Below, piece after piece: positions 1 to 64,000 of a DNA stretch of 64,000 bases. The notes beneath the pieces were generated by a model. The model saw only the letters and a program-made list of their open reading frames with translations, was not told the DNA's origin and did no database searches. Source of the stretch: Rhodospirillales bacterium (GTDB taxonomy: Bacteria; Pseudomonadota; Alphaproteobacteria; ATCC43930; CGMCC-115725). The DNA is taken from contig JAQGIC010000002.1 in NCBI GenBank assembly GCA_028288725.1, forward strand, positions 62,001-126,000. Direction: 5' to 3'. Each line of letters starts with the position of its first letter. Position 1 is the stretch's first letter. The position numbers were made by a program, and so were the translations under genes.

Positions 1-2
1 GG

Positions 3-257
3 GTCGACGTCTTCGGGCTTGATCAATCGATTGCCATGCATCAGGTCTGGTTGGAGACCGAGACAGCCGCCGCACTCGGATACGAAGGAGCCGAGGCCGA
101 GCGCCTGGATGCGATGCGGGCCGAAGTCATGAGATTGCTGCCCGGCCTGCGCGGCAAGAATCTCGCCTGCACTTGCCCCGAACCGGCACCCTACGAGCGC
201 GATCGCTGCCACCGCGCTTTTCTCCTGAAACTGGCCAATGCGGCCGGTACCGACTAG
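3..257 (+). CDS. DUF4326-like protein, 5'-truncated by the window edge
   Basis: The frame is open from base 3 without a start, so the gene enters from the left; 84 residues are visible. The C-terminal half carries the signature LRGKNLACTCP, then a Cys/His pair (DRCHRAFLLKLAN), the pattern I associate with DUF4326 (normally LRGKNLACWCP...CHADVLLELAN). The domain is common in phages and its biochemical role is unknown to me. An internal ATG at 36 exists, but the in-frame upstream codons make truncation more likely. It lies tail-to-tail with the leftward ligase operon. Confidence 0.7.
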   Translation, partial: VDVFGLDQSIAMHQVWLETETAAALGYEGAEAERLDAMRAEVMRLLPGLRGKNLACTCPEPAPYERDRCHRAFLLKLANAAGTD

Positions 258-311
258 GAGCCTCCGCCGTGATGGCTTGACGACGTTCGGCCGGAAGCAC
301 CATAGAGGCGC

Positions 312-518
312 ATGTCCTCCCTGCCTCCGAAAACGCCGCCCATACCTCTCGGCGCTACTGGTCCCGACCCGCGCACCCGCCGATGCGAGATGCCGGGGTG
401 CGGCGTGACCGCCTATTTCGGCCACCATGAGATCAAGGGCGAGCGGACGATCGAGCACTGGCGGTGCCAGAACCATAAATTCCCCGACTGGCCAACCTGG
501 CCGCCCGGCCGGACCTAG
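312..518 (+). CDS. Small Cys/His-rich hypothetical protein
   Basis: 68 residues with a probable zinc site: CEMPGCG followed by HH and then WRCQNH, that is, two Cys-containing knuckles with His between them. The ATG is preceded by AGAGG four bases upstream. It ends overlapping the last bases of the convergent ligase gene. The family is not recognised; a small zinc-binding phage protein is the most that can be said. Confidence 0.55.
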   Translation: MSSLPPKTPPIPLGATGPDPRTRRCEMPGCGVTAYFGHHEIKGERTIEHWRCQNHKFPDWPTWPPGRT

Positions 519-1516
519 ACCGCGACCGGTACCTCGCGCACGACCTCCTCCGCCCGCTTGTCCTCCCGCAGGCCGAGGAAGCTCGGGTGCCGCAGGATCC
601 CGTCCTTGGTCCACTCGGTGAAGCGGATCTCGCCGACGTATTTTGGCACCACCCAATGCACGCCCTTGAGCGTGTGGCCCTTCGGCAGCGGTGCCGTCGG
701 CGTCTGTTGCTCGATCGCGGCGAGCTTGCGGCGGAACACCGTCAGGAATTTCATCGAGAACCCCGTACCGACCCGGCCGGCATAGACCCAGGCATCATCC
801 TGCCGGTAGCCCAGCAGCAGCGCTCCGAAGCCGCTGCGCGAGCCCTCCGGATCGGTGTAGCCGATGACGGCCAATTCCTGGCGGCCACCGCACTTCACCT
901 TGAGCCATGAATCGGTGCGGCCGGCCCGGTACCGGGCGTCGCGTCGCTTCAGGATGATGCCTTCGAGCCCGTGTTCGCAGGCGGCGCGGTGGAACGCCGC
1001 GGGGGCGCCGTCCTGGACCTCGCTCGGCCGTACCCGGTCCGACAGGTGGCCGGCCAGCAATCCCTGCAGCAGCCGGCTCCGATCGTCCTGGCGGCAGGGC
1101 CGCAGATCCCAGCCATCGAGCGCCAGCAGATCGAACGCCATATAGACCAAGGTACCGGTGCGCTTCTCGCTCAGGGCTTCCTTGAGCAGCTCGAACGATG
1201 TGATCCCATCCGGCCGAAAAGCCACCAGCTCGCCGTCGAGGATGGCGCCGCGACCGGCGAGCCAGGCCAGGTCCTTCGTGAGCTCAGGCAGCTTCGCCGT
1301 CCAGGGGATGCCGTTGCGGCTGAAGATGGCCACCCGCCCTTCCCGACCGTCGACCAGCATGCGATAGCCGTCGAACTTGATTTCCCCGAACCATTCCTCG
1401 CCGGCCGGTACGGTCGAGGCGAGCGTTGCCAGCGCGGGCTTGATCGGTTCGACCGACGTCAGCGGGATAGCGCCGGGCGCCGGCGACCGGCTCTTGGGCG
1501 CGGCCCGGCCGCTCAC
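515..1516 (-). CDS. ATP-dependent DNA ligase, LigD-type ligase domain
   Basis: Nicked-DNA sealing enzyme of the ATP-dependent ligase superfamily. The adenylation motif EIKFDGYRM holds the nucleotide-accepting Lys47. Further conserved blocks follow: a DGELVAF segment, FDLLALDG, EGIILKRRD and SWLKVKC, then an OB-fold C-terminal part ending with the RFTEW.KDG.LRHPSF motif typical of LigD ligase domains. No primase or 3'-phosphoesterase domain is attached. I start it at GTG 1516 (333 aa), because that codon overlaps the TGA of the upstream gene as GTGA. The longer reading to 1705 would overlap that gene completely and has an Arg-rich, non-conserved N-terminus. Likely role: phage DNA repair or replication. 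Confidence 0.9.
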   Translation of the reverse strand: MSGRAAPKSRSPAPGAIPLTSVEPIKPALATLASTVPAGEEWFGEIKFDGYRMLVDGREGRVAIFSRNGIPWTAKLPELTKDLAWLAGRGAILDGELVAFRPDGITSFELLKEALSEKRTGTLVYMAFDLLALDGWDLRPCRQDDRSRLLQGLLAGHLSDRVRPSEVQDGAPAAFHRAACEHGLEGIILKRRDARYRAGRTDSWLKVKCGGRQELAVIGYTDPEGSRSGFGALLLGYRQDDAWVYAGRVGTGFSMKFLTVFRRKLAAIEQQTPTAPLPKGHTLKGVHWVVPKYVGEIRFTEWTKDGILRHPSFLGLREDKRAEEVVREVPVAV

Positions 1517-1737
1517 TGCCGGATTAACGGCAGGTCGACGACGTTCGCATGGGATCCCTCGAACGCATCCTCTGGAAACTCGACCCGCCGCCCGATCCGG
1601 TAGAAATCGCCGGTCTCGTGAGGCTCTTCGATTCCATGCAGGCGCCACACCCCGCAGTCGAGCAGCGCCACCTCGGGATCGCTGTCCGATTGGAGTTGCA
1701 CCCAATAGTGGCCGTCATCGAATTCGCGCTCCGGCAT
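1513..1737 (-). CDS. Small phage protein, GYYWVQ/FYRIGPRV family
   Basis: 74 residues with the pattern DDGHYWVQ...DPEVALLDCGVWRLHGIEEP..GDFYRIGRRVEF, which I recognise as a recurrent small phage protein of unknown function that probably binds its own copies or ligands through a beta-sheet fold. It is coupled to the ligase gene by a GTGA overlap. A second member of the family survives as a remnant at 10661-10885, so the genome once held two copies or acquired one. Confidence 0.75.
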   Translation of the reverse strand: MPEREFDDGHYWVQLQSDSDPEVALLDCGVWRLHGIEEPHETGDFYRIGRRVEFPEDAFEGSHANVVDLPLIRQ

Positions 1738-1824
1738 GATTTCCTCCCCGCCTCAAAGACCGCCGACGCAGCCAGGATACCGGCGCGACGGCGCAGCCCT
1801 AAAACACGGGCTTGGAGAGTTGGT

Positions 1825-2289
1825 TCAGGTCCGAAGATCTTTCCGGGCCGCCGGGAAGGCCCGCTCATACGCCGGGACGATAAACCGCTTGGTGTGCTGC
1901 GCAGCAGCCGCGAGCGTCCAGTTGCCGGCCCGCTGCAGCGTCACTGTCACCGCCGCGTCGAAAGCTTCCTCGGGCCCATGGAACGCCATCGCCATGGCAT
2001 AGGCCGCGAAGGCGTGACGCCGCAGGTCGAGGGTCGAGACGTGCGGCGTTGCGCCAGCTTCGGTGAGGTAGGTCGGCAGCTGGCGGCGCGGCGGCGGCGG
2101 GAACGCGATCACCTCGGGGATCCTGACGATCCTTGCCTGGCGCGTCCCGAGTTCATGGATGACCAGGCCACACCACAGCACGACCTCGCCCATGATGCCG
2201 CGCGGACATTCGCGGGTGCGGTTCGCGGCACGGATCGCCAGGGCGAGGAGATATTCGGATGTCGCGCCCTCGAGCAGTTCAAAGGTCAT
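1825..2289 (-). CDS. Hypothetical protein
   Basis: 154 residues, not recognised. It contains a proline-rich hinge (FPPPPRRQLP) and two mainly helical parts, with no signal peptide or membrane segment. It begins 78 bases from the LexA-like box that precedes the divergent yedK, so it could share SOS control. The gap of about 87 bases to the downstream gene means it is not translationally coupled. Only a weak ribosome site is visible. Confidence 0.6.
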   Translation of the reverse strand: MTFELLEGATSEYLLALAIRAANRTRECPRGIMGEVVLWCGLVIHELGTRQARIVRIPEVIAFPPPPRRQLPTYLTEAGATPHVSTLDLRRHAFAAYAMAMAFHGPEEAFDAAVTVTLQRAGNWTLAAAAQHTKRFIVPAYERAFPAARKDLRT

Positions 2290-2366
2290 CGCTGCCGGCG
2301 TGTTTCGGTCTGGTCATCTGGATCGGATCCCGAACGATGGGGACCGACGAGCATACCTCCGGATTG

Positions 2367-2381
2367 GAACATTTCAAGAAC
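2367..2381. promoter_or_regulatory. Probable LexA (SOS) box
   Basis: GAAC-N7-GAAC (GAAC ATTTCAA GAAC) matches the direct-repeat LexA site known from alphaproteobacteria. It lies 45 bases upstream of the yedK start codon, in the divergent intergenic region. YedK/SRAP is named for its association with the SOS response, which makes the match meaningful. Confidence 0.7.
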
Positions 2382-2425
2382 GACGATGATTCGACTCCCG
2401 GCCGGACCCGTGGCATCGTGCGCGC

Positions 2426-3112
2426 ATGTGTGGTCGCGTCCGTCTTTCCTCGGATTATTCCGAACTCAAGATCCGGTTCAAGGTCCCCGATGACCAGCCG
2501 GCCCCAAACTTCGCGCCGAACTGGAACGGGGCGCCGACGCACAGCATGCCGATCGTGCGGCTCGACCAGGGCCGTCGCCTGATGGATATGGCCAAGTGGG
2601 GGCTGATCCCCTTCTGGGCCAAGGACGACAAGATGGCCTACTCGACTTTCAATGCCCGGGCCGAGGCGATGACCACCAAGCCGGCCTACCGAGACGCCTG
2701 GAAGAAGCGCCATCGCTGCCTGGTGCCGGTCGATAATTTCTACGAGTGGCAGAAGCTGGATCCGGCCGGCAAGCAGAAGCAGCCCTACGCGATCGCCCTG
2801 CCCGACCGCGAGATCATGGCGCTGGCCGGCCTGTGGGAGATCTGGAAGTCGCCGACCGGCGAGCTGGTGCGCTCGTTCACCATCGTGACGACCACGCCGA
2901 ACGGCGAGATGGCGGCGATCCATGATCGCATGCCGGTCATCCTGCCGCCGGCGGCCTGGGAACTCTGGCTGGGCGAGGAAGAAGCGTCGCTCGAAGCCGC
3001 AGCCGAGCTGCTGGTCCCGTACAGCGAGCACCTGGTGATGTGGCCCGTGCACAGCGATGTCGGGAACGTGAAGAACAATCACGCGGGCCTGGTTGAGCCG
3101 GTCCAGGCATAG
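2426..3112 (+). CDS. yedK: SRAP/HMCES-family abasic-site DNA crosslinking protein
   Basis: 228 residues; forms a covalent thiazolidine link with abasic sites in single-stranded DNA to protect them. It begins MCGR, so Cys2 becomes the N-terminal catalytic residue after Met removal. The other active-site positions are visible: Asn76 in FNARAE, Glu107 in FYEW and His166 in AIHDRMP. The length is that of bacterial YedK. It is the only rightward gene between leftward neighbours and has a probable LexA box in its promoter region, suggesting DNA-damage induction. Confidence 0.93.
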   Translation: MCGRVRLSSDYSELKIRFKVPDDQPAPNFAPNWNGAPTHSMPIVRLDQGRRLMDMAKWGLIPFWAKDDKMAYSTFNARAEAMTTKPAYRDAWKKRHRCLVPVDNFYEWQKLDPAGKQKQPYAIALPDREIMALAGLWEIWKSPTGELVRSFTIVTTTPNGEMAAIHDRMPVILPPAAWELWLGEEEASLEAAAELLVPYSEHLVMWPVHSDVGNVKNNHAGLVEPVQA

Positions 3113-3173
3113 ACCCTGCCGCTTGGAAAGTCCCGCAGTGGCGCGGCAGCGAGACCACTGGTCCTCGGGAGTT

Positions 3174-3605
3174 TTAGGGAGCGGTCGGCTCGATTTCGCG
3201 AATGGTTAGGTCGAAGCCGCCATAATAGCCGTTGTGTTCGTTGTGCGTGACCAGCGTGACGAAATTCTGGTCCGTGCCGATCTCGATGAAACAAGTTTCG
3301 TGCGGCTCCCCATCTGCTTCGGATTCGGGGCCATCCTTCGCATCGATTCGGATCAACACGTGGCCGACCAAGGACGCGAGATCATCGTCCGTCGTGATGT
3401 ATCGGTTCTCGCAGCAGGAGCGGCCATTGTCGCAGATCTCGATGGTCCGACCGTCCTCAAAGGTCAGCCGAACCGCCCCGTCACCGTAGGCAACCAATTC
3501 GACTCGCGAGATGCGGTTGCCGATCGGCGCGAGGCCGCCCTTATTCACGACAACAAGCGAGTTCGTGGTCTGGCCTCGGCCTTGAGAAAATTGCAGGTCC
3601 CTCAT
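3174..3605 (-). CDS. DUF7448-like hypothetical protein
   Basis: 143 residues with the pattern CCENRYITTDDDLASLVG, followed by an ETCFIEIGT.....TLVTHNEHNGYYGGF beta-rich end. I recognise this as the small phage/bacterial family labelled DUF7448, function unknown. The ATG at 3605 is chosen because RtcB ends at 3607 (1-base gap); the longer frame reaching 4028 is only antisense composition inside rtcB. Its stop lies in the first copy of a repeated junction sequence. Confidence 0.75.
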   Translation of the reverse strand: MRDLQFSQGRGQTTNSLVVVNKGGLAPIGNRISRVELVAYGDGAVRLTFEDGRTIEICDNGRSCCENRYITTDDDLASLVGHVLIRIDAKDGPESEADGEPHETCFIEIGTDQNFVTLVTHNEHNGYYGGFDLTIREIEPTAP

Positions 3606-3606
3606 G

Positions 3607-4971
3607 TCAATCCTTCCACGGATCGTATTCTCCGCCTCCCGCCATCGCGACGGCGAACGGCCGAAGCGTGTGCAGCACCTTGACCGACCCGCAATGTGCC
3701 GCCAGCACTTCTGGCAGCCGGCGATAGGCCATCGGGCTTTCGTCCAGATCGCCGCCGGCCAGCAGCACGCCGCGCTCCTGCAGCCAGGCATCCATCTGTG
3801 CCTGGGTGAAGGTCCGCTTGGCCTGCATGCGGCCGAACAGTCGCCCGGCGCCGTGAACCGTCGAATAGAGCGATGCCTTCGCCTCCTCGCCGTCGACGCC
3901 TTCCAGGATGACGCAGTCGTCGCCCATCGATCCGCCAACAAAGCCGCGCTGGCCCGGGCGCGCCGGCGTGGCGCCCTTGCGCACCACCCAAAGATCCCGC
4001 TCGGCGCCGCCGATCGTGTGTTTCTCACGCCAGGCGTAATTGTGGTGGTTGTGGACCATGTCCGTCACCGCGCCGCCGATGATCTGGCGCACGCGATCCA
4101 CGACCCACTCGCGGCCGGCGTAACTGTACCGGCCGGCCAGCTGCATCGCGGCGATATAGCGACGCCCGATCTCGCTGTCCTCATCCACCACCGCCGGCGG
4201 AACGTGCATGCCGTCCTTGCCGCCCGCAGCCTTCAGGTAACGCGTCGCGCTCGTGTGGCCGAGGCCGCGGCTGCCGAAGTGGACGCCGATCCAGACGAAG
4301 CCGTCCTGGTCGGTCAGCAGGTCAACATAGTGATTGCCCGACCCGACCGTGCCGAGCTGGCCCACGGCCTTCTGGCGATAGGCTTCCATGTCGCTCTCGC
4401 GCCAAGCGTCGCCATCATCGAATAGTTCGTGCTCCGCGCCCTCGGCATTGGTCCGGCCTATGCCGAACGAGATGACCTTGCGGATGTCCTGCAGGATCGC
4501 GGCGGCGTTCTCCCGGATGTCGTCATAGCGCGTGTCTAGCCGCACGGCCATGTTGCCGCAGCCGATATCGAAGCCCACGCCGGAGATGCTGATCTGCTTC
4601 TCATAGGCGATGACACCGCCGACCGGCTGGGCATAGCCGAGATGGCCGTCGGCGCGGATCACGCCGGCGACGCAATTGCCGACCCCCATGCAGGCCCGCA
4701 TCTGGTCGATCGTCTTCTGATCGTGCTGGCCAAAGATCTTCAGCGGGCTGTTGGTGAACTCGGCCGACTGCGGCGCGATCTGGGCGACGGGCTCCTGGCG
4801 CGCCTCGGCGATCGCTGCATCGCGCGCTGCGTCCAGGAAGGTGCACCAGGTCGGCATCGAGCGTGCGCCCGGCCGTTCGATGCGGGCATCCGGGTCGAAG
4901 CCGGCCGCGGTGGCAAGCTCACGCGCCTTGTCCTGGTACGGGTCGGGACGTCGGATCTTCGGCTGCTTCAT
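3607..4971 (-). CDS. rtcB: RtcB-type RNA ligase
   Basis: 454 residues. RtcB joins 2',3'-cyclic phosphate or 3'-phosphate RNA ends to 5'-OH ends using Mn2+ and GTP. Metal and active-site motifs are intact: DIGCGN (Cys138), GSGNHY (His214), GVHFGSRG (His231), the HNHHNYAW block near 307-314, GSMG, and HGAGR with His373 as the expected GMP-accepting histidine. The C-terminal VKVLHTLRP is also typical. GGAGA precedes the ATG. It sits in a repair-type cluster with a DNA ligase and YedK. A phage copy may repair host-damaged tRNA or rRNA during infection (inference). Confidence 0.93.
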   Translation of the reverse strand: MKQPKIRRPDPYQDKARELATAAGFDPDARIERPGARSMPTWCTFLDAARDAAIAEARQEPVAQIAPQSAEFTNSPLKIFGQHDQKTIDQMRACMGVGNCVAGVIRADGHLGYAQPVGGVIAYEKQISISGVGFDIGCGNMAVRLDTRYDDIRENAAAILQDIRKVISFGIGRTNAEGAEHELFDDGDAWRESDMEAYRQKAVGQLGTVGSGNHYVDLLTDQDGFVWIGVHFGSRGLGHTSATRYLKAAGGKDGMHVPPAVVDEDSEIGRRYIAAMQLAGRYSYAGREWVVDRVRQIIGGAVTDMVHNHHNYAWREKHTIGGAERDLWVVRKGATPARPGQRGFVGGSMGDDCVILEGVDGEEAKASLYSTVHGAGRLFGRMQAKRTFTQAQMDAWLQERGVLLAGGDLDESPMAYRRLPEVLAAHCGSVKVLHTLRPFAVAMAGGGEYDPWKD

Positions 4972-5072
4972 GTTCGTCTCCTGCCATTGTCGGCTTAGCT
5001 GGCCGGGCCGGGCTCGACACCGGCTAGGAATTCCACCAGGCGGGATCGGCGGTCTCCGCAGGTGCTCGGGAG

Positions 5073-5279
5073 TTAAAGGGATTTCAGGTCGGCCAGTTCT
5101 TTTTCGAGCCGGTCAATACGGCCCAGGATATCGCGGTTGGCAGTCTGGCGGGTGAAGCAGCCTCCGAGCATGCATCGCCCCGCATAGGAGCAAGCGCCCG
5201 AACTGTTCCGGCACTTCATCATTGCTGCCGCAAACTGCTCGTTCGTAGCGCCGTGTCTGAGCCAGCTTTCGGCCGCCAT
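5073..5279 (-). CDS. Small Cys-containing hypothetical protein
   Basis: 68 residues starting MAAESWLRHG. It has a Cys cluster (CRNSSGACSYAGRCMLGGC) that could bind a metal and a short C-terminal coiled coil (ILGRIDRLEKELADL). The start at 5279 follows the repeated junction sequence, whose GAGGA provides the ribosome site. The longer frame to 5336 would overlap the upstream gene. Function unknown. Confidence 0.65.
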   Translation of the reverse strand: MAAESWLRHGATNEQFAAAMMKCRNSSGACSYAGRCMLGGCFTRQTANRDILGRIDRLEKELADLKSL

Positions 5280-5293
5280 TCTGTCCTCGGGGG

Positions 5294-5473
5294 TTAGAGG
5301 GAAACTGCGCCGAAGCGCGCCGGATCGGTAAGGCACTTGGCCGCGCGGCGCTCGTTGGCTGCGATCTCCCGCCGAGCCGCATCGCTGACCCGGCTAACGA
5401 ACCCGAGGTCGCGCAGATCGATCTCTTCGCGCTGTCGGCTGCCGCCGACCTGGAGTTCGCGGCCTTCCGTCAT
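5294..5473 (-). CDS. Small hypothetical protein
   Basis: 59 residues (MTEGRELQVGGSRQREEIDL...), Arg/Glu-rich and probably helical. The ATG at 5473 overlaps the stop of the upstream gene as ATGA, which supports both reality and start. It ends inside the third copy of the junction repeat. No family recognised. Confidence 0.6.
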   Translation of the reverse strand: MTEGRELQVGGSRQREEIDLRDLGFVSRVSDAARREIAANERRAAKCLTDPARFGAVSL

Positions 5474-5826
5474 GCGGGATCCTCGGCCTTCGGCGCGGCC
5501 TTGGCGACGACGTACGGGCCCTTGGTCTGCGACTTCCACCATTCCTGGAAGCGCGTCGCGCCTTCGCCCGGCTCGCTCATGACCATCATCCGGCTCGGCG
5601 CAAGCGGTCCGCGAAAGTGGACGATCTCAAGATAGATGTCGGCGCCCTCGGCGACGGCCTTCCGTTGCGCGTCCGTAAGGTGGAAGCGAGAAATGGCACT
5701 GTTGCCGTCTTCGCCGGGCAGCGTGCGCAGCGGCAGATATTGCGGCTGGTCCTTGGCGAAGACAGTCTCATGCTCTTCTAGACCGGCCACGACCGGGCCA
5801 TCGTGTGGCTTCAGGTAGTCGAACAT
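5470..5826 (-). CDS. Conserved hypothetical phage protein
   Basis: 118 residues beginning MFDYLKPHDGPVVAGLEEHE, with a core YLPLRTLPG...ISRFHLTDAQRKAVAEGADIYLEIVHFRGPLAPSRMMV. The RKAVAEGADI.LE..TFGGPLQP pattern is one I recall from many phage and bacterial accessory proteins, function unknown. The start at 5826 follows GAGGAGCC from a junction repeat. It is coupled by ATGA to the downstream gene. Confidence 0.75.
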   Translation of the reverse strand: MFDYLKPHDGPVVAGLEEHETVFAKDQPQYLPLRTLPGEDGNSAISRFHLTDAQRKAVAEGADIYLEIVHFRGPLAPSRMMVMSEPGEGATRFQEWWKSQTKGPYVVAKAAPKAEDPA

Positions 5827-5845
5827 TTCAACGGCTCCTCGGGGG

Positions 5846-6181
5846 TTAAAGGGAAGCGGTGTTCGGGGATCGAAAGCGAGGGCGAGCGCTCTTGACGTCG
5901 TAGCCTGGGATATCCGGCTGGAAGTCCGGCACCGGGGCGCACAGCGGCGCGACATAGAGCATGAGCATCTCAAAGCGCCACAGGCTCGTTCCGCCACACA
6001 CGCCGCACGTCAGGACATCAAGGAACTGGTCGCGTTCCCACGTCGCTAAGCTCCACGGGCCGTCGCCTTCCTGGGCGCATTGTCGACACCACGGGCACGT
6101 CTGGGTACCGCCGAAGCGGCGCAGCAGCCTTTCGTGCTCTCGGCGCTTCAGCCAGTCTCGGAGGCGGGTTTCTATGGTCAT
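5846..6181 (-). CDS. Zinc-ribbon hypothetical protein
   Basis: 111 residues. Two Cys pairs (TCPWCRQC near residue 29 and TCGVCGG near residue 59) suggest a zinc ribbon. The N-terminus is basic and helical (RLRDWLKRREHERLLRRF). The start at 6181 follows the fifth junction repeat; the extension to 6406 is antisense composition. Function unknown, possibly nucleic-acid binding. Confidence 0.65.
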   Translation of the reverse strand: MTIETRLRDWLKRREHERLLRRFGGTQTCPWCRQCAQEGDGPWSLATWERDQFLDVLTCGVCGGTSLWRFEMLMLYVAPLCAPVPDFQPDIPGYDVKSARPRFRSPNTASL

Positions 6182-6207
6182 GGCGGGCCCGGGGGTTAGA
6201 GGAAATG

Positions 6208-6483
6208 TCAGTGGGCGGGCGCTTCTTCTCGCATCTGAACGAGGATGAATTCGACGAGCCCGGCTTCGTCGGTCTCGCGCACCGTCGCCCAGGGCATCGT
6301 GATTTGGATGATCTTGTCGTCCATGGCCACGCCGACGGTTACCTCGCCTTTCGCGAGGGAGGCCGCGAGCTTGCCGCCGGGATCCGGAACGGTAGCCTTG
6401 CCGCACTCAGCATCCTTCAGCGTCTTGGCGATCTTCAGGGCTTGGGCGCGGAGCTTGGCGATCGGAGAATTCTTGGTCGTCAT
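6208..6483 (-). CDS. Hypothetical protein
   Basis: 91 residues: a basic N-terminal helix (IAKLRAQALKIAKTL), then a predicted beta-rich part with KIIQITMPWATVRETDEAGLVEFIL. It overlaps the upstream gene by ATGA at 6480-6483. No family recognised. Confidence 0.65.
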   Translation of the reverse strand: MTTKNSPIAKLRAQALKIAKTLKDAECGKATVPDPGGKLAASLAKGEVTVGVAMDDKIIQITMPWATVRETDEAGLVEFILVQMREEAPAH

Positions 6484-7178
6484 GTGCCGACCCTCTCGCT
6501 GGTGCCGTCCCAGACGAACTCGCCTTTCTCGCCGACCGGGAAGTGAGTGCCGCAGCCGGCGCAGAACGTGCCGCCGTAGAACTTGGGGTCACGGGCATAG
6601 GTCTCGGCGAGCGCTTGGCCCATGGTCGTGACCGTGCCGCACCCCTTGTCCATTCTGTCGATCTCTGCCTGCGTCCAGAACCGCCCGATCGCACGGCGCT
6701 CAGGACCGTCAGGGTAGACCTCGAACTTGACGAAGTCGTCGCCAAATCTCTGGCGCTCGTGCTCGGTGAGGTCGCGCATGGGGTTCTTCGGCGCCGGCAG
6801 GCCGACGTGCTGATAGCTCCGCCGCACCGACCGAACGAAACCCTTGGCGCGCTCATCTGCCGAGAGGACGACATAGCCCTTCTGCATGCCTGTCGCCGGA
6901 TCAATCTCGCGATGATCGTCCGGCACGGGAGCGCCGTTCGTCAGGGTTACGCTGGAGCGATCGACCAGGATCTTCTCATTCGCCCTAAGCTTCTCGGCGA
7001 CTTGCTCGCGCTCAAGTTTGGCGGCCTGATCATTGAGTCGATTTGCTTGCGAATGCAGCGCATCGGCCTGTTTGCGCAACTGTGCGGCGGTCGTGGGTGG
7101 CATGGGAAGATCAGGCGGCCGCTCGCATCCCGGCTTGCCGCAGAAGGGCGTCTTGATGTTCGGCGTGCACTGGCACAT
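6480..7178 (-). CDS. Hypothetical protein with N- and C-terminal Cys motifs
   Basis: 232 residues from ATG 7178, which follows GGAGG with 8-base spacing; a TTG at 7184 is the alternative. It begins with a Cys-rich segment (MCQCTPNIKTPFCGKPGCE), continues with a coiled coil (about residues 30-65), and ends with a zinc-knuckle-like FCAGCGTHF. The middle (DLTEHERQRFGDDFVKFEVYP) is not assigned. An iron or zinc site is plausible; function unknown. Confidence 0.7.
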   Translation of the reverse strand: MCQCTPNIKTPFCGKPGCERPPDLPMPPTTAAQLRKQADALHSQANRLNDQAAKLEREQVAEKLRANEKILVDRSSVTLTNGAPVPDDHREIDPATGMQKGYVVLSADERAKGFVRSVRRSYQHVGLPAPKNPMRDLTEHERQRFGDDFVKFEVYPDGPERRAIGRFWTQAEIDRMDKGCGTVTTMGQALAETYARDPKFYGGTFCAGCGTHFPVGEKGEFVWDGTSERVGT

Positions 7179-7240
7179 GGGCAAATCCTCCGTCTATCCT
7201 CCCTGCCACAGCGAAGCAGGGTCTCATGCTGGCTTGATGA

Positions 7241-7468
7241 TCAGGCGCCGATCATCGTCTCAGCCCGCGCGATCTCGAACTCGGGCGCCGCGCCGCTGCC
7301 GCCGATGTAGACTTCGCCGCGACCGAGTGTCGCCGCGATCTCTCTCGCCTCATCGGTGTCGATGCCGTCAGCGTTGTCCGCCAGGAACCGTGCCATCGTG
7401 GTCAGGATCGGGGCGCAGTCGTCGGAATTCACGACGATGTTCATCTCGGGGATCTTGGGCGTGGTCAT
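7241..7468 (-). CDS. Small protein, FLADNADGI family (copy 1)
   Basis: 75 residues with ILTTMARFLADNADGIDTDEAREIAATLGRGEVYIGGSGAAPEF. It is clearly related to the protein at 48080-48286, so the genome carries two diverged paralogues. The start at 7468 overlaps the upstream stop as ATGA. Function unknown. Confidence 0.75.
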   Translation of the reverse strand: MTTPKIPEMNIVVNSDDCAPILTTMARFLADNADGIDTDEAREIAATLGRGEVYIGGSGAAPEFEIARAETMIGA

Positions 7469-7662
7469 GGTCGGGCACTCACGGGCTGAGGGGCGGGCCA
7501 GCGGCGAGCCATAACGCATCCGCCCTCCGTGGTTACGACCAGAATATGGCGGAGGGCGTCCGGGCCCAAGGTTTCGGCGTGGGCCTGGGCATCGCCGACC
7601 TTATGGAAGCGGCCAAGCTCGGTGCCGGCGTCGGTGCGGAGGATAATGCGGCCCTTCGCCAT
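7465..7662 (-). CDS. Small hypothetical protein
   Basis: 65 residues starting MAKGRIILRTDAGTELGRF, a short beta-rich protein. It lies 2 bases from the upstream gene and overlaps the downstream gene by ATGA. The longer reading to 7806 would overlap its neighbour. Not recognised. Confidence 0.6.
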   Translation of the reverse strand: MAKGRIILRTDAGTELGRFHKVGDAQAHAETLGPDALRHILVVTTEGGCVMARRWPAPQPVSARP

Positions 7663-7664
7663 GA

Positions 7665-7922
7665 TCAGGCGACCGCCGGGCAGAACCAGTCGAGCGCGGC
7701 CGGCCGCAGGTTCTTGGCGAGCTGGACCGCGTTCTCGGCCAGCTTCAGCATCTGGGCCTGATGGCGCTCGATGGCGGCTTCGAAGCTCAGGCCCTTCTCC
7801 ATCCATATGCCGATGCAGAGGATGAACCCGGACACGTCGGCGACGGTCACGCCCATTTCGGTGGCGAGACCGGCCAGGTGCGCGTCAATCGTTGCGTCGG
7901 TTGCCTGAACTGCTTGGGCCAT
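7665..7922 (-). CDS. Hypothetical helical protein, first gene of the leftward operon
   Basis: 85 residues starting MAQAVQATDATIDAH. It has a hydrophobic centre (VADVSGFILCIGIWMEKGLSF) that may be a buried helix rather than a membrane span. GGAGAC lies upstream of the ATG at 7922. It is the first gene of the leftward run and diverges from the ribbon-helix-helix gene, so the palindromic operators at 7980-8048 probably control both. Confidence 0.6.
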   Translation of the reverse strand: MAQAVQATDATIDAHLAGLATEMGVTVADVSGFILCIGIWMEKGLSFEAAIERHQAQMLKLAENAVQLAKNLRPAALDWFCPAVA

Positions 7923-7979
7923 CTTCGTCTCCGTCGTCCGCGCCGCAGCGCCGATGTTCAATCTGATATGGACATTATA

Positions 7980-8048
7980 GATGATATCATCTACGGTCAA
8001 TAGGTGATATCAACAATCTGGTCGCTTGATTCAAAAGATGATATCAAC
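7980..8048. promoter_or_regulatory. Three TGATATCA operators between divergent genes
   Basis: GATGATATCATC (7980-7991) is a perfect 12-base palindrome. GGTGATATCAAC (8003-8014) and GATGATATCAAC (8037-8048) share its TGATATCA core. Centres are 23 and 34 bases apart, about two and three helical turns. The last copy covers the likely start codon of the adjacent repressor gene, as expected for autoregulation. Confidence 0.65.
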
Positions 8049-8244
8049 TACGCAATCCGGCGTGGGCCGGAAGAAGATCAACTACGAGCAGACGCCAGCG
8101 CGGTTGCGCGAGGGCACGCTCGCAGCTATCGCGACAGTGCTGCGCGAGAAGGAAAGCCTTGCCGACTTCATCCGGGACTCGGTCGAGAAGGAATTGAACC
8201 ACCGCGGGGCGAAACGGAAGCCGCCCGAGGGCGGCGCGGAATAG
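8038..8244 (+). CDS. Ribbon-helix-helix DNA-binding regulator
   Basis: 68 residues from ATG 8038; a TTG at 8026 is an alternative. The core RKKINYEQTPARLREGTLAAIATVLREKESLADFIRDSVEKEL shows a short beta strand followed by two helices, the Arc/CopG layout, and closely resembles the regulator at 13095-13310 in the D.IRD..E.EL tail. No strong ribosome site is visible. TGATATCA palindromes flank and overlap the start, so it is probably an autoregulated repressor that also controls the leftward operon. Confidence 0.7.
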   Translation: MISTTQSGVGRKKINYEQTPARLREGTLAAIATVLREKESLADFIRDSVEKELNHRGAKRKPPEGGAE

Positions 8245-8259
8245 AGCTTCCCTGCCCAT

Positions 8260-8301
8260 CTGCCAGTATGTGACACTCTGCCAAGCAGAACACGGTGGCA
8301 G
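8260..8301. repeat. Three evenly spaced CTGCCA half-sites before the resolvase-like gene
   Basis: CTGCCA occurs at 8260-8265 and 8278-8283 and, inverted, as TGGCAG at 8296-8301. Starts are exactly 18 bases apart and the set ends 7 bases before the start codon of the resolvase-like gene. It could be an operator or a binding site for the recombinase-like protein itself. Confidence 0.4.
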
Positions 8302-8308
8302 GCTGGGA

Positions 8309-8902
8309 ATGAAGCGCGGATACATACGCCTGAGCAAAGCCGGACCGTCTTTGGAGGAGCAGCAAGCCGCCCTCCGCTCGGCCGGGATCGAAGACTTTAC
8401 CGACGAGGGACCGGTCTATGTCGACCAGCCAGCGAAGCGGAAACAGAGGGCCGGAGACGTCGTGTTCCCCCAGCGCGAGGAATGCATCAAGCGCGCCCGC
8501 CCGGGCGATGTCGTGATCGTCGCCTCGCCCGGCCGGCTCGCCACGTCAGCGGATGACGCGTTGCGCATGCTGGCCGCCCTGGGCCGCAAGGGCGCGCAGC
8601 TACAGATCGTCAGCACCGGCCGGACCTATCATTGGGATGAGGCCGCTCTCGACGGGCTGGAGTTGGCGGCCGACACGGCGATGGAGAACCGGGCCGAGGT
8701 CACCGCCAAGGCCAGGGCCGCGGCGACCGAGCGGCGGCCGGCGCCGAAGCTCAGCGGGAAGCTACTGGCCAGGGCGAAGGAGCTATGGGCCGATCCGAAG
8801 CTGACGGCAGCCCAGGTCGAAGCCGATGTCGGGGTGCCGATTCGGACGCTGTATCGCAGGCTTGGTGGGCGCGGAACGCCGAGTTTCGGCAAGAGGAGCT
8901 GA
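8309..8902 (+). CDS. Serine-recombinase-like protein (resolvase N-terminal domain plus HTH)
   Basis: 197 residues from ATG 8309. The N-terminus GYIRLSKAGPSLEEQQAAL resembles the Y-x-R-x-S catalytic segment of serine recombinases. RPGDVVIVASPGRLATSADD corresponds to the region holding the active-site Arg residues (usually LDRLGRS), and the C-terminal ADPKLTAAQVEADVGVPIRT looks like a Hin/resolvase-type helix-turn-helix. There is no large integrase domain, so resolution or inversion rather than phage integration would be expected. The motif match is imperfect and loss of catalysis is possible. Its stop overlaps the next start as TGATG. Confidence 0.7.
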   Translation: MKRGYIRLSKAGPSLEEQQAALRSAGIEDFTDEGPVYVDQPAKRKQRAGDVVFPQREECIKRARPGDVVIVASPGRLATSADDALRMLAALGRKGAQLQIVSTGRTYHWDEAALDGLELAADTAMENRAEVTAKARAAATERRPAPKLSGKLLARAKELWADPKLTAAQVEADVGVPIRTLYRRLGGRGTPSFGKRS

Positions 8903-9258
8903 TGATGGAAGATCACTGCTGGGATTTGAAGTTCGTATACATCGGCGGCGGCGCCGGCCCGGATAAGCGGGCACTCGCAAGGGCAGAATTGCGTCGCCTC
9001 CTGACGGCGGGATGGGAACCATTCGCATCGGAAGACGGCAGCATATCGCTTCGCAAGCTGGTGCCGGCGCATGAGGTCTCCTTCGGTGCCGCCGAAGGCG
9101 AGGCCGTCGACCATGAACGCGCGATCGAAGCGCTGAAAGCTGAATATCTCGAGGAGGAGAACGCACTATACGGGGAAGATCGCGGCTTCAGCGCCAAGCG
9201 AGTAGCCGAAGCCATTGGCCGTGCCGTTGCCATCATGAGTGGCCGCCATGATGCATGA
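8902..9258 (+). CDS. Hypothetical protein
   Basis: 118 residues starting MMEDHCWDLKFVYIGGGAG, acidic, with a helical C-terminal half (ALKAEYLEEENALYGED). AAGAGGAG lies just upstream of the start, which overlaps the previous stop. It overlaps the start of the next gene by about 11 bases. No family recognised. Confidence 0.6.
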   Translation: MMEDHCWDLKFVYIGGGAGPDKRALARAELRRLLTAGWEPFASEDGSISLRKLVPAHEVSFGAAEGEAVDHERAIEALKAEYLEEENALYGEDRGFSAKRVAEAIGRAVAIMSGRHDA

Positions 9259-9616
9259 TCCCAAGACGACCGACATCGCGGTCGCCGCAACGCCGGCGCT
9301 GCCACTTCAACTCTTTGAAGCGGCGAACGTCGAGGTCGCGCGGATCGACGTCAACGGCGGACTTGAGCCCGTCAACTGGGCGCGCGTCGAGGCCTTAGCC
9401 GAGCAGTGGAAGGCGCCAGGCGCGCAGCATCTCACTATTGCGAAGCTGATGGTGTTGGTTCGCGACGCGGCTCGTCAGGAAGCTGCGGCCGACATCAAGG
9501 CTGCATATGTCGAGGGTTTCCGCTGGGGTGATAGCCAAGGCGTAGATCGCGGTCGAGAGGAGGAGTTCTGGAGCGATAGTGACGCCAAAGCCAAGATTGA
9601 TGGACTGCCATCATGA
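9248..9616 (+). CDS. Hypothetical protein
   Basis: 122 residues starting MMHDPKTTDIAVAATPALPL. The middle is predicted helical with Ala/Arg; the end (FRWGDSQGVDRGREEEFW) is acidic. It belongs to the rightward chain 8309-9921 with overlapping ends. Not recognised. Confidence 0.55.
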   Translation: MMHDPKTTDIAVAATPALPLQLFEAANVEVARIDVNGGLEPVNWARVEALAEQWKAPGAQHLTIAKLMVLVRDAARQEAAADIKAAYVEGFRWGDSQGVDRGREEEFWSDSDAKAKIDGLPS

Positions 9617-9921
9617 CCGACCCGACAACGACCGGTCACTTTGCCTCGGGAGCCGTTGTTGAGGCGCCGAACGGCGATCCTCGCTTGCACTGCCACCAGC
9701 ATTCTCTTGCCAAGACGACCGCGGCCAATTTCTCCGTCTCCACGCCGACGAGGTACGGTCGGCTTCAGGATGTGAAGCTCGACTTCGCCGGCGACTTGAG
9801 AGAGTTCTACGGTCAGGCCCAGTTTGCGCTGGCGCTAGCCCGCGGCAAGATCAAGATCGAGGGTAAGGCCAGCTTCGCCCGGATCAGCGATGCTCTCTTC
9901 AACCATCTGTTCTTCGGCTAG
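9613..9921 (+). pseudogene. Truncated tail-tube-like protein
   Basis: 102 residues. Positions about 43-102 (TPTRYGRLQDVKLDF...DLREFYGQAQFALALARGKIKIEGKASFARISDALFNHLFFG) match the N-terminal part of this phage's own major tail tube protein at 32671-33420 (TPVRFGVLQDVSVDF...LFNHLYFG) almost without gaps. The remaining two-thirds of the tube protein is missing, and the first ~35 residues are unrelated. It lies on the opposite strand, 23 kb from the tail module. The reading frame is intact (ATGA-coupled to its neighbour), so it may be expressed as a decoy domain, but a recombination remnant is the simpler explanation. Confidence 0.75.
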
Positions 9922-9927
9922 GCGCTC

Positions 9928-10080
9928 ATGACTGATGCAAAACCTCCCAGCCTGAAGAAAGCCGCCTATCAGCGCGTGCTGGCTGAGACTATCGCGGCCG
10001 TCGTTTGCACCGGTCCGGCATTGGATAGCAAACTCACTAAGGTAAAATGCCTCGGTTTTTTGCTCCTGATGCCTCAGTGA
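9928..10080 (+). CDS. Possible short ORF
   Basis: 50 codons (MTDAKPPSLKKAAYQRVLAE...) immediately after the tail-tube remnant. It begins like a real gene but ends in low-GC sequence that looks unlike coding DNA, so it may be the 5' remnant of a larger gene. Weak evidence. Confidence 0.3.
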   Translation: MTDAKPPSLKKAAYQRVLAETIAAVVCTGPALDSKLTKVKCLGFLLLMPQ

Positions 10081-10117
10081 GGTTCAGGAAATGAAGGTCG
10101 CAGCAATACTTTTCCTT

Positions 10118-10777
10118 TTATCCTCTAATTTTATAAATAGGGGCGGGGAAATCCAGGAACAGGGCGTCACTCCCATTTTCCATAAAATATATCTTGCGGC
10201 AAAAAGTCATTATTCTCTCATTCCCCAGGAAATCCTCGTAGAGGAGAAACCCATATGCATAGAGTTGGATGTCCCATCTTGCCAAGAGAGGGATTTCTTG
10301 GATGGGAGTGAAGATCAATCGAAGAGCGCTAAAACTATAGGTGCCACCGCCCTCAATGACAATAGCCCGAAGCGCGGCAGTTTCGACAAACAACCCGTGA
10401 GTTTTCCAAGCAAGAATTCCAGTAAAGAAAGCCACGATGACATCGGTAGCTTTGACGTCGAGGAACCGACCGGCCCAATCAAAGAGGGTATTGAGAAGCT
10501 TGTTTTGCTCGCCGCTTCTCTGTCTCTCACCTGCTTTGGTATGCGCTTCGGCACCAAGCCCGATTGCCGCGCCTGGCAACATCGGTTGGGCCTTCTTCTC
10601 TGCGCCATCGGCCCTCTGATTCTGCTGTTCGGCTTGGCACTCCTCTAGCGCGCCGGCAAATTGGCGAATTCCGCTAAAGGCTCCGAACGTCGCCACGAAC
10701 ACGAGCACGAGCGCAACGACGGCGGCCAATATGCCCTCCAGGCCTCGCCCGACCAGGAGCCGGAGATTGCGCGCCAT
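10118..10777 (-). CDS. Putative membrane protein, AT-rich
   Basis: 219 residues. An N-terminal hydrophobic helix (ILAAVVALVLVFVATFGAF) is followed by a polar Gln/Glu segment and a second span (TDVIVAFFTGILAW) that leads into ETAALR. This layout (span, then a FFT..LA....L..ET..LR block) is common in small phage membrane proteins of unknown function. Codon use is AT-richer than neighbours, suggesting recent acquisition. Its first ~115 bases are antisense to the remnant at 10661-10885, so the N-terminus may be a recombination junction. Confidence 0.5.
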   Translation of the reverse strand: MARNLRLLVGRGLEGILAAVVALVLVFVATFGAFSGIRQFAGALEECQAEQQNQRADGAEKKAQPMLPGAAIGLGAEAHTKAGERQRSGEQNKLLNTLFDWAGRFLDVKATDVIVAFFTGILAWKTHGLFVETAALRAIVIEGGGTYSFSALRLIFTPIQEIPLLARWDIQLYAYGFLLYEDFLGNERIMTFCRKIYFMENGSDALFLDFPAPIYKIRG

Positions 10778-10885
10778 GCCGGCGTCCTGGTTTATGGCAT
10801 CGCAGAATCGATCGAGCCGGGCGATCTATACCGCATCGGCCCCCGCGTCGATATCGATCCGAAGACGCTGAGAGCGTCCACATGA
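10661..10885 (+). pseudogene. Remnant of a FYRIGPRV-family gene
   Basis: The frame reads GGQYALQASPDQEPEIARHAGVLVYGIAE...GDLYRIGPRVDI, clearly the same family as the intact gene at 1513-1737 (DGHYWVQ...DPEVALL...GDFYRIGRRVEF). No convincing start or ribosome site precedes it, and it overlaps a leftward gene, so I call it 5'-damaged. It marks another recombination scar in the 9.6-10.9 kb region. Confidence 0.55.
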
Positions 10886-10967
10886 GCACGGCCGCCAACC
10901 ACTGATTGACTTTCCGTGCACCGACCACGCATCGTCAGGGGCAGCAAATTCCTCGGATGATCGCCAT

Positions 10968-12209
10968 TTGACCTCGCTTCAAGCCTCGAAGTTCCCCGGC
11001 CTGTTCACCCAGGCGCCGCATGCCGCGCGGCGGGTGCGGACGATTGCGGTCGAGATGGATGAGCGGCCCGGCGGTCAATACAAGCGGATCGGCCTGGACG
11101 CGCTCGTCGACCTCAAGTTGACCGATCGGCAGGGGCGCCTCCTGGCCGAGCGGCTGCCATTCCTGCCCCCGAAAAGGGTCGCGCTGGAGCCAGTGACGAT
11201 GCACCCGACCGATCTCGTCGGCCTGGAGATCCACGAGGAACCCTTCCAGGGCGCCGGTCTGCAGGACCATTACGAGATTGCCGCCACGCCCTATTACGTC
11301 CTGAGAGACGCCATCGTCCACACCTCGGCCGGCATGGTTGCGGTCGACAACTACCTGATCGGCGACACTCTCGCCAACGTCAACCCGGCAGAGTACGGCG
11401 TAGCGGTCGGACCGGGGCTGGACTCATTCAGGCTCTCTTGCCGAAAGGCGCGGCGCTTTCCAGGCCGCGCGCTCCATGCGCTCGCCGGCGGCGCGGACAC
11501 GAGTTATTACCACTGGATGATCGACGCTCTGGTGCGGCTTTCCGTCCCGGTGCCGGACGCCCTGGCCGCCGCTCTTCTCTTTCCGGAGCTGGCAAAACCA
11601 TTCCACATCGAGACCGTGGACCTGTTGTCGCAGATCCGATCCATCGACCATCGCGCCATAGGCCGTGACGAGACGATCGTTGTCGACGAGCTCGTCTACA
11701 TCCCTAACCTGTCGGGCTATGGATGGGCCCACCGGCCGGGATCTCTCGGCATATTCGATCAACTGCGCGCGACGATCGGCGAACCGCGGTCGCAAGACCG
11801 CAGGATCTATGTCAGCCGCATGAATGCTTCCGCCCGGCCGCTCGTCAATGAGGCGGAGATTGTCGATCTGATGCGCGGCCACGGCTACGAGATACTCGAG
11901 CTTGAGAAGCTGAGCGTCGCCGAACAGGCTATGTCTTTCGCCGAGGCCTCTCATATCGTGGCGCCCCACGGGGGCGGCCTCGCCAACCTGGTGTTCGCCA
12001 ATCCAGGCGCCTCGGTCTGCGAGTTACACCTCGACCATTATGTCAACTGGTGCTTCCAACGCCTAGCGAACGCGAGAGGCCTGCGCTATCGGTGCCTAAT
12101 CGGAACGGGGGAAGGACCGAGGAACCCAGACTGGGCGCACGCCACCCGCTGGAGCATCGAAACCGCAGAATTGCGGGCGCTCCTCGGGCGCGAGGGATTT
12201 CTCGGCTAA
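10968..12209 (+). CDS. Glycosyltransferase family 61 (DUF563-like)
   Basis: 413 residues, read from TTG 10968 because no ATG or GTG lies upstream in frame; the true start may be further in. The family signature is clear: YYHWMIDALVRL, a donor-site segment RRIYVSRMNASAR, and near the C-terminus the acceptor/donor loop HIVAPHGGGLANLVFANPG followed by CELH. GT61 enzymes transfer sugars to glycans or proteins in bacteria. In a phage this could alter host surface polysaccharide or decorate a virion protein (inference). It is convergent with the secreted protein gene, 5 bases apart. Confidence 0.85.
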   Translation: MTSLQASKFPGLFTQAPHAARRVRTIAVEMDERPGGQYKRIGLDALVDLKLTDRQGRLLAERLPFLPPKRVALEPVTMHPTDLVGLEIHEEPFQGAGLQDHYEIAATPYYVLRDAIVHTSAGMVAVDNYLIGDTLANVNPAEYGVAVGPGLDSFRLSCRKARRFPGRALHALAGGADTSYYHWMIDALVRLSVPVPDALAAALLFPELAKPFHIETVDLLSQIRSIDHRAIGRDETIVVDELVYIPNLSGYGWAHRPGSLGIFDQLRATIGEPRSQDRRIYVSRMNASARPLVNEAEIVDLMRGHGYEILELEKLSVAEQAMSFAEASHIVAPHGGGLANLVFANPGASVCELHLDHYVNWCFQRLANARGLRYRCLIGTGEGPRNPDWAHATRWSIETAELRALLGREGFLG

Positions 12210-12214
12210 GCCAC

Positions 12215-12976
12215 TTACCAAGCCTGTGCGACCCGCCCGTTGACGACGAACTGGATGCCGCCGCCGGGGGTGAACGCGATGTAGGTATTCGCGTTGTCCA
12301 TGTCGACCAGCATGCGGCGCCCCTCCTGGACCCGGATCGCGGCGTCCATGTAGCCGGTGTCGACGATGTCCAGGCCGATCGCCAGCCCCGTGCTGCCGGC
12401 CGCCTTGCCGACGTCGATCTCGTGGCCGACCGCGCTGCCGTTGCCGGTCGAGAACGCCTCGGACACGCCGCCCCAGACAGTCCCGAGGCCATGGCCAATC
12501 GCCTTGCCGTAGACGCCCACGGCGGCACACCAGTTCGACCAGCTCTCGATGAACCCCGTCACGGACCACTCGAAGGCCTTCACGTCGACCCCGACCTGGG
12601 TGTCGGCGCGGAAGGCGCTGTTGACGAAACCCGGCGTGCCGCCCGAGTAGTTCGCCTGCCGCGTGATGTGCCAGGTCGCTATGTCGGTCGGCCCGCCGAG
12701 CGCGGCGGCGCCGCCGTTGGTCCCCAGCAGGTCGTTCGCAAAGGCGCTCTTCCAGGCGCGGGCGACCGCAATGGCGTTCGGATCGCCGGGCCACAGCTTC
12801 TCGCCCAGCGTGGCCAATGAGAAGTTCTCGGCATCGGTCAGGTTCGGTGTGTTGAGGCAGATGTTCAACCGCGAAGCGTCGGCAACACCCAGGAAGCAGC
12901 CGGCCGTGGCGGGCGCTGCAACGAAGGGGAGAGGCAAGATCAGCAGGGCGGCGGCGAGCAAGGTACGGCGGTTCAT
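12215..12976 (-). CDS. Secreted hypothetical protein
   Basis: 253 residues with an N-terminal signal peptide (MNRRTLLAAALLILPLPFVAAPATAGC); cleavage after ATA is likely, and the Cys makes a poor lipobox. The mature part is Gly/Asn-rich, has few charges and ends with YIAFTPGGGIQFVVNGRVAQAW, a short beta-hairpin style end. The start at 12976 is chosen at the signal peptide, with GGGAGCC upstream. The divergent promoter is shared with the ribbon-helix-helix gene at 13095. Function unknown; possibly a surface or superinfection factor. Confidence 0.65.
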   Translation of the reverse strand: MNRRTLLAAALLILPLPFVAAPATAGCFLGVADASRLNICLNTPNLTDAENFSLATLGEKLWPGDPNAIAVARAWKSAFANDLLGTNGGAAALGGPTDIATWHITRQANYSGGTPGFVNSAFRADTQVGVDVKAFEWSVTGFIESWSNWCAAVGVYGKAIGHGLGTVWGGVSEAFSTGNGSAVGHEIDVGKAAGSTGLAIGLDIVDTGYMDAAIRVQEGRRMLVDMDNANTYIAFTPGGGIQFVVNGRVAQAW

Positions 12977-13047
12977 GGTGGGCTCCCAGGTTTTGTCGGG
13001 CGGCGGCCCGCAGCGCGATCCCATATCTACGATTGAGGGAATAACGT

Positions 13048-13116
13048 ACATATGATATGTTTTGTCAATATCGTATATACGAAAAAGGTGGAGCTTGACC
13101 GAATATCATACGTATG
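13048..13116. promoter_or_regulatory. Palindromic operator cluster at the second RHH gene
   Basis: Three AT-rich palindromes lie between and within the divergent starts: ACATATGATATGT (13048-13060), CGTATATACG (13072-13081) and CATACGTATG (13107-13116). They resemble each other (ATATC/GTA cores) but differ from the TGATATCA set at 8.0 kb, as expected for a second repressor with its own specificity. Confidence 0.55.
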
Positions 13117-13310
13117 CGACGCCACAACGCGTGGGACGGCGAAAGCAATGGACCGAGCGCATTACGCTCCCCCTCGCGGAGGGCATGACGGCACGCATTG
13201 ACGCGTTGCTGGATGATGGAGAAGTGCGCCTAGATCTGATCCGCGATGCCATTGAGCGCGAGCTGAAGCGCCGCGAACGCCGTCAGGATCCGAAAAGGGC
13301 GCTTGATTGA
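13095..13310 (+). CDS. Ribbon-helix-helix DNA-binding regulator
   Basis: 71 residues from TTG 13095, chosen because AAAGGTGGAGC lies directly upstream; no ATG fits. The core TERITLPLAEGMTARIDALLDDGEVRLDLIRDAIEREL is a good Arc/CopG ribbon-helix-helix (strand, helix, turn, helix), with a basic tail. It is related to the 8038-8244 regulator. It probably represses itself and the divergent secreted protein gene through the adjacent palindromes. Confidence 0.7.
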   Translation: MTEYHTYATPQRVGRRKQWTERITLPLAEGMTARIDALLDDGEVRLDLIRDAIERELKRRERRQDPKRALD

Positions 13311-13407
13311 CCGACGGAAAGCCTGTCGTGAGCGCGTAGAAGTCGCACATGGCGGTCGGTCGCAACATCCAAATCATGCGCCTGACTGAAGTACCGATCA
13401 CAAACGC

Positions 13408-13448
13408 AAAAAGGCCGGGCCAACGAGGCTTCCCCCGCCGGCCCGGCC
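13408..13448 (-). terminator. Rho-independent terminator of the lysis/accessory operon
   Basis: Read leftward, GGCCGGGCC (13440-13448) and GGCCCGGCC (13413-13421) form a perfect 9-base stem with an 18-base loop, followed by five T. It lies 30 bases after the lipase stop and closes the leftward operon that begins near 17.6 kb. Confidence 0.85.
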
Positions 13449-13478
13449 CTGTCCAAAATCGATAAATTTATGCCGCGA

Positions 13479-14099
13479 TTACTCCGCGGCGGCGCGCTCC
13501 TGGCTGTCGGTTGTCATGGCTGAGATGTAGCGCGCGATCCCGTGCGCCTCGACCGGGTTCAGCATCGGCGCGCCGATGGGAATGAGTGGCCGCACGTGCC
13601 GGTACGGTAGCGGGAACGGCCAGGGCAGCAGCGGCACCACGTCATTGCCGTTGCGGTAGAGCCGGATCTCGACGTCGGCCAGCGCCCGCACCAGCGCGGG
13701 CATTCCCACCCGCGGGCAACCGAAGCCAACCACCTCGATCGCCGATGGCCGCCACCAGCGCAGCAGCAGCCCGGACACCGCCACTGAGACGGCGGCTCCG
13801 AGACTATGGCCCGTGATGGTGAGGGGCTGGCCCAGATGCTTCAGCACCATCTGCTCCAGCGCCTCGGCGGCGGTCACGAAGCCGCTGTGCGCCCACCAGC
13901 CGGCCTTGGACCGCTTCGGCCATGCATTGGCGTCGGCGATGGCTTGGGCCTTGTCCTGGGTGCCCTGGATGGCCAGCACGGTCCGGCCGCCGAACTGGTG
14001 GACCTGGTAATGCACGACACCGCGGTCATGCCGGATCGAATGGCACGGCTCGGAATAGGTCGCGGCGCAGATCCGCGCGAGGTCGAGATCGGAGATCAT
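13479..14099 (-). CDS. Lipase, class 3 (alpha/beta hydrolase)
   Basis: 206 residues. The nucleophile elbow GHSLG (Ser99) sits after a strand TIT, followed by FGCPRVG; Asp153 in RNGNDVVP and His185 in AHGIARYI complete the likely Ser-Asp-His triad in the order seen in class 3 lipases. No signal peptide. Start at 14099 overlaps the upstream stop as ATGA. It is the last gene of the lysis/accessory operon and could act on host membrane lipids during release (inference). Confidence 0.85.
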   Translation of the reverse strand: MISDLDLARICAATYSEPCHSIRHDRGVVHYQVHQFGGRTVLAIQGTQDKAQAIADANAWPKRSKAGWWAHSGFVTAAEALEQMVLKHLGQPLTITGHSLGAAVSVAVSGLLLRWWRPSAIEVVGFGCPRVGMPALVRALADVEIRLYRNGNDVVPLLPWPFPLPYRHVRPLIPIGAPMLNPVEAHGIARYISAMTTDSQERAAAE

Positions 14100-14479
14100 C
14101 GTTCGGCCGGATCGACTGGCGGGAGAGGCACCGTCTTCCCGGCCAGTGCATGGGTGCAGTCGCCCAGGAACTGGATCTGGCCGTCGGTCACGAAGGAGTG
14201 GCACCGCTTACAGACGAAGGAGGCTGGCTCGTCGGGATGGGTGGCGCTGTAGATGCACCAGCAGTTCTTGCCATCGCGTCCGGGCATGAAATGGCCGCTC
14301 GTGACGAGCACAGACGGCGTGAAGGTCGGCCGCACCAAGTCGCCGTTCCATCCCCAGGGGTTTGGCCCATTTGTCGTGACCTGGTGGCGCTCTTGGCAAC
14401 CGGGACAGAAGAAGGTGAGGCCCTTGAGCGTGCCGGCGGCATCCATGTTGAGAATGCGAGCAACCGCGGCGGCGCTCAT
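14096..14479 (-). CDS. DUF6527-like Cys/His protein
   Basis: 127 residues with FFCPGCQERHQV, WGWNGDLVRPTFTPSVLV, then CHSFVTDGQIQFLGDCTHALAGKTVPLP. This combination is the DUF6527 signature, a phage family of unknown function with probable metal-binding Cys/His residues. Both ends are coupled (ATGA) within the operon. Confidence 0.85.
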   Translation of the reverse strand: MSAAAVARILNMDAAGTLKGLTFFCPGCQERHQVTTNGPNPWGWNGDLVRPTFTPSVLVTSGHFMPGRDGKNCWCIYSATHPDEPASFVCKRCHSFVTDGQIQFLGDCTHALAGKTVPLPPVDPAER

Positions 14480-14958
14480 CGCGCTAAACCCGTCGGCCCG
14501 CGCCCCTCAAGATCGCCGGTGAACTGCCCAGGCGGTGCGCCATTGCAGCCGAGAAAGCCGTGGTAGCCGTCGACCACGATCGACGGAGAGCAGGTGATTG
14601 ACGGACTGTCCCCCGAAAGGTCGCCGGAGACCGCCCAGCCATCGCCGTTCGACGACTTGCGGTCGATTTCCCAACATTCGCCATTCGGGCACACGACGCA
14701 GATCGGCGGACGCTTGTCTGCCCAATCGCGCCAGAAGTGGACGGAGAGGAAGCCTATGCGGCCCCGATCCACCTCTTTGAACATGACGTTCTTTCCGGCG
14801 CGCTCCCGCTCGCCGGTCGGGTCCCAATACCAGTCCATGTACCAGGCCATGCCGGGCGTGAAGATGCGGCGGTCGTTCCGGTAGAAGCCGCGCGCGACTG
14901 CATCGTCGCCCAGGGCGCAATGCTCGGCCGAACTCATGATCCGAGTGACCTTGATCAT
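14476..14958 (-). CDS. Conserved hypothetical phage protein
   Basis: 160 residues starting MIKVTRIMSSAEHCALGDD. It has WDPTG, a WRDWADKRPPICVVCPNGECW zinc-like stretch, and an ending SITCSPSIVVDGYHGFLGCNG. The DGYHGFL ending recurs in phage proteins and resembles the DUF6527 neighbour in composition. Function unknown. The start overlaps the upstream stop as TGATG. Confidence 0.7.
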   Translation of the reverse strand: MIKVTRIMSSAEHCALGDDAVARGFYRNDRRIFTPGMAWYMDWYWDPTGERERAGKNVMFKEVDRGRIGFLSVHFWRDWADKRPPICVVCPNGECWEIDRKSSNGDGWAVSGDLSGDSPSITCSPSIVVDGYHGFLGCNGAPPGQFTGDLEGRGPTGLAR

Positions 14959-15404
14959 CAGGCGCTCCGTCTCGATGCTTTGGTGTCCCGGATGTGCTGG
15001 CGCACGTCCGCCTGGGCGCGTTCGGATGCGGTCAGAAGGGGGAAGGTCATGAAGTTCTCGATCGAGACCAGGCCGTCCCGGCTTGGATGCGGGTCCCAGA
15101 CGATCTTTCCATCGAGCGCGACCACGGCGTGGCTGACGCCACGCGCCGCAGGGCCGGTCGCGATCGAGTATCCGGTCGGGGGCGCTTCGGGATCGTGCCA
15201 CTCGTAGCCGAAGCCCCAGGATTCCAGCCAGTCATAGATGCCGTGCCAGAAGTCCCCTGCCCCGCGCACCTCTTCGAAGTGCGGCAAATCCTCGATGTCC
15301 ATGTCGAAGATCGAGGCCATGGCCGCGCGCTGGCAGTTGCCATATTGCTGGCCTTCGGGATGTCCCTTCGGCCGGTACATCTTAGTTTGGGTAATTTGCT
15401 TCAT
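14958..15404 (-). CDS. Papain-like/transglutaminase-like phage protein (candidate)
   Basis: 148 residues. YGNCQRAAMASIFDMDIEDLPHFEE followed by ARGVSHAVVALDGKIVWDPHPSRDGL gives a Cys-His-Asp order compatible with a cysteine-protease-like fold. This small family is widespread in phages, but I know of no demonstrated activity. Start at MKQITQTKMYRP; ATGA coupling to the upstream lipoprotein gene supports it. Confidence 0.7.
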   Translation of the reverse strand: MKQITQTKMYRPKGHPEGQQYGNCQRAAMASIFDMDIEDLPHFEEVRGAGDFWHGIYDWLESWGFGYEWHDPEAPPTGYSIATGPAARGVSHAVVALDGKIVWDPHPSRDGLVSIENFMTFPLLTASERAQADVRQHIRDTKASRRSA

Positions 15405-15718
15405 GGAGCGCTCTCCGGCACGGCCTCGATCGCCTGCATCACGGCAAGAGCCTGGATGGGGATGCCTTCGACGGTCGTCGGCAGGTTCGCGCAGAACGCC
15501 TTGATCGCCGCCGCCGTGCGCGCGTCGTGCGGTTGGCTTTCCGCGATGGGACACACCACGGACGCGTTCAGCGGCTTGATGATGCTGAGGCCAAGGTTGG
15601 CGTCCTGCCGCGCCGTGATGATGGTGGCCACGATCCCGCCGCCGGCAGCCGCCCCCACCAGGGGGGCGGTGCCGCAGCCGGCGAGGCCGAGGCAGGCGAC
15701 CAGCAGGAGCCGGGTCAC
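15401..15718 (-). CDS. Small lipoprotein, spanin-like position
   Basis: 105 residues with a lipoprotein signal (MTRLLLVACLGLAGC, lipobox LAGC). The mature part is Ala-rich and carries two Cys residues. It overlaps the previous lipoprotein gene by ATGA and follows the hydrolase/holin pair, so an outer-membrane disruption (o-spanin-type) role is possible but not shown. Confidence 0.7.
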   Translation of the reverse strand: MTRLLLVACLGLAGCGTAPLVGAAAGGGIVATIITARQDANLGLSIIKPLNASVVCPIAESQPHDARTAAAIKAFCANLPTTVEGIPIQALAVMQAIEAVPESAP

Positions 15719-16026
15719 TGTGCCGGCGTGGCCGTCTGGATCTGGGCCACGATCTTGAGCAGCTTTGCCAGGGCGGTCGGGGCGTCGGTCGGATAGGGCG
15801 GCGTGCAGATGACCGTCGCGGCCTGATCGGCTTTCATCTCGTCGTCGATCATGGCCTGGGTGATCTTGCCGCCCGAGAGGGGCGCCACGGCCTTGAACAC
15901 GATGTCAGCGGTCTGGACCCAGCCGCAGGCGGTCTCGACGTTGGCGGTCGTGACGACCGAGCCAGAGCCGGTGGCGCAGGCGGACAGGCAGAGGGCGAGT
16001 GCGGTGCCGAGAAGGATTTTGCGCAT
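15715..16026 (-). CDS. Small lipoprotein
   Basis: 103 residues with signal and lipobox MRKILLGTALALCLSAC. The mature part has ETACGWVQTADIVFKAVAPL and a short helix near the end. It is the first of two adjacent lipoproteins in the lysis cassette. Its function is inferred only from position. Confidence 0.7.
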   Translation of the reverse strand: MRKILLGTALALCLSACATGSGSVVTTANVETACGWVQTADIVFKAVAPLSGGKITQAMIDDEMKADQAATVICTPPYPTDAPTALAKLLKIVAQIQTATPAQ

Positions 16027-16041
16027 GGGATGCTCCGGGGT

Positions 16042-16278
16042 TCAGGCGGCGGGGGGAATGGCGGGCGTGGTCGGCGCATCCGAGAGCGACGGACCGGCCT
16101 TGCGGACGAACATCGAGGCGCCCAGCAGCACGCCGGAGACGATCACCGCCGAGATTGCGCTGACGGTATCGGGCGTGGGCGGCACGATCGGCCAGGTCAG
16201 CAGCCAGGTCAGGATCAGATTGAGCGACGGGTAGATGCTCACGCCGGCGGCGCCAGCAACCACGTGGGTCTGGTTCAT
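16042..16278 (-). CDS. Holin candidate (two membrane spans)
   Basis: 78 residues with two hydrophobic segments, about residues 12-32 (Ile/Leu/Trp-rich) and 38-58, and a short polar C-terminus. This is the size and topology of class II holins, and it lies next to the cell-wall hydrolase. No sequence family is recognised. Confidence 0.65.
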   Translation of the reverse strand: MNQTHVVAGAAGVSIYPSLNLILTWLLTWPIVPPTPDTVSAISAVIVSGVLLGASMFVRKAGPSLSDAPTTPAIPPAA

Positions 16279-16308
16279 GTCGGGTTCCTTTGGGAGATCG
16301 TCCGAAGA

Positions 16309-16722
16309 TCAGGCGCTCGGACCCAGCGCGTAGAAGGCGTGATGGCCGATCGTTGCCGACGGTGTGCGGCCGCGGGCCCATGGAGCCTTCGTGCCGATCA
16401 CCTCGTAGTGGTCGGCGCCATGGGTCGGATCGGGGATGTGCCCGCCGAACACCGCGCGGACCGCCGTCTCGATCGCGACATAGGCCGGGTCGGTCGGTGA
16501 CAGCGCTTCCAGCTTGGCGTCGTTCGGATCGTTCGCATTGCGGCAGGAGAACTGTTCTGGCTTCTCGCAGACCTGTGCCGGGGTGGCGCCCCACCAGGCA
16601 GGGTGCCGGGCCCGGTTGAGGATGACCCAGATTACGGCCACCCAGCCGGCCAGGCCCTCGCCCCTCGCCTCACCCCAGACGGTGCGGGTCGTGGCGTCGA
16701 TGTCGGCCGCGGTGAATGTCAC
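16309..16722 (-). CDS. Cell-wall hydrolase, SleB-like (endolysin)
   Basis: 137 residues: RTVWGEARGEGLAGWVAVIWVILNRARHPAWWG, then EQFSCRNANDPN and a His-rich end. This is the Hydrolase_2/SleB pattern, with Glu18 in GEARGEG as the expected catalytic residue of a lytic transglycosylase-type enzyme. No signal peptide, so holin-dependent release is expected. ATGA overlap with the upstream gene. Confidence 0.88.
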   Translation of the reverse strand: MTFTAADIDATTRTVWGEARGEGLAGWVAVIWVILNRARHPAWWGATPAQVCEKPEQFSCRNANDPNDAKLEALSPTDPAYVAIETAVRAVFGGHIPDPTHGADHYEVIGTKAPWARGRTPSATIGHHAFYALGPSA

Positions 16723-17078
16723 GGCACGGCCTGCCGGGTGATGGCGGCCTCGATCCGCCGCCCCAACTCCCGGACGTCGTCCTTGGTCGCCATGGTGGTC
16801 AGGATTTCACGCTGCCGAGCCTCCGCTTCCGCCCGGTTGGTATTGACCGCCTGCCACAGCCGATCATCGCCGGCGTCGGCTTCCTTGCGGACTTCCTCGC
16901 GGAAAGTGTCGATGCGCTTGTCGGCGGCGTCGACCCGCACGTTGCCGCGGGCTTCGACCGCTTCGATCCGGCCGCCGAGGCTACGCGCGACGAAAACCAG
17001 CGCGCCCGCCCCTGCGGTGGCAACGCCCGCGATGATCCATTGAAAGAGGCCCGCGTCCTCGGGCAGTTGGAGGCCCAT
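16719..17078 (-). CDS. Membrane-anchored coiled-coil protein
   Basis: 119 residues: an N-terminal hydrophobic helix (WIIAGVATAGAGALVFVARSL), then about 80 residues of charged coiled coil (EAVEARGNVRVDAADKRIDTF...). The layout resembles inner-membrane spanins or hemolysin-XhlA-like phage proteins, and its place beside the endolysin supports a role in lysis. Confidence 0.65.
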   Translation of the reverse strand: MGLQLPEDAGLFQWIIAGVATAGAGALVFVARSLGGRIEAVEARGNVRVDAADKRIDTFREEVRKEADAGDDRLWQAVNTNRAEAEARQREILTTMATKDDVRELGRRIEAAITRQAVP

Positions 17079-17080
17079 CG

Positions 17081-17596
17081 TCAGGAGCCTGCCGAGAGCG
17101 CGGCGGTCGCTACGGCAGCAGCCTCGTCTGGAGAAAAAACGAAGTCATCGCGCTTGTAGCGCTGCATCCTCCAGATAGGCTCTGGGAGCATGTGCTTCCC
17201 GTGGTCCTTGCCGGTGTGGTGCTTCTTGCAGAGGACGAGATAAGCGTTGTGTTCGCTATCGATAAAGGTTTCCGGCTTCGACGGGTCGAAAGATGCCCAA
17301 TCAAAGTCGGGCGCATCGATCTTCACCTTCTCCCACGCGACGCCCAAGCTGTCGCACCACTCGACCAGGTCATGGTGAAGCTCCAGCGGCTGACCCAGTT
17401 CGGCCTCGGTCTTCCCGCAAACCCAGCAGCAGGCATCCGGATTGTTGCTGATCAGCTTTCGGCGCGTTGCGGCGAAGATCGGCGTGGTCGTCCGGTCCGG
17501 GTGATCCGGCACGAAGACGTCGATCGAAATCGTCAGGCGCTGCTCGTGCTCGCCCGGCACGGCCACAGAAGCGGCCGCGGTGTTGGCACCGGTCAT
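17081..17596 (-). CDS. HNH-type zinc-binding protein
   Basis: 171 residues. A WVCGK Cys pair, LELHHDLVEW and LCKKHHTGKDHGKHMLPEPIW form an HNH/ββα-metal pattern (Cys pair, HH, then Cys..HH). The family is common in alphaproteobacterial phages; nuclease activity is plausible but unproven. Strong GGAGG upstream of ATG 17596. It is first in the lysis operon, with the regulatory region to its right. Confidence 0.75.
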   Translation of the reverse strand: MTGANTAAASVAVPGEHEQRLTISIDVFVPDHPDRTTTPIFAATRRKLISNNPDACCWVCGKTEAELGQPLELHHDLVEWCDSLGVAWEKVKIDAPDFDWASFDPSKPETFIDSEHNAYLVLCKKHHTGKDHGKHMLPEPIWRMQRYKRDDFVFSPDEAAAVATAALSAGS

Positions 17597-17677
17597 AATG
17601 ATCCTCCAATGGAAAGGGCGCCCTGAGGCGTCCTTTCGGTGTCGGCGTAATGTCGTGGGATCAGGCGGCTATAGCGC

Positions 17678-17723
17678 GCCAAACGGTTTGGCACAAAACG
17701 CGGGCGCTTTGGCTCAAATCACA
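17678..17723. promoter_or_regulatory. Inverted repeat and related TTTGGC sites
   Basis: GCCAAACGGTTTGGC (17678-17692) is a perfect 7-1-7 inverted repeat. TTTGGCACAAA at about 17687 and TTTGGCTCAAA at about 17711 share one arm. They lie in the 317-base gap between the leftward lysis operon and the rightward methyltransferase moron and may be repressor sites for the leftward promoter. Confidence 0.45.
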
Positions 17724-17764
17724 CCGGCGCGACTAAGCCTCGATAAACAACCCATAAAGAAACA

Positions 17765-17800
17765 GGACCGCTCAGAGCAATCCAGCGGGCCTTTTCTTTT
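17765..17800 (+). terminator. Probable rightward intrinsic terminator
   Basis: GGACCGCT (17765-17772) pairs with AGCGGGCC (17784-17791) over eight bases with one mismatch, followed by TTTTCTTTT. It lies just before the moron promoter and would insulate the moron from any rightward transcription. Confidence 0.55.
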
Positions 17801-17812
17801 GCGATCTCGACG

Positions 17813-17840
17813 TTGAGAAAAAACCAGAATCGGCTATAGA
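17813..17840 (+). promoter_or_regulatory. Candidate sigma-70 promoter of the moron
   Basis: TTGAGA (17813-17818), a 16-base spacer and TATAGA (17835-17840), about 75 bases upstream of the methyltransferase start. The AT-rich context and the position directly after a terminator fit an autonomous moron promoter. Confidence 0.5.
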
Positions 17841-17913
17841 GTGCTGCAACAGGTCGCGCCTGGGTTGGGCCAGCGTGGTCTGCCGGCGGCTCCTCAATGA
17901 AACGAGTATTGGA

Positions 17914-18915
17914 ATGAGCGAGCTATCGTACCAAGAGCGTCTGGCGGTCGAGGTCAAGAATTTCGAGAAAGCGCTCTCTCAAGAAGGTCTCGAAAATTCA
18001 ATACCTGGAATATTTTCCTATTGGGCCGGTCAATTTGTTGCACCTAGAATGAAAAGAATTTACGGGCTAACCGATATTGCCTCTATTTTTGCAAGCGAAC
18101 TCAAAACAGGCGCTATATATATCGGTGGATCAGGTTTCAGAATTTGCTCTCTCGGTTCTGGGGATTGCAGCACCGAAATTCAGATCGCAAAAATACTAAT
18201 GGAATCAGACATAGATTTCCGGTTTCTTTGTGTAGAAGTGAACGGAACCGTAATAAATCAGGCCAAAATCCTTTGCGATAAGGCCGGCGTCGCTCAGCAT
18301 TTTGAATTTATTGAGTGCGACATAAACAATAACTTCCCGGAAATCGAATTTGAGGCGGCGATCGCAAATCATTCGCTTCATCATTTCGTAGAGCTTGAGT
18401 ATGTTTTCGATAACGTGAAACGCCGACTCCATAAGGGTGGTGTATTCATAGTGAATGATATGATTGGAAGAAATGGCCACATGAGATGGCCTGAGGCTCT
18501 TCCTTTTGTTCAGGGCGCGTGGAATCTCCTACCAAAGGAGAAGAAATTCAACTTCCACGCACGGTGCTACGAGTATGGTGCCTTTGTAAATTATGACTGC
18601 ACATCAAACGGAGATTTCGAAGGCGTCAGGGCTCAGGATATATTGCCGCTGCTGATTGATCGATTTGGATTTTCCAAATTTGTCGCCTTCGGCAACCTGC
18701 CGGATATCTTTGTCGATCGAGCCTACGGAAAAAATTTCTCGCCCGACGATGCCGCCGATCGGCGGTTAATCGACTATCTTGAGCAACTCAATGCCCATCT
18801 GATCGACATCGGTGTGATCAAGCCGACCATGATGTTGGCATGCCTTCGGCCCGAGCCTGTCGACTGCCTCTATGACCGATGGTCGCCCGAGTTTTCGGTT
18901 CGGCGTCCATCGTAA
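17914..18915 (+). CDS. SAM-dependent methyltransferase (class I), moron
   Basis: 333 residues from ATG 17914 (TATTGGA upstream). The SAM-binding glycine loop FRICSLGSGDCSTEI is near residue 84, an acidic strand end (FRFLCVEVNG) follows, and the post-motif ANHSLHHF and LHKGGVFIVNDMIG are typical of small-molecule or sugar methyltransferases. It is clearly AT-richer than its surroundings and opposite in strand to the late genes, as expected for an acquired cargo gene. Substrate unknown; capsular or LPS modification would fit a phage cargo role but is inference. Confidence 0.8.
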   Translation: MSELSYQERLAVEVKNFEKALSQEGLENSIPGIFSYWAGQFVAPRMKRIYGLTDIASIFASELKTGAIYIGGSGFRICSLGSGDCSTEIQIAKILMESDIDFRFLCVEVNGTVINQAKILCDKAGVAQHFEFIECDINNNFPEIEFEAAIANHSLHHFVELEYVFDNVKRRLHKGGVFIVNDMIGRNGHMRWPEALPFVQGAWNLLPKEKKFNFHARCYEYGAFVNYDCTSNGDFEGVRAQDILPLLIDRFGFSKFVAFGNLPDIFVDRAYGKNFSPDDAADRRLIDYLEQLNAHLIDIGVIKPTMMLACLRPEPVDCLYDRWSPEFSVRRPS

Positions 18916-18979
18916 TTACGAAGGCGCCTCTAGACCCTACACCCAGCATGAGACCAATAAATCTTCGGTCACACAAAAT

Positions 18980-19285
18980 TCAATTAGGGCGTGCATCGAC
19001 CGCATCTTGAGAGATGGACTTCTGGGCGTCGGATGCCGGTTCGGCGCCCTTCTTCAGCTTCCCGTTTTCCACCTGCAACTGAGCGATTGTCTGCTGGGCT
19101 GCAACAAGCTTGTCGATCAGACCTTGTATGTCGGCCGTCAAATGGGCTTGGGCGGTCTGTGTTGCCTGGTAGTCCATAGATACGGCCTGGATCGCCGGAT
19201 CAACCTGAGTGTCGGAAGTTGGAGCGGCGGCGGCCACGCCCGAGAGAAAAAGCGTTGCCAGGACTGCGGCAGAGAAAACCTTCAT
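18980..19285 (-). CDS. Small secreted protein with coiled coil
   Basis: 101 residues. Signal peptide MKVFSAAVLATLFLSGVAAA, then a Gln/Ala-rich coiled coil (LIDKLVAAQQTIAQLQVENGKLKK). It is the last gene of the leftward structural run and follows the signal-peptide-bearing spike-like gene. Function unknown; the 65-base gap to the convergent methyltransferase holds no clear terminator. Confidence 0.65.
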   Translation of the reverse strand: MKVFSAAVLATLFLSGVAAAAPTSDTQVDPAIQAVSMDYQATQTAQAHLTADIQGLIDKLVAAQQTIAQLQVENGKLKKGAEPASDAQKSISQDAVDARPN

Positions 19286-19316
19286 GAGAACCTTCCAGTC
19301 AGGGAAAAATGAGAAG

Positions 19317-20912
19317 TCACCACGTCGCCGTAGCAGCGCGACGCCAAGTGCTGGCCCCGGTGCAAACGTAGAGATAGTTGGCGTCCCAGACGAAGCGCCC
19401 CGCAGTACAGGAAGCAGACGAACTCGTCGGCGTCATGGATGCGGTGATGATAAGTCCGGGAGCGAGTACAAAACCGCCGAAGGTCGCGGTTTCGCTGGCG
19501 CGCGAAATCGTCAGGGCGGTGCCGAGCAGAGTGCCCGCATCATTGTAATTGTAGATCGTGAAATCGGTGCCGACGTTCGATCCGCTTTCGGCCGCATTGC
19601 TGCCGCCAAACTGCCAACGCGTAACGCCACCTGAAAGAACGCCGAAATCCTTATAGTTGCCCGCTGCGTTGTCGATATAGATCTGCGGACCCGTGGCTAG
19701 GGTAGAGTGGATCGACGAACTGCCGATGATCGTCGATCCGACCATAAGCGAATTGGCCAGCACGATATTGCCGTTTGAGCGAGTGATCATGAGCGGCGTG
19801 CCAAGCGGCGCCCCGGCATCACTGTAGTTGGAGATAGTGAAGTCGGTGCCGGCATTCGCGCCGCTTTCCGCCGTGCTGTTGCCGCCGAACTGCCAGCGGG
19901 TCGCGCCGCCAGTAAGCACTCCGAAATCCTTGTAGTTTCCCGCCGGATTATCGATGTAGATCTGTGGGCCGCTCGTGCCTGTCACATAGACTGTTCCTCC
20001 GAAAGAGGCGCCAGTCGAAACCGCCATGCGAAGATTGTTGAGTTCGATCGTATTGGTGCCAGAGGTCGCGTCGGAATACAGCGTCCATGCCCGCGCGTTT
20101 GCGCCCGAATACCAGACCAGCCCATGGTTTTGACCGAATGCTATGGCGGGAGCCACGCCACCGCTCGTGTCGAGCGAAGTCTGACCGAAGATGATCCCTG
20201 ACTTATAGAGCGCGCCATTGTTGAGAATATCGATCGCAGCGGTCGCCGCGTTCGGTCCCGACACCCCAATACCACTATCCAAACGCAGATTGAAAATCGA
20301 GCCCGTCGGCGTAGCGTTGAACGGATCCGCCGCCGGTGCGGAAGAGCCCAGGTTCTGAATGGAGGACTCCTCTCCGTAGAGCGGACCACCTGCTCCGACG
20401 ATTGCGGTCGCCGTCCTCGTCGCCTGAGTGTACCGGCACCACATCGGTAGGCCGAGCGCCGTATTGTCCTGCAGGCAAACATCTGTCAGAGCAATATTGT
20501 TGACTGTCAGCGCGCCGTTGTTGTCACTGCTTCGGCTGCCAATCACGGCGCCATTCATGCCGGATGGGGCAATGGCGACTAGAGCAGCCTGGGCGTCCCC
20601 AATATTGTGAGTGGCCAGCCAGCTCGTACTACCAATGGTCAGGCCATACTGACCAAACGCGCCGACAGAAAATCCACCGACAGAAAATCCGATAGAGCCG
20701 GTCGCGGCACCGTTATAGCTCTGATCGCTGATGGTGACGCCTGAGGCGCCGATCACAAAGCAGCCTTGATGAAGTGAGGCCGCAAGGTTGGTCGACCCCA
20801 CGCCGCACCATTGGTTATAGGCGGCTGTGGGTGTGGGCGCCGATGCGTGCCCCGAGCCGCCGAGCATGAGGCCTAGCAGGAGCAGCCCGAGGACTGAAAG
20901 ACGGCGCATCAA
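19317..20912 (-). CDS. Tail spike/fibre-like protein with Sec signal and duplicated module
   Basis: 531 residues, Ser/Thr/Gly/Asn-rich as in beta-helical or trimeric fibre proteins. Residues 315-381 and 408-474 are a tandem duplication (both begin GPQIYIDN.AGNYKDFGVL and contain TRWQFGG and GTDFTI.NY.DAG). The N-terminus is a typical Sec signal (RRLSVLGLLLLGLMLGG, then ASA), which is unexpected for a cytoplasmically assembled virion protein. The C-terminus (CTAGRFVWDANYLYVCTGA.TWRR) is a short domain found at the end of many phage fibres. Coupled by ATGA to the S74-domain gene. Confidence 0.7.
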   Translation of the reverse strand: MMRRLSVLGLLLLGLMLGGSGHASAPTPTAAYNQWCGVGSTNLAASLHQGCFVIGASGVTISDQSYNGAATGSIGFSVGGFSVGAFGQYGLTIGSTSWLATHNIGDAQAALVAIAPSGMNGAVIGSRSSDNNGALTVNNIALTDVCLQDNTALGLPMWCRYTQATRTATAIVGAGGPLYGEESSIQNLGSSAPAADPFNATPTGSIFNLRLDSGIGVSGPNAATAAIDILNNGALYKSGIIFGQTSLDTSGGVAPAIAFGQNHGLVWYSGANARAWTLYSDATSGTNTIELNNLRMAVSTGASFGGTVYVTGTSGPQIYIDNPAGNYKDFGVLTGGATRWQFGGNSTAESGANAGTDFTISNYSDAGAPLGTPLMITRSNGNIVLANSLMVGSTIIGSSSIHSTLATGPQIYIDNAAGNYKDFGVLSGGVTRWQFGGSNAAESGSNVGTDFTIYNYNDAGTLLGTALTISRASETATFGGFVLAPGLIITASMTPTSSSASCTAGRFVWDANYLYVCTGASTWRRAATATW

Positions 20913-21700
20913 GATTTTTCTCCCGAGAGGGCTGAAACGCGGGCGTCGAGTTCGACAAGGGCGGCGGCCAGATAGGGGACAAGGCGTCCTGGATCGAACT
21001 GTTGGGGAATGATCGAGCCGTCCGGATTGGTAGCGCCGGGCTCGCCGGTCACGGAGCAGGGCACGAGCTGCTGGATCTCGTCGGCGAAGAAGCCCGCCAG
21101 GATCTGATCGTGGCCCTTGTGGCGATAGAGGATCGCGGCCATGCGCCTGACGATCTCGAGTGCGCCGGTCAGCGGCCCGATGAGATTCTTGGTGCGGCGG
21201 TCCGAGAGCGTGTTGAAGAATGTCGCCCCGCCGCCGGTCGTGACCGAGCCGACCACAACACCCGCCTGCTCGAACGCGTGATGCACGGCGCCCGCGAAGC
21301 TCGCGATGTCATTGGTCGAAAACCCTTCAGCGATGGTGCCGTTGAAGGACGTGGCGGGAGCGACGAGACTGCTGGCCATCGCATCGATCAGCAGCATTGC
21401 CCGCTTGAACATCAGGCCGGTCCCGATGTCGCCGTCCTGCGGGTAGGGCAGGTTATAGTTGGGCGTGAAGTCGCGGGTGATGCCGTAGGCGATCCCGGCC
21501 CGGGTCGCGCCGCCGTAGGGCGCCGCAAGCGTCAGACTGGTATCGGAACTGGGCGGACCGGCGAGCTGATAGGATGCCGTGTCGCCGGGAATGAACAACA
21601 CGTTGCCGGCGGCCACGTTCGCCAGCCAAGCGGTGCCGGTGCCGGTGACGGCGGCGCTGCCGTTGGTGACCGCGATCGTACCGACCCGATATTGCGACAT
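20909..21700 (-). CDS. Tail fibre protein with Peptidase_S74 intramolecular chaperone domain
   Basis: 263 residues from ATG 21700. The N-terminal part (TGTAWLANVAAGNVLFIPGD) is a phage fibre-type beta domain. The C-terminal ~95 residues carry SDRRTK (Ser166 and Lys171, the self-cleavage dyad spacing of endosialidase-type chaperones), GFFADEIQQLVP and LVPYLAAALVELDARVSAL. Such domains guide trimer folding and are then cut off. The C-terminal placement and coiled-coil end agree with the family. Confidence 0.85.
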   Translation of the reverse strand: MSQYRVGTIAVTNGSAAVTGTGTAWLANVAAGNVLFIPGDTASYQLAGPPSSDTSLTLAAPYGGATRAGIAYGITRDFTPNYNLPYPQDGDIGTGLMFKRAMLLIDAMASSLVAPATSFNGTIAEGFSTNDIASFAGAVHHAFEQAGVVVGSVTTGGGATFFNTLSDRRTKNLIGPLTGALEIVRRMAAILYRHKGHDQILAGFFADEIQQLVPCSVTGEPGATNPDGSIIPQQFDPGRLVPYLAAALVELDARVSALSGEKS

Positions 21701-21710
21701 GCGACGATCC

Positions 21711-22088
21711 TCAGTAGGCAAAGAACGGCCAGACGGCTTCCGCCATCGGCCAGGGATCGACATGCAGGACATGCGGGCCAGCATGGCCGGGGACCGCCTT
21801 AAAGCTGGTCCCGGTGCCGGTCAGGCGCTGGCCGTCGAAATAGATCGTGGCGCCGATCGGTAGCCCGGCGACGGTGACGCCGTCCGAGCCATCGGGCGTG
21901 ACGTTGGCCTTATCGAAGGTGACGGTGCAGGCTGGGCGCGCCGTGACCGCGCCACCGACGACGTAGAACAGGGACGGATCGCAGGCGTCGCCGACCTCGG
22001 CAATCCCGAGGTCGGCGGTTTCCTCTGGCGTGTAGCCGATCGCCAGGTTGACAATGCGGCCGGTAGCTTTCTCAAAAATTGCGATCAT
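21711..22088 (-). CDS. Tail-tip associated hypothetical protein
   Basis: 125 residues starting MIAIFEKATGRIVNLAIG, beta-rich, with an Ig-like middle (VTVAGLPIGATIYFDGQRLTGTGTSF). It lies between the tip protein and the fibre genes and overlaps the tip gene by ATGA, so a virion or assembly role is likely. The extension to 22421 is antisense-like and rejected. Confidence 0.65.
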   Translation of the reverse strand: MIAIFEKATGRIVNLAIGYTPEETADLGIAEVGDACDPSLFYVVGGAVTARPACTVTFDKANVTPDGSDGVTVAGLPIGATIYFDGQRLTGTGTSFKAVPGHAGPHVLHVDPWPMAEAVWPFFAY

Positions 22089-25000
22089 GCCGCGAGCCTC
22101 GTAAAGCCGATCCCACGGTTCTGCACGATACAGAAACCTGGAGCATTGCCGCCCCAGACCGCATCTACCGTGTAGGTGTCGTTTCCGGCGGGCTGCGCTA
22201 CCCAGGTCAGGGTGGCGCAGCCATAAGCGCCCGCGCCGCCCGCGACCGTTGCGGCGCAATTCGCCGCCGCCACCAAGACGCCGGCAGAATTCGACATGCG
22301 CAATTGCATGAACGAGCCGCCCGTGGAGGGGACGCCCAAGCCAAAGAACACGGTCGCGGTGACCAGGAATTTTCGGACACCATTGCCGGCCAGGGTCGGG
22401 CTGGTCTGCCAGTTGAACCATTGGCCTGCGGCGTAGCTATTCGCGATGAGATCGAACTGGGTCGAGAGGTAGTTCTGCTCGATGTCTCCGATCGAGCCCG
22501 GAGACACCTGGGCGGCAGTGATCGTGCCCGCAGCGATCTGGGCCGCCGTGATCGCGTTCGCGGCGATTCGATCTGCCGCGATCGACCCGGCGGCGATATT
22601 CGCGGCGACGATCGTTCCGGCGGCGATCTGCGCCGTGGTGATTGTCCCGGCCGCGATCTGGCTCGCCGTGATCGTATTGGCCGCGATCTGGGCGGCGGCG
22701 ATCGAGCCGGTGACGATCTTCGAGCCGTCGATCACCGTGCCGGAATAGTTCGCGTTGACGCTGGCCGGCCCATAAATCGTGGCAAAGCAGACGGCGCTGT
22801 CGCCTGCTGCTGTCGCGGCCGTGGTCGTCGTCGCGAGGGCGGTCGCGCCCTCGGTCCAATAGACATAGATCACCGACCCGGCATAGGTTGCGCTTCCACT
22901 CGCGACCGCGGCGCTGGTGAGCGTGCCGGCGTCATTGACGTAGGCAACGGAGCCGGCCGTCCAATTGATCGTGTTCGAGCCGGCGGTGGCTGGACTGAAC
23001 TCGAGCCCTGAGATGGTCAAGCCGCGATTGCCGATCGTGATCTTGTTCGCGGCGATCGTGTTGGCGGCAATGGCGCCGCCCTCGATCTTGGTGTTGTCGC
23101 CGCCGTTCTGCCAGCTGGCCAGAGTCGCGGCGCCGGAAATCAGGATCTTGCCCGGTGCGATCAGCGTGCTTCCGGCATTGACGGTCGCCGCAGGGTTGGC
23201 CGCTTGGCTTTCCACGGTGCCGATCGACACTCCAGTCGCGCCGACCGTGATCGTCGCCGGCAGGCTCGTGTTGATGTTGAGCCGATCGCCGGTGATGGTA
23301 CCAGCCTGGATCTTGTCGACGGTGACGGCGCCGGCCGCCAGCAGTGGCGTGGTGATGCCGCCCGCAGTGATGTCGGTCGCCATCGCCTGGATCGTAGTCG
23401 TGGTCGCGCCGGCGTTGGTCGCGGTGTTGTAGCCGCCGGCTATTGCCGACGTGTTCACCGCACGCAGCCAGTAATAGTAGGCCGTGTTTGGCTGCAGCCC
23501 CGAGCGCGTGAAGGCCGAGCCCTTGGTGGTGCCGACCAGGACCGCCTGGGACAGATCGTTGACCAGCGCCTCCCAGACCTCGACGCGGTCGAGATCGGCA
23601 TTCGCCGGGTTCGTCCAGGCAAGAAAGGCTGTGCGCAGCGCTGCGGTCGCGGTCAAAGCGGTACAGATGCCGGGCGCGTTAGCGTTCGCTGCCGCGACTT
23701 GAGCAACTGGCGTGCAATAGGCCGACCACAGGCTGGAACTGTTCTGTGCCCGCACCCGGACCGTATAGCTCGTGCCCGGCACAACGGACGACCAAGCGTA
23801 GCTGTTGCTGCCGGTCGAGAACGCGACATAGCTGCCGTTGCCCTGAGAGGTCAGCTTGATCTCGGCATCGTAGCCGGTCAGGTCGGCCTCGGTGTTGGCC
23901 GTCCAGGCCGCACTGATCGTATTGTTGAAGGTGCCGTCTGGGTTGGCCGTCAAGGCGCTCGACAGCGTCAAGCCAGCCGGGCTGGCCGGCGGCACCGTGT
24001 TGACGGCGAAATTGGCGAGCGCGGTGAGTTCGTTCGAGAAATTCAGGCCGGCCTTGCCGAAAACGTCGTAGGCCGCGACCCGGATATAGGAATTTACCGT
24101 CGTCGAGCACGGAATGGTGACGAAGGTGTTGGGTCCGTCATAGACCAGCGTCGACGGGCCAGGTGTGAAGCCCTCGGCCTGGGATAGGTAGACCTGCACG
24201 CCGGTATAGTCTAGATCGGTCGGCGGCGTGAAGCCCACGAACACGACGCCGACGCCGGATTGCACAGTGAGGTTGGTCGGGACCGCCGGCGGCGGATTGG
24301 TGACGGTCAGGCTGGCCGGTAGCGAACTCTGATTGATCGTGTCGCGCCACGTGACCGTGACGGTGAAACTCCGATGGGGGCCACCCGCGTCGGCCGCGTT
24401 CTTTAAGAAGCCGTAAGTGTAGCTCGGGTCGACCACGGTCTCGGTGCGCAGGAAATTCCCGGCCGAATCGGTGACCTTGACCGCGTAATTCTGGAACCAG
24501 ATGTCCATGTAGCCGGCATTGGCGCCGTCGGAGCCGCCCAGCGCCTCGGACGCGCCATAGGCCGAATTGAGCCGCCAATCGAACTTGGCGTCCGCACCGG
24601 AGAAGACGGTATTATTGCCCTGACCCGCGAGTTCCAGCCCCGTCACCGCGGGCAGCACGATCTTGCTGGTGTCGATGGTGTAGGAGATGTTCGCAGGCGC
24701 GCTGAGATAGCCCAGGCCGACGGCCCAGACCTGTACGGCGTAGGTTCCGGCCTGCACCTGGGGGATGATCGCCGAGAGCAGGCCGCCGGTCTTCGCCGTC
24801 GTCCAGGGGCCGCCATTCAGGCTGTAGGAGACCTGATAGTCGGTCACCCAGCGCGTGCCGGGCGCCGTCCAGTTCAGCTGCAGATCGACCTGCATGCCGA
24901 GGCTGGTGCTGAGCACCCCCTGAGTGATCGTCAGGTTCTGCGGCTGACCGATGAAGGTGCCCGAGCCCGACGGCGTGTAGTTGTAGACCGCGACCGTCGA

Positions 25001-26899
25001 GATATCTTCCTCGGCGCCCTCGTAGATATTGAAGCTGGTGAACTTCAGGAACAGCGGCACGCCGATATAGGCCGGCGGCAGATCGTACTGAAACTGCGTG
25101 CCGTCGAGCCGGGCAAACGGGACGCCCGACGCATGGGCGGCGATGGCCGTGTCATAGAGCCCGCGGCGCAGATAACTCAAGGTGTAGGTGCTGGTGCCGG
25201 TCAGCGTGGCCGTCTCGTAGGCCATCAGCTCTCCGCCAACATAGATCAGCGTGCGGTCCGCGTCGGCATCGGCCTGGGTGCCGGAGGCAAGCGCCAGCCC
25301 GGTCGATTGCGCGATGGTGATGCCCAGGCTCGTGACCGTATCCGGATCGGCCTGAATGGCGATCGCCGAGGTCGTCGTGCCGAGCCGGGCCGGGACCTTG
25401 ATCTCACCGACCCGGCTATAGGTCGTGCCGTCGATCGACAGATGGACCGAACAGCCGCCCCAGTTGGCGCCACCCGAGGCCGCGACCCAGATCTGCTGGT
25501 TGCCCTTGGTCAGGTTGATCGTCGGCTCGAAGATGACCGGGGCGTTGACCGGGCCCGGCGCGATCTCAAAGTCGACCTGGTAGGCCGTCCGGACCGCATG
25601 GGGATAAAGGGTCGCGGTCGCGACGCCGGCCGGAAATTCCTCGGCCTCAATGGTGAGATGGCCGCTCGAATCTTCCTCGATCGAGATGATGCGGACCGGC
25701 GCCTTGTTGAGCCCGAGCACGCTGTCGGTCAGCGTCACCAGATCCATCGGCTCGAGCAGGACGTATTCCCAGCCGAGGGTGAACTTGTAGGTGTTCCGGA
25801 TATAGACCGAGCGCTGCAGGATCAGCTGGGCCGCGATCTTGGCCACATTCGGGTCGCAGATCTCGTGCGCGGTGAACTGATCGGCCGGCAACGCGCCATA
25901 GAGGTCGATCTGCGCCTGGTCCTTGACCTCGACCGGATCGGTCGCATAGGCGTTCGTGCGGTCAAGGATCTCCAGCTTGACCCAGTTCTTGCAGTCGGCC
26001 GGATCCTTGCGGGTGACCTGCACCGGATCGCTCGTCCCGTCGCCGACATAGTCGTCGTCGTCCAGGTCATAGATCGGCGTGACGTTCGGCGTGTAAGTGT
26101 AGCCGTTGCCGGATTGCACCGTGTCGCCGTAGGGCACGACCTTGAGAAGATCGCCCGACATAAAGGCGGCGGAATTGGTGATCTGGAGCCAGCGCGCCAG
26201 CGTCGTGCGCGCGGCCTCCTGGCTCGCCAGACAGACCGACAGCCACAGGCTGTTGGCCATGCAATAGGCCTGGTAGCTGGCCGGACCGGTCTGCAGGGAG
26301 ACCAGATCGATGTTCGCCGACGGGAACCCGACGCCGTATTGGGCATTCGTCAGGTAATCGAGGATCATCTTCGACGGGTCGGCGTCCGGGAGCACCGCCG
26401 GGTTGCCGGTGTTGTAGAAAACGCCCTGGACCTCGACCTTGTGATTCGGCAGGCCGGCCGAGGAGCCCAGATCGTAGTTGGACGAAACCAGCATGGCGGT
26501 CGAGGGATAGGACAGCGCCTGATCCGGGTGCTTGCTGGTCAGGTAGCCCCAGACCGCCTGTGGCGCCGTCCCGGAGAACAGGCTGAAGCCAAGGCTGTAG
26601 GGCGTCGCGGCGGATTTGTTGGCCCAGACCGTCGGCGTGCCGGAAATCGGACCTTCGCAAAGCGAGAGCATGACCGCCGCGGTGTAGGTATAGGAGGACG
26701 AGGACGGCGTGCCGCCTTTGCCGCCCTGCTGCGAGGCATGCTTGATCGCGGTGAAATCGCCGTACCAGATCAGGTTCGGCGCCACGAGCGTCTGGCCGTA
26801 GACGATCGGAATCGCGAGGCCGTTCGCGCTGGTCTGAACCTGTAGATCCGTGAATTGCGGCTTGGCGATGGCGCCTTTAGCGCCGGTCAGTGGGCCCAT
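22085..26899 (-). CDS. Tail tip attachment protein (gpJ-like) with Fn3 domains
   Basis: 1604 residues from ATG 26899, which overlaps the NlpC stop as TAATG and follows GGGAG; an ATG at 26935 is the alternative. The N-terminal third (PIVYGQTLVAPNLIWYGDF) is the hub part of GTA/J-like tip proteins, including a long beta-rich region. The middle has several fibronectin-III-like modules (for example around LQLNWTAPGTRWVTDYQVSY). The C-terminus carries a pentad repeat and a jelly-roll-like end. It probably binds the host receptor and caps the tail tube. Confidence 0.88.
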   Translation of the reverse strand: MGPLTGAKGAIAKPQFTDLQVQTSANGLAIPIVYGQTLVAPNLIWYGDFTAIKHASQQGGKGGTPSSSSYTYTAAVMLSLCEGPISGTPTVWANKSAATPYSLGFSLFSGTAPQAVWGYLTSKHPDQALSYPSTAMLVSSNYDLGSSAGLPNHKVEVQGVFYNTGNPAVLPDADPSKMILDYLTNAQYGVGFPSANIDLVSLQTGPASYQAYCMANSLWLSVCLASQEAARTTLARWLQITNSAAFMSGDLLKVVPYGDTVQSGNGYTYTPNVTPIYDLDDDDYVGDGTSDPVQVTRKDPADCKNWVKLEILDRTNAYATDPVEVKDQAQIDLYGALPADQFTAHEICDPNVAKIAAQLILQRSVYIRNTYKFTLGWEYVLLEPMDLVTLTDSVLGLNKAPVRIISIEEDSSGHLTIEAEEFPAGVATATLYPHAVRTAYQVDFEIAPGPVNAPVIFEPTINLTKGNQQIWVAASGGANWGGCSVHLSIDGTTYSRVGEIKVPARLGTTTSAIAIQADPDTVTSLGITIAQSTGLALASGTQADADADRTLIYVGGELMAYETATLTGTSTYTLSYLRRGLYDTAIAAHASGVPFARLDGTQFQYDLPPAYIGVPLFLKFTSFNIYEGAEEDISTVAVYNYTPSGSGTFIGQPQNLTITQGVLSTSLGMQVDLQLNWTAPGTRWVTDYQVSYSLNGGPWTTAKTGGLLSAIIPQVQAGTYAVQVWAVGLGYLSAPANISYTIDTSKIVLPAVTGLELAGQGNNTVFSGADAKFDWRLNSAYGASEALGGSDGANAGYMDIWFQNYAVKVTDSAGNFLRTETVVDPSYTYGFLKNAADAGGPHRSFTVTVTWRDTINQSSLPASLTVTNPPPAVPTNLTVQSGVGVVFVGFTPPTDLDYTGVQVYLSQAEGFTPGPSTLVYDGPNTFVTIPCSTTVNSYIRVAAYDVFGKAGLNFSNELTALANFAVNTVPPASPAGLTLSSALTANPDGTFNNTISAAWTANTEADLTGYDAEIKLTSQGNGSYVAFSTGSNSYAWSSVVPGTSYTVRVRAQNSSSLWSAYCTPVAQVAAANANAPGICTALTATAALRTAFLAWTNPANADLDRVEVWEALVNDLSQAVLVGTTKGSAFTRSGLQPNTAYYYWLRAVNTSAIAGGYNTATNAGATTTTIQAMATDITAGGITTPLLAAGAVTVDKIQAGTITGDRLNINTSLPATITVGATGVSIGTVESQAANPAATVNAGSTLIAPGKILISGAATLASWQNGGDNTKIEGGAIAANTIAANKITIGNRGLTISGLEFSPATAGSNTINWTAGSVAYVNDAGTLTSAAVASGSATYAGSVIYVYWTEGATALATTTTAATAAGDSAVCFATIYGPASVNANYSGTVIDGSKIVTGSIAAAQIAANTITASQIAAGTITTAQIAAGTIVAANIAAGSIAADRIAANAITAAQIAAGTITAAQVSPGSIGDIEQNYLSTQFDLIANSYAAGQWFNWQTSPTLAGNGVRKFLVTATVFFGLGVPSTGGSFMQLRMSNSAGVLVAAANCAATVAGGAGAYGCATLTWVAQPAGNDTYTVDAVWGGNAPGFCIVQNRGIGFTRLAA
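22490..22710 (-). repeat. Pentad repeat (xxIxx) tract inside the tail tip gene
   Basis: About 15 consecutive five-residue units with Ile/Val in the middle (GSIAA AQIAA NTITA SQIAA ...) translate from a 30-base DNA period. Pentad beta-helix tracts of this kind are known from J-like tip proteins. Confidence 0.8.
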
Positions 26900-27456
26900 T
26901 AGATTGCTCCCACTAGACTGCTGGCCGCCGGCCAAAGACTGAAGAAGCGCGGCGTGCGGGATGCGAGCGGCTCGTCGCGTGTCGCGATCGAGGCGATGCA
27001 GCCGACGCGCAGCTGCGCATGGATGACGGACGGCCAGTCGAGCACGATCGCGGAATGGCTGCGGGTCAGGCCGAACCGATAGAGGGCGATGTCCCCGACC
27101 CCGGGCGTCTCGACCTCATGCGCATAGGCGAGCACGGCGTCGAGGTAACGCTCGGTCGCCTGATGCATGTGCCAGTCGGACGGGTATGGCCTCGGATCGA
27201 AGGCCGGCACCATTCCGGTGTCCACGAAGATGCGGACCAGGATCATCGCGCAGTCGACGCCGACACCCTTGATGTCGGCGCAATGGTGGTAGGGCGTGCC
27301 GATCCAGGAGCCCGCTTCGGCCGCGACGGCGCAGCGCTGCATCCGTTCGATCTCTTCCGGCGGATAGGCTGCGTCGCCGCCCATGCCGCCGCGCGGACGC
27401 GCCAAGGCGGCCCATCCGGCCGGTGACCGTGGGTTCGAGCCGCCGAACATGCCCAT
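26899..27456 (-). CDS. NlpC/P60-type tail peptidase
   Basis: 185 residues. Cys69 in GVDCAMILVRIF and His134 in RSHSAIVLD match the NlpC/P60 catalytic Cys-His pair; a third polar residue follows in HAQLR. It belongs to the GTA-like tail tip set and probably cuts peptidoglycan during DNA entry. The TAATG overlap links it to the tip protein. Confidence 0.85.
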   Translation of the reverse strand: MGMFGGSNPRSPAGWAALARPRGGMGGDAAYPPEEIERMQRCAVAAEAGSWIGTPYHHCADIKGVGVDCAMILVRIFVDTGMVPAFDPRPYPSDWHMHQATERYLDAVLAYAHEVETPGVGDIALYRFGLTRSHSAIVLDWPSVIHAQLRVGCIASIATRDEPLASRTPRFFSLWPAASSLVGAI

Positions 27457-27458
27457 CG

Positions 27459-28361
27459 TCAGTAGGCCGTCTCAGCCGCCGGCGTGTAGGGGAACGACCG
27501 GTTGTTCGCCAGATTGTTGAACCGGTTCGTGCAGGTCGCCTTGGTCTTGTCGCAGCCCGGGTAGATCGTGAACGTGTCCCCCGCCAGGGGCGGATAGTCG
27601 AGCGGATAGACGAGACCGACCGCCGATGGCGAGGCGTTCGCGACCGCGCGGATCGTGCGCGTGACGCCGGCATTCTGCCCGGAGGTGAAAATCACGGTCC
27701 CTTGGACGAAGATCTGCAGGCCCTCGGTGTTGCCGGCCAGTGCCGCGGGCAGTGGCGGCGTCCAGGACGCGACATGGAAGGTGCTGGTGGTCGAAGTGCC
27801 GGTGACCGACCAGTTGATGGCGTAGTTGGCTTTGACCAGTCCGCAGCCGGAGTCGTAGAGGCCGTGGATGCAGCCGGTCTGATAGGTATTGCGCGGCATC
27901 AGCGTGTCGAGCAGCAGCGGCAACGACTTGACCCTGATCTGAGCGTCCATCCGCCCGACCTGGTCGATCGTCGATATCCTCCCCCCGAACAGCGGCACGA
28001 CGCCGACCGGCGCGGCCGTGAAAGAGGTGTAGAAGGCCCGGCTCCGGCGCAAATAGCAGCCGTCGAAGACGCCCGCCCGGAGCGCATGGGCCCAACTCAA
28101 GCCCTTGACCGTATCGGTCGGCGCGTAGGAGAGATTGATGGTCTGCTCGTCGACATCGAGCCCAATGGCGATCTTATAGCGCATCCCGTCGAACCGGACC
28201 TGATCGGCGCGATAGAGCGTGCCGCCGACGGTGAGCGAGATATCCTTGTCGGTGAAGGACAGCACCGTGCCGTCGGCGAGCGTGAAGCTGAACAGATCGG
28301 CATAGAGGAATTGATCGCTGCTCGCCAACAGCGAGATCAAGGCGCCGGATGCGGTCTTCAT
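27459..28361 (-). CDS. Tail hub protein (DUF2163 / BR0599-like)
   Basis: 300 residues. The N-terminal half is DUF2163-like (DQFLYADLFSFTLADGTVLSFTDKDI). The C-terminal half has GCDKTKATCTNRFNNLANNRSF, the Cys-containing end known from BR0599-type tail proteins. Order DUF2460-DUF2163-NlpC-J matches the gene transfer agent tail tip. ATGA overlap with the upstream gene. Confidence 0.88.
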   Translation of the reverse strand: MKTASGALISLLASSDQFLYADLFSFTLADGTVLSFTDKDISLTVGGTLYRADQVRFDGMRYKIAIGLDVDEQTINLSYAPTDTVKGLSWAHALRAGVFDGCYLRRSRAFYTSFTAAPVGVVPLFGGRISTIDQVGRMDAQIRVKSLPLLLDTLMPRNTYQTGCIHGLYDSGCGLVKANYAINWSVTGTSTTSTFHVASWTPPLPAALAGNTEGLQIFVQGTVIFTSGQNAGVTRTIRAVANASPSAVGLVYPLDYPPLAGDTFTIYPGCDKTKATCTNRFNNLANNRSFPYTPAAETAY

Positions 28362-28957
28362 GGTTTCACGCTGACGAATTTGCAGCTCTTAAGGGTCCAG
28401 AGCTGATCCATGAAGTTCTCGTAGTCATGCACGTCGTCCGAAAACCGGCAGACGAAGTAATATTGCAGGTTCGTCACCAGGATCTGCTGACCCGCCCCCG
28501 GCGCGGCCGAAAAGGTCAGCGTGTTCGGCAGGGTGATGCCCCAGGTATTTGTCGCCTGCAGCGCCCCGTTTACGTAGACGCTGGGTTGATTCGCCGCCTG
28601 CCCGATCGGCTCGACCCAACCGCCGACGGCGCGCACGAGGGTGAAGCTGGTCGTGACCCCGTCACCGGTCGCGATGACCTGCGAGGCGACGGTGTTGTCA
28701 GTCGGGTCGGTGAAGAGGAAGCTGTCGAACGAACCCTGCCGCTGAAGAAAGAACCCCATCAGGGTCTGGAGTTCGACATAGACCTGGGATGCGCGCAGCG
28801 CCTCATAGGTCAGTTCGAACTCATAGAGCGGATAGGCATAATTCGCGGCGCGCACCTCGCGGCCGGACGTGCGCTTGGAGATGCGGGTCGAGAAGGTCGG
28901 GCGCTTGAAGGTCGACCAGGAAAGACTTGGCAGCGTCGGAAAGATCGCGTTGCTCAT
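28358..28957 (-). CDS. Distal tail protein (DUF2460)
   Basis: 199 residues starting MSNAIFPTLPSLSWSTFKRP, with FSTRISKRTSGREVR and YPLYEFELTYE, the DUF2460 signature. It connects the tail tube end to the hub in GTA-like tips. Confidence 0.9.
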   Translation of the reverse strand: MSNAIFPTLPSLSWSTFKRPTFSTRISKRTSGREVRAANYAYPLYEFELTYEALRASQVYVELQTLMGFFLQRQGSFDSFLFTDPTDNTVASQVIATGDGVTTSFTLVRAVGGWVEPIGQAANQPSVYVNGALQATNTWGITLPNTLTFSAAPGAGQQILVTNLQYYFVCRFSDDVHDYENFMDQLWTLKSCKFVSVKP

Positions 28958-28960
28958 GGC

Positions 28961-31900
28961 CTAGCCCCGCGCCACGAGCTTGCCGTTGCGCTGCCAGTTT
29001 TGGACATTCTTGATGAAGGTGTCCTGATGCTGTTGCAGCATCCGGTCGACCCCGGTGGAATCTACTGCCGAGACGCTGGGCGCGAAGTGGAAATGCGTGT
29101 CGCCTGCTGCGCCGGAGGGGGCGCCGGGCGCGCTATGAGGGGCCGCGCCGTCATTGGCGACGGGGGACGACGCCATGCCGTAGCCGCCGGCACCGGTCGA
29201 CACGCCGAACGAACCGATGATCTGGCCCAGGCCCTTGGCATAGGCCGCAGGCAGCACGCTCTCCTGCTTGTGCAGGATTGCCGGCATGCCGTCGTAGGGG
29301 ACGCTGGCCATGCCACCCGCGGCCGAGGCAATCGGCACGAACGCCAAGACTTCCCCCATGGCCGTCGCCGCGGCGGCCGGCGCCAGCTCGGGACCAACAA
29401 CCGGAATAGCCGCGGTCGCGGCGAAGGCGTTCGCGGCGGCCACACCGGAGGCGGATGTCACTTGCGCGGCGCCAGAGGCTCCGCCCTCCGCGATCGTGAT
29501 CGCGGTCTTACCGGTTTCCAGCCCCATCCAAGCCGCCAGTTGCTTGACCACCATCGATATGATGCCGTCGCCGCTGGACTGGGCGACCGCATCGCGCACC
29601 GCCGTATTGGCGACCGTGGACGCGGTCATGCCGGTCTCGGTCTCGGCCCAGGCCAGGGCCTTTTGCAGGGCCCAGGTCAGGGCGTGCTGAACCTGCTGCT
29701 CACCAAATTGCGTTGCGGCGGCAGCGAAGCTCGCCTGCCCCTTCGCCATCGACATGATCGAACCGGAGGCGCTGCTGGCGATCGACTGGTTTACCTTCTC
29801 CCAGTTCTTTTGAGACTGGGCGGCGTCCTTCTTGTCCGCGGTCGCCAGCTCGTTATCGAGCTTCATCATATCGGCGTTGTGCTTGAGCTTCAGCTGATAG
29901 AGCTTATCGTAGGTCTTCAGCTGATCGGCGGCCGAGCGGTCCTGCAGCGCGTACTCGTCCTCGATCGTCTTCAAGTCGAGCTGGTAGGATTCGTCGGCGA
30001 ACTTCTTGAGCGCCTCGAATTTCTGCTGGTTGGTCAGCTTGCCGGCCTCGACCTCGGCATTGAGCCGGTCTTTTTCGGCCAGCAACTCGGTCTTGGCGGA
30101 TTGAGCGAGGTTGTTCGCCCATTCGGCCGCCATGGTGTTTTTCTGCTGCAACTCCTCGCGGTCTATTTCGGCGAGTTTCGCCTTCACGGCTCGATATTCG
30201 TCCAGTTCGGTCTTGCCGGCGCCGCGCAGGATTTCGAGCTGCTGGTTGACCAGCGCCCGGCGCTGATCGAAATCGTTCTTCGCAAGCTTCTCCTGGTCGT
30301 TCAGCTGATTGATGCGGATCTGGGTCGACTTGTCGGCCGCCTGCTGCTCCAGTTCGGTCAGCTTGAGCTTTTCCTGGCCGATCTGGTCGGCGCCGATGTC
30401 GCCGGCGGCCTTGAGCTTGGCGATCAGATCCTTCTGGATCTGGATCCGACGCCCCATGCTGTCCTTGGCCGCCGCTTCCTGGTCGCGGAAACCTTCCACC
30501 GCCTGCTTCAGGATCGCCTTGTTCTGTTCCTGCTCGGCAATGGCGATCTGGGCGTGCGAGCGGATGACCTGGGCGCTCTCGTCCCCGCCGGAGTACCGCT
30601 TCATCTCCTCGTAGAGCCGCCGCGCCGCGGTGACGCGAGTTTCGCTGCCGGTCTTCGCCGCGGCGACCTCGGAGCGGATCCGCTCGAGCGTCGCCTCATG
30701 CGCCTGGATCTCTTCCGGGGTATGGAGCGCGTTGAGCTTGATCCTCGCCGCCGCCAGGGCGGACGCCGCATAGGACTTCTCGGCCTCGGTCCCGGTCTCG
30801 TCGGCGGCGGTGACGGCCGCCTGCATGGCGGCGACCTGGCCCATCAGTGCATTGCGCTCGATCAGAGCCGTATTGAGCTTGTCAGCGATCTCGGCGCGCT
30901 GGTGATCGGCCGGGTCTTCGGCCTGCTTGCCCTTGTTCGGGTCCGGCGCGGTGTTGACGGGCATCGGCGCCGACTGAGCCGTGCCGGGAGCCCCCGCCAT
31001 CTCGCCATTGCCGAGCGATCCAAGCAGGCTCGCCCAGGTCGCCTTCACCTTCGCCATATGGTCTTCGAACTGCGGCAGCGTGCGGGAATTCATCCCGTCG
31101 ATCACCATGCCGAACGCCTTGAGATCATCGCCGCCCTGCGCCGCACCGCGCGCGAGCAAGGTCTGCGGGCCGGTGATCAGGCCAAGCTTGATGGCATAGT
31201 CGACCGCGGCCTTGGACGAGCCGGAAAACAGCTCGACCATCTTCTTGGCCGTTTCCTCGGCCGAGAGATCGCCCATCTTGAACTTGGCGGCCGTCAGCTT
31301 TTCCAGGCTGGCGCGCATCTCGTTCGTAATGTTGGGAATACCTGAGATCGCGGCTTTTACCGCGATCGCGTCGCCGGTCCAGAGATGGAACTGGTCGCGC
31401 AGATCGCCGATGCCCTTGCGCTGGCCCTCCAGAGAGAAATCCGCGCCGCGGCCGAGTTCCGCATAGTTGGTCTGGATCGACGAGAGCGCGTTGTGCATCT
31501 CGACCAGCTTCATCACCAGGATGCCGACGGCGGCGGCCCCCGCGATCGCAACGACACCAAAGGCGCCGCCGCTTTGGACGGCAGCTTTGCCGGACGCATC
31601 CATGTTGGCATAGGCCTGCGCCAGGCGGGCGCTTTCCATTGCCAGCAGGCGGATCGGCGAGGCGCCGGCGGCGAGACCGTCCGCGACGGCGCGACCGGAA
31701 TGCTCCAGCTCCATGAAGGACGCGCGGTTCTTGGCGAACACGCTGTCGGTCTCGGCGCCGTGCGTCTTGATCTGGGCGGTGAGCGCCTTGACGGCGGCGC
31801 TCTGCTGGATGGCTGCGGTCGCGGCCAGGTTCAGATTCTTGGCGGCCTCGGACGTCGGCGGCCCGACCTGCAACGCCGCGTTGGCGAGGCTGGTCATTTC

Positions 31901-31999
31901 CTTGGTCGTCTGGCGCAACTGCGCCTGGGCGATGGCGCATTGGACTTTCAGGCTTGTGACATCGGCGGAGATGACGACGCCCAGCGAAGTCTCGGTCAT
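28961..31999 (-). CDS. Tape measure protein
   Basis: 1012 residues, mostly long heptad coiled coil, with a hydrophobic span at about 145-165 and hydrophobic Gly/Ala stretches near the C-terminus. Length and position between the chaperone pair and the distal tail protein identify it. It should set tail length. GGGAG precedes the ATG. No peptidase domain is evident. Confidence 0.9.
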   Translation of the reverse strand: MTETSLGVVISADVTSLKVQCAIAQAQLRQTTKEMTSLANAALQVGPPTSEAAKNLNLAATAAIQQSAAVKALTAQIKTHGAETDSVFAKNRASFMELEHSGRAVADGLAAGASPIRLLAMESARLAQAYANMDASGKAAVQSGGAFGVVAIAGAAAVGILVMKLVEMHNALSSIQTNYAELGRGADFSLEGQRKGIGDLRDQFHLWTGDAIAVKAAISGIPNITNEMRASLEKLTAAKFKMGDLSAEETAKKMVELFSGSSKAAVDYAIKLGLITGPQTLLARGAAQGGDDLKAFGMVIDGMNSRTLPQFEDHMAKVKATWASLLGSLGNGEMAGAPGTAQSAPMPVNTAPDPNKGKQAEDPADHQRAEIADKLNTALIERNALMGQVAAMQAAVTAADETGTEAEKSYAASALAAARIKLNALHTPEEIQAHEATLERIRSEVAAAKTGSETRVTAARRLYEEMKRYSGGDESAQVIRSHAQIAIAEQEQNKAILKQAVEGFRDQEAAAKDSMGRRIQIQKDLIAKLKAAGDIGADQIGQEKLKLTELEQQAADKSTQIRINQLNDQEKLAKNDFDQRRALVNQQLEILRGAGKTELDEYRAVKAKLAEIDREELQQKNTMAAEWANNLAQSAKTELLAEKDRLNAEVEAGKLTNQQKFEALKKFADESYQLDLKTIEDEYALQDRSAADQLKTYDKLYQLKLKHNADMMKLDNELATADKKDAAQSQKNWEKVNQSIASSASGSIMSMAKGQASFAAAATQFGEQQVQHALTWALQKALAWAETETGMTASTVANTAVRDAVAQSSGDGIISMVVKQLAAWMGLETGKTAITIAEGGASGAAQVTSASGVAAANAFAATAAIPVVGPELAPAAAATAMGEVLAFVPIASAAGGMASVPYDGMPAILHKQESVLPAAYAKGLGQIIGSFGVSTGAGGYGMASSPVANDGAAPHSAPGAPSGAAGDTHFHFAPSVSAVDSTGVDRMLQQHQDTFIKNVQNWQRNGKLVARG

Positions 32000-32045
32000 C
32001 GCATTCTCCCAAACAGATCAGGGCGCCCCGCGGGAGCGCCCTGAA

Positions 32046-32366
32046 TCATGCCTCTTGTCCGGCGGTGGCCTTGTCGAGCGCGGCTTTGAGATCTACCGGC
32101 ATGACGTCGATATCCCGGCCGCCGGCGCCGCGCTGCTTCGGTCGCTTTCCGACCTTGAAATATGCCGCGACCATTTCTTCGGTGGTCGGATGGTCGGCCC
32201 ACACCCGGCATTGGGTGTAGTACATCGGCAGCGTCCACCGCTCCCAGATCAGGGAGGGTGAACTGCCTTCCATGCCGCGCGCGGCCAGGAAATGGACGAT
32301 GTAGTCTAGGTCGATGGGTTCTCCGCCGGCAGCGCTGGATCTCCCGCCGGCACCGGCTCCAAAGGG
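32046..32366 (-). CDS. Tail assembly chaperone, -1 frame extension (gpT-like)
   Basis: The -1 frame is open without a stop from the slippery site to 32046. It reads PFGAGAGGRSSAAGGE, then PIDLDYIVHFLAARGMEG and SSPSLIWERW, ending with the basic VGKRPKQRGAGG region, the usual second-domain content of gpGT fusions. An internal ATG at 32273 lacks a clear ribosome site and would lose the conserved start, so fusion by frameshift is preferred. Confidence 0.8.
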   Translation of the reverse strand, partial: PFGAGAGGRSSAAGGEPIDLDYIVHFLAARGMEGSSPSLIWERWTLPMYYTQCRVWADHPTTEEMVAAYFKVGKRPKQRGAGGRDIDVMPVDLKAALDKATAGQEA

Positions 32367-32671
32367 ACGAGGCCCGAGACCTCGATCAGCTTGTTGACCG
32401 CATCGGCCAGGCCGGGGCGCTCGTCCGAACCGTCGCGCATGTTGATCCGCAAGCGCTTCTCGATCTCGACGGCGCTCAATTCCGGCCGGGCCTCGGCCAG
32501 CAGGGCGGCAACGACACAGATATGCGCCGCGTCCTGCGCGAATTTCTCCGTGGCGGCGGCACTGGCGTTGATGCCCGGCAGAACGCGGCGCAGCACGGCG
32601 AAATTCATCACGGCGGGGAGCTGGATGCGCTCCCCGCCGATCGTGACGAAGTTCGGCTCATCGGCGGCCAT
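32306..32671 (-). CDS. Tail assembly chaperone, short form (gpG-like)
   Basis: 121 residues starting MAADEPNFVTIGGERIQLPA, placed between tail tube and tape measure. The zero-frame product ends at TAG just after a Pro/Ala-rich tail. A slippery heptamer in its codons 102-104 allows fusion to the downstream frame. TAATG overlap with the tail tube gene. Confidence 0.85.
   Translation of the reverse strand: MAADEPNFVTIGGERIQLPAVMNFAVLRRVLPGINASAAATEKFAQDAAHICVVAALLAEARPELSAVEIEKRLRINMRDGSDERPGLADAVNKLIEVSGLVPLEPVPAGDPALPAENPST
32360..32366 (-). promoter_or_regulatory. Programmed -1 ribosomal frameshift site (CCCTTTG)
   Basis: Leftward strand C CCT TTG in the zero frame matches X XXY YYZ; slipping back one base reads CCC TTT and enters the gpT-like frame. 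It is the only such heptamer in the overlap between the two frames. Confidence 0.7.
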
Positions 32672-33420
32672 TATGCGTTGCTCATGCTAAGCGTGCCGAT
32701 ATTGCCCGAGATGTCGGCGGAGCACATGATGTCCATCTCGGCGATGGTCCAGTCATCCTGTTTGGACGGCAGGCTGAACTTGGAGGTCTGGCAGTTGTTC
32801 AGGATGAGCGTCTGGGCCCGCCCATCGAACGGCTGATCGAGCACGAGCTGGAAGCTCGGGCCGGTGCCCATCCGGACGTTGGTGAGCGGGATCATGATGC
32901 CGGCCGTCGAACCGGCCGTGTAGGAGATGTAGACGGCAGCGCTCGCATCGGCCACGGCGAAGGTATAGACGCCGGCAGCGACCATATATTGCCCGACGGT
33001 CGGCGCCGATGCGACCAGCGTTAGGGGCTGTCCCGTCAGCGCGTAGAAGACGCCGCAGTCGGCAATGAACGTGGCGGATTTGGAGACGGTGACGATGTAG
33101 GCCGTGGCGCTCGGGATCACGCCGGGCTCGTTGTCGGTATAGACGATCTGCGTCTTCGCCGACGTGGCGCCGAAATAGAGATGATTGAACAGGTTGCCCT
33201 TGAGGCCCGCGAACTTGGCCTTGACCTCGATCTTGGTCTTGCCGGGCGCCAGCGCGATCGAATAGCGGCCCTGGCCATAGAGTTCCTTGAGATCGGCCGA
33301 GAAGTCGACCGAGACATCCTGCAGGACACCGAACCGAACCGGCGTGATGCCGGAGATATCCTTGCGGATACCGATGAGAGTGCCAGCGGCGAAGCCGAGC
33401 TGGTCCGCGTACTGCGACAT
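32671..33420 (-). CDS. Major tail tube protein
   Basis: 249 residues. The N-terminal part (ITPVRFGVLQDVSVDFSADLKELYG) with LFNHLYFG is the phage tail tube fold as annotated in related siphoviruses; the middle and end are beta-rich with Gly turns. It is upstream of the assembly chaperones as expected. A truncated paralogue of its N-terminus lies at 9613-9921. Confidence 0.85.
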   Translation of the reverse strand: MSQYADQLGFAAGTLIGIRKDISGITPVRFGVLQDVSVDFSADLKELYGQGRYSIALAPGKTKIEVKAKFAGLKGNLFNHLYFGATSAKTQIVYTDNEPGVIPSATAYIVTVSKSATFIADCGVFYALTGQPLTLVASAPTVGQYMVAAGVYTFAVADASAAVYISYTAGSTAGIMIPLTNVRMGTGPSFQLVLDQPFDGRAQTLILNNCQTSKFSLPSKQDDWTIAEMDIMCSADISGNIGTLSMSNA

Positions 33421-33470
33421 GATGATGCTCCGGGGTCAGAAGGGCGCCGCAGGGACGCGGACGAGGGTGG

Positions 33471-33665
33471 TTAGAACCAGGCAGCCGTCGGCGGCTTCTG
33501 GGAGGCGTCGGCCGGCGCGGGATCGGCGGGGAGGCTCGGCGCGGGCGCGGCCGAGGCGGCGGGGATCGAACTGGAACCGCTGGGCGCCGGCGGCGAGGTC
33601 GGCGCCGACGGCGTAAGGGTGCCGTCGGGCACGGCTTTGGCCGCGCCCTTGATGGGGTCGCTCAT
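33471..33665 (-). CDS. Small Pro/Ala-rich protein
   Basis: 64 residues, about half Pro, Ala and Ser (PSAPTSPPAPSGSSSIPAA), so probably disordered. Its place between tail terminator and tail tube genes suggests a virion or assembly peptide. No family recognised; could be non-essential. Confidence 0.5.
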   Translation of the reverse strand: MSDPIKGAAKAVPDGTLTPSAPTSPPAPSGSSSIPAASAAPAPSLPADPAPADASQKPPTAAWF

Positions 33666-33703
33666 GATTGCGCCTTTCGGAGTGGGCCGGTTCTGGACGA
33701 GAA

Positions 33704-33925
33704 TTAGGTCCGCGCGTCGATTTCCTCGCGCGTCAGGACCGTGAGATCCATGCCGGGATCGAGGATCATCACCCGATTGCTGGAATTGAGGATGGTCCCG
33801 ACATGGTTGCGGCAGCGAGCCGCTTGTTCTGCGGTGAATTGGCGAGTTGGGCTGATGACCAGCACGTCTCCCGGCTTCAATTCGAGCCTGGCGATCTGGA
33901 TCTGAAGATCTTGCGTACCGTCCAT
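33704..33925 (-). CDS. Small conserved phage protein
   Basis: 73 residues: LQIQIARLELKPGDVLVISPTRQFTAEQAARCRNHV...VMILDPGMDLTVL. The RL.LKPGDVLV...ILD.GM.L.V pattern is one I know from small proteins in phage structural modules. Function unknown. Confidence 0.7.
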   Translation of the reverse strand: MDGTQDLQIQIARLELKPGDVLVISPTRQFTAEQAARCRNHVGTILNSSNRVMILDPGMDLTVLTREEIDART

Positions 33926-33965
33926 CCGACCATCTCCCTTCGGACTGTTCTGGATCCCGGATTGC

Positions 33966-34409
33966 TCAGGGAACGAGGATGCGGATCGGGATCTTGGCGA
34001 GCGCCTGGCCGGTCAAGGCGCCGTCGTCCTTGATGACGAGGCCCTCGATCCAGCAATGGGTGACGAGGCCGCCCAGCGTGACGCGGCCAATGACCGGCGG
34101 CGGCCTCAAGGCGTCCTCGACCGCGCCGATCAGCGTGCCGAGCGGAACCGGCAGGCTGCCGTCGGTAGCGTTGGCTCGAGCGATATCGAGCTTGGTGTAG
34201 ATCCAGACCTCAAAATCGAGCGTGCGCCGCGGCGGCATCTGCTGCGCGGCCCGCGCCGGATGGTCCTCATCGCCTTCGCGCAGATAGAGCGCCGGCTGCT
34301 GTTCCGGCGGAACGTTCGTCCACATCACGAGGCGTTCGCCCACGGTGACGAAGTTCGCGGCGACCTTCACCAGATCGAACAGGGCGGACTTGATCGCGTC
34401 GCGGTTCAT
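33966..34409 (-). CDS. Tail terminator / tail completion protein
   Basis: 147 residues starting MNRDAIKSALFDLVKVAANF, with RTLDFEVWIYTK and LIGAVEDALRPPP, a gpU/minor tail protein pattern. ATGA overlap with the HK97 gp10-like gene. It should end tube polymerisation. Confidence 0.75.
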   Translation of the reverse strand: MNRDAIKSALFDLVKVAANFVTVGERLVMWTNVPPEQQPALYLREGDEDHPARAAQQMPPRRTLDFEVWIYTKLDIARANATDGSLPVPLGTLIGAVEDALRPPPVIGRVTLGGLVTHCWIEGLVIKDDGALTGQALAKIPIRILVP

Positions 34410-34900
34410 GGTGCTCCTGCCGCCTGCGTCAGCGCCTGCGCGAAACCTTCGAGGATTTCGCTGCGCATCGCTGCCAGCGGACCGCGCAGGAAGTCGTGCT
34501 GTTGGATGTTCGGGGTCCGCACGAAGGCCGCGACCATGACGGCGGTCGGCGCGACGGCCAGGCCCCAGAAGTGATCGAGCCGCATCGCGTGCGCTTTGAC
34601 CGTGAAGGATTTATGGGCGCCGTATTCCAGAGCCATCACCTTGCCGGCCTCGGCGCCGCCGCCCGGGATGATCACCTTGACCTTGCCCGAGACCTTATTC
34701 TTGTCATCGTCAACGTAGGCATGCACCTCGCTGAGGAGCTTGCCTTTGTCCACCGGAACGACCGCGATGACCGCGGTCTCAAGCTTCGGGGTCAGTTCCC
34801 GGATCTTGGCGAGCAAGGCCGCGCGCGCCTTCTCCGGGAACGTGTCGAACCGGACGGAGGCCTGGCGATCGCCAACAATATTGACGCCAATGACAGACAT
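34406..34900 (-). CDS. HK97 gp10-like tail/neck protein
   Basis: 164 residues with VVPVDKGKLLSEVHAYV and VMALEYGAHKSFTVKA, the gp10 pattern (D.G.L..S......V....Y...VE.G). Order between the head-closure and tail terminator genes agrees. Confidence 0.85.
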   Translation of the reverse strand: MSVIGVNIVGDRQASVRFDTFPEKARAALLAKIRELTPKLETAVIAVVPVDKGKLLSEVHAYVDDDKNKVSGKVKVIIPGGGAEAGKVMALEYGAHKSFTVKAHAMRLDHFWGLAVAPTAVMVAAFVRTPNIQQHDFLRGPLAAMRSEILEGFAQALTQAAGAP

Positions 34901-35271
34901 CAGCCGACCACCAGCGCTTCGATACGCACCAGGACGTTGTCCATGTAGAAGCCGGTGGCGACCTGAACGGTCCGGACATGGCCATTGATCACGGCGTGGT
35001 CCTGATTGACCGGCACCCGTTGATCGATGGCGCCGACCGGCGTGCCGCCGGGCCAGCCAGCCGCGTTGATCTCGGTTGGCGACAGGATCAGACGAAATTC
35101 TCCCTGCGCCTTGCCGAAATGGCCATCCGATGCGACGGTGTCGCCGCCCCGGACCCGGCAGCGGCAGACGACCGATGAAGTTGCGCCGCTCACGACACGC
35201 GACAGAGTGACGTCCTGGCCGTTCTCGACAAGCAGCCGATCGAGCATGGCTATGGCGGCCTGGGGTGTCAT
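34900..35271 (-). CDS. Head-tail stopper/closure protein
   Basis: 123 residues starting MTPQAAIAMLDRLLVENGQDVTL; beta-rich with CRCRVRGG and DHAVINGHVRTVQVATG. Size and order fit SPP1 gp16/HK97 gp7-type closure proteins; the sequence match is loose. Confidence 0.65.
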   Translation of the reverse strand: MTPQAAIAMLDRLLVENGQDVTLSRVVSGATSSVVCRCRVRGGDTVASDGHFGKAQGEFRLILSPTEINAAGWPGGTPVGAIDQRVPVNQDHAVINGHVRTVQVATGFYMDNVLVRIEALVVG

Positions 35272-35274
35272 AGC

Positions 35275-35955
35275 TCAGGCCAAGAGTTCGATGAAGGCGC
35301 CAAGCTTCAGCGCGACGCTGTCGCTGATGCCGGGCATCAGCGTGCCGCTCCGGCTATAGCTGCCATTCGCGTAGCGCTTCATGCCGACGCCATCGATCCG
35401 CTCCTCGACCAGCGCCGGGTTGATGTTGCGGGTGAGGTAAGCCTCCGACACCAGTTCGACGCAGGCTCTCTCAATCGAGGGCGGAAGCGTCTGGTTGTCG
35501 GACCCCGGCAGAGCGAAGCCGGCGCTATATTCAACCACGACCCTGCCGCGCCACCCCCTCTGATGACCATCGTCCGATAGACGAATGAGCATGCCGGATA
35601 TCATGCCGTCCGCCCCCGAGATCGGATCGGTAAAGGGCTGCCAATCGGCCTCCGTCAGCAGGGTGTCGTTCTCGGTGATGCTGACGATCTCGGTGATAGG
35701 GCGCCGGGAGAGGATCATCGGCGCGGCTGCGCCATCGTTCCCCCGCTCCCACCCGCTGAACCGTAGCGTTTCACGGACAGTTTCGAGCGCCAGCACCCGC
35801 CGAAGGATGCCGCCGATCTGGTCGGACGATGCAAGGATCAGCCGCCCGATCAGGTCGTCGTCCGTCGTGACGTCGGTGGGAATCGATAGCTCTTCCTTGA
35901 TCGTCGCGATCTGCGTGAGCTTGCGATCAGTCGCCGGCGTCAGGACCTGCAGCAT
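35275..35955 (-). CDS. Head-tail connector (HK97 gp6-like)
   Basis: 226 residues starting MLQVLTPATDRKLTQIATIK. TTDDDLIGRLILASSDQIGG is the connector helix pattern, and WQPFTDPISG...VVEYSAGF and IERACVELVSEAY are typical later blocks. Longer than minimal gp6, as in GTA-like connectors. Confidence 0.85.
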   Translation of the reverse strand: MLQVLTPATDRKLTQIATIKEELSIPTDVTTDDDLIGRLILASSDQIGGILRRVLALETVRETLRFSGWERGNDGAAAPMILSRRPITEIVSITENDTLLTEADWQPFTDPISGADGMISGMLIRLSDDGHQRGWRGRVVVEYSAGFALPGSDNQTLPPSIERACVELVSEAYLTRNINPALVEERIDGVGMKRYANGSYSRSGTLMPGISDSVALKLGAFIELLA

Positions 35956-36016
35956 GTCGGACCTCCCGTGCGGATCTGGAACTAGGCCTTGCGGACGATG
36001 CCGGGCCCCTCACGGA

Positions 36017-36247
36017 TCAGCCCTTCTTGACGATCGCCTTGACCGGCCGCGTGACGAGCGGCACCGCAGGCGCGGTCTGGCCGTGCGTCGGCTGCTGGAT
36101 CTTCGCTTCCGGCATGTCGTTTTCCGTGCGTTGGGCCACGCCAAGCCCGACCAGGAAAGTCACCTGGTCGGGCGTGAACGTCGCCGTCTCGCCTGCGCGA
36201 TACGGCGTATGGCCGTGGATGAACTCGACCATCGGCATCGGCGTCAT
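36017..36247 (-). CDS. Small capsid-associated protein
   Basis: 76 residues with VEFIHGHTPYRAGETATFTPDQVTFLVGLGVAQ, a small GYTPY.AGE....P....L...GVA pattern seen beside capsid genes. C-terminus is Pro/Lys-rich. Probable capsid accessory of unknown function. Confidence 0.65.
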   Translation of the reverse strand: MTPMPMVEFIHGHTPYRAGETATFTPDQVTFLVGLGVAQRTENDMPEAKIQQPTHGQTAPAVPLVTRPVKAIVKKG

Positions 36248-36272
36248 CGGCGCCTCGCGGCGCCGCCTCCGG

Positions 36273-36743
36273 TTAGACGAGGGTGCCGGTGACCGGATCG
36301 CTGATGCCGCCCGACAGCACATAGACGGCGCTCAGGCTGGCGGTGTCGGTGGCGGTGGCCGACAGGTCGGGCGTGAAGAGATTTCGCACGAACTGGTCGG
36401 CGCCCGACAGGTCGAAGTCCAGCTCGACGACGCCGGCGACCGTGCCGCCGCCCCCCGGGCCCGTCGCAACGACGGTGGCGGCCAGCGCCGGCCCGAACGC
36501 AACGCCCGCATCGGCGCCGCCCAGCAGGCTGGACGCCAGGTTCGACGCGATCGAGAGCGTCTTCGTTGCCGCCAGCACGGCGGTATAGGAGATGATGACC
36601 TTCATGGAGGTGAAGCCGGTGCGGTCGACGTAGTCGCAGACGACCTGCGTCGCATCGCCGGAACCGGCCGCCGTGATGGACACGCCATCCTTGGCGTGAC
36701 GACCGGCGATCCGCGCGCCGGAATTGGCGAGAAAAGCATGCAT
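36273..36743 (-). CDS. Capsid decoration/head accessory protein candidate
   Basis: 156 residues, low in charge and beta-rich, starting MHAFLANSGARIAGRHAKDG. Its place directly downstream of the major capsid gene suggests decoration or an accessory role. No family recognised. Confidence 0.55.
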   Translation of the reverse strand: MHAFLANSGARIAGRHAKDGVSITAAGSGDATQVVCDYVDRTGFTSMKVIISYTAVLAATKTLSIASNLASSLLGGADAGVAFGPALAATVVATGPGGGGTVAGVVELDFDLSGADQFVRNLFTPDLSATATDTASLSAVYVLSGGISDPVTGTLV

Positions 36744-36807
36744 TTTCGCGTACTCCCAGGAGAGGTATTGAAGGAATGGCGGCGCCGGCCGGCGCCGCCG
36801 GATGCCC

Positions 36808-38157
36808 TTAGTAGGAGACGCCGGTGAGGACCGAGATCGCCTGGTTCCGCTCGAGCTTGCAGTCGGAGTACATCTCCATGTGGATCAGCATCTCGTTCCG
36901 TTGGATCAGGGAGAAATGCTGGTTGCCCGACTGGTAGGAGCCTTCCGTCGAGACGATCATCTCGACGTCCGAGCCGTTGGCGATGATGATCGACGGGCCG
37001 TTCACGAACATGATTTCCGTGTTCGTCCCGCTGAGGTTGGTGGGCACCTGGTTGGTGTCCATGATCGGATAGCCCAGCAGCGTGTTCTTCTCGTCGATGC
37101 TCGGGTAGATCTGGAAACCGTTCGTATTGCGCACGCCGGCCAAGAAGGTCTTGGTTCGCGGCGACATGATCCAGTAGCCCTCGGTGATCATGATGTCGGC
37201 GGTCGTCAAGCCGAGCGGCATCGCGCGCAGATCCGCATCGATCTGCGCCTGGGTGCTGCCGCTGGAGGCCTTGACGTTGCCGGCGGCGGCCTGGAAGCGG
37301 ATGCCGGTCGGAACAAACTCCGTGCCGGCGCCACGAAGGAAGCCCGCATCCTCGTTGACGGCCGTCTTCTCGCGCAGGCGCTTGACGATGTAGCCCTCGA
37401 GGTTGCGCACCGCCGCACCACCGCGTGCGGCAACATCGAGAAGGCGGCGGCTGATGACCGTCTCGATCGGGAGCCGTTTCGGGTCGAGCTTGATATCGCC
37501 GAAACCGAACGTGCCCGGCGTCGGGTTGTTGTTCTCGCCCATCCAGCCGCCCGACGGCGCCGAGGTTTCGCGCGGGATGATCATCGAGCCCGGCACGCTC
37601 AGAACCTGCGGGTTCATCTTGCGCACGACCGTCATGTGCTCCAGACCTTCGATAATGGTCTGCGCGAAGTCCGGCAGGCTGAGCGCACCGCCGGTCGCAT
37701 AGCTCGACAGCTGCTGCGACTTGATGAAGTCGGCGGTGTCATCGCCGTAGGTGGTGCGCAGCCACTTGTCCGGCTCGATGGCGCCCTTGGTGTGCGCCAC
37801 CATGATGTCGACGATCATTTTGCGGGCCGGGATCGACTTGATCAATTCCTGGCTGCTCTTGGCCGTGGCCGGCACGGCGCCCAACGTGCCTTCGGGCGCG
37901 CCGCGCGGGGTTGCGGACTTCACCGACAGAGCCTCGGATTCCTCCGCGCGCTTCAGTTCGTCCGCCAGGTCCCTGGCTTGGGCATGGGCGGCGTCGTAGG
38001 CCTTGGTCGCCGCCGTGACGGCAGCGGTCGCGGTCGGCTTGTCGGCGTCGGCGGCCGTGCGCAGATCGGCGCTGGCCTTGGTGATCGTGCCGTTGGCCGC
38101 CTTGGCCGCTTCCACCGCGGCTGCAAGCGCCTGGCGGATTTCCGGGATCGTCAACAT
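36808..38157 (-). CDS. Major capsid protein, HK97 fold
   Basis: 449 residues from ATG 38157 (AAAGGATATCCC upstream). An N-terminal coiled-coil delta region (LAAAVEAAKAANGTITKASADL...) of about 100 residues is followed by the capsid domain, with ESVL-like region TVVRKMNPQVLSVPG, TIAG-type region and C-terminal VLTGVSY. The long delta-domain would act as scaffold and be cleaved by the protease upstream. A terminator-like hairpin lies between the two genes. Confidence 0.88.
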   Translation of the reverse strand: MLTIPEIRQALAAAVEAAKAANGTITKASADLRTAADADKPTATAAVTAATKAYDAAHAQARDLADELKRAEESEALSVKSATPRGAPEGTLGAVPATAKSSQELIKSIPARKMIVDIMVAHTKGAIEPDKWLRTTYGDDTADFIKSQQLSSYATGGALSLPDFAQTIIEGLEHMTVVRKMNPQVLSVPGSMIIPRETSAPSGGWMGENNNPTPGTFGFGDIKLDPKRLPIETVISRRLLDVAARGGAAVRNLEGYIVKRLREKTAVNEDAGFLRGAGTEFVPTGIRFQAAAGNVKASSGSTQAQIDADLRAMPLGLTTADIMITEGYWIMSPRTKTFLAGVRNTNGFQIYPSIDEKNTLLGYPIMDTNQVPTNLSGTNTEIMFVNGPSIIIANGSDVEMIVSTEGSYQSGNQHFSLIQRNEMLIHMEMYSDCKLERNQAISVLTGVSY

Positions 38158-38176
38158 GGGATATCCTTTCGACAAC

Positions 38177-38203
38177 AAAAAAGCCGACCCGCGAAGGGTC
38201 GGC
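38177..38203 (-). terminator. Terminator-like hairpin just before the capsid gene
   Basis: Leftward: GCCGACCC, loop TTCGC, GGGTCGGC, then TTTTTT. It is a textbook intrinsic terminator, yet sits between protease and capsid genes in the same operon with only 20 bases to the capsid start. Either it attenuates, or it protects the capsid mRNA 5' end after processing. Confidence 0.8.
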
Positions 38204-38231
38204 TTGGGAACCGCCAGGCATGGCGGGATCG

Positions 38232-39443
38232 TTACGCGGCGATGAGCCCCGCGATAGTCTTGAGCTCCAGGTTGCGGAGCTGTTCAGCTCGAAGATCGGC
38301 CGCCTCGGCGGCCTTGGTCGTATCGTCGTCGGTGGCGACCTGGCCCAGCACGCCGTCGATCAGATCGCGGGCGCTCGTCAGGTCGGTCTGGTTGGAACCG
38401 GAGAGCACGCGACCGGCCTTGGCCGAGAGACCGGCGATCGGCTTGCCGTGCAAGGCGCCGATCACATCCTTGATCGTCAGGTTCGGGGCGGCCATGTCGA
38501 CCTCGACGACCACTTCGGCGCCGACGATCACCTCGGCGACCGCCTCGTCGATGGCGAGGTCGGCGAGCATTTCGGCGACTTCCTCATTCGTCATGGCGAC
38601 AAGCGCCGCGCCCAGCTGCCGCAACGCATCGGCCAGCATGGCCGGCACGGCGCTGTCATCTTCCTCCCACTCCGCCTCATACTGGGCGCAATCGTGGATC
38701 CAGCCGATGTCGGCGAGGGCGTTCGCAAGATATCCGATCTGCCACAGGCTCTTACCCGTCAGCTTCACGGCGCCCTTCGCGGCGGCCGCGCCGGAGGCCT
38801 TCTCGGTCATGTTGGCGAGACGAAGGATCTGGCCCTTCACCGCCTTGGGCGCGGTCTTCGCCAACAGCCGGAAATCCGCCGCCAGCTTCGCCGGCGCGGC
38901 GGCGGCCTTCTTCAGCGCGGCCAGTTCGGCGGCGTCGATTGTGACCGAGACGCTGCGCTCCGTAACCAGAGCGCCCCGCACGGCCGGCACCGAGACGAAC
39001 GAGAATTCCGCGAGTTCGCAGGTGATGAACTTCGCGGGGCCGCCGAGGTTGTTGCCGTCGGCATCGTACTGGGGCGGGTTCTTCGGATCGACCGCACCGA
39101 TATCCCGACCGATGAAGCCGATCGAGGTCGCGTTGATCACCCCATTCTTGATCCGGTTGTAAATCAGGTCGGCGAGCGGATCGTCGCCATCGGGCGGGAA
39201 TTGGACCAGGGCCGTGAGGTTGCCGCTGTCGATCCCGATCTCGATGCACTTCGCGATCGGCTGGGACTGGTCGTGGCCCCACAGCACGACCGGGTTGTCG
39301 CGATAGGCCGTCAGATCGACGCCGCCCTGAACGACGATATCACCCGAGCGGTCCGGGTCGGGCGTGCTGACGATCGCCCGGACCTGACGGTTCTCCGCGA
39401 TCGCGGTCGTCTTAGAGCCGAGCGCCTTCCGGTGAATGGCCAT
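38232..39443 (-). CDS. Prohead protease, HK97 family, with long C-terminal extension
   Basis: 403 residues from ATG 39443 (GAGGAT upstream). The protease core has RDNPVVLWGHDQSQPIAK (His57), ATSIGFI (Ser) and an ELAEFSFVSVPA block. After about residue 190 an Ala/Lys/Glu-rich extension of about 200 residues follows that could act as scaffold, although the capsid protein also has a delta-like domain. ORF reading to 39653 overlaps portal and is rejected. Confidence 0.88.
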   Translation of the reverse strand: MAIHRKALGSKTTAIAENRQVRAIVSTPDPDRSGDIVVQGGVDLTAYRDNPVVLWGHDQSQPIAKCIEIGIDSGNLTALVQFPPDGDDPLADLIYNRIKNGVINATSIGFIGRDIGAVDPKNPPQYDADGNNLGGPAKFITCELAEFSFVSVPAVRGALVTERSVSVTIDAAELAALKKAAAAPAKLAADFRLLAKTAPKAVKGQILRLANMTEKASGAAAAKGAVKLTGKSLWQIGYLANALADIGWIHDCAQYEAEWEEDDSAVPAMLADALRQLGAALVAMTNEEVAEMLADLAIDEAVAEVIVGAEVVVEVDMAAPNLTIKDVIGALHGKPIAGLSAKAGRVLSGSNQTDLTSARDLIDGVLGQVATDDDTTKAAEAADLRAEQLRNLELKTIAGLIAA

Positions 39444-39453
39444 GTCAAAATCC

Positions 39454-40800
39454 TCAGCTCGTTGCTGGTTGCTTGCCGCTGCCGCCGTCGGAGTTGGCAC
39501 TGGGATCGTCGGCCGACGGATCGACCGGGTTACCGCCCGGCGGCGTGACCGAGACGACCGTCCCGTCTTTGTCCACATAGGCGGTGTTGAGCGGCCGCGC
39601 GAACACGGCGCCGGCCGGCGTCGGATCCCGGCCCTCGTCGATACGCCACTCATTCGGCATGAGCGCGCCGGACTGGAACTGGGTGCGGTTGCCGTTCTGC
39701 CGGGTGATGAAATCCGCCCGCAGCAGCTGCTTGACGTCGAAATCGACGTAGACGTTGCGAGGAAGCCGGAACGCCCGCCTGAACTCCGCCTCGATGGACT
39801 TCAGCAGCGGCATCAAGGTCTGGTCGTAATAGGACCGGGTCAGAGACTCGACGTTGTTGTTCGTCATCTTGTCGAGCACGCCGATCATGTGAAGCGGTAC
39901 GCGGAAGCCGCGGGCGATCTCCTCGATCGTCAGCTTCCGCTGCTCGAGGAACTGTGCATCGACCGAGGTCATGCCCAACTTCTCGAACCCCATCCCCTCC
40001 TCGAGGATGACCGTGCTTCCGGCCTTATCGGGCCCGGCGTTACGCTGCGACCAACTGGCCCGCAAGCGATCGATCACACCCTGGTCGCTCAGCTTGCCGG
40101 GATGCTTCAGCACGCCGCCGACCTGGGCGCCGTTGCGCATCAGCGCACCCGACATCTGCTGCCCGGCGAGAGCGACCCCGATGTCCTCGCGCAGCTGCGC
40201 CAGCGGCGACAGGCCGATCACGCCGTCGAAGGTCAATCCCCGGACATGCATGATGTCGTAATCCGGGACCATGAGCGGGACGTCCTTCAGGACCGCCATG
40301 TCCAGGATCGATCGACGGGAGATGACGTAGAACAAGGTGCCATCGGTCGCTTCGTAGATCGTGACCGAGCCGGGATGGACCGGCCACAGCCCATTGGGTC
40401 GGCCGTTCTTATCCCGGAGGATGACCAGGATCGCGTTGCCTCGAAACCCGAGGGCGGCCGACATCGCCATCAGCAGATTGACGATCGTCAGCAGCCGATG
40501 CGGCGATTCCAGGATGTCGTAGAGCGGGCTCGCCGTGAAAATCTTGCGTGAGCCGTCTGGCTGGGTCTGCCATATCTGCGGCGTAAGCTTCGAAATATCC
40601 TCTGCGATCACGCGGACGCAGGCATAGACCGCCGAGACGCGCATGGCCGAGGAATCGTTGACCGCGACACCGGAGGCTGTGGCCTTCCCACCGAACAGAT
40701 CGACCAGGCGCGACGAGGGATCCTGGGTATTGCCGAGCGATTCGCCCGAGCCTTTGAAGACAAGCGAGGTCGCCGCCGAGAGGCGTTGCCATATCGTCAT
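39454..40800 (-). CDS. Portal protein, HK97 family
   Basis: 448 residues. AMRVSAVYACVRVIAEDISKL, FRVPLHMIGVLD and NNNVESLTRSYYDQTLMPLL are characteristic of HK97-type portals. C-terminus is Pro/Ser-rich. Forms the dodecameric DNA gate at one capsid vertex. Confidence 0.93.
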   Translation of the reverse strand: MTIWQRLSAATSLVFKGSGESLGNTQDPSSRLVDLFGGKATASGVAVNDSSAMRVSAVYACVRVIAEDISKLTPQIWQTQPDGSRKIFTASPLYDILESPHRLLTIVNLLMAMSAALGFRGNAILVILRDKNGRPNGLWPVHPGSVTIYEATDGTLFYVISRRSILDMAVLKDVPLMVPDYDIMHVRGLTFDGVIGLSPLAQLREDIGVALAGQQMSGALMRNGAQVGGVLKHPGKLSDQGVIDRLRASWSQRNAGPDKAGSTVILEEGMGFEKLGMTSVDAQFLEQRKLTIEEIARGFRVPLHMIGVLDKMTNNNVESLTRSYYDQTLMPLLKSIEAEFRRAFRLPRNVYVDFDVKQLLRADFITRQNGNRTQFQSGALMPNEWRIDEGRDPTPAGAVFARPLNTAYVDKDGTVVSVTPPGGNPVDPSADDPSANSDGGSGKQPATS

Positions 40801-40810
40801 CGGCTACCTC

Positions 40811-42505
40811 TCAAATCGTCAGGAAGCCGAACGGCCGCTGATCCGGGTCGTTGTAGACGGACCGGCCCTGCGGCGGTTCCGGGTTCGTGGACATGAGCGC
40901 GACGGCGTTGAAGGTCGCCATCAGCGGGTCGATCTTCGCCGTGCCGGAGCTCTGCTTGGTGATCAGGATCGCGTTACCGCGCGGCTCGACTTTCGCGTTG
41001 CCGACGCACCAGGTCATCATCGGCTGGCCGGCATGGACCAGGGTTCTGTCGGCGAGTTTTCGCTCGGTCGTCTTGATCGAGTTCGCGAGTTTGAAGCCCT
41101 GCGGAATGCCGACCCGCCGGGCTTCCTCGATGCCGATCTCGGCCAAGACGTCCACGATACCGCCGATGCCGATCGGGTCGAGCCCCACGCCGGCGAGCAT
41201 GCCGCTGTCGTTGACCTGCTGCACCAGGGCCGCCACCGCCGTCAGATCGTCCGGCAGCTCATCGATCATCACCAGGTCGCCGGCCTTCTCAAAGTCGAGC
41301 AGCGTCGGAGCCTCGCTCTTCCGCCGCTCCAGCACGTCCGAGTGCGCCCAAGCACGGTTCCACAGCAGCCAGCGCTGGGTCCCGACCTCGCGGCCGATGA
41401 CGGCGAAGCCGAGCAGATCGTCCAGACCGCCGCCATCGATCCCGACGACGATGACTTCCGACCGAGAAATCAACTCCTCGAGCGTGAGGTCCTGATCCGC
41501 CCGAAGCTCCCAATAGTCGGCGCCGACCCACCGGTCGGACCGGAGCTTCATGCCGATCTCGACGTTGAAATGTTGGGAGGCCAGCAGCGACAGCGCCGCC
41601 TTCCCCTCGCGCTTCGCCTTCATCAACTCGCGGCGAAGGAAATCCTTATCGAGGCTGCGGCCCATGTTCGGATTGACCAGCGGCCAGGTCGCCTCATCCT
41701 CCCAGCCGCCATCCTCCGAAACTTTGTCCGGAAGTTCGTACAGCACCGCCAGCAGCGGCAGATCGATCTCCCCGTCGCGCACCGCGCGCGCCGTGTTGAG
41801 TTCCGTAAGAAAGACGCCGGCGGGCGGATCCTTCGATTGGGTGGTGATCTGGATCAGGAAGCCGTCCGGCCGAGCCGCAAGCGCGCCGCGGATCTCGACC
41901 ATCAGTTCCGCCGCATTCTTCCGCTTAGAGAAGACGTGCGTCTCGTCGATCAGCACATAGGTCGATTTCGAGCCGGTGATCGTGTCGGTGTCGGCGGCCT
42001 TGATCTGGATCGAGGCGCCGGTCACGCGCTGGGTGATCGTCCGGATGTGGGTCTGGATGTGGAAGCGCTTGTCGAGTTCCGGGTCGAGCTTGATGATGCC
42101 CGAAGCCTGCTTGAACGAGATGTTCGCGATTTCCTTGGTCGGCGCGATCAGCAGGCCCTCGGCGTTCGGCCGCTGGTTGACGATCGCCGCGGCGACCATC
42201 AGCGCGCCGCCATTACTCGACTTCGAATTCTTCTTCGGCACCAGGAGGAAAGCCTCCTGGATCATGCGCCGGCCCGCCGCTGCGTCGTAGCTCCCGAGCA
42301 TCGCCGCGACGATGTCGCGAAACCAATCGCCGCAGGCGTCGGCCATCGTCGGCGTACCGATGACGTCCGGGATCCGGAGGCGATTGAATACCCGCAGCGC
42401 CCTCGCCGTCTCCGCCTTGAACAGGGGCAGATCCGGCACCAGCGACCGACCGCCCATCAGACGATCTTCCCAGTCCGGGCAGGCCGTCGACCACGGGTTG
42501 GTCAA
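40811..42505 (-). CDS. terL: Terminase large subunit
   Basis: 564 residues. The ATPase has a Walker A-like segment VPKKNSKSS (89-97), Walker B TYVLIDETH (Asp187/Glu188) and a nuclease domain with VVGIDGGGLDD and later acidic residues. The start is TTG 42505, overlapping the small subunit stop as TTGA; ATG 42457 is the alternative. Drives DNA packaging and cutting. Confidence 0.93.
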   Translation of the reverse strand: MTNPWSTACPDWEDRLMGGRSLVPDLPLFKAETARALRVFNRLRIPDVIGTPTMADACGDWFRDIVAAMLGSYDAAAGRRMIQEAFLLVPKKNSKSSNGGALMVAAAIVNQRPNAEGLLIAPTKEIANISFKQASGIIKLDPELDKRFHIQTHIRTITQRVTGASIQIKAADTDTITGSKSTYVLIDETHVFSKRKNAAELMVEIRGALAARPDGFLIQITTQSKDPPAGVFLTELNTARAVRDGEIDLPLLAVLYELPDKVSEDGGWEDEATWPLVNPNMGRSLDKDFLRRELMKAKREGKAALSLLASQHFNVEIGMKLRSDRWVGADYWELRADQDLTLEELISRSEVIVVGIDGGGLDDLLGFAVIGREVGTQRWLLWNRAWAHSDVLERRKSEAPTLLDFEKAGDLVMIDELPDDLTAVAALVQQVNDSGMLAGVGLDPIGIGGIVDVLAEIGIEEARRVGIPQGFKLANSIKTTERKLADRTLVHAGQPMMTWCVGNAKVEPRGNAILITKQSSGTAKIDPLMATFNAVALMSTNPEPPQGRSVYNDPDQRPFGFLTI

Positions 42506-43113
42506 TTGAGCCGGGTCGTCGGCACCACGTCGAGATCACTTCCCCAATCGGACCCGGCCGCCGGACGCTCCTGCGCGTCGCGCTGCGCCTGCTCCTTCTT
42601 GCCCGGCGCCGGCGCGTCGGGGGAGGACGCCGGCCGAAACATCCCAAAGTGCTGACCGATCCGCGTAAGTGCGGCGATCTTGTCGTGCATCTTGACCTTT
42701 AGGGCACCGTCCTTCGTCTGGCTGATCTCGGCGATCGAGGCGAGCTGGTCAGGCGCCAGCTTCTGGCTGTCCGTGAGAACGACCTCATTCGACACACCGA
42801 GGATCGGCTCGCCGGTCTCGATATCCTCGCCGAGCGTCGTGACGTTGGAGCGCCACTTCATCACGTCGGCGATCGAGGCGAACCCCATCTTGCCGAACTC
42901 GGCCAGCACCATCTCGGGGGTGATGCCGGAGCGGAATTCGACGATCTTTCGGCCCTGGCTGAGCGCCGCTTGCACGTTAGCATGCCTTAGCAGCCGGGAC
43001 GCTTCCACCGCCGCCGACTTCGGGGCGTACCCGGCGGCGATAGCAGCCTTTGTTCCATTGGGGTCAAGGAGATAGGCCTCAACGAACTTGGCTTGCTTAG
43101 GGGTCAGCGACAT
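42502..43113 (-). CDS. terS: Terminase small subunit
   Basis: 203 residues starting MSLTPKQAKFVEAYLLDPNG. KAAIAAGYAPKSAAVEASRLLR forms the N-terminal helix-turn-helix of terminase_2-type proteins. A charged C-terminal coiled coil and Pro-rich tail follow. Recognises packaging DNA. Confidence 0.9.
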   Translation of the reverse strand: MSLTPKQAKFVEAYLLDPNGTKAAIAAGYAPKSAAVEASRLLRHANVQAALSQGRKIVEFRSGITPEMVLAEFGKMGFASIADVMKWRSNVTTLGEDIETGEPILGVSNEVVLTDSQKLAPDQLASIAEISQTKDGALKVKMHDKIAALTRIGQHFGMFRPASSPDAPAPGKKEQAQRDAQERPAAGSDWGSDLDVVPTTRLN

Positions 43114-43225
43114 TAGCAAGCCCCCACAGCAAAACGCGGCCCGAAAATTTTCTGCGCGTGACCCTGATGCGGTTAGCGGTCCGGTTTGGGCCGAGGTTTG
43201 ACCTACCCCCTACCCCTCGGGGGTC

Positions 43226-43582
43226 TCACGGGTCGATCGGGCGTTCCTCGCCATCACAAACGTGCCGCTTCGCCAGGCGCGCGGCGCGCGACGCCGCGGT
43301 CTTCGCCGTGTGATGACTGCCGCAGAGCAGTTGCACGTTACTTTCGTCAAAAAGGGCGCCGCCGTCCTGCAGCTCGACGATGTGATCACCGAAGATGCGG
43401 CAGTTCGTTCTGCCGCAACCCTTCGCCTCACACCGCCGACCGCGCTTTTCGATCAAACGATTCATCAACGCGCGCCACTCGGGCACCAGATAGAATGGGA
43501 GCGCGACTTTCACGGGCGGCTTCGCGGTCCGGGTTTCCAGCAGCCTGATACGGGGTGCGAGGTTCCTGAGGGCTGGCGGCAT
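43226..43582 (-). CDS. HNH endonuclease beside terminase
   Basis: 118 residues from ATG 43582 (GAGGAG upstream). CEAKGCGR, then GDHIVELQDGGALFDESNVQLLCGSHHTAKT is a canonical HNH. In cos phages, an HNH protein next to terminase helps packaging cleavage, so a cos-type end is suggested. Confidence 0.9.
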   Translation of the reverse strand: MPPALRNLAPRIRLLETRTAKPPVKVALPFYLVPEWRALMNRLIEKRGRRCEAKGCGRTNCRIFGDHIVELQDGGALFDESNVQLLCGSHHTAKTAASRAARLAKRHVCDGEERPIDP

Positions 43583-43629
43583 TCCGTCGCTCCTCGCGTC
43601 ACCAGGCGGCACGCTGGCCAGAAACGACA

Positions 43630-43658
43630 AGAGCCGCTCGGTTCTCACCGGCGGCTCT
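43630..43658 (-). terminator. Hairpin downstream of the candidate late promoter
   Basis: AGAGCCGC and GCGGCTCT form a perfect 8-base stem with a 13-base loop; leftward it is followed by TGTCGTTTC, a weak T-rich tail. Its place about 20 bases after the predicted start of the late transcript suggests an antitermination control point. Confidence 0.4.
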
Positions 43659-43685
43659 CTCGGCCCGCAACTTGGGCTGGGATTG

Positions 43686-43714
43686 TCAATACCCCAGCAT
43701 TTGATTAGCGTCAA
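43686..43714 (-). promoter_or_regulatory. Candidate late promoter
   Basis: Leftward TTGACG (43709-43714), 17-base spacer and TATTGA (43686-43691), in the 186-base gap before the HNH-terminase genes. The -35 is good, the -10 only partial. Confidence 0.35.
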
Positions 43715-43746
43715 GCCGCTTAATACCACATGTTGATGATCTCCAC

Positions 43747-43765
43747 CGAAAGCGACGCGCTTTCG
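43747..43765. repeat. 8-base inverted repeat after the early operon
   Basis: CGAAAGCG-ACG-CGCTTTCG directly follows the stop of the gene at 43769. There is no T-run, so it may be an mRNA 3' end hairpin or protein site rather than an intrinsic terminator. Confidence 0.35.
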
Positions 43766-43768
43766 CGC

Positions 43769-44695
43769 TCAGCGGACGTGCCTTGCGCGCGCCAGCCGCT
43801 CGCGCAGTTCCCTGGCCGGTGCGCCGCTCTCGTCCGCCACGTCGACAACGGCGACGGCGGGTGTGCAGTCCACGGTTACGACTGGCTGCCGCAGCGCCGG
43901 CCGCCGCACATGGACCGGTCGAGGCGTGGCCGTCGGCACCATGAAGCCCTCATCGGTCAGCGATCGATCCCTGAATGACGCGCTTCGCACACTGCTCCAG
44001 AGCGACCGCATCGCCTCGACCCAAAGCCGATGAATTTCGTTGGACATATCGATCAAGCCGAGCGCTGGCCACCACTCGATCGGGGCGAACAGCACGTCGA
44101 CTATGACGTCCTGCGTCCCGACCTGCACCTTGCCAGCGCGCCCGCGGTGTTCGAACACCGGCACGGTCTCGCGCTCTCGCGCGACGCTGATGATCTTATA
44201 GGGAACACGCTTGCCGTCGATCAGCGCCACCTCGTACTTGTCGCGCAGCGTTCGATCGGCATTCATCAGGTCCGGATGCGTCATCAGCGGCGCGGGCGTG
44301 GCGTAGCTCGGCTCAGGTTGCTCGCCTTTTCGGGCGTACTCGATGATCAGCGCGCTCGATTGGCCGCTGAGCGCCATCACGAGGTCGTGCAACAGTTCCG
44401 CGTCTGGATGACATGGTGCAACGGCGACGCCGTCGAACCCGGAACAGCCGTCTATCGTGCAGCCGAGCCGCCCGCGGCCCATGAGGGTGGCAACGCCATC
44501 GCCTGACTGGCCGCCCCGCACGTCGCCATCAATCGCGCGCTCCATGTCGAGCAATGACCGGCTCGCCATCACGTCGACGCATTGGCGCCGATAGGCCCAA
44601 ACGAGCGCTTGCCAGAGCGTCTGGTGTTCCTTCGCTTCATCTCCCAGCACGGCGTCCTGAAGTCTGACGTGTGGCTCATTCGCTGACGTACGCAT
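43769..44695 (-). CDS. Hypothetical protein, last gene of the early operon
   Basis: 308 residues from ATG 44695. Two parts: a helical N-terminal half (LWQALVWAYRRQCVDVMAS, ELLHDLVMALSGQSSALIIEYARKG) and a C-terminal half with FAPIEWWPALGLIDMSNEIH. No family recognised. Its position at the end of the early operon and just before the late promoter would fit a late gene activator, but nothing in sequence proves that. Confidence 0.6.
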   Translation of the reverse strand: MRTSANEPHVRLQDAVLGDEAKEHQTLWQALVWAYRRQCVDVMASRSLLDMERAIDGDVRGGQSGDGVATLMGRGRLGCTIDGCSGFDGVAVAPCHPDAELLHDLVMALSGQSSALIIEYARKGEQPEPSYATPAPLMTHPDLMNADRTLRDKYEVALIDGKRVPYKIISVARERETVPVFEHRGRAGKVQVGTQDVIVDVLFAPIEWWPALGLIDMSNEIHRLWVEAMRSLWSSVRSASFRDRSLTDEGFMVPTATPRPVHVRRPALRQPVVTVDCTPAVAVVDVADESGAPARELRERLARARHVR

Positions 44696-44721
44696 ATTGA
44701 TCCCCCGATCCCGAATGTTCC

Positions 44722-44919
44722 TCAGCGTCGTCTGGCGCCGAACTTCTTGGCCTGCTCTGTCTCGACCCGGTGCCGCAGTTCCCACGGCACCGACTGATCG
44801 TCGTAGGGCACCAGACCGATGCCGGCGTGGTGAAGCTCGGCTTCCGCGCGGCGGCGCCGCACTTCGATCTCTTTGTCCGTCACGCCGCTGGCCACGTGTG
44901 CGCTTAGGCTGGACTTCAT
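44722..44919 (-). CDS. Small basic hypothetical protein
   Basis: 65 residues, Arg-rich (KEIEVRRRRAEAELHHAGIG), ending AKKFGARRR. Start overlaps the upstream stop as ATGA. Function unknown. Confidence 0.6.
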   Translation of the reverse strand: MKSSLSAHVASGVTDKEIEVRRRRAEAELHHAGIGLVPYDDQSVPWELRHRVETEQAKKFGARRR

Positions 44920-45923
44920 GCCGCCGACTCACCGTTTGGGGTCATGCCTGCGTCAGGAGCGGGATCGTTCAGCAATTCACGAAATTGCGGGAGCATCATC
45001 CCGACACCTGGCGGCACGGGCAGCGGATCGTCGCTGGATGAGGGGGGTGCCGTTGTAAGATCCACCGATCTCATCTCGATCAAATCAGACATCTGGCGAG
45101 CAGCGGTCGTGTCGCCGCGAAGTAAGTGCTGATGGATCTCCGCGAGCTCGGTCATCGTGGCTTGCCCACGCCTGACGGAGAGCTCGATGCGCCCGAAGAT
45201 GCCCGCGCGGAGCATTGGAACAGATACCCACGGCTTCCATTCGCCCTTTGCGGGCAATAACGTAAGCCACAGCATCCAAGGGCTTCTGAGCCCGTCAGAA
45301 CCGACGACCGCCGACAGCATCTGAAAGGTTCGGTCCGCGCCTGCGTAGTCGCCAGGGTGAACGCCGGCAGTGCCGAAGCGCTCGACGGACAACGCATCCC
45401 GTTCTGCGACCCAGGCCGCGGTCTTGTTCGCCCGCGCCTCGGCCTCACGAAGCCTCGTCAGATCTTCCGCTCGACATCGTTCCATCCTGTCCAAACCGCC
45501 CAAGAACCGGCTTAGTCGATTGACACTGGCTTGGCAGGCCATACTCACTTCGGCGACGCTCGGTCGGAACGCATGAGTGCGCGAGAACTCAGGCAGCGCC
45601 TCGCGAATGATCGGCAGAGGAAAGCGTTGGATTTCTTCCAACATGACTGCCGTATAGGCGTCGACCTCGTCTTGCTCCACACCGGACCGTGGCGGATAGC
45701 AGGCCATCAACCTACCAAACGCCCGAAGCGCCTCCTGGCTGGTGCAAGCCTGGACTAGAACAGCCATTACCTCGGCTCTGATCTGATTGGCGACATCGAC
45801 AGGCAGCAATGAGGACCGCCGGTGCTCGGCCCAAGCATCGAGCGTGTATTGATGTTGGCGGGCGGTCCGAATCATGTCCGCCAACTTCGGTGGCTGTGCG
45901 GCCAGCGTAATCACGCTGCTCAT
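44916..45923 (-). CDS. Replication-associated helical protein (helicase loader candidate)
   Basis: 335 residues from ATG 45923. The pattern YTAVMLEEIQRFPLPIIREALPEFSRTHAFRPSVAEV resembles the helical domain found in phage replication accessory proteins (usually '...FPADVV..A...WAR...F.PS..E'). It directly follows the initiator gene, the lambda P-like position. No ATPase motif seen. Confidence 0.6.
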   Translation of the reverse strand: MSSVITLAAQPPKLADMIRTARQHQYTLDAWAEHRRSSLLPVDVANQIRAEVMAVLVQACTSQEALRAFGRLMACYPPRSGVEQDEVDAYTAVMLEEIQRFPLPIIREALPEFSRTHAFRPSVAEVSMACQASVNRLSRFLGGLDRMERCRAEDLTRLREAEARANKTAAWVAERDALSVERFGTAGVHPGDYAGADRTFQMLSAVVGSDGLRSPWMLWLTLLPAKGEWKPWVSVPMLRAGIFGRIELSVRRGQATMTELAEIHQHLLRGDTTAARQMSDLIEMRSVDLTTAPPSSSDDPLPVPPGVGMMLPQFRELLNDPAPDAGMTPNGESAA

Positions 45924-45924
45924 A

Positions 45925-46896
45925 TCAAACTTGCTCCTCAAGTCTCGCAGAGATATTCCGGATTGCCTGCAAATAGCTGGCGGTCGGCTTTGCACTCCGG
46001 GATTGCGGAGGGGAGCGAATCTGGCCGCCGTCGATTGGGTCGGCAGGGTATTCGTCCAGATAGCGCTCGGCGTTTAGCCACGGCCCGGGTGTTTTGATGA
46101 AATGGTCTTCTGTGCCCTTCGCCCGCTCCTGCTCCGCATAACGGCGGATGGCGATAAGCAACTGGCCAGCGCTGACGCCACGTTTGACGGCCGCCGCATA
46201 GGCTTGGCGGGCAACGGGCTTCGCCTGCCGTTTGGGGCACGCCCGCCAAAATTCCTCGAAGCCGACCATGTCGTCGGCCAGCGCGTCCTTGTCCGGCTTC
46301 CGCCCTTTTGGCTTGGATTCCCCGAGCACGCCGGTCGGCAATGACGGCGGAACGAGCGTGAATACCGAAGGGACCGAGATTGCTGGCAACGGCGCTGACG
46401 GATTCGGAAATTCATCGAAAATCGGTGAGATCGACATAATCTCACTTCCTTCGTTTCCTTCGTTTATTTCGTTTCCTTCGTTCTTTTTTGCGTCGCTACT
46501 GCGTCGGTCCTGCGTCGCTACTGCGTCGCTTGCTGCGTCGTATGGTGCGTCGCTTGCGCTCAAGGCTCCTTGAATTTTGCAGTAATCGCAAAGCGTTACG
46601 ACGAGTTGCCCTGCGTCGGTTGCTGCGTCGATAAGTGCGTCGGTTTTCAGTCGGCCGATGAAGCGTCGGACTTTGGGTTCTTCCCAACCCCATGCCTTGG
46701 CCATAAAGCGCAAGGAATGGCTGAATTGGCCGCGCACCAGCGTCACCGTCTTCCCGGCGATCGAGATCTTTCGCTCGGCATATGCCGCCTGCTCGACCAT
46801 CCAGATCCACGCCTCACGGCGACTGAATGGATCGTTCTCCGACAGGGCGGGCGTGTCCATCCAGCCCCGCGCCATGAGAAAGACGCCTGCGCTCAC
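45925..46896 (-). CDS. Phage replication initiator (O-like), hosting the origin
   Basis: 323 residues from GTG 46896 (GTGA overlap); ATG 46875 is an alternative start giving MARGWMDTP. The N-terminal winged helix (FSRREAWIWMVEQAAY, VRGQFSHSLRFMAKAWGW, VRRFIGRLK, VVTLCDYCKIQ) is the usual phage initiator/DnaD-type DNA-binding part. A low-complexity linker (KKNEGNEINEGNEGSEI) overlaps an iteron cluster, and the C-terminus (FEEFWRACPKR...KPVARQAYAAAVKRG) resembles primosome-recruiting domains. As in lambda O, the gene seems to contain its own origin. Confidence 0.8.
   Translation of the reverse strand: MSAGVFLMARGWMDTPALSENDPFSRREAWIWMVEQAAYAERKISIAGKTVTLVRGQFSHSLRFMAKAWGWEEPKVRRFIGRLKTDALIDAATDAGQLVVTLCDYCKIQGALSASDAPYDAASDAVATQDRRSSDAKKNEGNEINEGNEGSEIMSISPIFDEFPNPSAPLPAISVPSVFTLVPPSLPTGVLGESKPKGRKPDKDALADDMVGFEEFWRACPKRQAKPVARQAYAAAVKRGVSAGQLLIAIRRYAEQERAKGTEDHFIKTPGPWLNAERYLDEYPADPIDGGQIRSPPQSRSAKPTASYLQAIRNISARLEEQV
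46441..46642. other. Candidate replication origin: TGCGTCG iterons and AT-rich tract
   Basis: Nine TGCGTCG iterons start at 46489, 46500, 46511, 46522, 46534 and 46546, then 46612, 46624 and 46636. Spacing is 11 or 12 bases within each cluster, one helical turn. An AT-rich, T/C-skewed tract with three TTCCTTCG units (46445-46490) adjoins the first cluster. The 11-base steps change reading frame, so a protein-level repeat cannot explain them. Confidence 0.75.
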
Positions 46897-47408
46897 GCGG
46901 CATCTCCGTGGAGTGCGGCGCCGGTCTCAGGATGCCTGCCCTGCAGCGCCTCGGTCGTCTTGGCGCCGAGCTCTCGGAGGAGCGACGGCTCAGTATCCGC
47001 CGAGATGCCGCTGTATTCGACGCCGCCGACGCGTCCGTCCGGCAACCAGTGCAGTTTGATCGCGAGGCCCATCACCCGATGGGACAAGACCAGCTTGATC
47101 GTCGCCTCCGATCGCGGCGAGGGCTCCGGGATCGGCTCCCCGCTCGCCGGATCGCGCCCCTGCATCATTCTGCTGGTGGCGACGCCCAGGTCATGGAGCA
47201 TCAGATCGAGGTCGGCTCCGATCTTGCCCCGCCCGACGAACGCCAGCTCCCAGAGCTCGCCATGCAGGTCGACCGCCAGCGAGACGTCAATAACGTGACC
47301 CGGATTGCCGCCCAGCATCATCGTCACGGTCGATGACAGCAGACGCCGGCGCTCGCGCATGTCTCTGGTTGGTCGGATGCCCAAGGCGGCCAGGCTCATC
47401 TCATTCAT
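46893..47408 (-). CDS. Hypothetical protein
   Basis: 171 residues starting MNEMSLAALGIRPTRDMRERR, with mixed alpha/beta content (VIDVSLAVDLHGELWELAFVG, IKLVLSHRVMGLAIKLHW). First gene of the replication block, next to the divergent toxin-antitoxin module. Not recognised. Confidence 0.6.
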   Translation of the reverse strand: MNEMSLAALGIRPTRDMRERRRLLSSTVTMMLGGNPGHVIDVSLAVDLHGELWELAFVGRGKIGADLDLMLHDLGVATSRMMQGRDPASGEPIPEPSPRSEATIKLVLSHRVMGLAIKLHWLPDGRVGGVEYSGISADTEPSLLRELGAKTTEALQGRHPETGAALHGDAA

Positions 47409-47485
47409 GCGTCACCCGCTTGCCAATGCTCCGCGAACGATTCCAGGACCTGGAAACGTCTGTGATCCGATAATACTTTCTGTAA

Positions 47486-47520
47486 ATACAAAAACCGGTT
47501 GAACGGGATGGTTTTTGTAT
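47486..47520. promoter_or_regulatory. Inverted-repeat operator before brnT
   Basis: ATACAAAAACC (47486-47496) and GGTTTTTGTAT (47510-47520) form a perfect 11-base inverted repeat with a 13-base spacer, 13 bases upstream of the brnT start. BrnA-type antitoxins repress their own operon through such sites. Confidence 0.7.
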
Positions 47521-47533
47521 GTACAGTATCTTT

Positions 47534-47800
47534 ATGGAAATCGAGTTCGACCCCGCAAAAGACGCTGCCAACCTCTCGAAGCACGGGGTTTCCCTGACTC
47601 GGGCAGCCGACATGGATCTCGGAGCGGCCCGGGTCGTTGAAGACGACCGGACGAACTATGGGGAGGCTCGGTTCATCGCGCTCGGCACGATCGGAAGCCG
47701 GATCCATGTGCTGGTTTTCACGATGCGCGACGAGGTCGTTCGCGTGATCAGCCTGCGAAAGGCTAAGCCCAAGGAAGTGAGGCTCTATGAGCAAGGATAA
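47534..47800 (+). CDS. brnT: BrnT-family type II toxin (ribonuclease)
   Basis: 88 residues: EIEFDPAKDAANLSKHGVSL, ARVVEDDRTNYGE, RFIALGTI and VVRVISLRKAKPKEVRLYEQ, the complete BrnT/DUF497 pattern. BrnT is an RNase of the RelE fold. I start at ATG 47534; the ATG at 47519 overlaps the operator. Overlaps brnA by 14 bases. Confidence 0.9.
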   Translation: MEIEFDPAKDAANLSKHGVSLTRAADMDLGAARVVEDDRTNYGEARFIALGTIGSRIHVLVFTMRDEVVRVISLRKAKPKEVRLYEQG

Positions 47801-48083
47801 GCTGCCCCCTGAAGACCTGGACGAAAGCCCGGAGTGGACCGAGGATATGATGAAGCGATCGCGGCCCGGTGCTGAGGTGCTGACCGGACTGATCGGAGCC
47901 GATGCCGCGGCCCGCGTGTTGAACAAGGGCGGCCGACCCAAGGCCGAGACGGTCAAGGTTCCGGTGACGATGCGGCTCGACCCGGACGTGGTTGCGGCAT
48001 ATCGGGCAAGCGGTCCGCGCTGGCAGTCCCGGGTGAACGAGGTCCTGCGCCAGCACATGCCGAAAAAGGAAGCGCAATCATGA
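47787..48083 (+). CDS. brnA: BrnA-family antitoxin
   Basis: 98 residues with an acidic N-terminus (ESPEWTEDMMKRSRPGAEVL) and a ribbon-helix-helix C-terminus (KVPVTMRLDPDVVAAYRASG...RVNEVLRQHM). Neutralises BrnT and represses the operon. ATGA overlap with the third gene. Confidence 0.9.
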   Translation: MSKDKLPPEDLDESPEWTEDMMKRSRPGAEVLTGLIGADAAARVLNKGGRPKAETVKVPVTMRLDPDVVAAYRASGPRWQSRVNEVLRQHMPKKEAQS

Positions 48084-48286
48084 ACGCTTTGCTGACGGTC
48101 TATGGCGGCGCCGGCCATCCCGCCGATGTGACGACGATCCTTCTGGCCGACTTCCTGACCGAGAACGCCGACGGCATCGGCCAAGATGAGGCGGCGGCGA
48201 TCGAGGCGGCGCTGGCCGCCGGCAACCGGTACGAGGCCGGCGGAGGTGCTGCGGTCGCCTGGACGCTGGAGCCGGTGACGCACTGA
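48080..48286 (+). CDS. Small protein, FLTENADGI family (copy 2)
   Basis: 68 residues: TTILLADFLTENADGIGQDEAAAIEAALAAG...GGGAA. Paralogue of 7241-7468. It is coupled to brnA by ATGA, making a three-gene operon; any role in the toxin system is unknown. Confidence 0.75.
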   Translation: MNALLTVYGGAGHPADVTTILLADFLTENADGIGQDEAAAIEAALAAGNRYEAGGGAAVAWTLEPVTH

Positions 48287-48288
48287 GG

Positions 48289-48834
48289 TCATGCGGCCCT
48301 CGCCTTTCGACGCGCTGTGGCGATCTCAAGCGCCGCGTGCGGCCAGCCCCAGATGGCGAGCTTGTAGCCCTCCCGGCCGTGCCGGCTGTCCTGTGCGCCG
48401 CCGCGCCCGCGCCCGATCCGCGACCACCCGTCGGCGAGGAACAGACTGTCCTGCTTGGAGCCGTCCTCCTGGTAGGAGATGGCGACAACGCTTGCCGGAT
48501 TTGGCCTGCGCGCCGCCAGCGCCGGGAAGATGCCTGTACGCCATAGCTGCAGCATTGGATCGGCGAAGATCCCCTCGACGGCGCACAGGCGGCAAAGCTC
48601 GACCACCTCCGACCGCAGCAGGCGGGTGTCGCCCACCACGATGTTCGGTGTGTCTCCAGTCGCAGTCACGGCGACGGGGCGCCCGTGGAAAAGGAGCGCG
48701 TGATGCGCTTCGACCGTGTGATGCGGCCTGGCATAGACGCCCATCCGGTGGCCCCAGAGATGGATCAGCCGATTGAGCTCGGCCCGATCGATCTGCTCGA
48801 CATGGAAGATGGGGGCAACGAGGAAGCCGCTCAT
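48289..48834 (-). CDS. GNAT-like protein, possibly Mom-related
   Basis: 181 residues from ATG 48834. RLLRSEVVELCRLCAVEGIF, LWRTGIFPALAARRP, VVAISYQEDGSKQDSLF and LADGWSRIGRGRGG recall the acetyltransferase-like Mom/DUF family found in phages and actinobacteria (EVVELARL..., AVSYS...G.LYR.DGW). Mom modifies adenine in phage Mu DNA. The assignment is tentative. The gene is the single leftward gene in a rightward island. Confidence 0.5.
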   Translation of the reverse strand: MSGFLVAPIFHVEQIDRAELNRLIHLWGHRMGVYARPHHTVEAHHALLFHGRPVAVTATGDTPNIVVGDTRLLRSEVVELCRLCAVEGIFADPMLQLWRTGIFPALAARRPNPASVVAISYQEDGSKQDSLFLADGWSRIGRGRGGAQDSRHGREGYKLAIWGWPHAALEIATARRKARAA

Positions 48835-48920
48835 GCTTCGTCGCGTGACGCTGACGGCGCGTTCCTGATGTGGCATGTTGTTGCCCGGTCGGACGCGGCC
48901 AGGCGATGGAGCACCTTGGT

Positions 48921-49070
48921 ATGACGAGCGAGAAGCGACAGCCGGCGGCCGAGACCGTCGAGCCCTTTGAGATCAAGCCCGAGCCGGTGACCGCCACGCC
49001 GATCCGACTGGGCCAGCATCACGCCCCGGCCGGCGTGCAGCCGGTCTATCGCATCAGGTTTGGCCGGTAG
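48921..49070 (+). CDS. Possible short protein
   Basis: 49 codons starting MTSEKRQPAAETVEPFEIK, directly adjacent to the next start. No clear ribosome site. Charged and probably disordered. Kept as low confidence. Confidence 0.35.
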   Translation: MTSEKRQPAAETVEPFEIKPEPVTATPIRLGQHHAPAGVQPVYRIRFGR

Positions 49071-49826
49071 GTGCGGCTGCGCGATATTGTGATCGCCGCG
49101 ATCGGCTTCGCTGGTGCGGTCATCCTGACCATCCACGAATACAGCTGGGTTCCCGGTCACCGCCACCCGGCGATGGTGATCTACAGCTTCCTGTCCGAAT
49201 GGCAGACCGCTCTCACCGGCATCGTCGCCGTCTATGCGGCATTGCTCACCGTAAGGGCAACCCGGTTGGCGGCCAAGGAAGCCGCCGAAGCCACCATGCT
49301 TGCCGCCGCCGACACCGCGACTGCAACGATGAAAGCGGCGGCCGATACAGCGGAAGCGACGATGCGCGCCGCTGCGGACACCGCAAGAGCGACGATGGAA
49401 TCGGCATTCCAGATGATCGCAAGCGATGAGCAGCGAGCGGAGCGAATGAGGGCCGTAGAGATATCGGCGCAGGCAGATCGGAGACGCAAATTCGCAAGAC
49501 GGCTCGAAGCTATCCTGGACGGAATTGAGGATGATATCGGCGTCGCTCTGTCGAAAAACGGCTTCAGCCAGGGCGAAAAAAATTACTACGGAAATGTCTT
49601 TTTGAAACAACCCGCTCCCAAAATTGCCGATTCGATCTCGAGTGATTCCGAGTGCTTGGACCCTGCTCAGCACGCTTTGGTGATGCACTTCATCAAGCTC
49701 TTCGAGCGAGGCAACAAACTTCCTCTGCTGGCAGAGTCGAAATTCATGCCATTCGCGATCGAGTTCGACGCCGCGCAACTCGCCGTAAGAGCTCTGGTGA
49801 AGAATCTCCTGGCCGCAGATCTTTAG
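49071..49826 (+). CDS. Membrane protein with hendecad coiled coil
   Basis: 251 residues from GTG 49071. Two N-terminal spans (about 5-23 and 45-62) are followed by an 11-residue repeat: AADTATATMKA, AADTAEATMRA, AADTARATMES, a right-handed coiled coil. A globular C-terminal part follows (RRKFARRLEAILDGIEDDIG...). Similar two-span proteins occur in phage accessory regions; function unknown, possibly exclusion. Confidence 0.65.
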   Translation: MRLRDIVIAAIGFAGAVILTIHEYSWVPGHRHPAMVIYSFLSEWQTALTGIVAVYAALLTVRATRLAAKEAAEATMLAAADTATATMKAAADTAEATMRAAADTARATMESAFQMIASDEQRAERMRAVEISAQADRRRKFARRLEAILDGIEDDIGVALSKNGFSQGEKNYYGNVFLKQPAPKIADSISSDSECLDPAQHALVMHFIKLFERGNKLPLLAESKFMPFAIEFDAAQLAVRALVKNLLAADL

Positions 49827-49840
49827 AGCGCTCGTCTGCA

Positions 49841-51073
49841 TCACAGATCCTCCGCGCTGAACAGCTGCGGCTGGACCGATCCGTCCCGATAGACCGTGTC
49901 GAGCACGGCGTCGCCGATCGGCTCGGTACCGTCCCAGCGCTCGGGCCAGGTCTTCGCCGTGATCAGTTCGCGGATCCGCGCTTCTTCCTCAGAGTTGAGC
50001 ATATCGACCAACGGCCGGCCGAGGCGGATCGCAGCCTCGTTGCAGGCGCCCTGGATGGCGAGGATGTGATCGAGCGCGTCGAGGCGTGCGGCGAACGTCA
50101 GCGGGCCCATCCGCTGCGGGTTCTTTGAGAAGCCGCCTCCCTTAAGCGCCTCGCGTCCCGGCTTGCGCAGGCGGTTCGCCGGTTCGCGCAGATGGCGATA
50201 TATCGGGCGGATGCCCTTCAGCGGCGCGAGGTAGGCCCAATCGGGCTGAGCCACGATCGCGTCGAGCGCATTGTCCTTTTGCGCCAGAGGGCAGCCGACG
50301 CACCCGGTCCTGGCGTTGATCTCCTCGGCCTCATCGCCGCCATAGGCCGCCGCGATCGTCCGGGTCGCCCACCCGCCATACTGCGCGTTCGGGGCGTAGA
50401 AATTCAGCCAGTCCCAGACGTGGCAGACCCGCCAGTGCAGGATCGGCGCCAGCGTCGCTAGCCGGCCGCGCAGCCCGGTCGCCTCGGGCAGCACCTTCTG
50501 ATACCAACCCTGCCCGCACTCGGCACCGTCCTTGCCGCAGGACATTTCGATCCGGCGGTCGCGGACCGCGCTCTCGCCCTGCCGGACGCCAGTGATCATC
50601 AGGATCTGGCCGTCGATCCCGTCAAGCTCGTGCTCAAGTGCCGCCTGCATCGGGTCGATCTTGATCTGCCGAGTGCACCAGCGAAGCGTGTTGTTGTTCG
50701 GCGGCGGCACGCCACGGCCGAGAATGTAGACCAGGAACCGCTTGTCCATTGGCGCGCGCACCACATGGACAGCGATGCCCATGGTGCGCAGCTTGGCTAG
50801 GATCAGGTCGGCGGCTATGGCGAGCGGCAGTAGCTCCATGCGCGTGTCGGCATAGAACACGGAGAGCGTCTTCGGCTTGGCCACCCGACCGGTCTCGATC
50901 AGCCACATGATCAGCGTCAGGGTCGCTGAGCTGTCCTTGCCGCCGCTATAGGCGATGCCCCAGTGCTCGTGCGTCGGGCCGTAGGCCTGCAGCGACTGGA
51001 CGGTGAGCTCGATCGCTTCCTCTAGCACGAGGCGCCGATCGTTCTCAAACAGATGGTGCTGGGCGGCGATCAT
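49841..51073 (-). CDS. PAPS-reductase/DndC-like ATP pyrophosphatase
   Basis: 410 residues. P-loop SGGKDS (43-48), LRWCTRQIKIDP (Cys133), TGVRQGESAVRDRR and RTGCVGCPLAQKD (Cys258, Cys261) place it in the adenine nucleotide alpha-hydrolase group that includes DndC, which activates sulfur for DNA phosphorothioation. The Cys residues could hold an Fe-S cluster. No dndA/B/D/E partners are visible, so substrate and pathway are open. Coupled by ATGA to the next gene. Confidence 0.8.
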   Translation of the reverse strand: MIAAQHHLFENDRRLVLEEAIELTVQSLQAYGPTHEHWGIAYSGGKDSSATLTLIMWLIETGRVAKPKTLSVFYADTRMELLPLAIAADLILAKLRTMGIAVHVVRAPMDKRFLVYILGRGVPPPNNNTLRWCTRQIKIDPMQAALEHELDGIDGQILMITGVRQGESAVRDRRIEMSCGKDGAECGQGWYQKVLPEATGLRGRLATLAPILHWRVCHVWDWLNFYAPNAQYGGWATRTIAAAYGGDEAEEINARTGCVGCPLAQKDNALDAIVAQPDWAYLAPLKGIRPIYRHLREPANRLRKPGREALKGGGFSKNPQRMGPLTFAARLDALDHILAIQGACNEAAIRLGRPLVDMLNSEEEARIRELITAKTWPERWDGTEPIGDAVLDTVYRDGSVQPQLFSAEDL

Positions 51074-51468
51074 GCTCGGGTTCCCAAGAATGCGCCGCCC
51101 CAGCAGACCGAGAACACGATCGCTGGAGATGTCGGGACGTGCCCGAGCAGGTGATCCATCACCGACCAGGTGACCGTGAAGAGGAGTGCAATCAGCGCGG
51201 ACTTTGCTGCCTGCACGGCAATCATCCGGACCCAGTCGGACAGACCGCCCTTGGCCGGCACCCTTTCCGCATCGACCGGCGCGGTCGCCCGCAGCTGACG
51301 CTTCTCGATCTCGCGCCAGATTGCGTCGGACTGGGCATCGCCGGCGCGGATCAGGTACTCCACTGGATTGGCGAGGAAGAGCCTCCGGTTGGTCAGTTCT
51401 GGGATCTGATCAGCATCGATGTTGAACAGGCTGCGGAGCCGATTCAGGAAGGCGGCTTGGTTGCTCAA
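51070..51468 (-). CDS. Membrane protein of unknown function
   Basis: 132 residues from TTG 51468, which overlaps the preceding stop as TTGA and follows GGGAGG. A soluble N-terminal part (NRLRSLFNIDADQIPELTNR) precedes two hydrophobic segments in the C-terminal half (ALIALLFTVTWSV and AIVFSVCWGGAFL). Not recognised. Confidence 0.6.
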   Translation of the reverse strand: MSNQAAFLNRLRSLFNIDADQIPELTNRRLFLANPVEYLIRAGDAQSDAIWREIEKRQLRATAPVDAERVPAKGGLSDWVRMIAVQAAKSALIALLFTVTWSVMDHLLGHVPTSPAIVFSVCWGGAFLGTRA

Positions 51469-51572
51469 GACCGCGCCCTCCCGGCCATATGCGACCAGAA
51501 CAATGCGGTGCCGAGGACCGGTCCGAACATGGCGACCAGGAAGAGGAAGGTGACAATCGGGCGGCCGCTCAT
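51465..51572 (-). CDS. 35-residue membrane peptide
   Basis: MSGRPIVTFLFLVAMFGPVL... one transmembrane helix with a basic end. It is too short to stand alone on length but its start overlaps the upstream stop (ATGA) and its stop overlaps the next start (TTGA), the same coupling used throughout this operon. Confidence 0.55.
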   Translation of the reverse strand: MSGRPIVTFLFLVAMFGPVLGTALFWSHMAGRARS

Positions 51573-51976
51573 TCCGACGCCCAATCCGGCAGGATCTCGA
51601 CCTCGAGCAGCGCATCTCGCGTCCAGTCCATCAAGGGCAACTTCCGCTGCCAGAACTCGATCACGCGGTGCGGGACGCTGTTCATGGTGGCCCCGGCCGG
51701 GCAGCAGCCGGTGTTCGGCGGATCGCCGTATTCCAGTTCTCGGGACCGGATGGCGGCGGCGGTCGACAGGCCGCGATGCATCTCGCTGGACGACATAGCG
51801 ATGTGGAATTCGGTCTCGCAGCACTGGCACTTGATCAGAACGAGGGCGCACTCGCTGGCGTAGATGTCCGCAAGGCGCTGGGGGCTGAACTCGCAGAAGC
51901 GTGGGACGCCGTGTTCGTCGAACCAGGTCGGTGGGTTTGGCGACAGGGCGTGAAGGTCTTCGTAGGATTCACGCAT
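51569..51976 (-). CDS. Zinc-binding hypothetical protein
   Basis: 135 residues from ATG 51976. KCQCCETEFHIAMS and GDPPNTGCCPAGATMNSV suggest a structural zinc site; ends VIEFWQRKLPLMDWTRD. Recurrent in phage early regions, function unknown. Confidence 0.65.
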   Translation of the reverse strand: MRESYEDLHALSPNPPTWFDEHGVPRFCEFSPQRLADIYASECALVLIKCQCCETEFHIAMSSSEMHRGLSTAAAIRSRELEYGDPPNTGCCPAGATMNSVPHRVIEFWQRKLPLMDWTRDALLEVEILPDWASE

Positions 51977-51978
51977 GG

Positions 51979-54900
51979 CTATGCCGCCTCCCGCATCGCC
52001 GGCGCCTTCGGCTTGTGCTGGATCCTGCCCGCGAGAGTGTGGACCGCGTTGCACTCAGCCATCAGCTTCGCCATCCGGGCCGGGACGCTATTGCCAACAA
52101 GGCGCATGGCCTCGGTCTTTGTGAGCGGCCGCTTGATCATCATCGGCTTGCCGTCGGGGAAGCTGACGACGTTGCCCTTGTGATCCCGCTTCCTGACCTC
52201 GATCTCTGCCGGGAGCACCAGCTCGTGCGCCGCGGCGGCTTCGAGCGGGGTCAGCATCCGCATGCCGATGTCGATCACGATGTAGCTGCCGACAACTACA
52301 TATTCGCCGCCGTTCCAGACGCCATGCCCGCGCAGGAATTCGGCAACCTGTCTGGCCCGGGCCAGCTGAGCGTCGGTCAGCGGCGGGAAGCTGAGATCGG
52401 CACCCGTGAGCCCGAAGCGGTCGTTGGTCGAAAGCGTGTCGAGCGCTACGTCGGCCCGCTGGCCCTGCCCTTCGACGCCATAGTATTTTCCGAGGTACGC
52501 CGCGGTCGGTCCGACATGGCCGCCGCCCTTGCCGCCGCCCGTCATCTGGGTCGGGAGCGCGTTGCCGACGTCCACGGCTGTGCCGGTGCCGTACAGGTGC
52601 GTGATGTAGGCCGCGCCCAATGCGACCGGGCCGACCTTCGTCACGATCGAGGCGACGGTGTCCTCGCAGGAGTGACCGGGCTCCAGATAGTTGTTCTGGA
52701 GCATCCAGGTCGCGGCTGGCACTAGGTCGGCGCCGATGATCCCAAGCGGTATGCTACCGCCCGGCCGCCCGCCCGCTTCCTGGAAGCCGTTCGCCGTGAT
52801 GGTCGGCGTAGGATTCCGCATGTCCTGGCCGACATGGCCGCCGCGGAACTCGGTGATGTGCGCGGCGATGATCGCGTGCTTCAGGCCGCCGGCCATCTGG
52901 GTGCCGATCGAGGCGCTGATGTCGAGCACGCGCGGATCCTGGCCCTCCCGCTCGCCGTAGCCGGTCTGGACCATCAGCATCGCGGCCAAGCCGAACTCGT
53001 TGCTGCCGGTCTGGGTACCGAGCGGATCCTTGACCTCGGAGCCGCGGAAGAACTCGTACTTGTGGTTCGGCTTGATGATGACTGGCGCGAGCGTTGCGGC
53101 AGCGACGCCAATCTGGGTGTCCGTGGTAACCACGGCGAGCGGTTCAGCCGCCGGCCGGCCAGGTCTCGCCGCTTCCTCGCCGCTCTTGCGCGGATCACCG
53201 TTATGCTGCGCGAGCCATGCGGCAGCGACCGCGAAACCCTCGCTCGTGGTCTGTGTCCGAAGCGCCTCGTCGACCGACCAGCTGTAGGAACTGCGGCCGG
53301 TCGATCCAGTGTTCGCGACACCGACAAGTGTCGCCGCCATCACGCCGAAGCGGTTCTCGGTGGTGCTGGTCGGAAGCGAACCAGCCACGTCGGCTACGCG
53401 CTCTTCTCCGGGCCGGCGCTCGCCGTGATACCGGATCAGCGACCCAGCAACGAGCGCATATTCCCCCGGAATCGACGCGGTGAACGGCAGCCCCGACCCC
53501 AGGAAGCCGCGATCCTCGCCACCCGTCGCCTCGACGTCGATGCGGTAGAGTTGAGCCGCCACCAGGCCATGGTGATCGGTACCGGTCTGCGTCGCGGCAG
53601 GATCGCCGACATCGTGCCCGATGCTGCGGCTTCGGAACTCGGTCAGGTGTGCTGCGATGACGCCGAACCGTGCTGCGCCAGCCATGATCGTGTCGATCGA
53701 GGCATGCATCTCCTGACCGATGCTGTTCTCGTTGAACTTGATCAGGTTCGCAGCAACGAGGCCGTGATGCGGAAACGCCGTCTGGCTGCCGAGCGCCTGG
53801 TCGACGGGCTGGCCGATGCTGGCACCGCGGTGCTCGACCAGACTGGCCGCGAACAGGGCGCGGTCCTCCTTCGTCGTGCTGGTATTGAGCGCACCGGCCG
53901 GGTCCATCGGACCCATCTGAGCCGCGCGCCCACCCGCGCCGACGATGCCGGGCACAATCACCGCACTCCGGGCCAAGGCGGCGCTCATGACGGCGAACTC
54001 TCCACCTTTCACGCCCGCGGTCAGCACCGGCAGCGATCCAGCCGCATCGTGGACACGGTAGGCGTCGCTGCTGTGTGTGGTCGGTACGATGACCGGGCTG
54101 CACAGCGACATCTCGCCCCGGTGCGCGCCGGTGAAGGTGGGCGCGGCCTGTCCGACCGGATGGGTCTGGCGCACACCATGATGCGTCAGGTGAACCAGGA
54201 ACGGCTCATTCGTTTCCAGCACGAACCGCTTCATGCCGACGGCGATGCGCTTCTGGGTGTTCGCGACCAGCGGCCGCGGCCGGTCGAAGATCGACGGCAT
54301 CGCGCGGGACCAGTCGATGATGCTCGCCGCCGGCGCCTCGGCCTGGTATTTGCCGGCCAGCACGGCCGCGCTCTTGCGATGGCCATGGGTGACCGCAGGA
54401 AAGGCGATCGGCACGCTGGTGAACACCATGCAGCCGAACAGCCGCTTCCGGCCGGTCGGGACGCCATGCTGGCTGCACGTCAGATCCTTGTCCTCGTAGG
54501 TGCCGCTCAGGCTGGCCAGGTGCTTCTCGAAAGCGCGGAACGTCTTGCCCAGCCGCTTAGGGTCTCTCACCAGAGACTGCTGGCGCAGCGGCACCTGCTC
54601 ACCCTTGGCGGCCACAACCTCGATGTAGCCCTTGGCCTTGCCCGTTTTCGGGTTGAGCTTCGGCACCAGCTTGAAGATGCGGCCCGTGGCCTTGTCGCGT
54701 TTGGCAACCAGCGGGCCCCACTGCCGGATCTCCCGAACGTTCTCCAGGTAGACGACGTTCGGGCCACGACCGCGCTTTCGGAGCACGCCCACCCAGCGGC
54801 AGACCTGCCAGGGCATCGAGCGGACCCGGGCACTGCGCGGCGCGCCACCCTTGGCAATCGAATGGTCGCGGCAATCCGGACTCGCCCAAAGGATATTGAC

Positions 54901-55242
54901 GCCACGCCCGAAGGTGGCGACCAGCGGGCAGACCTCGTAGATGTCCTTCTGGATGTGGTGGGTGAAGGGGTTCAGCGCCTTGTGCGCGGCGATCGCGATT
55001 TCGTCGTGATTCACGGCGACGTGCACCGGATACCCGGCCTGCTCTAGGCCGCGACACGCCCCTCCGATTCCGGCGAAGAGCACGACATTTATCAGGGCCT
55101 CGAGCGGCCACTGTTCCGGGTTGTCGGTCCGAGGCGTGGCGCGACGGCGAACACGGCGCCCGACCGGCCGGCGGCGCCGGGATTGCGGCGCGTGATCGAC
55201 CTGCAGCTCGGGCAGGAATGAAGGCTGGAAGGGCGCGCTCAT
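51979..55242 (-). CDS. C5 cytosine DNA methyltransferase with greatly expanded repeat region
   Basis: 1087 residues, about two to three times the usual length. Motif I VVLFAGIGG (53-61), motif IV ASPDCRDHS with catalytic Cys124 (PDC replaces the usual PCQ, as in some phage enzymes), motif VI YLENV (166-169), SQHGVPTGRKRLF (257-269) and motif X EAMRLVGNSVP (1044-1054). Between the last two, residues 350-950 are about 16 degenerate repeats of 33-44 residues ending GLVAA.L. The start overlaps the upstream stop as ATGA. Likely modifies phage DNA; specificity unknown. Confidence 0.88.
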   Translation of the reverse strand: MSAPFQPSFLPELQVDHAPQSRRRRPVGRRVRRRATPRTDNPEQWPLEALINVVLFAGIGGACRGLEQAGYPVHVAVNHDEIAIAAHKALNPFTHHIQKDIYEVCPLVATFGRGVNILWASPDCRDHSIAKGGAPRSARVRSMPWQVCRWVGVLRKRGRGPNVVYLENVREIRQWGPLVAKRDKATGRIFKLVPKLNPKTGKAKGYIEVVAAKGEQVPLRQQSLVRDPKRLGKTFRAFEKHLASLSGTYEDKDLTCSQHGVPTGRKRLFGCMVFTSVPIAFPAVTHGHRKSAAVLAGKYQAEAPAASIIDWSRAMPSIFDRPRPLVANTQKRIAVGMKRFVLETNEPFLVHLTHHGVRQTHPVGQAAPTFTGAHRGEMSLCSPVIVPTTHSSDAYRVHDAAGSLPVLTAGVKGGEFAVMSAALARSAVIVPGIVGAGGRAAQMGPMDPAGALNTSTTKEDRALFAASLVEHRGASIGQPVDQALGSQTAFPHHGLVAANLIKFNENSIGQEMHASIDTIMAGAARFGVIAAHLTEFRSRSIGHDVGDPAATQTGTDHHGLVAAQLYRIDVEATGGEDRGFLGSGLPFTASIPGEYALVAGSLIRYHGERRPGEERVADVAGSLPTSTTENRFGVMAATLVGVANTGSTGRSSYSWSVDEALRTQTTSEGFAVAAAWLAQHNGDPRKSGEEAARPGRPAAEPLAVVTTDTQIGVAAATLAPVIIKPNHKYEFFRGSEVKDPLGTQTGSNEFGLAAMLMVQTGYGEREGQDPRVLDISASIGTQMAGGLKHAIIAAHITEFRGGHVGQDMRNPTPTITANGFQEAGGRPGGSIPLGIIGADLVPAATWMLQNNYLEPGHSCEDTVASIVTKVGPVALGAAYITHLYGTGTAVDVGNALPTQMTGGGKGGGHVGPTAAYLGKYYGVEGQGQRADVALDTLSTNDRFGLTGADLSFPPLTDAQLARARQVAEFLRGHGVWNGGEYVVVGSYIVIDIGMRMLTPLEAAAAHELVLPAEIEVRKRDHKGNVVSFPDGKPMMIKRPLTKTEAMRLVGNSVPARMAKLMAECNAVHTLAGRIQHKPKAPAMREAA
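52393..54195 (-). repeat. About 16 degenerate protein repeats in the methyltransferase
   Basis: Units of the type HLTEF...SIG..V.DP..TQT....HGLVAA.L, for example residues 468-500, 501-532, 533-565, 603-640, 720-757 and 918-950. Copies differ widely in sequence, so the array is old or fast-evolving rather than a recent DNA duplication. Confidence 0.8.
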
Positions 55243-55535
55243 GCTGCTGCGCGTTCCGCGATCAGGCCAACCGTCGATCCGCCGCGCTTCCGAGCCTCAT
55301 GGGCGAAGTGGATGGCGAGCGCGGACAGTCCGAGCGGCGCGATTCCGTATTTGCCGTCGACGCCCTGCTCGACCAACCCCTTGCGGACGAGGGCGTCTTT
55401 GATGTGGTCGAGAGCCGGGTAATATTCCCACCGAACCGAACGGGCAAACATGTGGGCCAACATCTTGGCTTGCGCGTCGGTCAATGGCGGCACGAAGCCC
55501 TCGATCGGCTCGACCTGGGAAACGTGCGAACTCAT
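55239..55535 (-). CDS. Hypothetical protein, possibly winged-helix
   Basis: 98 residues: VPPLTDAQAKMLAHMF, then HIKDALVRKGLVEQGVDGKYGIAPLGLSALAIHF, a helix-helix-wing arrangement. Sits between two methyltransferase genes with ATGA overlaps at both ends; may be a local regulator or specificity partner. Confidence 0.6.
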   Translation of the reverse strand: MSSHVSQVEPIEGFVPPLTDAQAKMLAHMFARSVRWEYYPALDHIKDALVRKGLVEQGVDGKYGIAPLGLSALAIHFAHEARKRGGSTVGLIAERAAA

Positions 55536-58147
55536 GCGGCGACCTCATCCAGAAGGTCGAAGAGCGACGGCACCGAGATCTCGCGAGCCATGGCTTCGAC
55601 GTAGGCTACGCCGTCCAGGAAATAGCCGGGGTTCAGTTCGACGCCGGCGCCGCGGCGGCCGAGCTTCAGCGCGCGATACGGCACGGTCATCAACCCGCCG
55701 AACGGATCGAACACGAGCTCGTCGCGCTGAGAGTGTTGCTGGATCAGCCGGTCGACCACGTCGAACTGCAGCGGGCACAGGTGCATCTCCTGGCCCTTCG
55801 CCGATTGCTGACCATTGAGCGTCAGCATCCGGGTGATATCGGTCCAGATGTCCGGGTCGCGGCTGTGGGGCGGGAGCAGCATGAAGGTGGGCGGCAGCGC
55901 GCCGCGCACCTCGAGGCTTTCACCAATCCGGACGTGGTGCTCGAAGTCGTAGATCTGATCGAGCGCGTGCTGCTTCCAGAGCCTGTAGACTTGGTCAGCT
56001 GGAAGGCCGATCAGGTCCTCGGGTGCGAGAAGACGGTCACCGCTCGACCGCGCCACCCCGTTTGCGTCCAGCTGCCAGCGTGCTCTGGAATAGCCCTCGG
56101 GGTTCTGCCAGGCGCCCTTGCCGTCGTTCGCTTCCGGATCCCATTTTTTCTTGTCCTTCACCACTGGCACATCGGCGTAGCCATTGCTGCTGTCGGACGG
56201 CGGCTTGCGGAACAGCAGGACGTATTCCGGCATGCCGGCGCCCATCCGGCTGCCATCTTTGCACTGCTCCGTCCAACCGAGCCGATAGGTCTGGTTGTTC
56301 TCGCGCACGACGTCGGTGCCGACGGTCTTCCTGGCCAGGAACGCGAAGCCGTGGCGCCGGAAATGCGCGACGGTCTCATCGCTGAACGGCTGCACGGTCT
56401 GGAAGCCGAGCCCGGTCAGTCCACCCGGCACGATCCGATCCTTGACATGGATCGCGGCCACCCTGCCCGGCTTCAAGATTCGCAGCAACTCAACCGTCAG
56501 GAAATCCAACTGGCGGAAGAAATGACCGTTGTCGTCCGTGTGGCCGAAATCGAGATAACTGGGCGTGTATTCGTACTGGGTGGAGAACGGAATCGACGTG
56601 ACGATCAAGTCGACGCTGTTCTCGCCCATGCGGCGCGTCTCGGCCACGCAGTCGTTGTTCACGCAGCTGTAGCGCTCACCGACGACCTCGATCCGCTCAA
56701 CGCCCATCGAGCGCGCCAATTCGGCGGCCATGCCCGTCCGGGCCAGGCCGTACTCTCTGATGATCTCGGTCATTTTCGCTACGAGTTCCTTGTGCCGCTG
56801 CCACTTGCCTTCCAGGCGCCGGCGGACCTCGCGCTCGGCCGTCGTGTAGATCAGGTCGATGCGCACGGCATGCGTCTGGCCGAACCGCTGCAGGCGGTGA
56901 ATGGACTGGAAGAAGTCGTTGAACTTGAAGCCGATGCCGAGATAGACGGCCCACCAGCAGAAGCGCTGCAGGTTGGTGCCGGACCCGGCGATGACGGGCT
57001 TCGTGGCAAGCTCCTGGAACTTGCCGTTCGAGAAATCTAGGATCCGATCCTCGCGCTCGTCGAAGTCCTGGCTGCCCCAGACCGTCTTGCAGGACGGGAT
57101 GGCATGCTCGATCGCAACGCGCTCGCGCTCCAGGTCGTGCCAGATGATCCGATGGGCGTCCGGGGCCTCGGCCCTGATCTCCAGCAGCTTGCCGATGCGA
57201 CCCGGCAGGCTGTCGCGCTTCTCGCGGGACGCGTCGATCAGGCTGAGCGCGGCGTTCTTGAACAGCCGGCCCTGGCCGTCCCGTTCGGCGCCGGCGTTGC
57301 TGTGGTCCGCGGCGATCTCATGCCAGTGGATTTCGAGCGGCGGCAGGTCGTAGCCGGCGTCGCTGTAGCCGAGGTCTGACGGCTTCTGGACGAAGAGGCC
57401 CCAGCTGGCCACCCACAGCCAGAACTCGCGCTCTTTGTGGGGATGGACGGTGAGCTGGTCGGCCTTATCGCTGTCGCGCTTAAAAAACCGCGTTTTGGCT
57501 TGCCCGACGTCCATGATCTCGAGGAATGCGGCATAGGCCAGCAGCTCGATGTATTCATTGGGAGACGGCGTGGCCGTGGCGACGAACTTGAAGGGGATGC
57601 CGGCGAACAGGCGCATGAACTCGCGGAAGGTCTTGGTTCCGCCGAAGCCGCGCAGCACCGAGGCCTCATCCAGGCTGGCGGCGCAGAATTCGCGCGGGTC
57701 GAGCTTGCCGTCGCGGACCGTCTCATAGTTCGCGATGTAGACGCCGGTCGGTCCGCACTCCTGGATCGAGCGGACGAACTTTGGTGCTTCAGCCCACCCG
57801 AGCCGTTCGACCGCGTCGCGGAAGAATTCCTGGCGCACGCCGAGCGGTGCCACGATCAGGCCGCGACCGCCGAGGTGCTCGGATGCGATCCGGACCGCCT
57901 CCAGTTGCGTGACGGTCTTGTGCAGTCCGAAGCTGGCAAACAGCGCGCGCCGGCCGCCCTTCAGCAGCCACGCGACGATGGCGCGGCTGAATTCCTTCAG
58001 AGCCTTGTTGATGCGCTCCGGATCGACCTCGAAGCCATAATCGACCGCGACACAGACCTTCGCTTCGATGAAGGCGCGATAGGCGTCGACGCCGGTGTCA
58101 AGCACCGCCGGAACCGCAGCGGCTGCCACGGGCGCGGCCCATCTCAT
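55532..58147 (-). CDS. SF2 helicase-DNA methyltransferase fusion
   Basis: 871 residues from ATG 58147. Helicase part: FGLHKT (73-78, normally GLGKT), SLDEAS (158-163), ATATPSPNEY (190-199) and HRLQRFGQTHAVRIDLIYT (417-435). Methyltransferase part: TSIPFSTQYEYTPSY (517-531, a motif IV variant of the N4/N6 amino-methyltransferases), HVKDRIVPGG, and VFDPFGG (about 812-818, motif I). This fusion recurs in phages. It may translocate to or remodel DNA before modification. Upstream frame to 58606 is antisense to the next gene and rejected. Confidence 0.88.
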   Translation of the reverse strand: MRWAAPVAAAAVPAVLDTGVDAYRAFIEAKVCVAVDYGFEVDPERINKALKEFSRAIVAWLLKGGRRALFASFGLHKTVTQLEAVRIASEHLGGRGLIVAPLGVRQEFFRDAVERLGWAEAPKFVRSIQECGPTGVYIANYETVRDGKLDPREFCAASLDEASVLRGFGGTKTFREFMRLFAGIPFKFVATATPSPNEYIELLAYAAFLEIMDVGQAKTRFFKRDSDKADQLTVHPHKEREFWLWVASWGLFVQKPSDLGYSDAGYDLPPLEIHWHEIAADHSNAGAERDGQGRLFKNAALSLIDASREKRDSLPGRIGKLLEIRAEAPDAHRIIWHDLERERVAIEHAIPSCKTVWGSQDFDEREDRILDFSNGKFQELATKPVIAGSGTNLQRFCWWAVYLGIGFKFNDFFQSIHRLQRFGQTHAVRIDLIYTTAEREVRRRLEGKWQRHKELVAKMTEIIREYGLARTGMAAELARSMGVERIEVVGERYSCVNNDCVAETRRMGENSVDLIVTSIPFSTQYEYTPSYLDFGHTDDNGHFFRQLDFLTVELLRILKPGRVAAIHVKDRIVPGGLTGLGFQTVQPFSDETVAHFRRHGFAFLARKTVGTDVVRENNQTYRLGWTEQCKDGSRMGAGMPEYVLLFRKPPSDSSNGYADVPVVKDKKKWDPEANDGKGAWQNPEGYSRARWQLDANGVARSSGDRLLAPEDLIGLPADQVYRLWKQHALDQIYDFEHHVRIGESLEVRGALPPTFMLLPPHSRDPDIWTDITRMLTLNGQQSAKGQEMHLCPLQFDVVDRLIQQHSQRDELVFDPFGGLMTVPYRALKLGRRGAGVELNPGYFLDGVAYVEAMAREISVPSLFDLLDEVAA

Positions 58148-58311
58148 GACCGCGTCCCGGTGATGCCGCCCTCGCCGCGACCGGCGCCCGATGCGTACTG
58201 GGAGAAGCCGACTTCGCTCTCCAAGAACGAACGGTAGCCGTCCGTCACCGGCTGGTCGCCGGTCCAGGGCTCGCCACCCAGGCCGCGAAGGGCTGCTGAG
58301 GCGGCGCTCAT
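58144..58311 (-). CDS. Short coupled protein (55 residues)
   Basis: MSAASAALRGLGGEPW...EVGFSQYASGAGRGEGGITGTRS. It fills exactly the space between the Ntn hydrolase and the helicase-methyltransferase, with ATGA overlaps at both ends, so it is almost certainly translated. Gly-rich, family unknown. Confidence 0.6.
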   Translation of the reverse strand: MSAASAALRGLGGEPWTGDQPVTDGYRSFLESEVGFSQYASGAGRGEGGITGTRS

Positions 58312-58865
58312 TGGCGCACCTGCGCAACTTCATCAAGCGTTTCGATATGGAATGGGCCACGAACGCCGGCAGAGAAGCGTTCGGCGGCAGCCAGCGCACG
58401 GCGAACGCGAACGTCTGGTGCTCTTCCATCGGTCTCGGCCAGCGAGCCGAGCGCATAGGCCTCGCCGCAACCGACCGCGCTGAAGCCATCCGTCCGCTCG
58501 CCGACCTGGAAGTCGCTCTCGATCTGGAAAAGGCGCCCCCGAAAGCCAACGAGGAAGCAGCCTCCCTCCTCGACGTTATTCTCCTTCTTCGAATAGCCGC
58601 CAGCACTCAGTACGGTGCGGACCTCATCGACGAAGGGGCCGACCATGTATCGCCACAGGTCATCGTCTGGATGATGGCGCGGCGGGGTCAGCTTGACGGC
58701 AAGCAACTGGCCCATCCGGAACGAACTGGTAAAGCCCATGATCAGAGAGCCGTTGCGGAAGACCTTGCGGTCCGCGCGGATCTGCATGTCGTAGCCACCG
58801 ACGCCGGCACTATCGCCGCCGATGACGACACTGCCCTTGTGGACGATCCCGACGATGCAGGTCAT
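58308..58865 (-). CDS. Proteasome-beta/HslV-like Ntn hydrolase
   Basis: 185 residues from ATG 58865. After Met removal the N-terminus is Thr1 (TCIVGIVHKG), with Asp17 in GGDSAG and Lys33 in DRKVF, exactly the catalytic positions of proteasome beta subunits and HslV. The rest (GSLIMGFTSSFRMGQLL, GGCFLVGFRGRLFQIESDFQ) follows the same fold pattern. No ATPase partner is seen in the window. Role unknown; possible peptidase acting on host or phage proteins. Confidence 0.75.
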   Translation of the reverse strand: MTCIVGIVHKGSVVIGGDSAGVGGYDMQIRADRKVFRNGSLIMGFTSSFRMGQLLAVKLTPPRHHPDDDLWRYMVGPFVDEVRTVLSAGGYSKKENNVEEGGCFLVGFRGRLFQIESDFQVGERTDGFSAVGCGEAYALGSLAETDGRAPDVRVRRALAAAERFSAGVRGPFHIETLDEVAQVRQ

Positions 58866-59269
58866 GCCGTCACCTGAACGGCCAAGCACCCACGGATCTC
58901 GTCGGCCAGCAATTCCGACACCGGGCCCGGCAGCATGTAGAAGACCGGCTTGTGCGCCGCCTTGAAGGTCTCGATTTCGATGGCGACACCGCGGCTCTCG
59001 TCCCAGCCGTCCGCCTGCAGCACGATTAGTCCGCGCGCGGCCGCCATCAACGGCGCGTCGAGCGGCATCCAGATCGAATGGTCGAACGGGTCTATGGCGC
59101 CGCGGATCGCGATGATATGGCTGTGCACGATCGGCGAAAACACGGCGACGCCGGCACGCACCAGGTGCGCCGCGTTCTCCCCGGCGATCCGGAACGCCGC
59201 CCCGATCCCGCCGATATATTTCGAGTACGGGCTCGCAAGGTACCAGAAGCAGGTGTTGTCCAAGCTCAC
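58862..59269 (-). CDS. DUF1937 family protein
   Basis: 135 residues from GTG 59269 (GTGA overlap). FWYLASPYSKY, VAVFSPIVHSHIIA and LIVLQADGWDESRGVAIEIE are the DUF1937 signature, a fold related to nucleoside 2-deoxyribosyltransferases. Possibly acts on nucleotides. Confidence 0.85.
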   Translation of the reverse strand: MSLDNTCFWYLASPYSKYIGGIGAAFRIAGENAAHLVRAGVAVFSPIVHSHIIAIRGAIDPFDHSIWMPLDAPLMAAARGLIVLQADGWDESRGVAIEIETFKAAHKPVFYMLPGPVSELLADEIRGCLAVQVTA

Positions 59270-59559
59270 GCCTCCCCGAAGGTCTTGCTGCGGGCGCCGA
59301 AGCCGAGAACCATCTCCAGGTCGACCAGCGTGCGGCAGGTGTTGATCTTCAGGCCGCGCTCGCGCATGGCCTTGGCGCGGGCCTGTTCGGCTTCTGTGCG
59401 CTTCGAGGCGCTGGCCCGCAGTTCGATCAGGATCGATTTCTCACCGTCCTTGACGACCAGCAGGTCTAGGACCGGATCCTCCAGCGCCGACACGCATTCC
59501 ACAGGCAGGATGCCGCGCAGATAGGAGCAGGCGGCGGCTTCAAGTTCGGGCTGTCGCAT
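59266..59559 (-). CDS. Possible VRR-NUC-like nuclease
   Basis: 97 residues: LDLLVVKDGEKSILIELRAS, then TEAEQARAKAMRERGLKINT. An acidic residue before an IELR strand and a later Q..AM...G pattern resemble VRR-NUC, but with LD for PD and IELR for IELK. Could be a diverged copy of the next gene. TGATG overlap. Confidence 0.5.
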   Translation of the reverse strand: MRQPELEAAACSYLRGILPVECVSALEDPVLDLLVVKDGEKSILIELRASASKRTEAEQARAKAMRERGLKINTCRTLVDLEMVLGFGARSKTFGEA

Positions 59560-60026
59560 CACAAGATCCCTTCCTGTTCGAGGGCCGTCATGACCTCGGC
59601 CATGGTCCGGCAGACGTGCGTCCGCCAGCCGATGCGGGCCATCCGCTCGGCGAACTCGTCCTGATTGTCGCTGGTCTCGCCCTTGCCCCATTTGAGCTCG
59701 AGGCCGAAGCCGGTCCCGCTGCCGTCGGTGCGGAAGATGATGAGGTCCCAGGCCCCTGCCCGCTGGCCCATGGCCTTGGCGATGCCGGCTTCGCGCGGCG
59801 AGCGCTTGAAGCCGTTGGAGAAGGCGGCGTAGGCGAGCCGGCCTAGCGCCTCGAGGCGCTCGAGCACGGTCTCGACGACCGCGATTTGGAATTCCTGCTC
59901 CGGCTGCTTGTTGCGCTTCTTCGGCTGGTTCGGCGCCGGATGCAAGCCGACCGGCAGCGAGTCCTTGACGGACGCGGCCTTGGCGCGGCGCAGAGCTGTG
60001 ATGGCATGACGGCCGCCGAGCATCAT
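59559..60026 (-). CDS. VRR-NUC domain nuclease
   Basis: 155 residues. EQEFQIAVVETVL, FSNGFKRSPREAGIAKAMGQ, RAGAWDLII and GFGLELKWGKGETSDNQDEF give the VRR-NUC pattern (E, D, ELK, Q). Such nucleases act on DNA junctions or single strands. ATGA overlap with the upstream gene. Confidence 0.8.
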   Translation of the reverse strand: MMLGGRHAITALRRAKAASVKDSLPVGLHPAPNQPKKRNKQPEQEFQIAVVETVLERLEALGRLAYAAFSNGFKRSPREAGIAKAMGQRAGAWDLIIFRTDGSGTGFGLELKWGKGETSDNQDEFAERMARIGWRTHVCRTMAEVMTALEQEGIL

Positions 60027-60265
60027 GACGACGCTCCATCGGCCAGGTCGCCGCCGGGCGGCAGGTCGTGATCGGCGATCGGATCGAGCTCTTCCAGCAG
60101 ATCCGCCACGGTCAGTTCATCCTCGACCGCCCGCAGGAATGCGACCAGACGATGGCGGAAGCGCGAGATCGCGCCGTCGCTCGGTGTCGGCTTCTCAGCG
60201 GGGTCGTTGCCGCGCCCGGCACTGGCGCCGGTGAAGACTGCATCGTCTATGTCGGTGGCGCGCAT
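60023..60265 (-). CDS. Small acidic hypothetical protein
   Basis: 80 residues, acidic C-terminus (ADLLEELDPIADHDLPPG) and a basic helix in the middle (FRHRLVAFLRAVEDEL). Coupled on both sides. Not recognised. Confidence 0.55.
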   Translation of the reverse strand: MRATDIDDAVFTGASAGRGNDPAEKPTPSDGAISRFRHRLVAFLRAVEDELTVADLLEELDPIADHDLPPGGDLADGASS

Positions 60266-61095
60266 CAGCGGCTGCCCATCAGGCGCTTGGGATCGAGCCC
60301 GGCCACGACATTCGGCCGGTGATCGGCGGCCCGGGCCATCTTCGCGACGATGTCGCGCACGGCCGCCGTCGAGAATGTGCCGCCGCCGGCGGATGCGACG
60401 GGTTCGCGCCGATCGAGGAAGCGTTGGATGTTGTCTACCGGCACCTGCTCGTCGAGCGCGATCCAGGCCGCGCGGAACAGGGCCGCCGAGATGCCGCCGG
60501 GTTGCGCGGCGTAGGCCTTACCGACCATGACGACCGCCCGCGTGCCGTTGCGATCGCCGCACGCCTTGACGATGGTGCCGATCGCCAACGTCTGGCCGGC
60601 GCCCAGTCTCTCCTTGGGGATCGGATAGCGCGGAATCTCGATGCCCGCCCGCAGGCAGAGCTCGTTCGTCTCGACCGCGACCGGATCGGCGGCCGCAAGG
60701 CGCGCGTGATGGATCGCATAGGCGTTGACCCGAACCCGCTTCTCGTTCGTGTCGAGGAAGATCGATGCCTGCTCCTCGACCGACATCGGCGGCATCACGA
60801 CACAAGGCACCATCTTGATGCCCTTCAGCCGAGCCGCCTCGACCCGATGCTGGCCATCGATGATCATCCAGATCCCGTCGTTGGCCTCGACCACCATCGC
60901 GACGCCGAACCGGTTCCATTTGAACTTCGCGGCGATGCGATGGATCGCGGCCTGGCTGATCCGGCCCTCGATCGTGCGCTGATACGTCGGGTCGACCTGC
61001 AGGCAGGCGACTGGCAGCCACGCAAGCTCCGGCCGCGGGCCCGGATCGAAGATCAGTTCCGGGGGGGGCGTTGCTGAGGAGGAGGCGCGGACCAT
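60265..61095 (-). CDS. ParB/Srx-like protein (DUF6551-like)
   Basis: 276 residues. VDPTYQR, WMIIDGQHRVEAARLKG, VPCVVMPPMSVEEQASIFLDTNEKR is the ParB N-terminal catalytic/CTP-binding-like pattern with IDGQHR in place of GERR. C-terminus helical. In phages this family is of unknown function; nuclease or DNA-binding roles are proposed. Confidence 0.8.
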   Translation of the reverse strand: MVRASSSATPPPELIFDPGPRPELAWLPVACLQVDPTYQRTIEGRISQAAIHRIAAKFKWNRFGVAMVVEANDGIWMIIDGQHRVEAARLKGIKMVPCVVMPPMSVEEQASIFLDTNEKRVRVNAYAIHHARLAAADPVAVETNELCLRAGIEIPRYPIPKERLGAGQTLAIGTIVKACGDRNGTRAVVMVGKAYAAQPGGISAALFRAAWIALDEQVPVDNIQRFLDRREPVASAGGGTFSTAAVRDIVAKMARAADHRPNVVAGLDPKRLMGSR

Positions 61096-61097
61096 GA

Positions 61098-61832
61098 TCA
61101 GGCACCCCGCTCGGCGCTGCTCGGCGACGATGCTTGACCCAATTGCCCGTTCGCGGAGCGCGCCGAGAGGGCGGCTGTCAGCGCGACCGCATCCGCCGCC
61201 GCCAAACCATCCGCATAGGAGGCATCGTGGTCGCGGCTCGGCCGCGCCCTCAATGGCGACGTCTTCAGGCCGGCGTCGGCCATAGCCGCGTCGATCAGCG
61301 ACCGATGCAGCACGATGAGGCCGGTGCCCATCGGCGCCGGCGGCTTCAGCTTGATGATGCGGGTCCGCAGCCGATCGGCCATGCCGTCCAGAAACGGCAA
61401 GATCTTTCGGCGCCGCGCCGGCGGCATGAGCAATGCGTAGGCGCCGTTCAGGCGCTTGAACTCGCGGCGCATAGCCCCCGCGCAGACCTCGAGCAGATAG
61501 GTCGCGATCTCGACCTCATGCGCGAAACCGAAAAAGCTGATCTCGACCGGCCATGCGCCGGCGCACGAGGTCCAATATCTCGCGCCGGTCAGGACGGAGA
61601 CGCCTTGGGCCACCTTCCAGAGCCGATCTCCGACCTCGTCAGTGTGGCGCTCGGCATGACGGCCGAACGGTGAGGCGCGAAGTTCTGCCTCGTCGATCGT
61701 CATGTTGTGGAGCGCCAGGATCTCCGCCAGCTTCTCGGCGGCGGCCAAGGCCTCTTCCTCCGTACAGCCGTTCGCGACCGTCTTGGCACGAAGCGCGCGG
61801 AGGCGTGCGGCGATCTTCTCGCGCCCGGTCAT
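61098..61832 (-). CDS. DUF2786/DUF7168 family protein
   Basis: 244 residues. N-terminal [41 protein letters not shown] is DUF2786; [21 protein letters not shown] and the [12 protein letters not shown] region match DUF7168. Frequently next to phage early genes, function unknown. ATGA overlap with the GapR-like gene. Confidence 0.8.
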
Positions 61833-62818
61833 CGCGTGACGCTCGCGTGGTGCTGCTCTTCAGCCTGGCCCCATCCGTAGCGCCAGTAGGCCAGTGTCGC
61901 GGGTGCGGCCGCGGCGGGCTCGCCCTGGAAAAGTGATTTCAGCGGACCCCATGCGGCCAAGCCGGCCCGGCGTGCGGCTTCGAGATCCTCATCCGACACG
62001 TAGGCGCCGGTATGCGCTTCGTCGTTACCATCGGTCCAGCGCTTGCTCGGCGATGAGCGAGGGCCCGCGCTCGACCGGCTGATTCCGGTCGCAATCTCTG
62101 CCGACCGTTCATCGCTTTCGCGCGAGATCTCGCCGCCGTCGGCAGGGGCGCCGCTGTTGGTTGCCGCGGCGCCGTCGGGCGCGCTGGCGGCTTGCCAAGG
62201 GCGGGCGCTCCGGCTGGTTATGATGGCGGCGGCTCGCACGTGGCGATGGCCCAGATTGTCCGCCTCGCTGACGACGCCGTCGGCGCATAGCTGTTCGATG
62301 AGGGCGGTCGCCTTCTTCCTGTCGACCTTCAGCCGCTTTTCGATCTGAGACGGCGCAACCTTGCCCGTCGCCAGCACCAAGGCGCGCGCGGCGGCGAGCA
62401 GGTCTTCCTCGCTGACGTCCTGGCGCTGTGCCGCGGCCACAGCGGTCTCGGCATCGGTCGCCCGCAACATGACGGTGCCGGACGAGAGCGGCGCAGCCTC
62501 TCGGCGCTTCGAGGCGGGCGTGGTGAGCGACGGCGCGGCTTCATCGCCATCCACGTCGGGCAGCATGCCGAGCGCCCGCATATAGACCTCGAGCATCGTC
62601 TCTTCTTCGTCGAGCTCGTTGCGGTCGCGCTTCCGGATCGAGATGATCTTGCGGATGATCTTGGTGTCGAAGCCGTTGCCCTTGGCTTCGGCGAACACAT
62701 CCTTGATGTCCTCGGCCAGCGCCTTCTTCTCTTCTTCAAGCCGCTCAATGCGATCGATGATCGCGCGCAGCTGCGCCCCGGCGATGCCGTCGACGGTGGG
62801 CGGCTGACTGTCGCTCAT
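61829..62818 (-). CDS. GapR (DUF2312) - FtsK-gamma winged helix fusion with RMF-like C-terminus
   Basis: 329 residues. Residues 10-85 ([48 protein letters not shown]) are a complete GapR/DUF2312 domain, known in Caulobacter to track overtwisted DNA. Residues 136-195 ([53 protein letters not shown]) align closely with the FtsK gamma winged helix, which reads KOPS. Residues 275-320 ([29 protein letters not shown]) resemble the RMF/CrpP-like tail. Linkers are Ser/Ala-rich. I know of no described protein with this combination. Confidence 0.8.
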
Positions 62819-62905
62819 GACCGCACCGCGTTGTGAAATCTGCTGCTGAACATGCTCTATCCCCTGCCCCGAACGTTCGCCCCGAAAAGCCGCCCCCGAC
62901 CGGCG

Positions 62906-63628
62906 TTAGCCGGTCAGGGGCGCAGTCGACAGGGAGGCGCCCGCATGGGCCTCGGGGGCCGCGACAGGCGTCGGGGCCGAGATGTGCCGCGTCGTCGCAT
63001 CCGCCGATCGCAGCACGCGCTGCTCGGCCTCCATGCGGGACATGGCGCAGATGACGAGATCGTCAGCGAGTTTGCCGGCGTTCCATTCGGGATCGGAGTA
63101 GCTGAGGTATTCCCAGGAATGCCGGAAGCCCTCGATGGTGAAGCCGATCCATGGATGGTTGTCTCTGCGGATAAGTCCGACGATCCAGCCGACCCGCTCA
63201 TCCTGCAGCGCGGCTTCGACAAGGACGGGCCAGAGCGGGCGCAACATGCCCTTCGGGGCATCTGGATCGCGCCAGATTGCCCCGATGACGGCAACCAGGC
63301 CGGAGACGCCGTCGATCAGAGAGGTATCTCCTGTGATGCCGGCGCGCATGCCCTCGATCCGGGTGTCGCCGAACAGCGTCAGGTCGTGGATGGCGCACCG
63401 GAGACCGGCCGGGCAGTTGCGCAGCACGACGGCGCCGATCAGGCTCGGAGATGAGAGCTCGCCGGCCACGAACGCCGCTCCGACCGCGCCCCGATGCGGC
63501 GTGAACATCGGGATCAGCGCCGATGCACCGCGCTTCGATGCCGCTTCCCGCGCTATAACGAGGTCTGGGAACGATACCTCGCGGAGATCGACGCCGCGCT
63601 CGGCCAGGACCGCCAGGAACCGGCTCAT
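62906..63628 (-). CDS. Hypothetical protein
   Basis: 240 residues. Contains AAFVAGELSSPSLIGAVVL, IRRDNHPWIGFTIEGFRHSWEYL and a Pro/Ala-rich end. No family recognised. ATGA overlap with the gene at 63625; a gap of 87 bases separates it from the GapR-like gene. Confidence 0.6.
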   Translation of the reverse strand: MSRFLAVLAERGVDLREVSFPDLVIAREAASKRGASALIPMFTPHRGAVGAAFVAGELSSPSLIGAVVLRNCPAGLRCAIHDLTLFGDTRIEGMRAGITGDTSLIDGVSGLVAVIGAIWRDPDAPKGMLRPLWPVLVEAALQDERVGWIVGLIRRDNHPWIGFTIEGFRHSWEYLSYSDPEWNAGKLADDLVICAMSRMEAEQRVLRSADATTRHISAPTPVAAPEAHAGASLSTAPLTG

Positions 63629-63999
63629 GCCGCCACCGGCAGGCAGCAGGACATGAACAGATCCGATCCTGGGAAATGGTTGGTGAGGCGGTCGTAGGTG
63701 ATCGGCTCGCCACCGAACGTCGCGGTGATGCGATGCAGCGTCGGGCGCGAATGCCGGATCACCTCGTCGAACTGGCCGAGGATCGTGCTGAGGAATGTCG
63801 GCGCGAGCGGCTGTTCCCGCAGCGGGCGGAACAGGATGCGTTCGCGGTCTACAACAGAGACGATTGGAATGTCTTCGCCGACATGCAGGACGGGGTACAC
63901 CGGCTCGGCTCGGTACAGCCAGGTGCGCCGGTCAAGCCCGGTCGCCCGCATGTCCGCGGCAACGCTGTCCGTGAACTCGCCCGAGGTCTGGGCGATGGC
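63625..63999 (-). CDS. Hypothetical protein, 5'-truncated by the window edge
   Basis: The frame stays open to the right edge (AIAQTSGEFTDSVAADM...), so the ATG at 63951 may be internal; 124 residues visible. Visible parts: WLYRAEPVYPVLHVGEDIPIVSVV and GEPITYDRLTNHFPGSDLFM. Not recognised. Confidence 0.55.
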   Translation of the reverse strand, partial: AIAQTSGEFTDSVAADMRATGLDRRTWLYRAEPVYPVLHVGEDIPIVSVVDRERILFRPLREQPLAPTFLSTILGQFDEVIRHSRPTLHRITATFGGEPITYDRLTNHFPGSDLFMSCCLPVAA

Positions 64000-64000
64000 A

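Follow-up and report, generated by a model that had tools for sequence, protein, structure and literature searches.

A prophage methyltransferase gene with an internal repeat array

The window (the whole stretch of 64,000 nucleotides that we analysed) carries on its minus strand (55242-51979), which the preliminary description left unstated, a single open frame of 1087 residues that starts with ATG, has no internal stop and is present in a single copy in its genome. The encoded protein matches Pfam family PF00145 (37.5 bits against a cut-off of 22; a second, sub-threshold Pfam match was disregarded) in its N-terminal C5 methylase region only, and the PHROGs family phrog_116 ('DNA methyltransferase') over residues 46-1077. 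It contains, in this order, FAGIGG (56-61), SPDC (121-124), ENV (167-169), GRKR (264-267), RMLTP and GNSV, which we take to be motif I, motif IV with the catalytic cysteine, motif VI, the region of motif VIII, and motifs IX and X. The otherwise standard set of motifs in the preliminary description was thus recovered in full, in order and intact; the catalytic motifs are also conserved across the family alignments and, judged by its sequence, the protein is an intact cytosine-C5 methyltransferase. The prophage that harbours the gene also has terminase, portal, head, tape-measure and tail genes. Close to the methyltransferase gene are one for a PAPS-reductase-like protein and one for a helicase-methylase, and a plus-strand open reading frame of 737 residues (52834-55047) is taken as a shadow frame.

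Between motifs VIII and IX, residues 361-950 were cut by hand into 16 degenerate units of 26-44 residues each (Table 1). The array therefore begins after motif VIII, as described before, but ends ahead of motif IX instead of running up to motif X. In an ungapped self-comparison of residues 331-960 (BLOSUM62, 22-residue windows, 30 shuffles), 354 windows score at least 25; shuffles have 15.1 such windows on average and never more than 49, and the top window scores 66 against 40. The repetition thus lies far above shuffles, and the approximately 16 degenerate repeats reported earlier are confirmed. A profile built from the hand-cut units recovers all 16, a circular result, and after re-estimation on the family it recovers 12-15 depending on round and threshold. 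At the DNA level repetition is slight: the longest family has 39 nt at 64-72% identity, and the best of the short ones has 22 nt at 91%. This suggests an array that did not arise recently.

Table 1 Features of the methyltransferase gene, with positions in the window and residues of the protein.
Feature	Positions	Strand	Residues	Basis
C5 cytosine methyltransferase gene	51979..55242	(-)		open frame with ATG; PF00145 E 2.5e-9; phrog_116 E 2.3e-53
Catalytic domain	54205..55107	(-)	46-346	columns conserved across the family alignments; pLDDT mostly >85 (lower at about 121-140)
Unit 1	54085..54162	(-)	361-386	hand-cut, profile, census
Unit 2	53974..54084	(-)	387-423	hand-cut, profile, census
Unit 3	53839..53943	(-)	434-468	hand-cut, profile, census
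Unit 4 (same subtype as unit 6)	53743..53838	(-)	469-500	hand-cut, profile, census, clustering
Unit 5	53644..53742	(-)	501-533	hand-cut, profile, census
Unit 6 (same subtype as unit 4)	53548..53643	(-)	534-565	hand-cut, profile, census, clustering
Unit 7 (most atypical)	53437..53547	(-)	566-602	hand-cut, profile, census
Unit 8	53326..53436	(-)	603-639	hand-cut, profile, census
Unit 9	53212..53325	(-)	640-677	hand-cut, profile, census
Unit 10	53089..53211	(-)	678-718	hand-cut, profile, census
Unit 11	52972..53088	(-)	719-757	hand-cut, profile, census
Unit 12 (widespread subtype F)	52855..52971	(-)	758-796	hand-cut, profile, census, clustering
Unit 13 (widespread subtype B)	52723..52854	(-)	797-840	hand-cut, profile, census, clustering
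Unit 14 (weak; missed by final re-estimated model)	52603..52701	(-)	848-880	hand-cut, profile, census
Unit 15	52492..52602	(-)	881-917	hand-cut, profile, census
Unit 16 (subtype U)	52393..52491	(-)	918-950	hand-cut, profile, census, clustering
C-terminal part (RMLTP 995-999, GNSV 1050-1053)	52018..52392	(-)	951-1075	invariant columns; confident in AlphaFold2 model

AlphaFold2 models of the window enzyme (58 alignment rows) and of a 5-unit relative (L093, 70 alignment rows) are confident in the core and have a pLDDT mostly below 50 in the array, so we make no claim about the fold of the latter. The models speak neither for nor against the solenoid proposed in the preliminary description. Foldseek searches with the L093 model returned C5 methyltransferases among the matches listed (50 of 1338); HaeIII and HhaI share the catalytic core (E values of 1.6e-10 and 1.2e-9), and alignments of more than 550 columns were set aside (rmsd 13.6-24.8). 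These two monospecific enzymes have one recognition domain and are not known to carry an array. Among the matches listed in profile searches of the PDB (4 and 5 alignments), the catalytic motifs and motifs IX-X were covered and the units were not.

Arrays across the methyltransferase family

Relatives were collected from viral contigs, genome contigs, phage records and sampled genomes. Two of the searches contributed the best 80 of 579 and the best 80 of 573 confirmed relatives, so that the census is weighted towards relatives of the window enzyme. The 200 loci gave 171 distinct proteins, as 18 yielded no frame that satisfied the motif filter, 8 were dropped as second copies of one locus, truncated or members of another family (L022, L023, L035-L039 and L119) and 3 were identical. 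Cutting the arrays by regular expression lost 57 of the 171 proteins and was dropped; the unit profile was seeded from the window enzyme and is hence biased towards it.

An array of 3-16 units is present in all 171 enzymes: 3 units in 1 protein, 4 in 7, 5 in 27, 6 in 33, 7 in 42, 8 in 47, 9 in 9, 10 in 3, 11 in 1 and 16 in the window enzyme alone. Leaving the latter aside, the range is 3-11 with a median of 7. Two lengths that do not depend on the profile agree with this count: the span from motif IV to motif X is 929 residues in the window enzyme and 702 in the next longest, and its open frame has 1105 residues, with none above 967 in the remaining genomes that matched (29 of 398 from the phylum, including its own). 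In an alignment of nine sequences, the differences in length fall mostly within the array region. Thus, arrays are ordinary in this methyltransferase family, of which the window enzyme is the longest member sampled despite the bias of the profile. The preliminary description had credited phage C5 enzymes with one to three such units, too few for the 170 relatives counted here, and had considered that relatives might routinely share the same number; what is routine is the array as such, not its 16 units.

Unit subtypes and their apparent exchange between relatives

For 97% of the 1172 units, the best match in a distant enzyme (less than 50% catalytic identity) is better than the best within the same protein (medians of 42.2 and 21.9 bits), a comparison that offers far more targets outside than inside; against one random distant protein, the outside match is better for 71% (25.9 versus 21.8 bits). 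As nearly every unit finds a closer counterpart in some distant enzyme than in its own protein, units are mostly not recent tandem copies. On these matches we reject recent tandem duplication as the origin of the window array, except perhaps for units 4 and 6, its sole pair of one subtype, and the 'expansion' proposed earlier, as far as it implies local duplication, is left unsupported.

Clustering at a cut of 0.66 separates the units into 44 subtypes (89 at 0.55, 64 at 0.60, 45 at 0.65 and 36 at 0.70), which combine into 132 architectures among the 171 enzymes. For 14 pairs of single-copy subtypes, each of the two orders is seen at least three times; D, for instance, precedes C in 32 proteins and follows it in 27. 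The last slot is held by subtype A in 162 proteins, U in 7 and B in 2 (L092 and L097), with one last-type subtype, A or U, per protein; U, the subtype of unit 16, stands in the last slot only, in all seven proteins that have it. Repeats of a subtype within one protein are rare, with 41 among the 1172 units against 218 expected by permutation, or 34 among 830 against 100.5 when the first and last units are removed. A set of 82 representatives with less than 80% identity has 14 among its 383 internal units, against 38.7 expected and a minimum of 26 in 500 position-matched permutations. The rarity is not significant among 17 proteins at 60% identity (3 versus 8.0, minimum 1) or 4 proteins at 50% (1 versus 2.8, minimum 0).

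We then compared 50 pairs of enzymes with catalytic domains at least 95% identical, slot by slot where the number of units is equal. Identity between units in the same slot is bimodal, with 171 of 256 at 90% or more and 43 below 60%. A single slot differs in 14 of these non-independent pairs, with a change of subtype in 12 and a difference within one subtype in 2, and in a group that includes a Pseudomonas genome (L103) slot 3 is occupied by subtype M, F or J. When seven pairs were aligned at the protein level, the differences lay mostly inside single units, with edges within a few residues of the unit borders; unit 2 of L132 and L135 also has a short divergent block, and L066 and L146 differ in two adjacent units. 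Whole units are also lost, as L188 is without two that are present in L096 (catalytic domains 99.6% identical). By these comparisons, units appear to move as cassettes among near-identical relatives. The window enzyme itself showed no recent swap of this kind; in the sample, its nearest relative is about 70% identical in the catalytic domain.

Units as candidate recognition cassettes

According to the accessible part of one account (PMC2413257), the TL motif sits near the C-terminal end of the recognition domains of C5 methyltransferases, where it contacts DNA, has recognition trimers on either side and served Trautner et al. to define the domains of multispecific enzymes. The units share a core P-x-x-T-x-T (P in 95%, T in 94% and T in 72%) and a final L (89%), and this core seems to resemble the TL motif. 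The columns that define the subtypes are found chiefly ahead of P..T, between its P and T, and 2-6 residues past the second T; since subtypes were defined by similarity, only the positions of these columns are informative. The pattern P..T[ILV][TASV] occurs in 801 of the 1172 units, against a mean of 19.8 occurrences when the arrays are shuffled and none in the catalytic domains; none of the 1172 units fits the literal published TL consensus. Counting against recognition by the window units are the presence of the looser pattern in unit 13 only and the Q or S that takes the place of the 'L' in 8 of the 16.

Five enzymes, of Bacillus type or other, served as controls. Their recognition regions contain T[ILV][TNS] twice in MtbP of SPbeta and three times each in SPR, SPbetaL3 and MMB025 (for MtbP and SPR, motif X matches and one at position 245 of MtbP are left out of the counts), and SpP has no TL-type motif outside motif X. 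At the TL motif, the unit profile matches MtbP (best 5.0 bits, E = 0.014) and SPR (2.4 bits, E = 0.09) weakly; none of 500 shuffles of the MtbP region, the only one shuffled, reached 3 bits, and SPbetaL3, MMB025 and SpP gave no match at E ≤ 1. Because three of five controls lack a profile match and eight window units lack a hydrophobic 'L', we hold the assignment of the units to target recognition with some reserve.

Like the family, MtbP of SPbeta/phi3T and SPR, reportedly of triple specificity by the title of a cited study, have a single core with tandem TL-type motifs between motifs VIII and IX, and their last such motif is similar to the closing unit of the family (FTVNTIDRHGVA against T[IV]TTKDRFGLV). 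They differ in having two or three motifs against the 16 units of the window enzyme, and SPBc2 was absent among the matches listed (60 of 301 tblastn records). Tandem recognition domains are stated for the multispecific C5 methyltransferases of Bacillus phages (PMC8936443, in part). Closer published relatives are Paracoccus JCM7686_0772 and JCM7686_2655, Pyei1_p05, Aeromonas ARM81mr_p29 and Sinorhizobium phi2LM21_p23; among these tblastn relatives, the last three carry the same units, with 8 profile matches in Pyei1_p05, 6 in phi2LM21_p23 and 5 in ARM81mr_p29, half the number of the window enzyme or fewer. In the accessible portions of their publications, the Paracoccus enzymes have a relaxed m5C specificity with partial protection of many sites (PMC3925955), the specificity of the Aeromonas ARM81 enzymes is also termed relaxed (PMC5537653), and that of Pyei1_p05, which shares about 69% identity with the Paracoccus enzymes, is assumed to be relaxed and was not measured (PMC6536676). 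In E. coli phi2LM21_p23 showed no activity, and DNA stayed sensitive to every enzyme tried (PMC5537653), which counts against the explanation that we prefer below. We found no mention of repeats in these portions, nor of the array, its variation in the family or cassette differences anywhere in the titles, abstract openings and open-licence papers searched. Thus, the tandem-domain principle and the relaxed specificity of the family were already known, and the array, its family-wide variation and the cassette differences are apparently new relative to that literature.

We consider it probable that the window enzyme is a prophage-encoded multispecific C5 methyltransferase whose units are interchangeable recognition cassettes. 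One catalytic core would be followed by 16 cassettes, each with a P-x-x-T-x-T core that corresponds to the TL motif, and with flanking residues that read a short DNA target; the cassettes would take turns in offering different targets to the single active site, and cytosines methylated in many contexts would shield the phage DNA from many restriction enzymes. We infer multiple specificities, as the preliminary description had proposed, from the TL-like core, the mostly non-redundant subtypes, the swapping and the relaxed specificity of relatives, which several cassettes on one core would simply explain. The window enzyme would then extend the tandem-domain enzymes of Bacillus phages.

A less demanding form of this proposal, in which only some cassettes work, several are decaying relics and the specificities number well below 16, has a fair share of the probability, one that overlaps with that of the proposal itself, and we put it at roughly one chance in three. 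Units 7 and 14 were missed by the final re-estimated model, and unit 7 finds no good counterpart elsewhere in the census (19.6 bits at best); against decay, no stop interrupts the frame, and each of the other 15 units has a best match between 34 and 62 bits in another protein of the census. It seems unlikely to us that the array acts instead as a single composite scaffold for DNA binding, be it a solenoid or a flexible tether, which would lower specificity overall while its units have no targets of their own. Such a scaffold would suit the TL cores, degenerate in most window units, and the protection by relatives, which the accessible text describes as relaxed and partial at many sites and not clean at a few (PMC3925955). 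However, a scaffold predicts similar copies, whereas the units belong to many subtypes, rarely recur within one protein and are exchanged one at a time, and the residues that define the subtypes flank the TL-like core, the place of the recognition residues in known enzymes.

The anti-restriction decoy of the preliminary description, an array that mimics DNA or binds restriction enzymes, found no support and is very improbable. Its prophage setting fits, and nothing else in its favour was found. DNA mimics are expected to be strongly acidic, unlike the near-neutral array (pI 5.76, with 55 acidic and 40 basic among 590 residues; family median 6.46), which disfavours a decoy, and the catalytic motifs are conserved.

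Taken as recognition cassettes, the units offer a mechanism for the 'relaxed specificity' of a widespread family of phage m5C methyltransferases, and the natural differences of a single cassette between near-identical enzymes make the idea of one target per cassette directly testable. They may even form a combinatorial code, a bolder claim to which we give somewhat less than an even chance, with approximately 44 cassette subtypes of about 35 residues that each read a DNA word of their own, vary in order and number, and are traded singly between phages. In that case the window enzyme, whose cassettes are of 15 different kinds, would rank with the broadest multispecific methyltransferases, and specificities of methylation could be composed from such cassettes. 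If the cassettes do read DNA, the family holds a large natural set of DNA-reading modules, which suggests that temperate phages may keep up with diverse restriction systems by trading them.

Neighbouring genes in the prophage region

The gene for the cytosine-C5 methyltransferase adjoins that of the helicase/methylase protein and lies close to one for a PAPS-reductase-like protein. Its relative in Rhizobium phage RR1-A (L013) is likewise flanked by a gene annotated as phosphoadenosine phosphosulfate reductase, and at another relative's locus (L001) one frame, a candidate judged by eye, resembles the PAPS-reductase-like protein. The GapR-like and FtsK gamma combination looks like an unusual fusion for a prophage. 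The antisense frame, which covers most of the methyltransferase gene, is probably a shadow arising from high-GC codon usage.

Features in the methyltransferase region
Feature	Position	Strand	Length (aa)	Match
PAPS-reductase-like protein	49841-51073	-		phrog_12882, E 1e-219
Open frame antisense to C5 methyltransferase	52834-55047	+	737	
Helicase-type and N4/N6 DNA methylase regions, one protein	55532-58606	-	1024	
ParB-like/DUF6551 protein	60265-61095	-		
GapR-like DNA-binding domain and FtsK gamma domain, one protein	61829-62818	-	329	

Alternative cassettes at slot 3

Five near-identical relatives of the enzyme (L182, L197, L173, L189 and the Pseudomonas locus L103) carry at slot 3, the third position of the repeat array, one cassette out of three alternatives (unit subtypes M, F and J). 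These cassettes form a natural allelic series.
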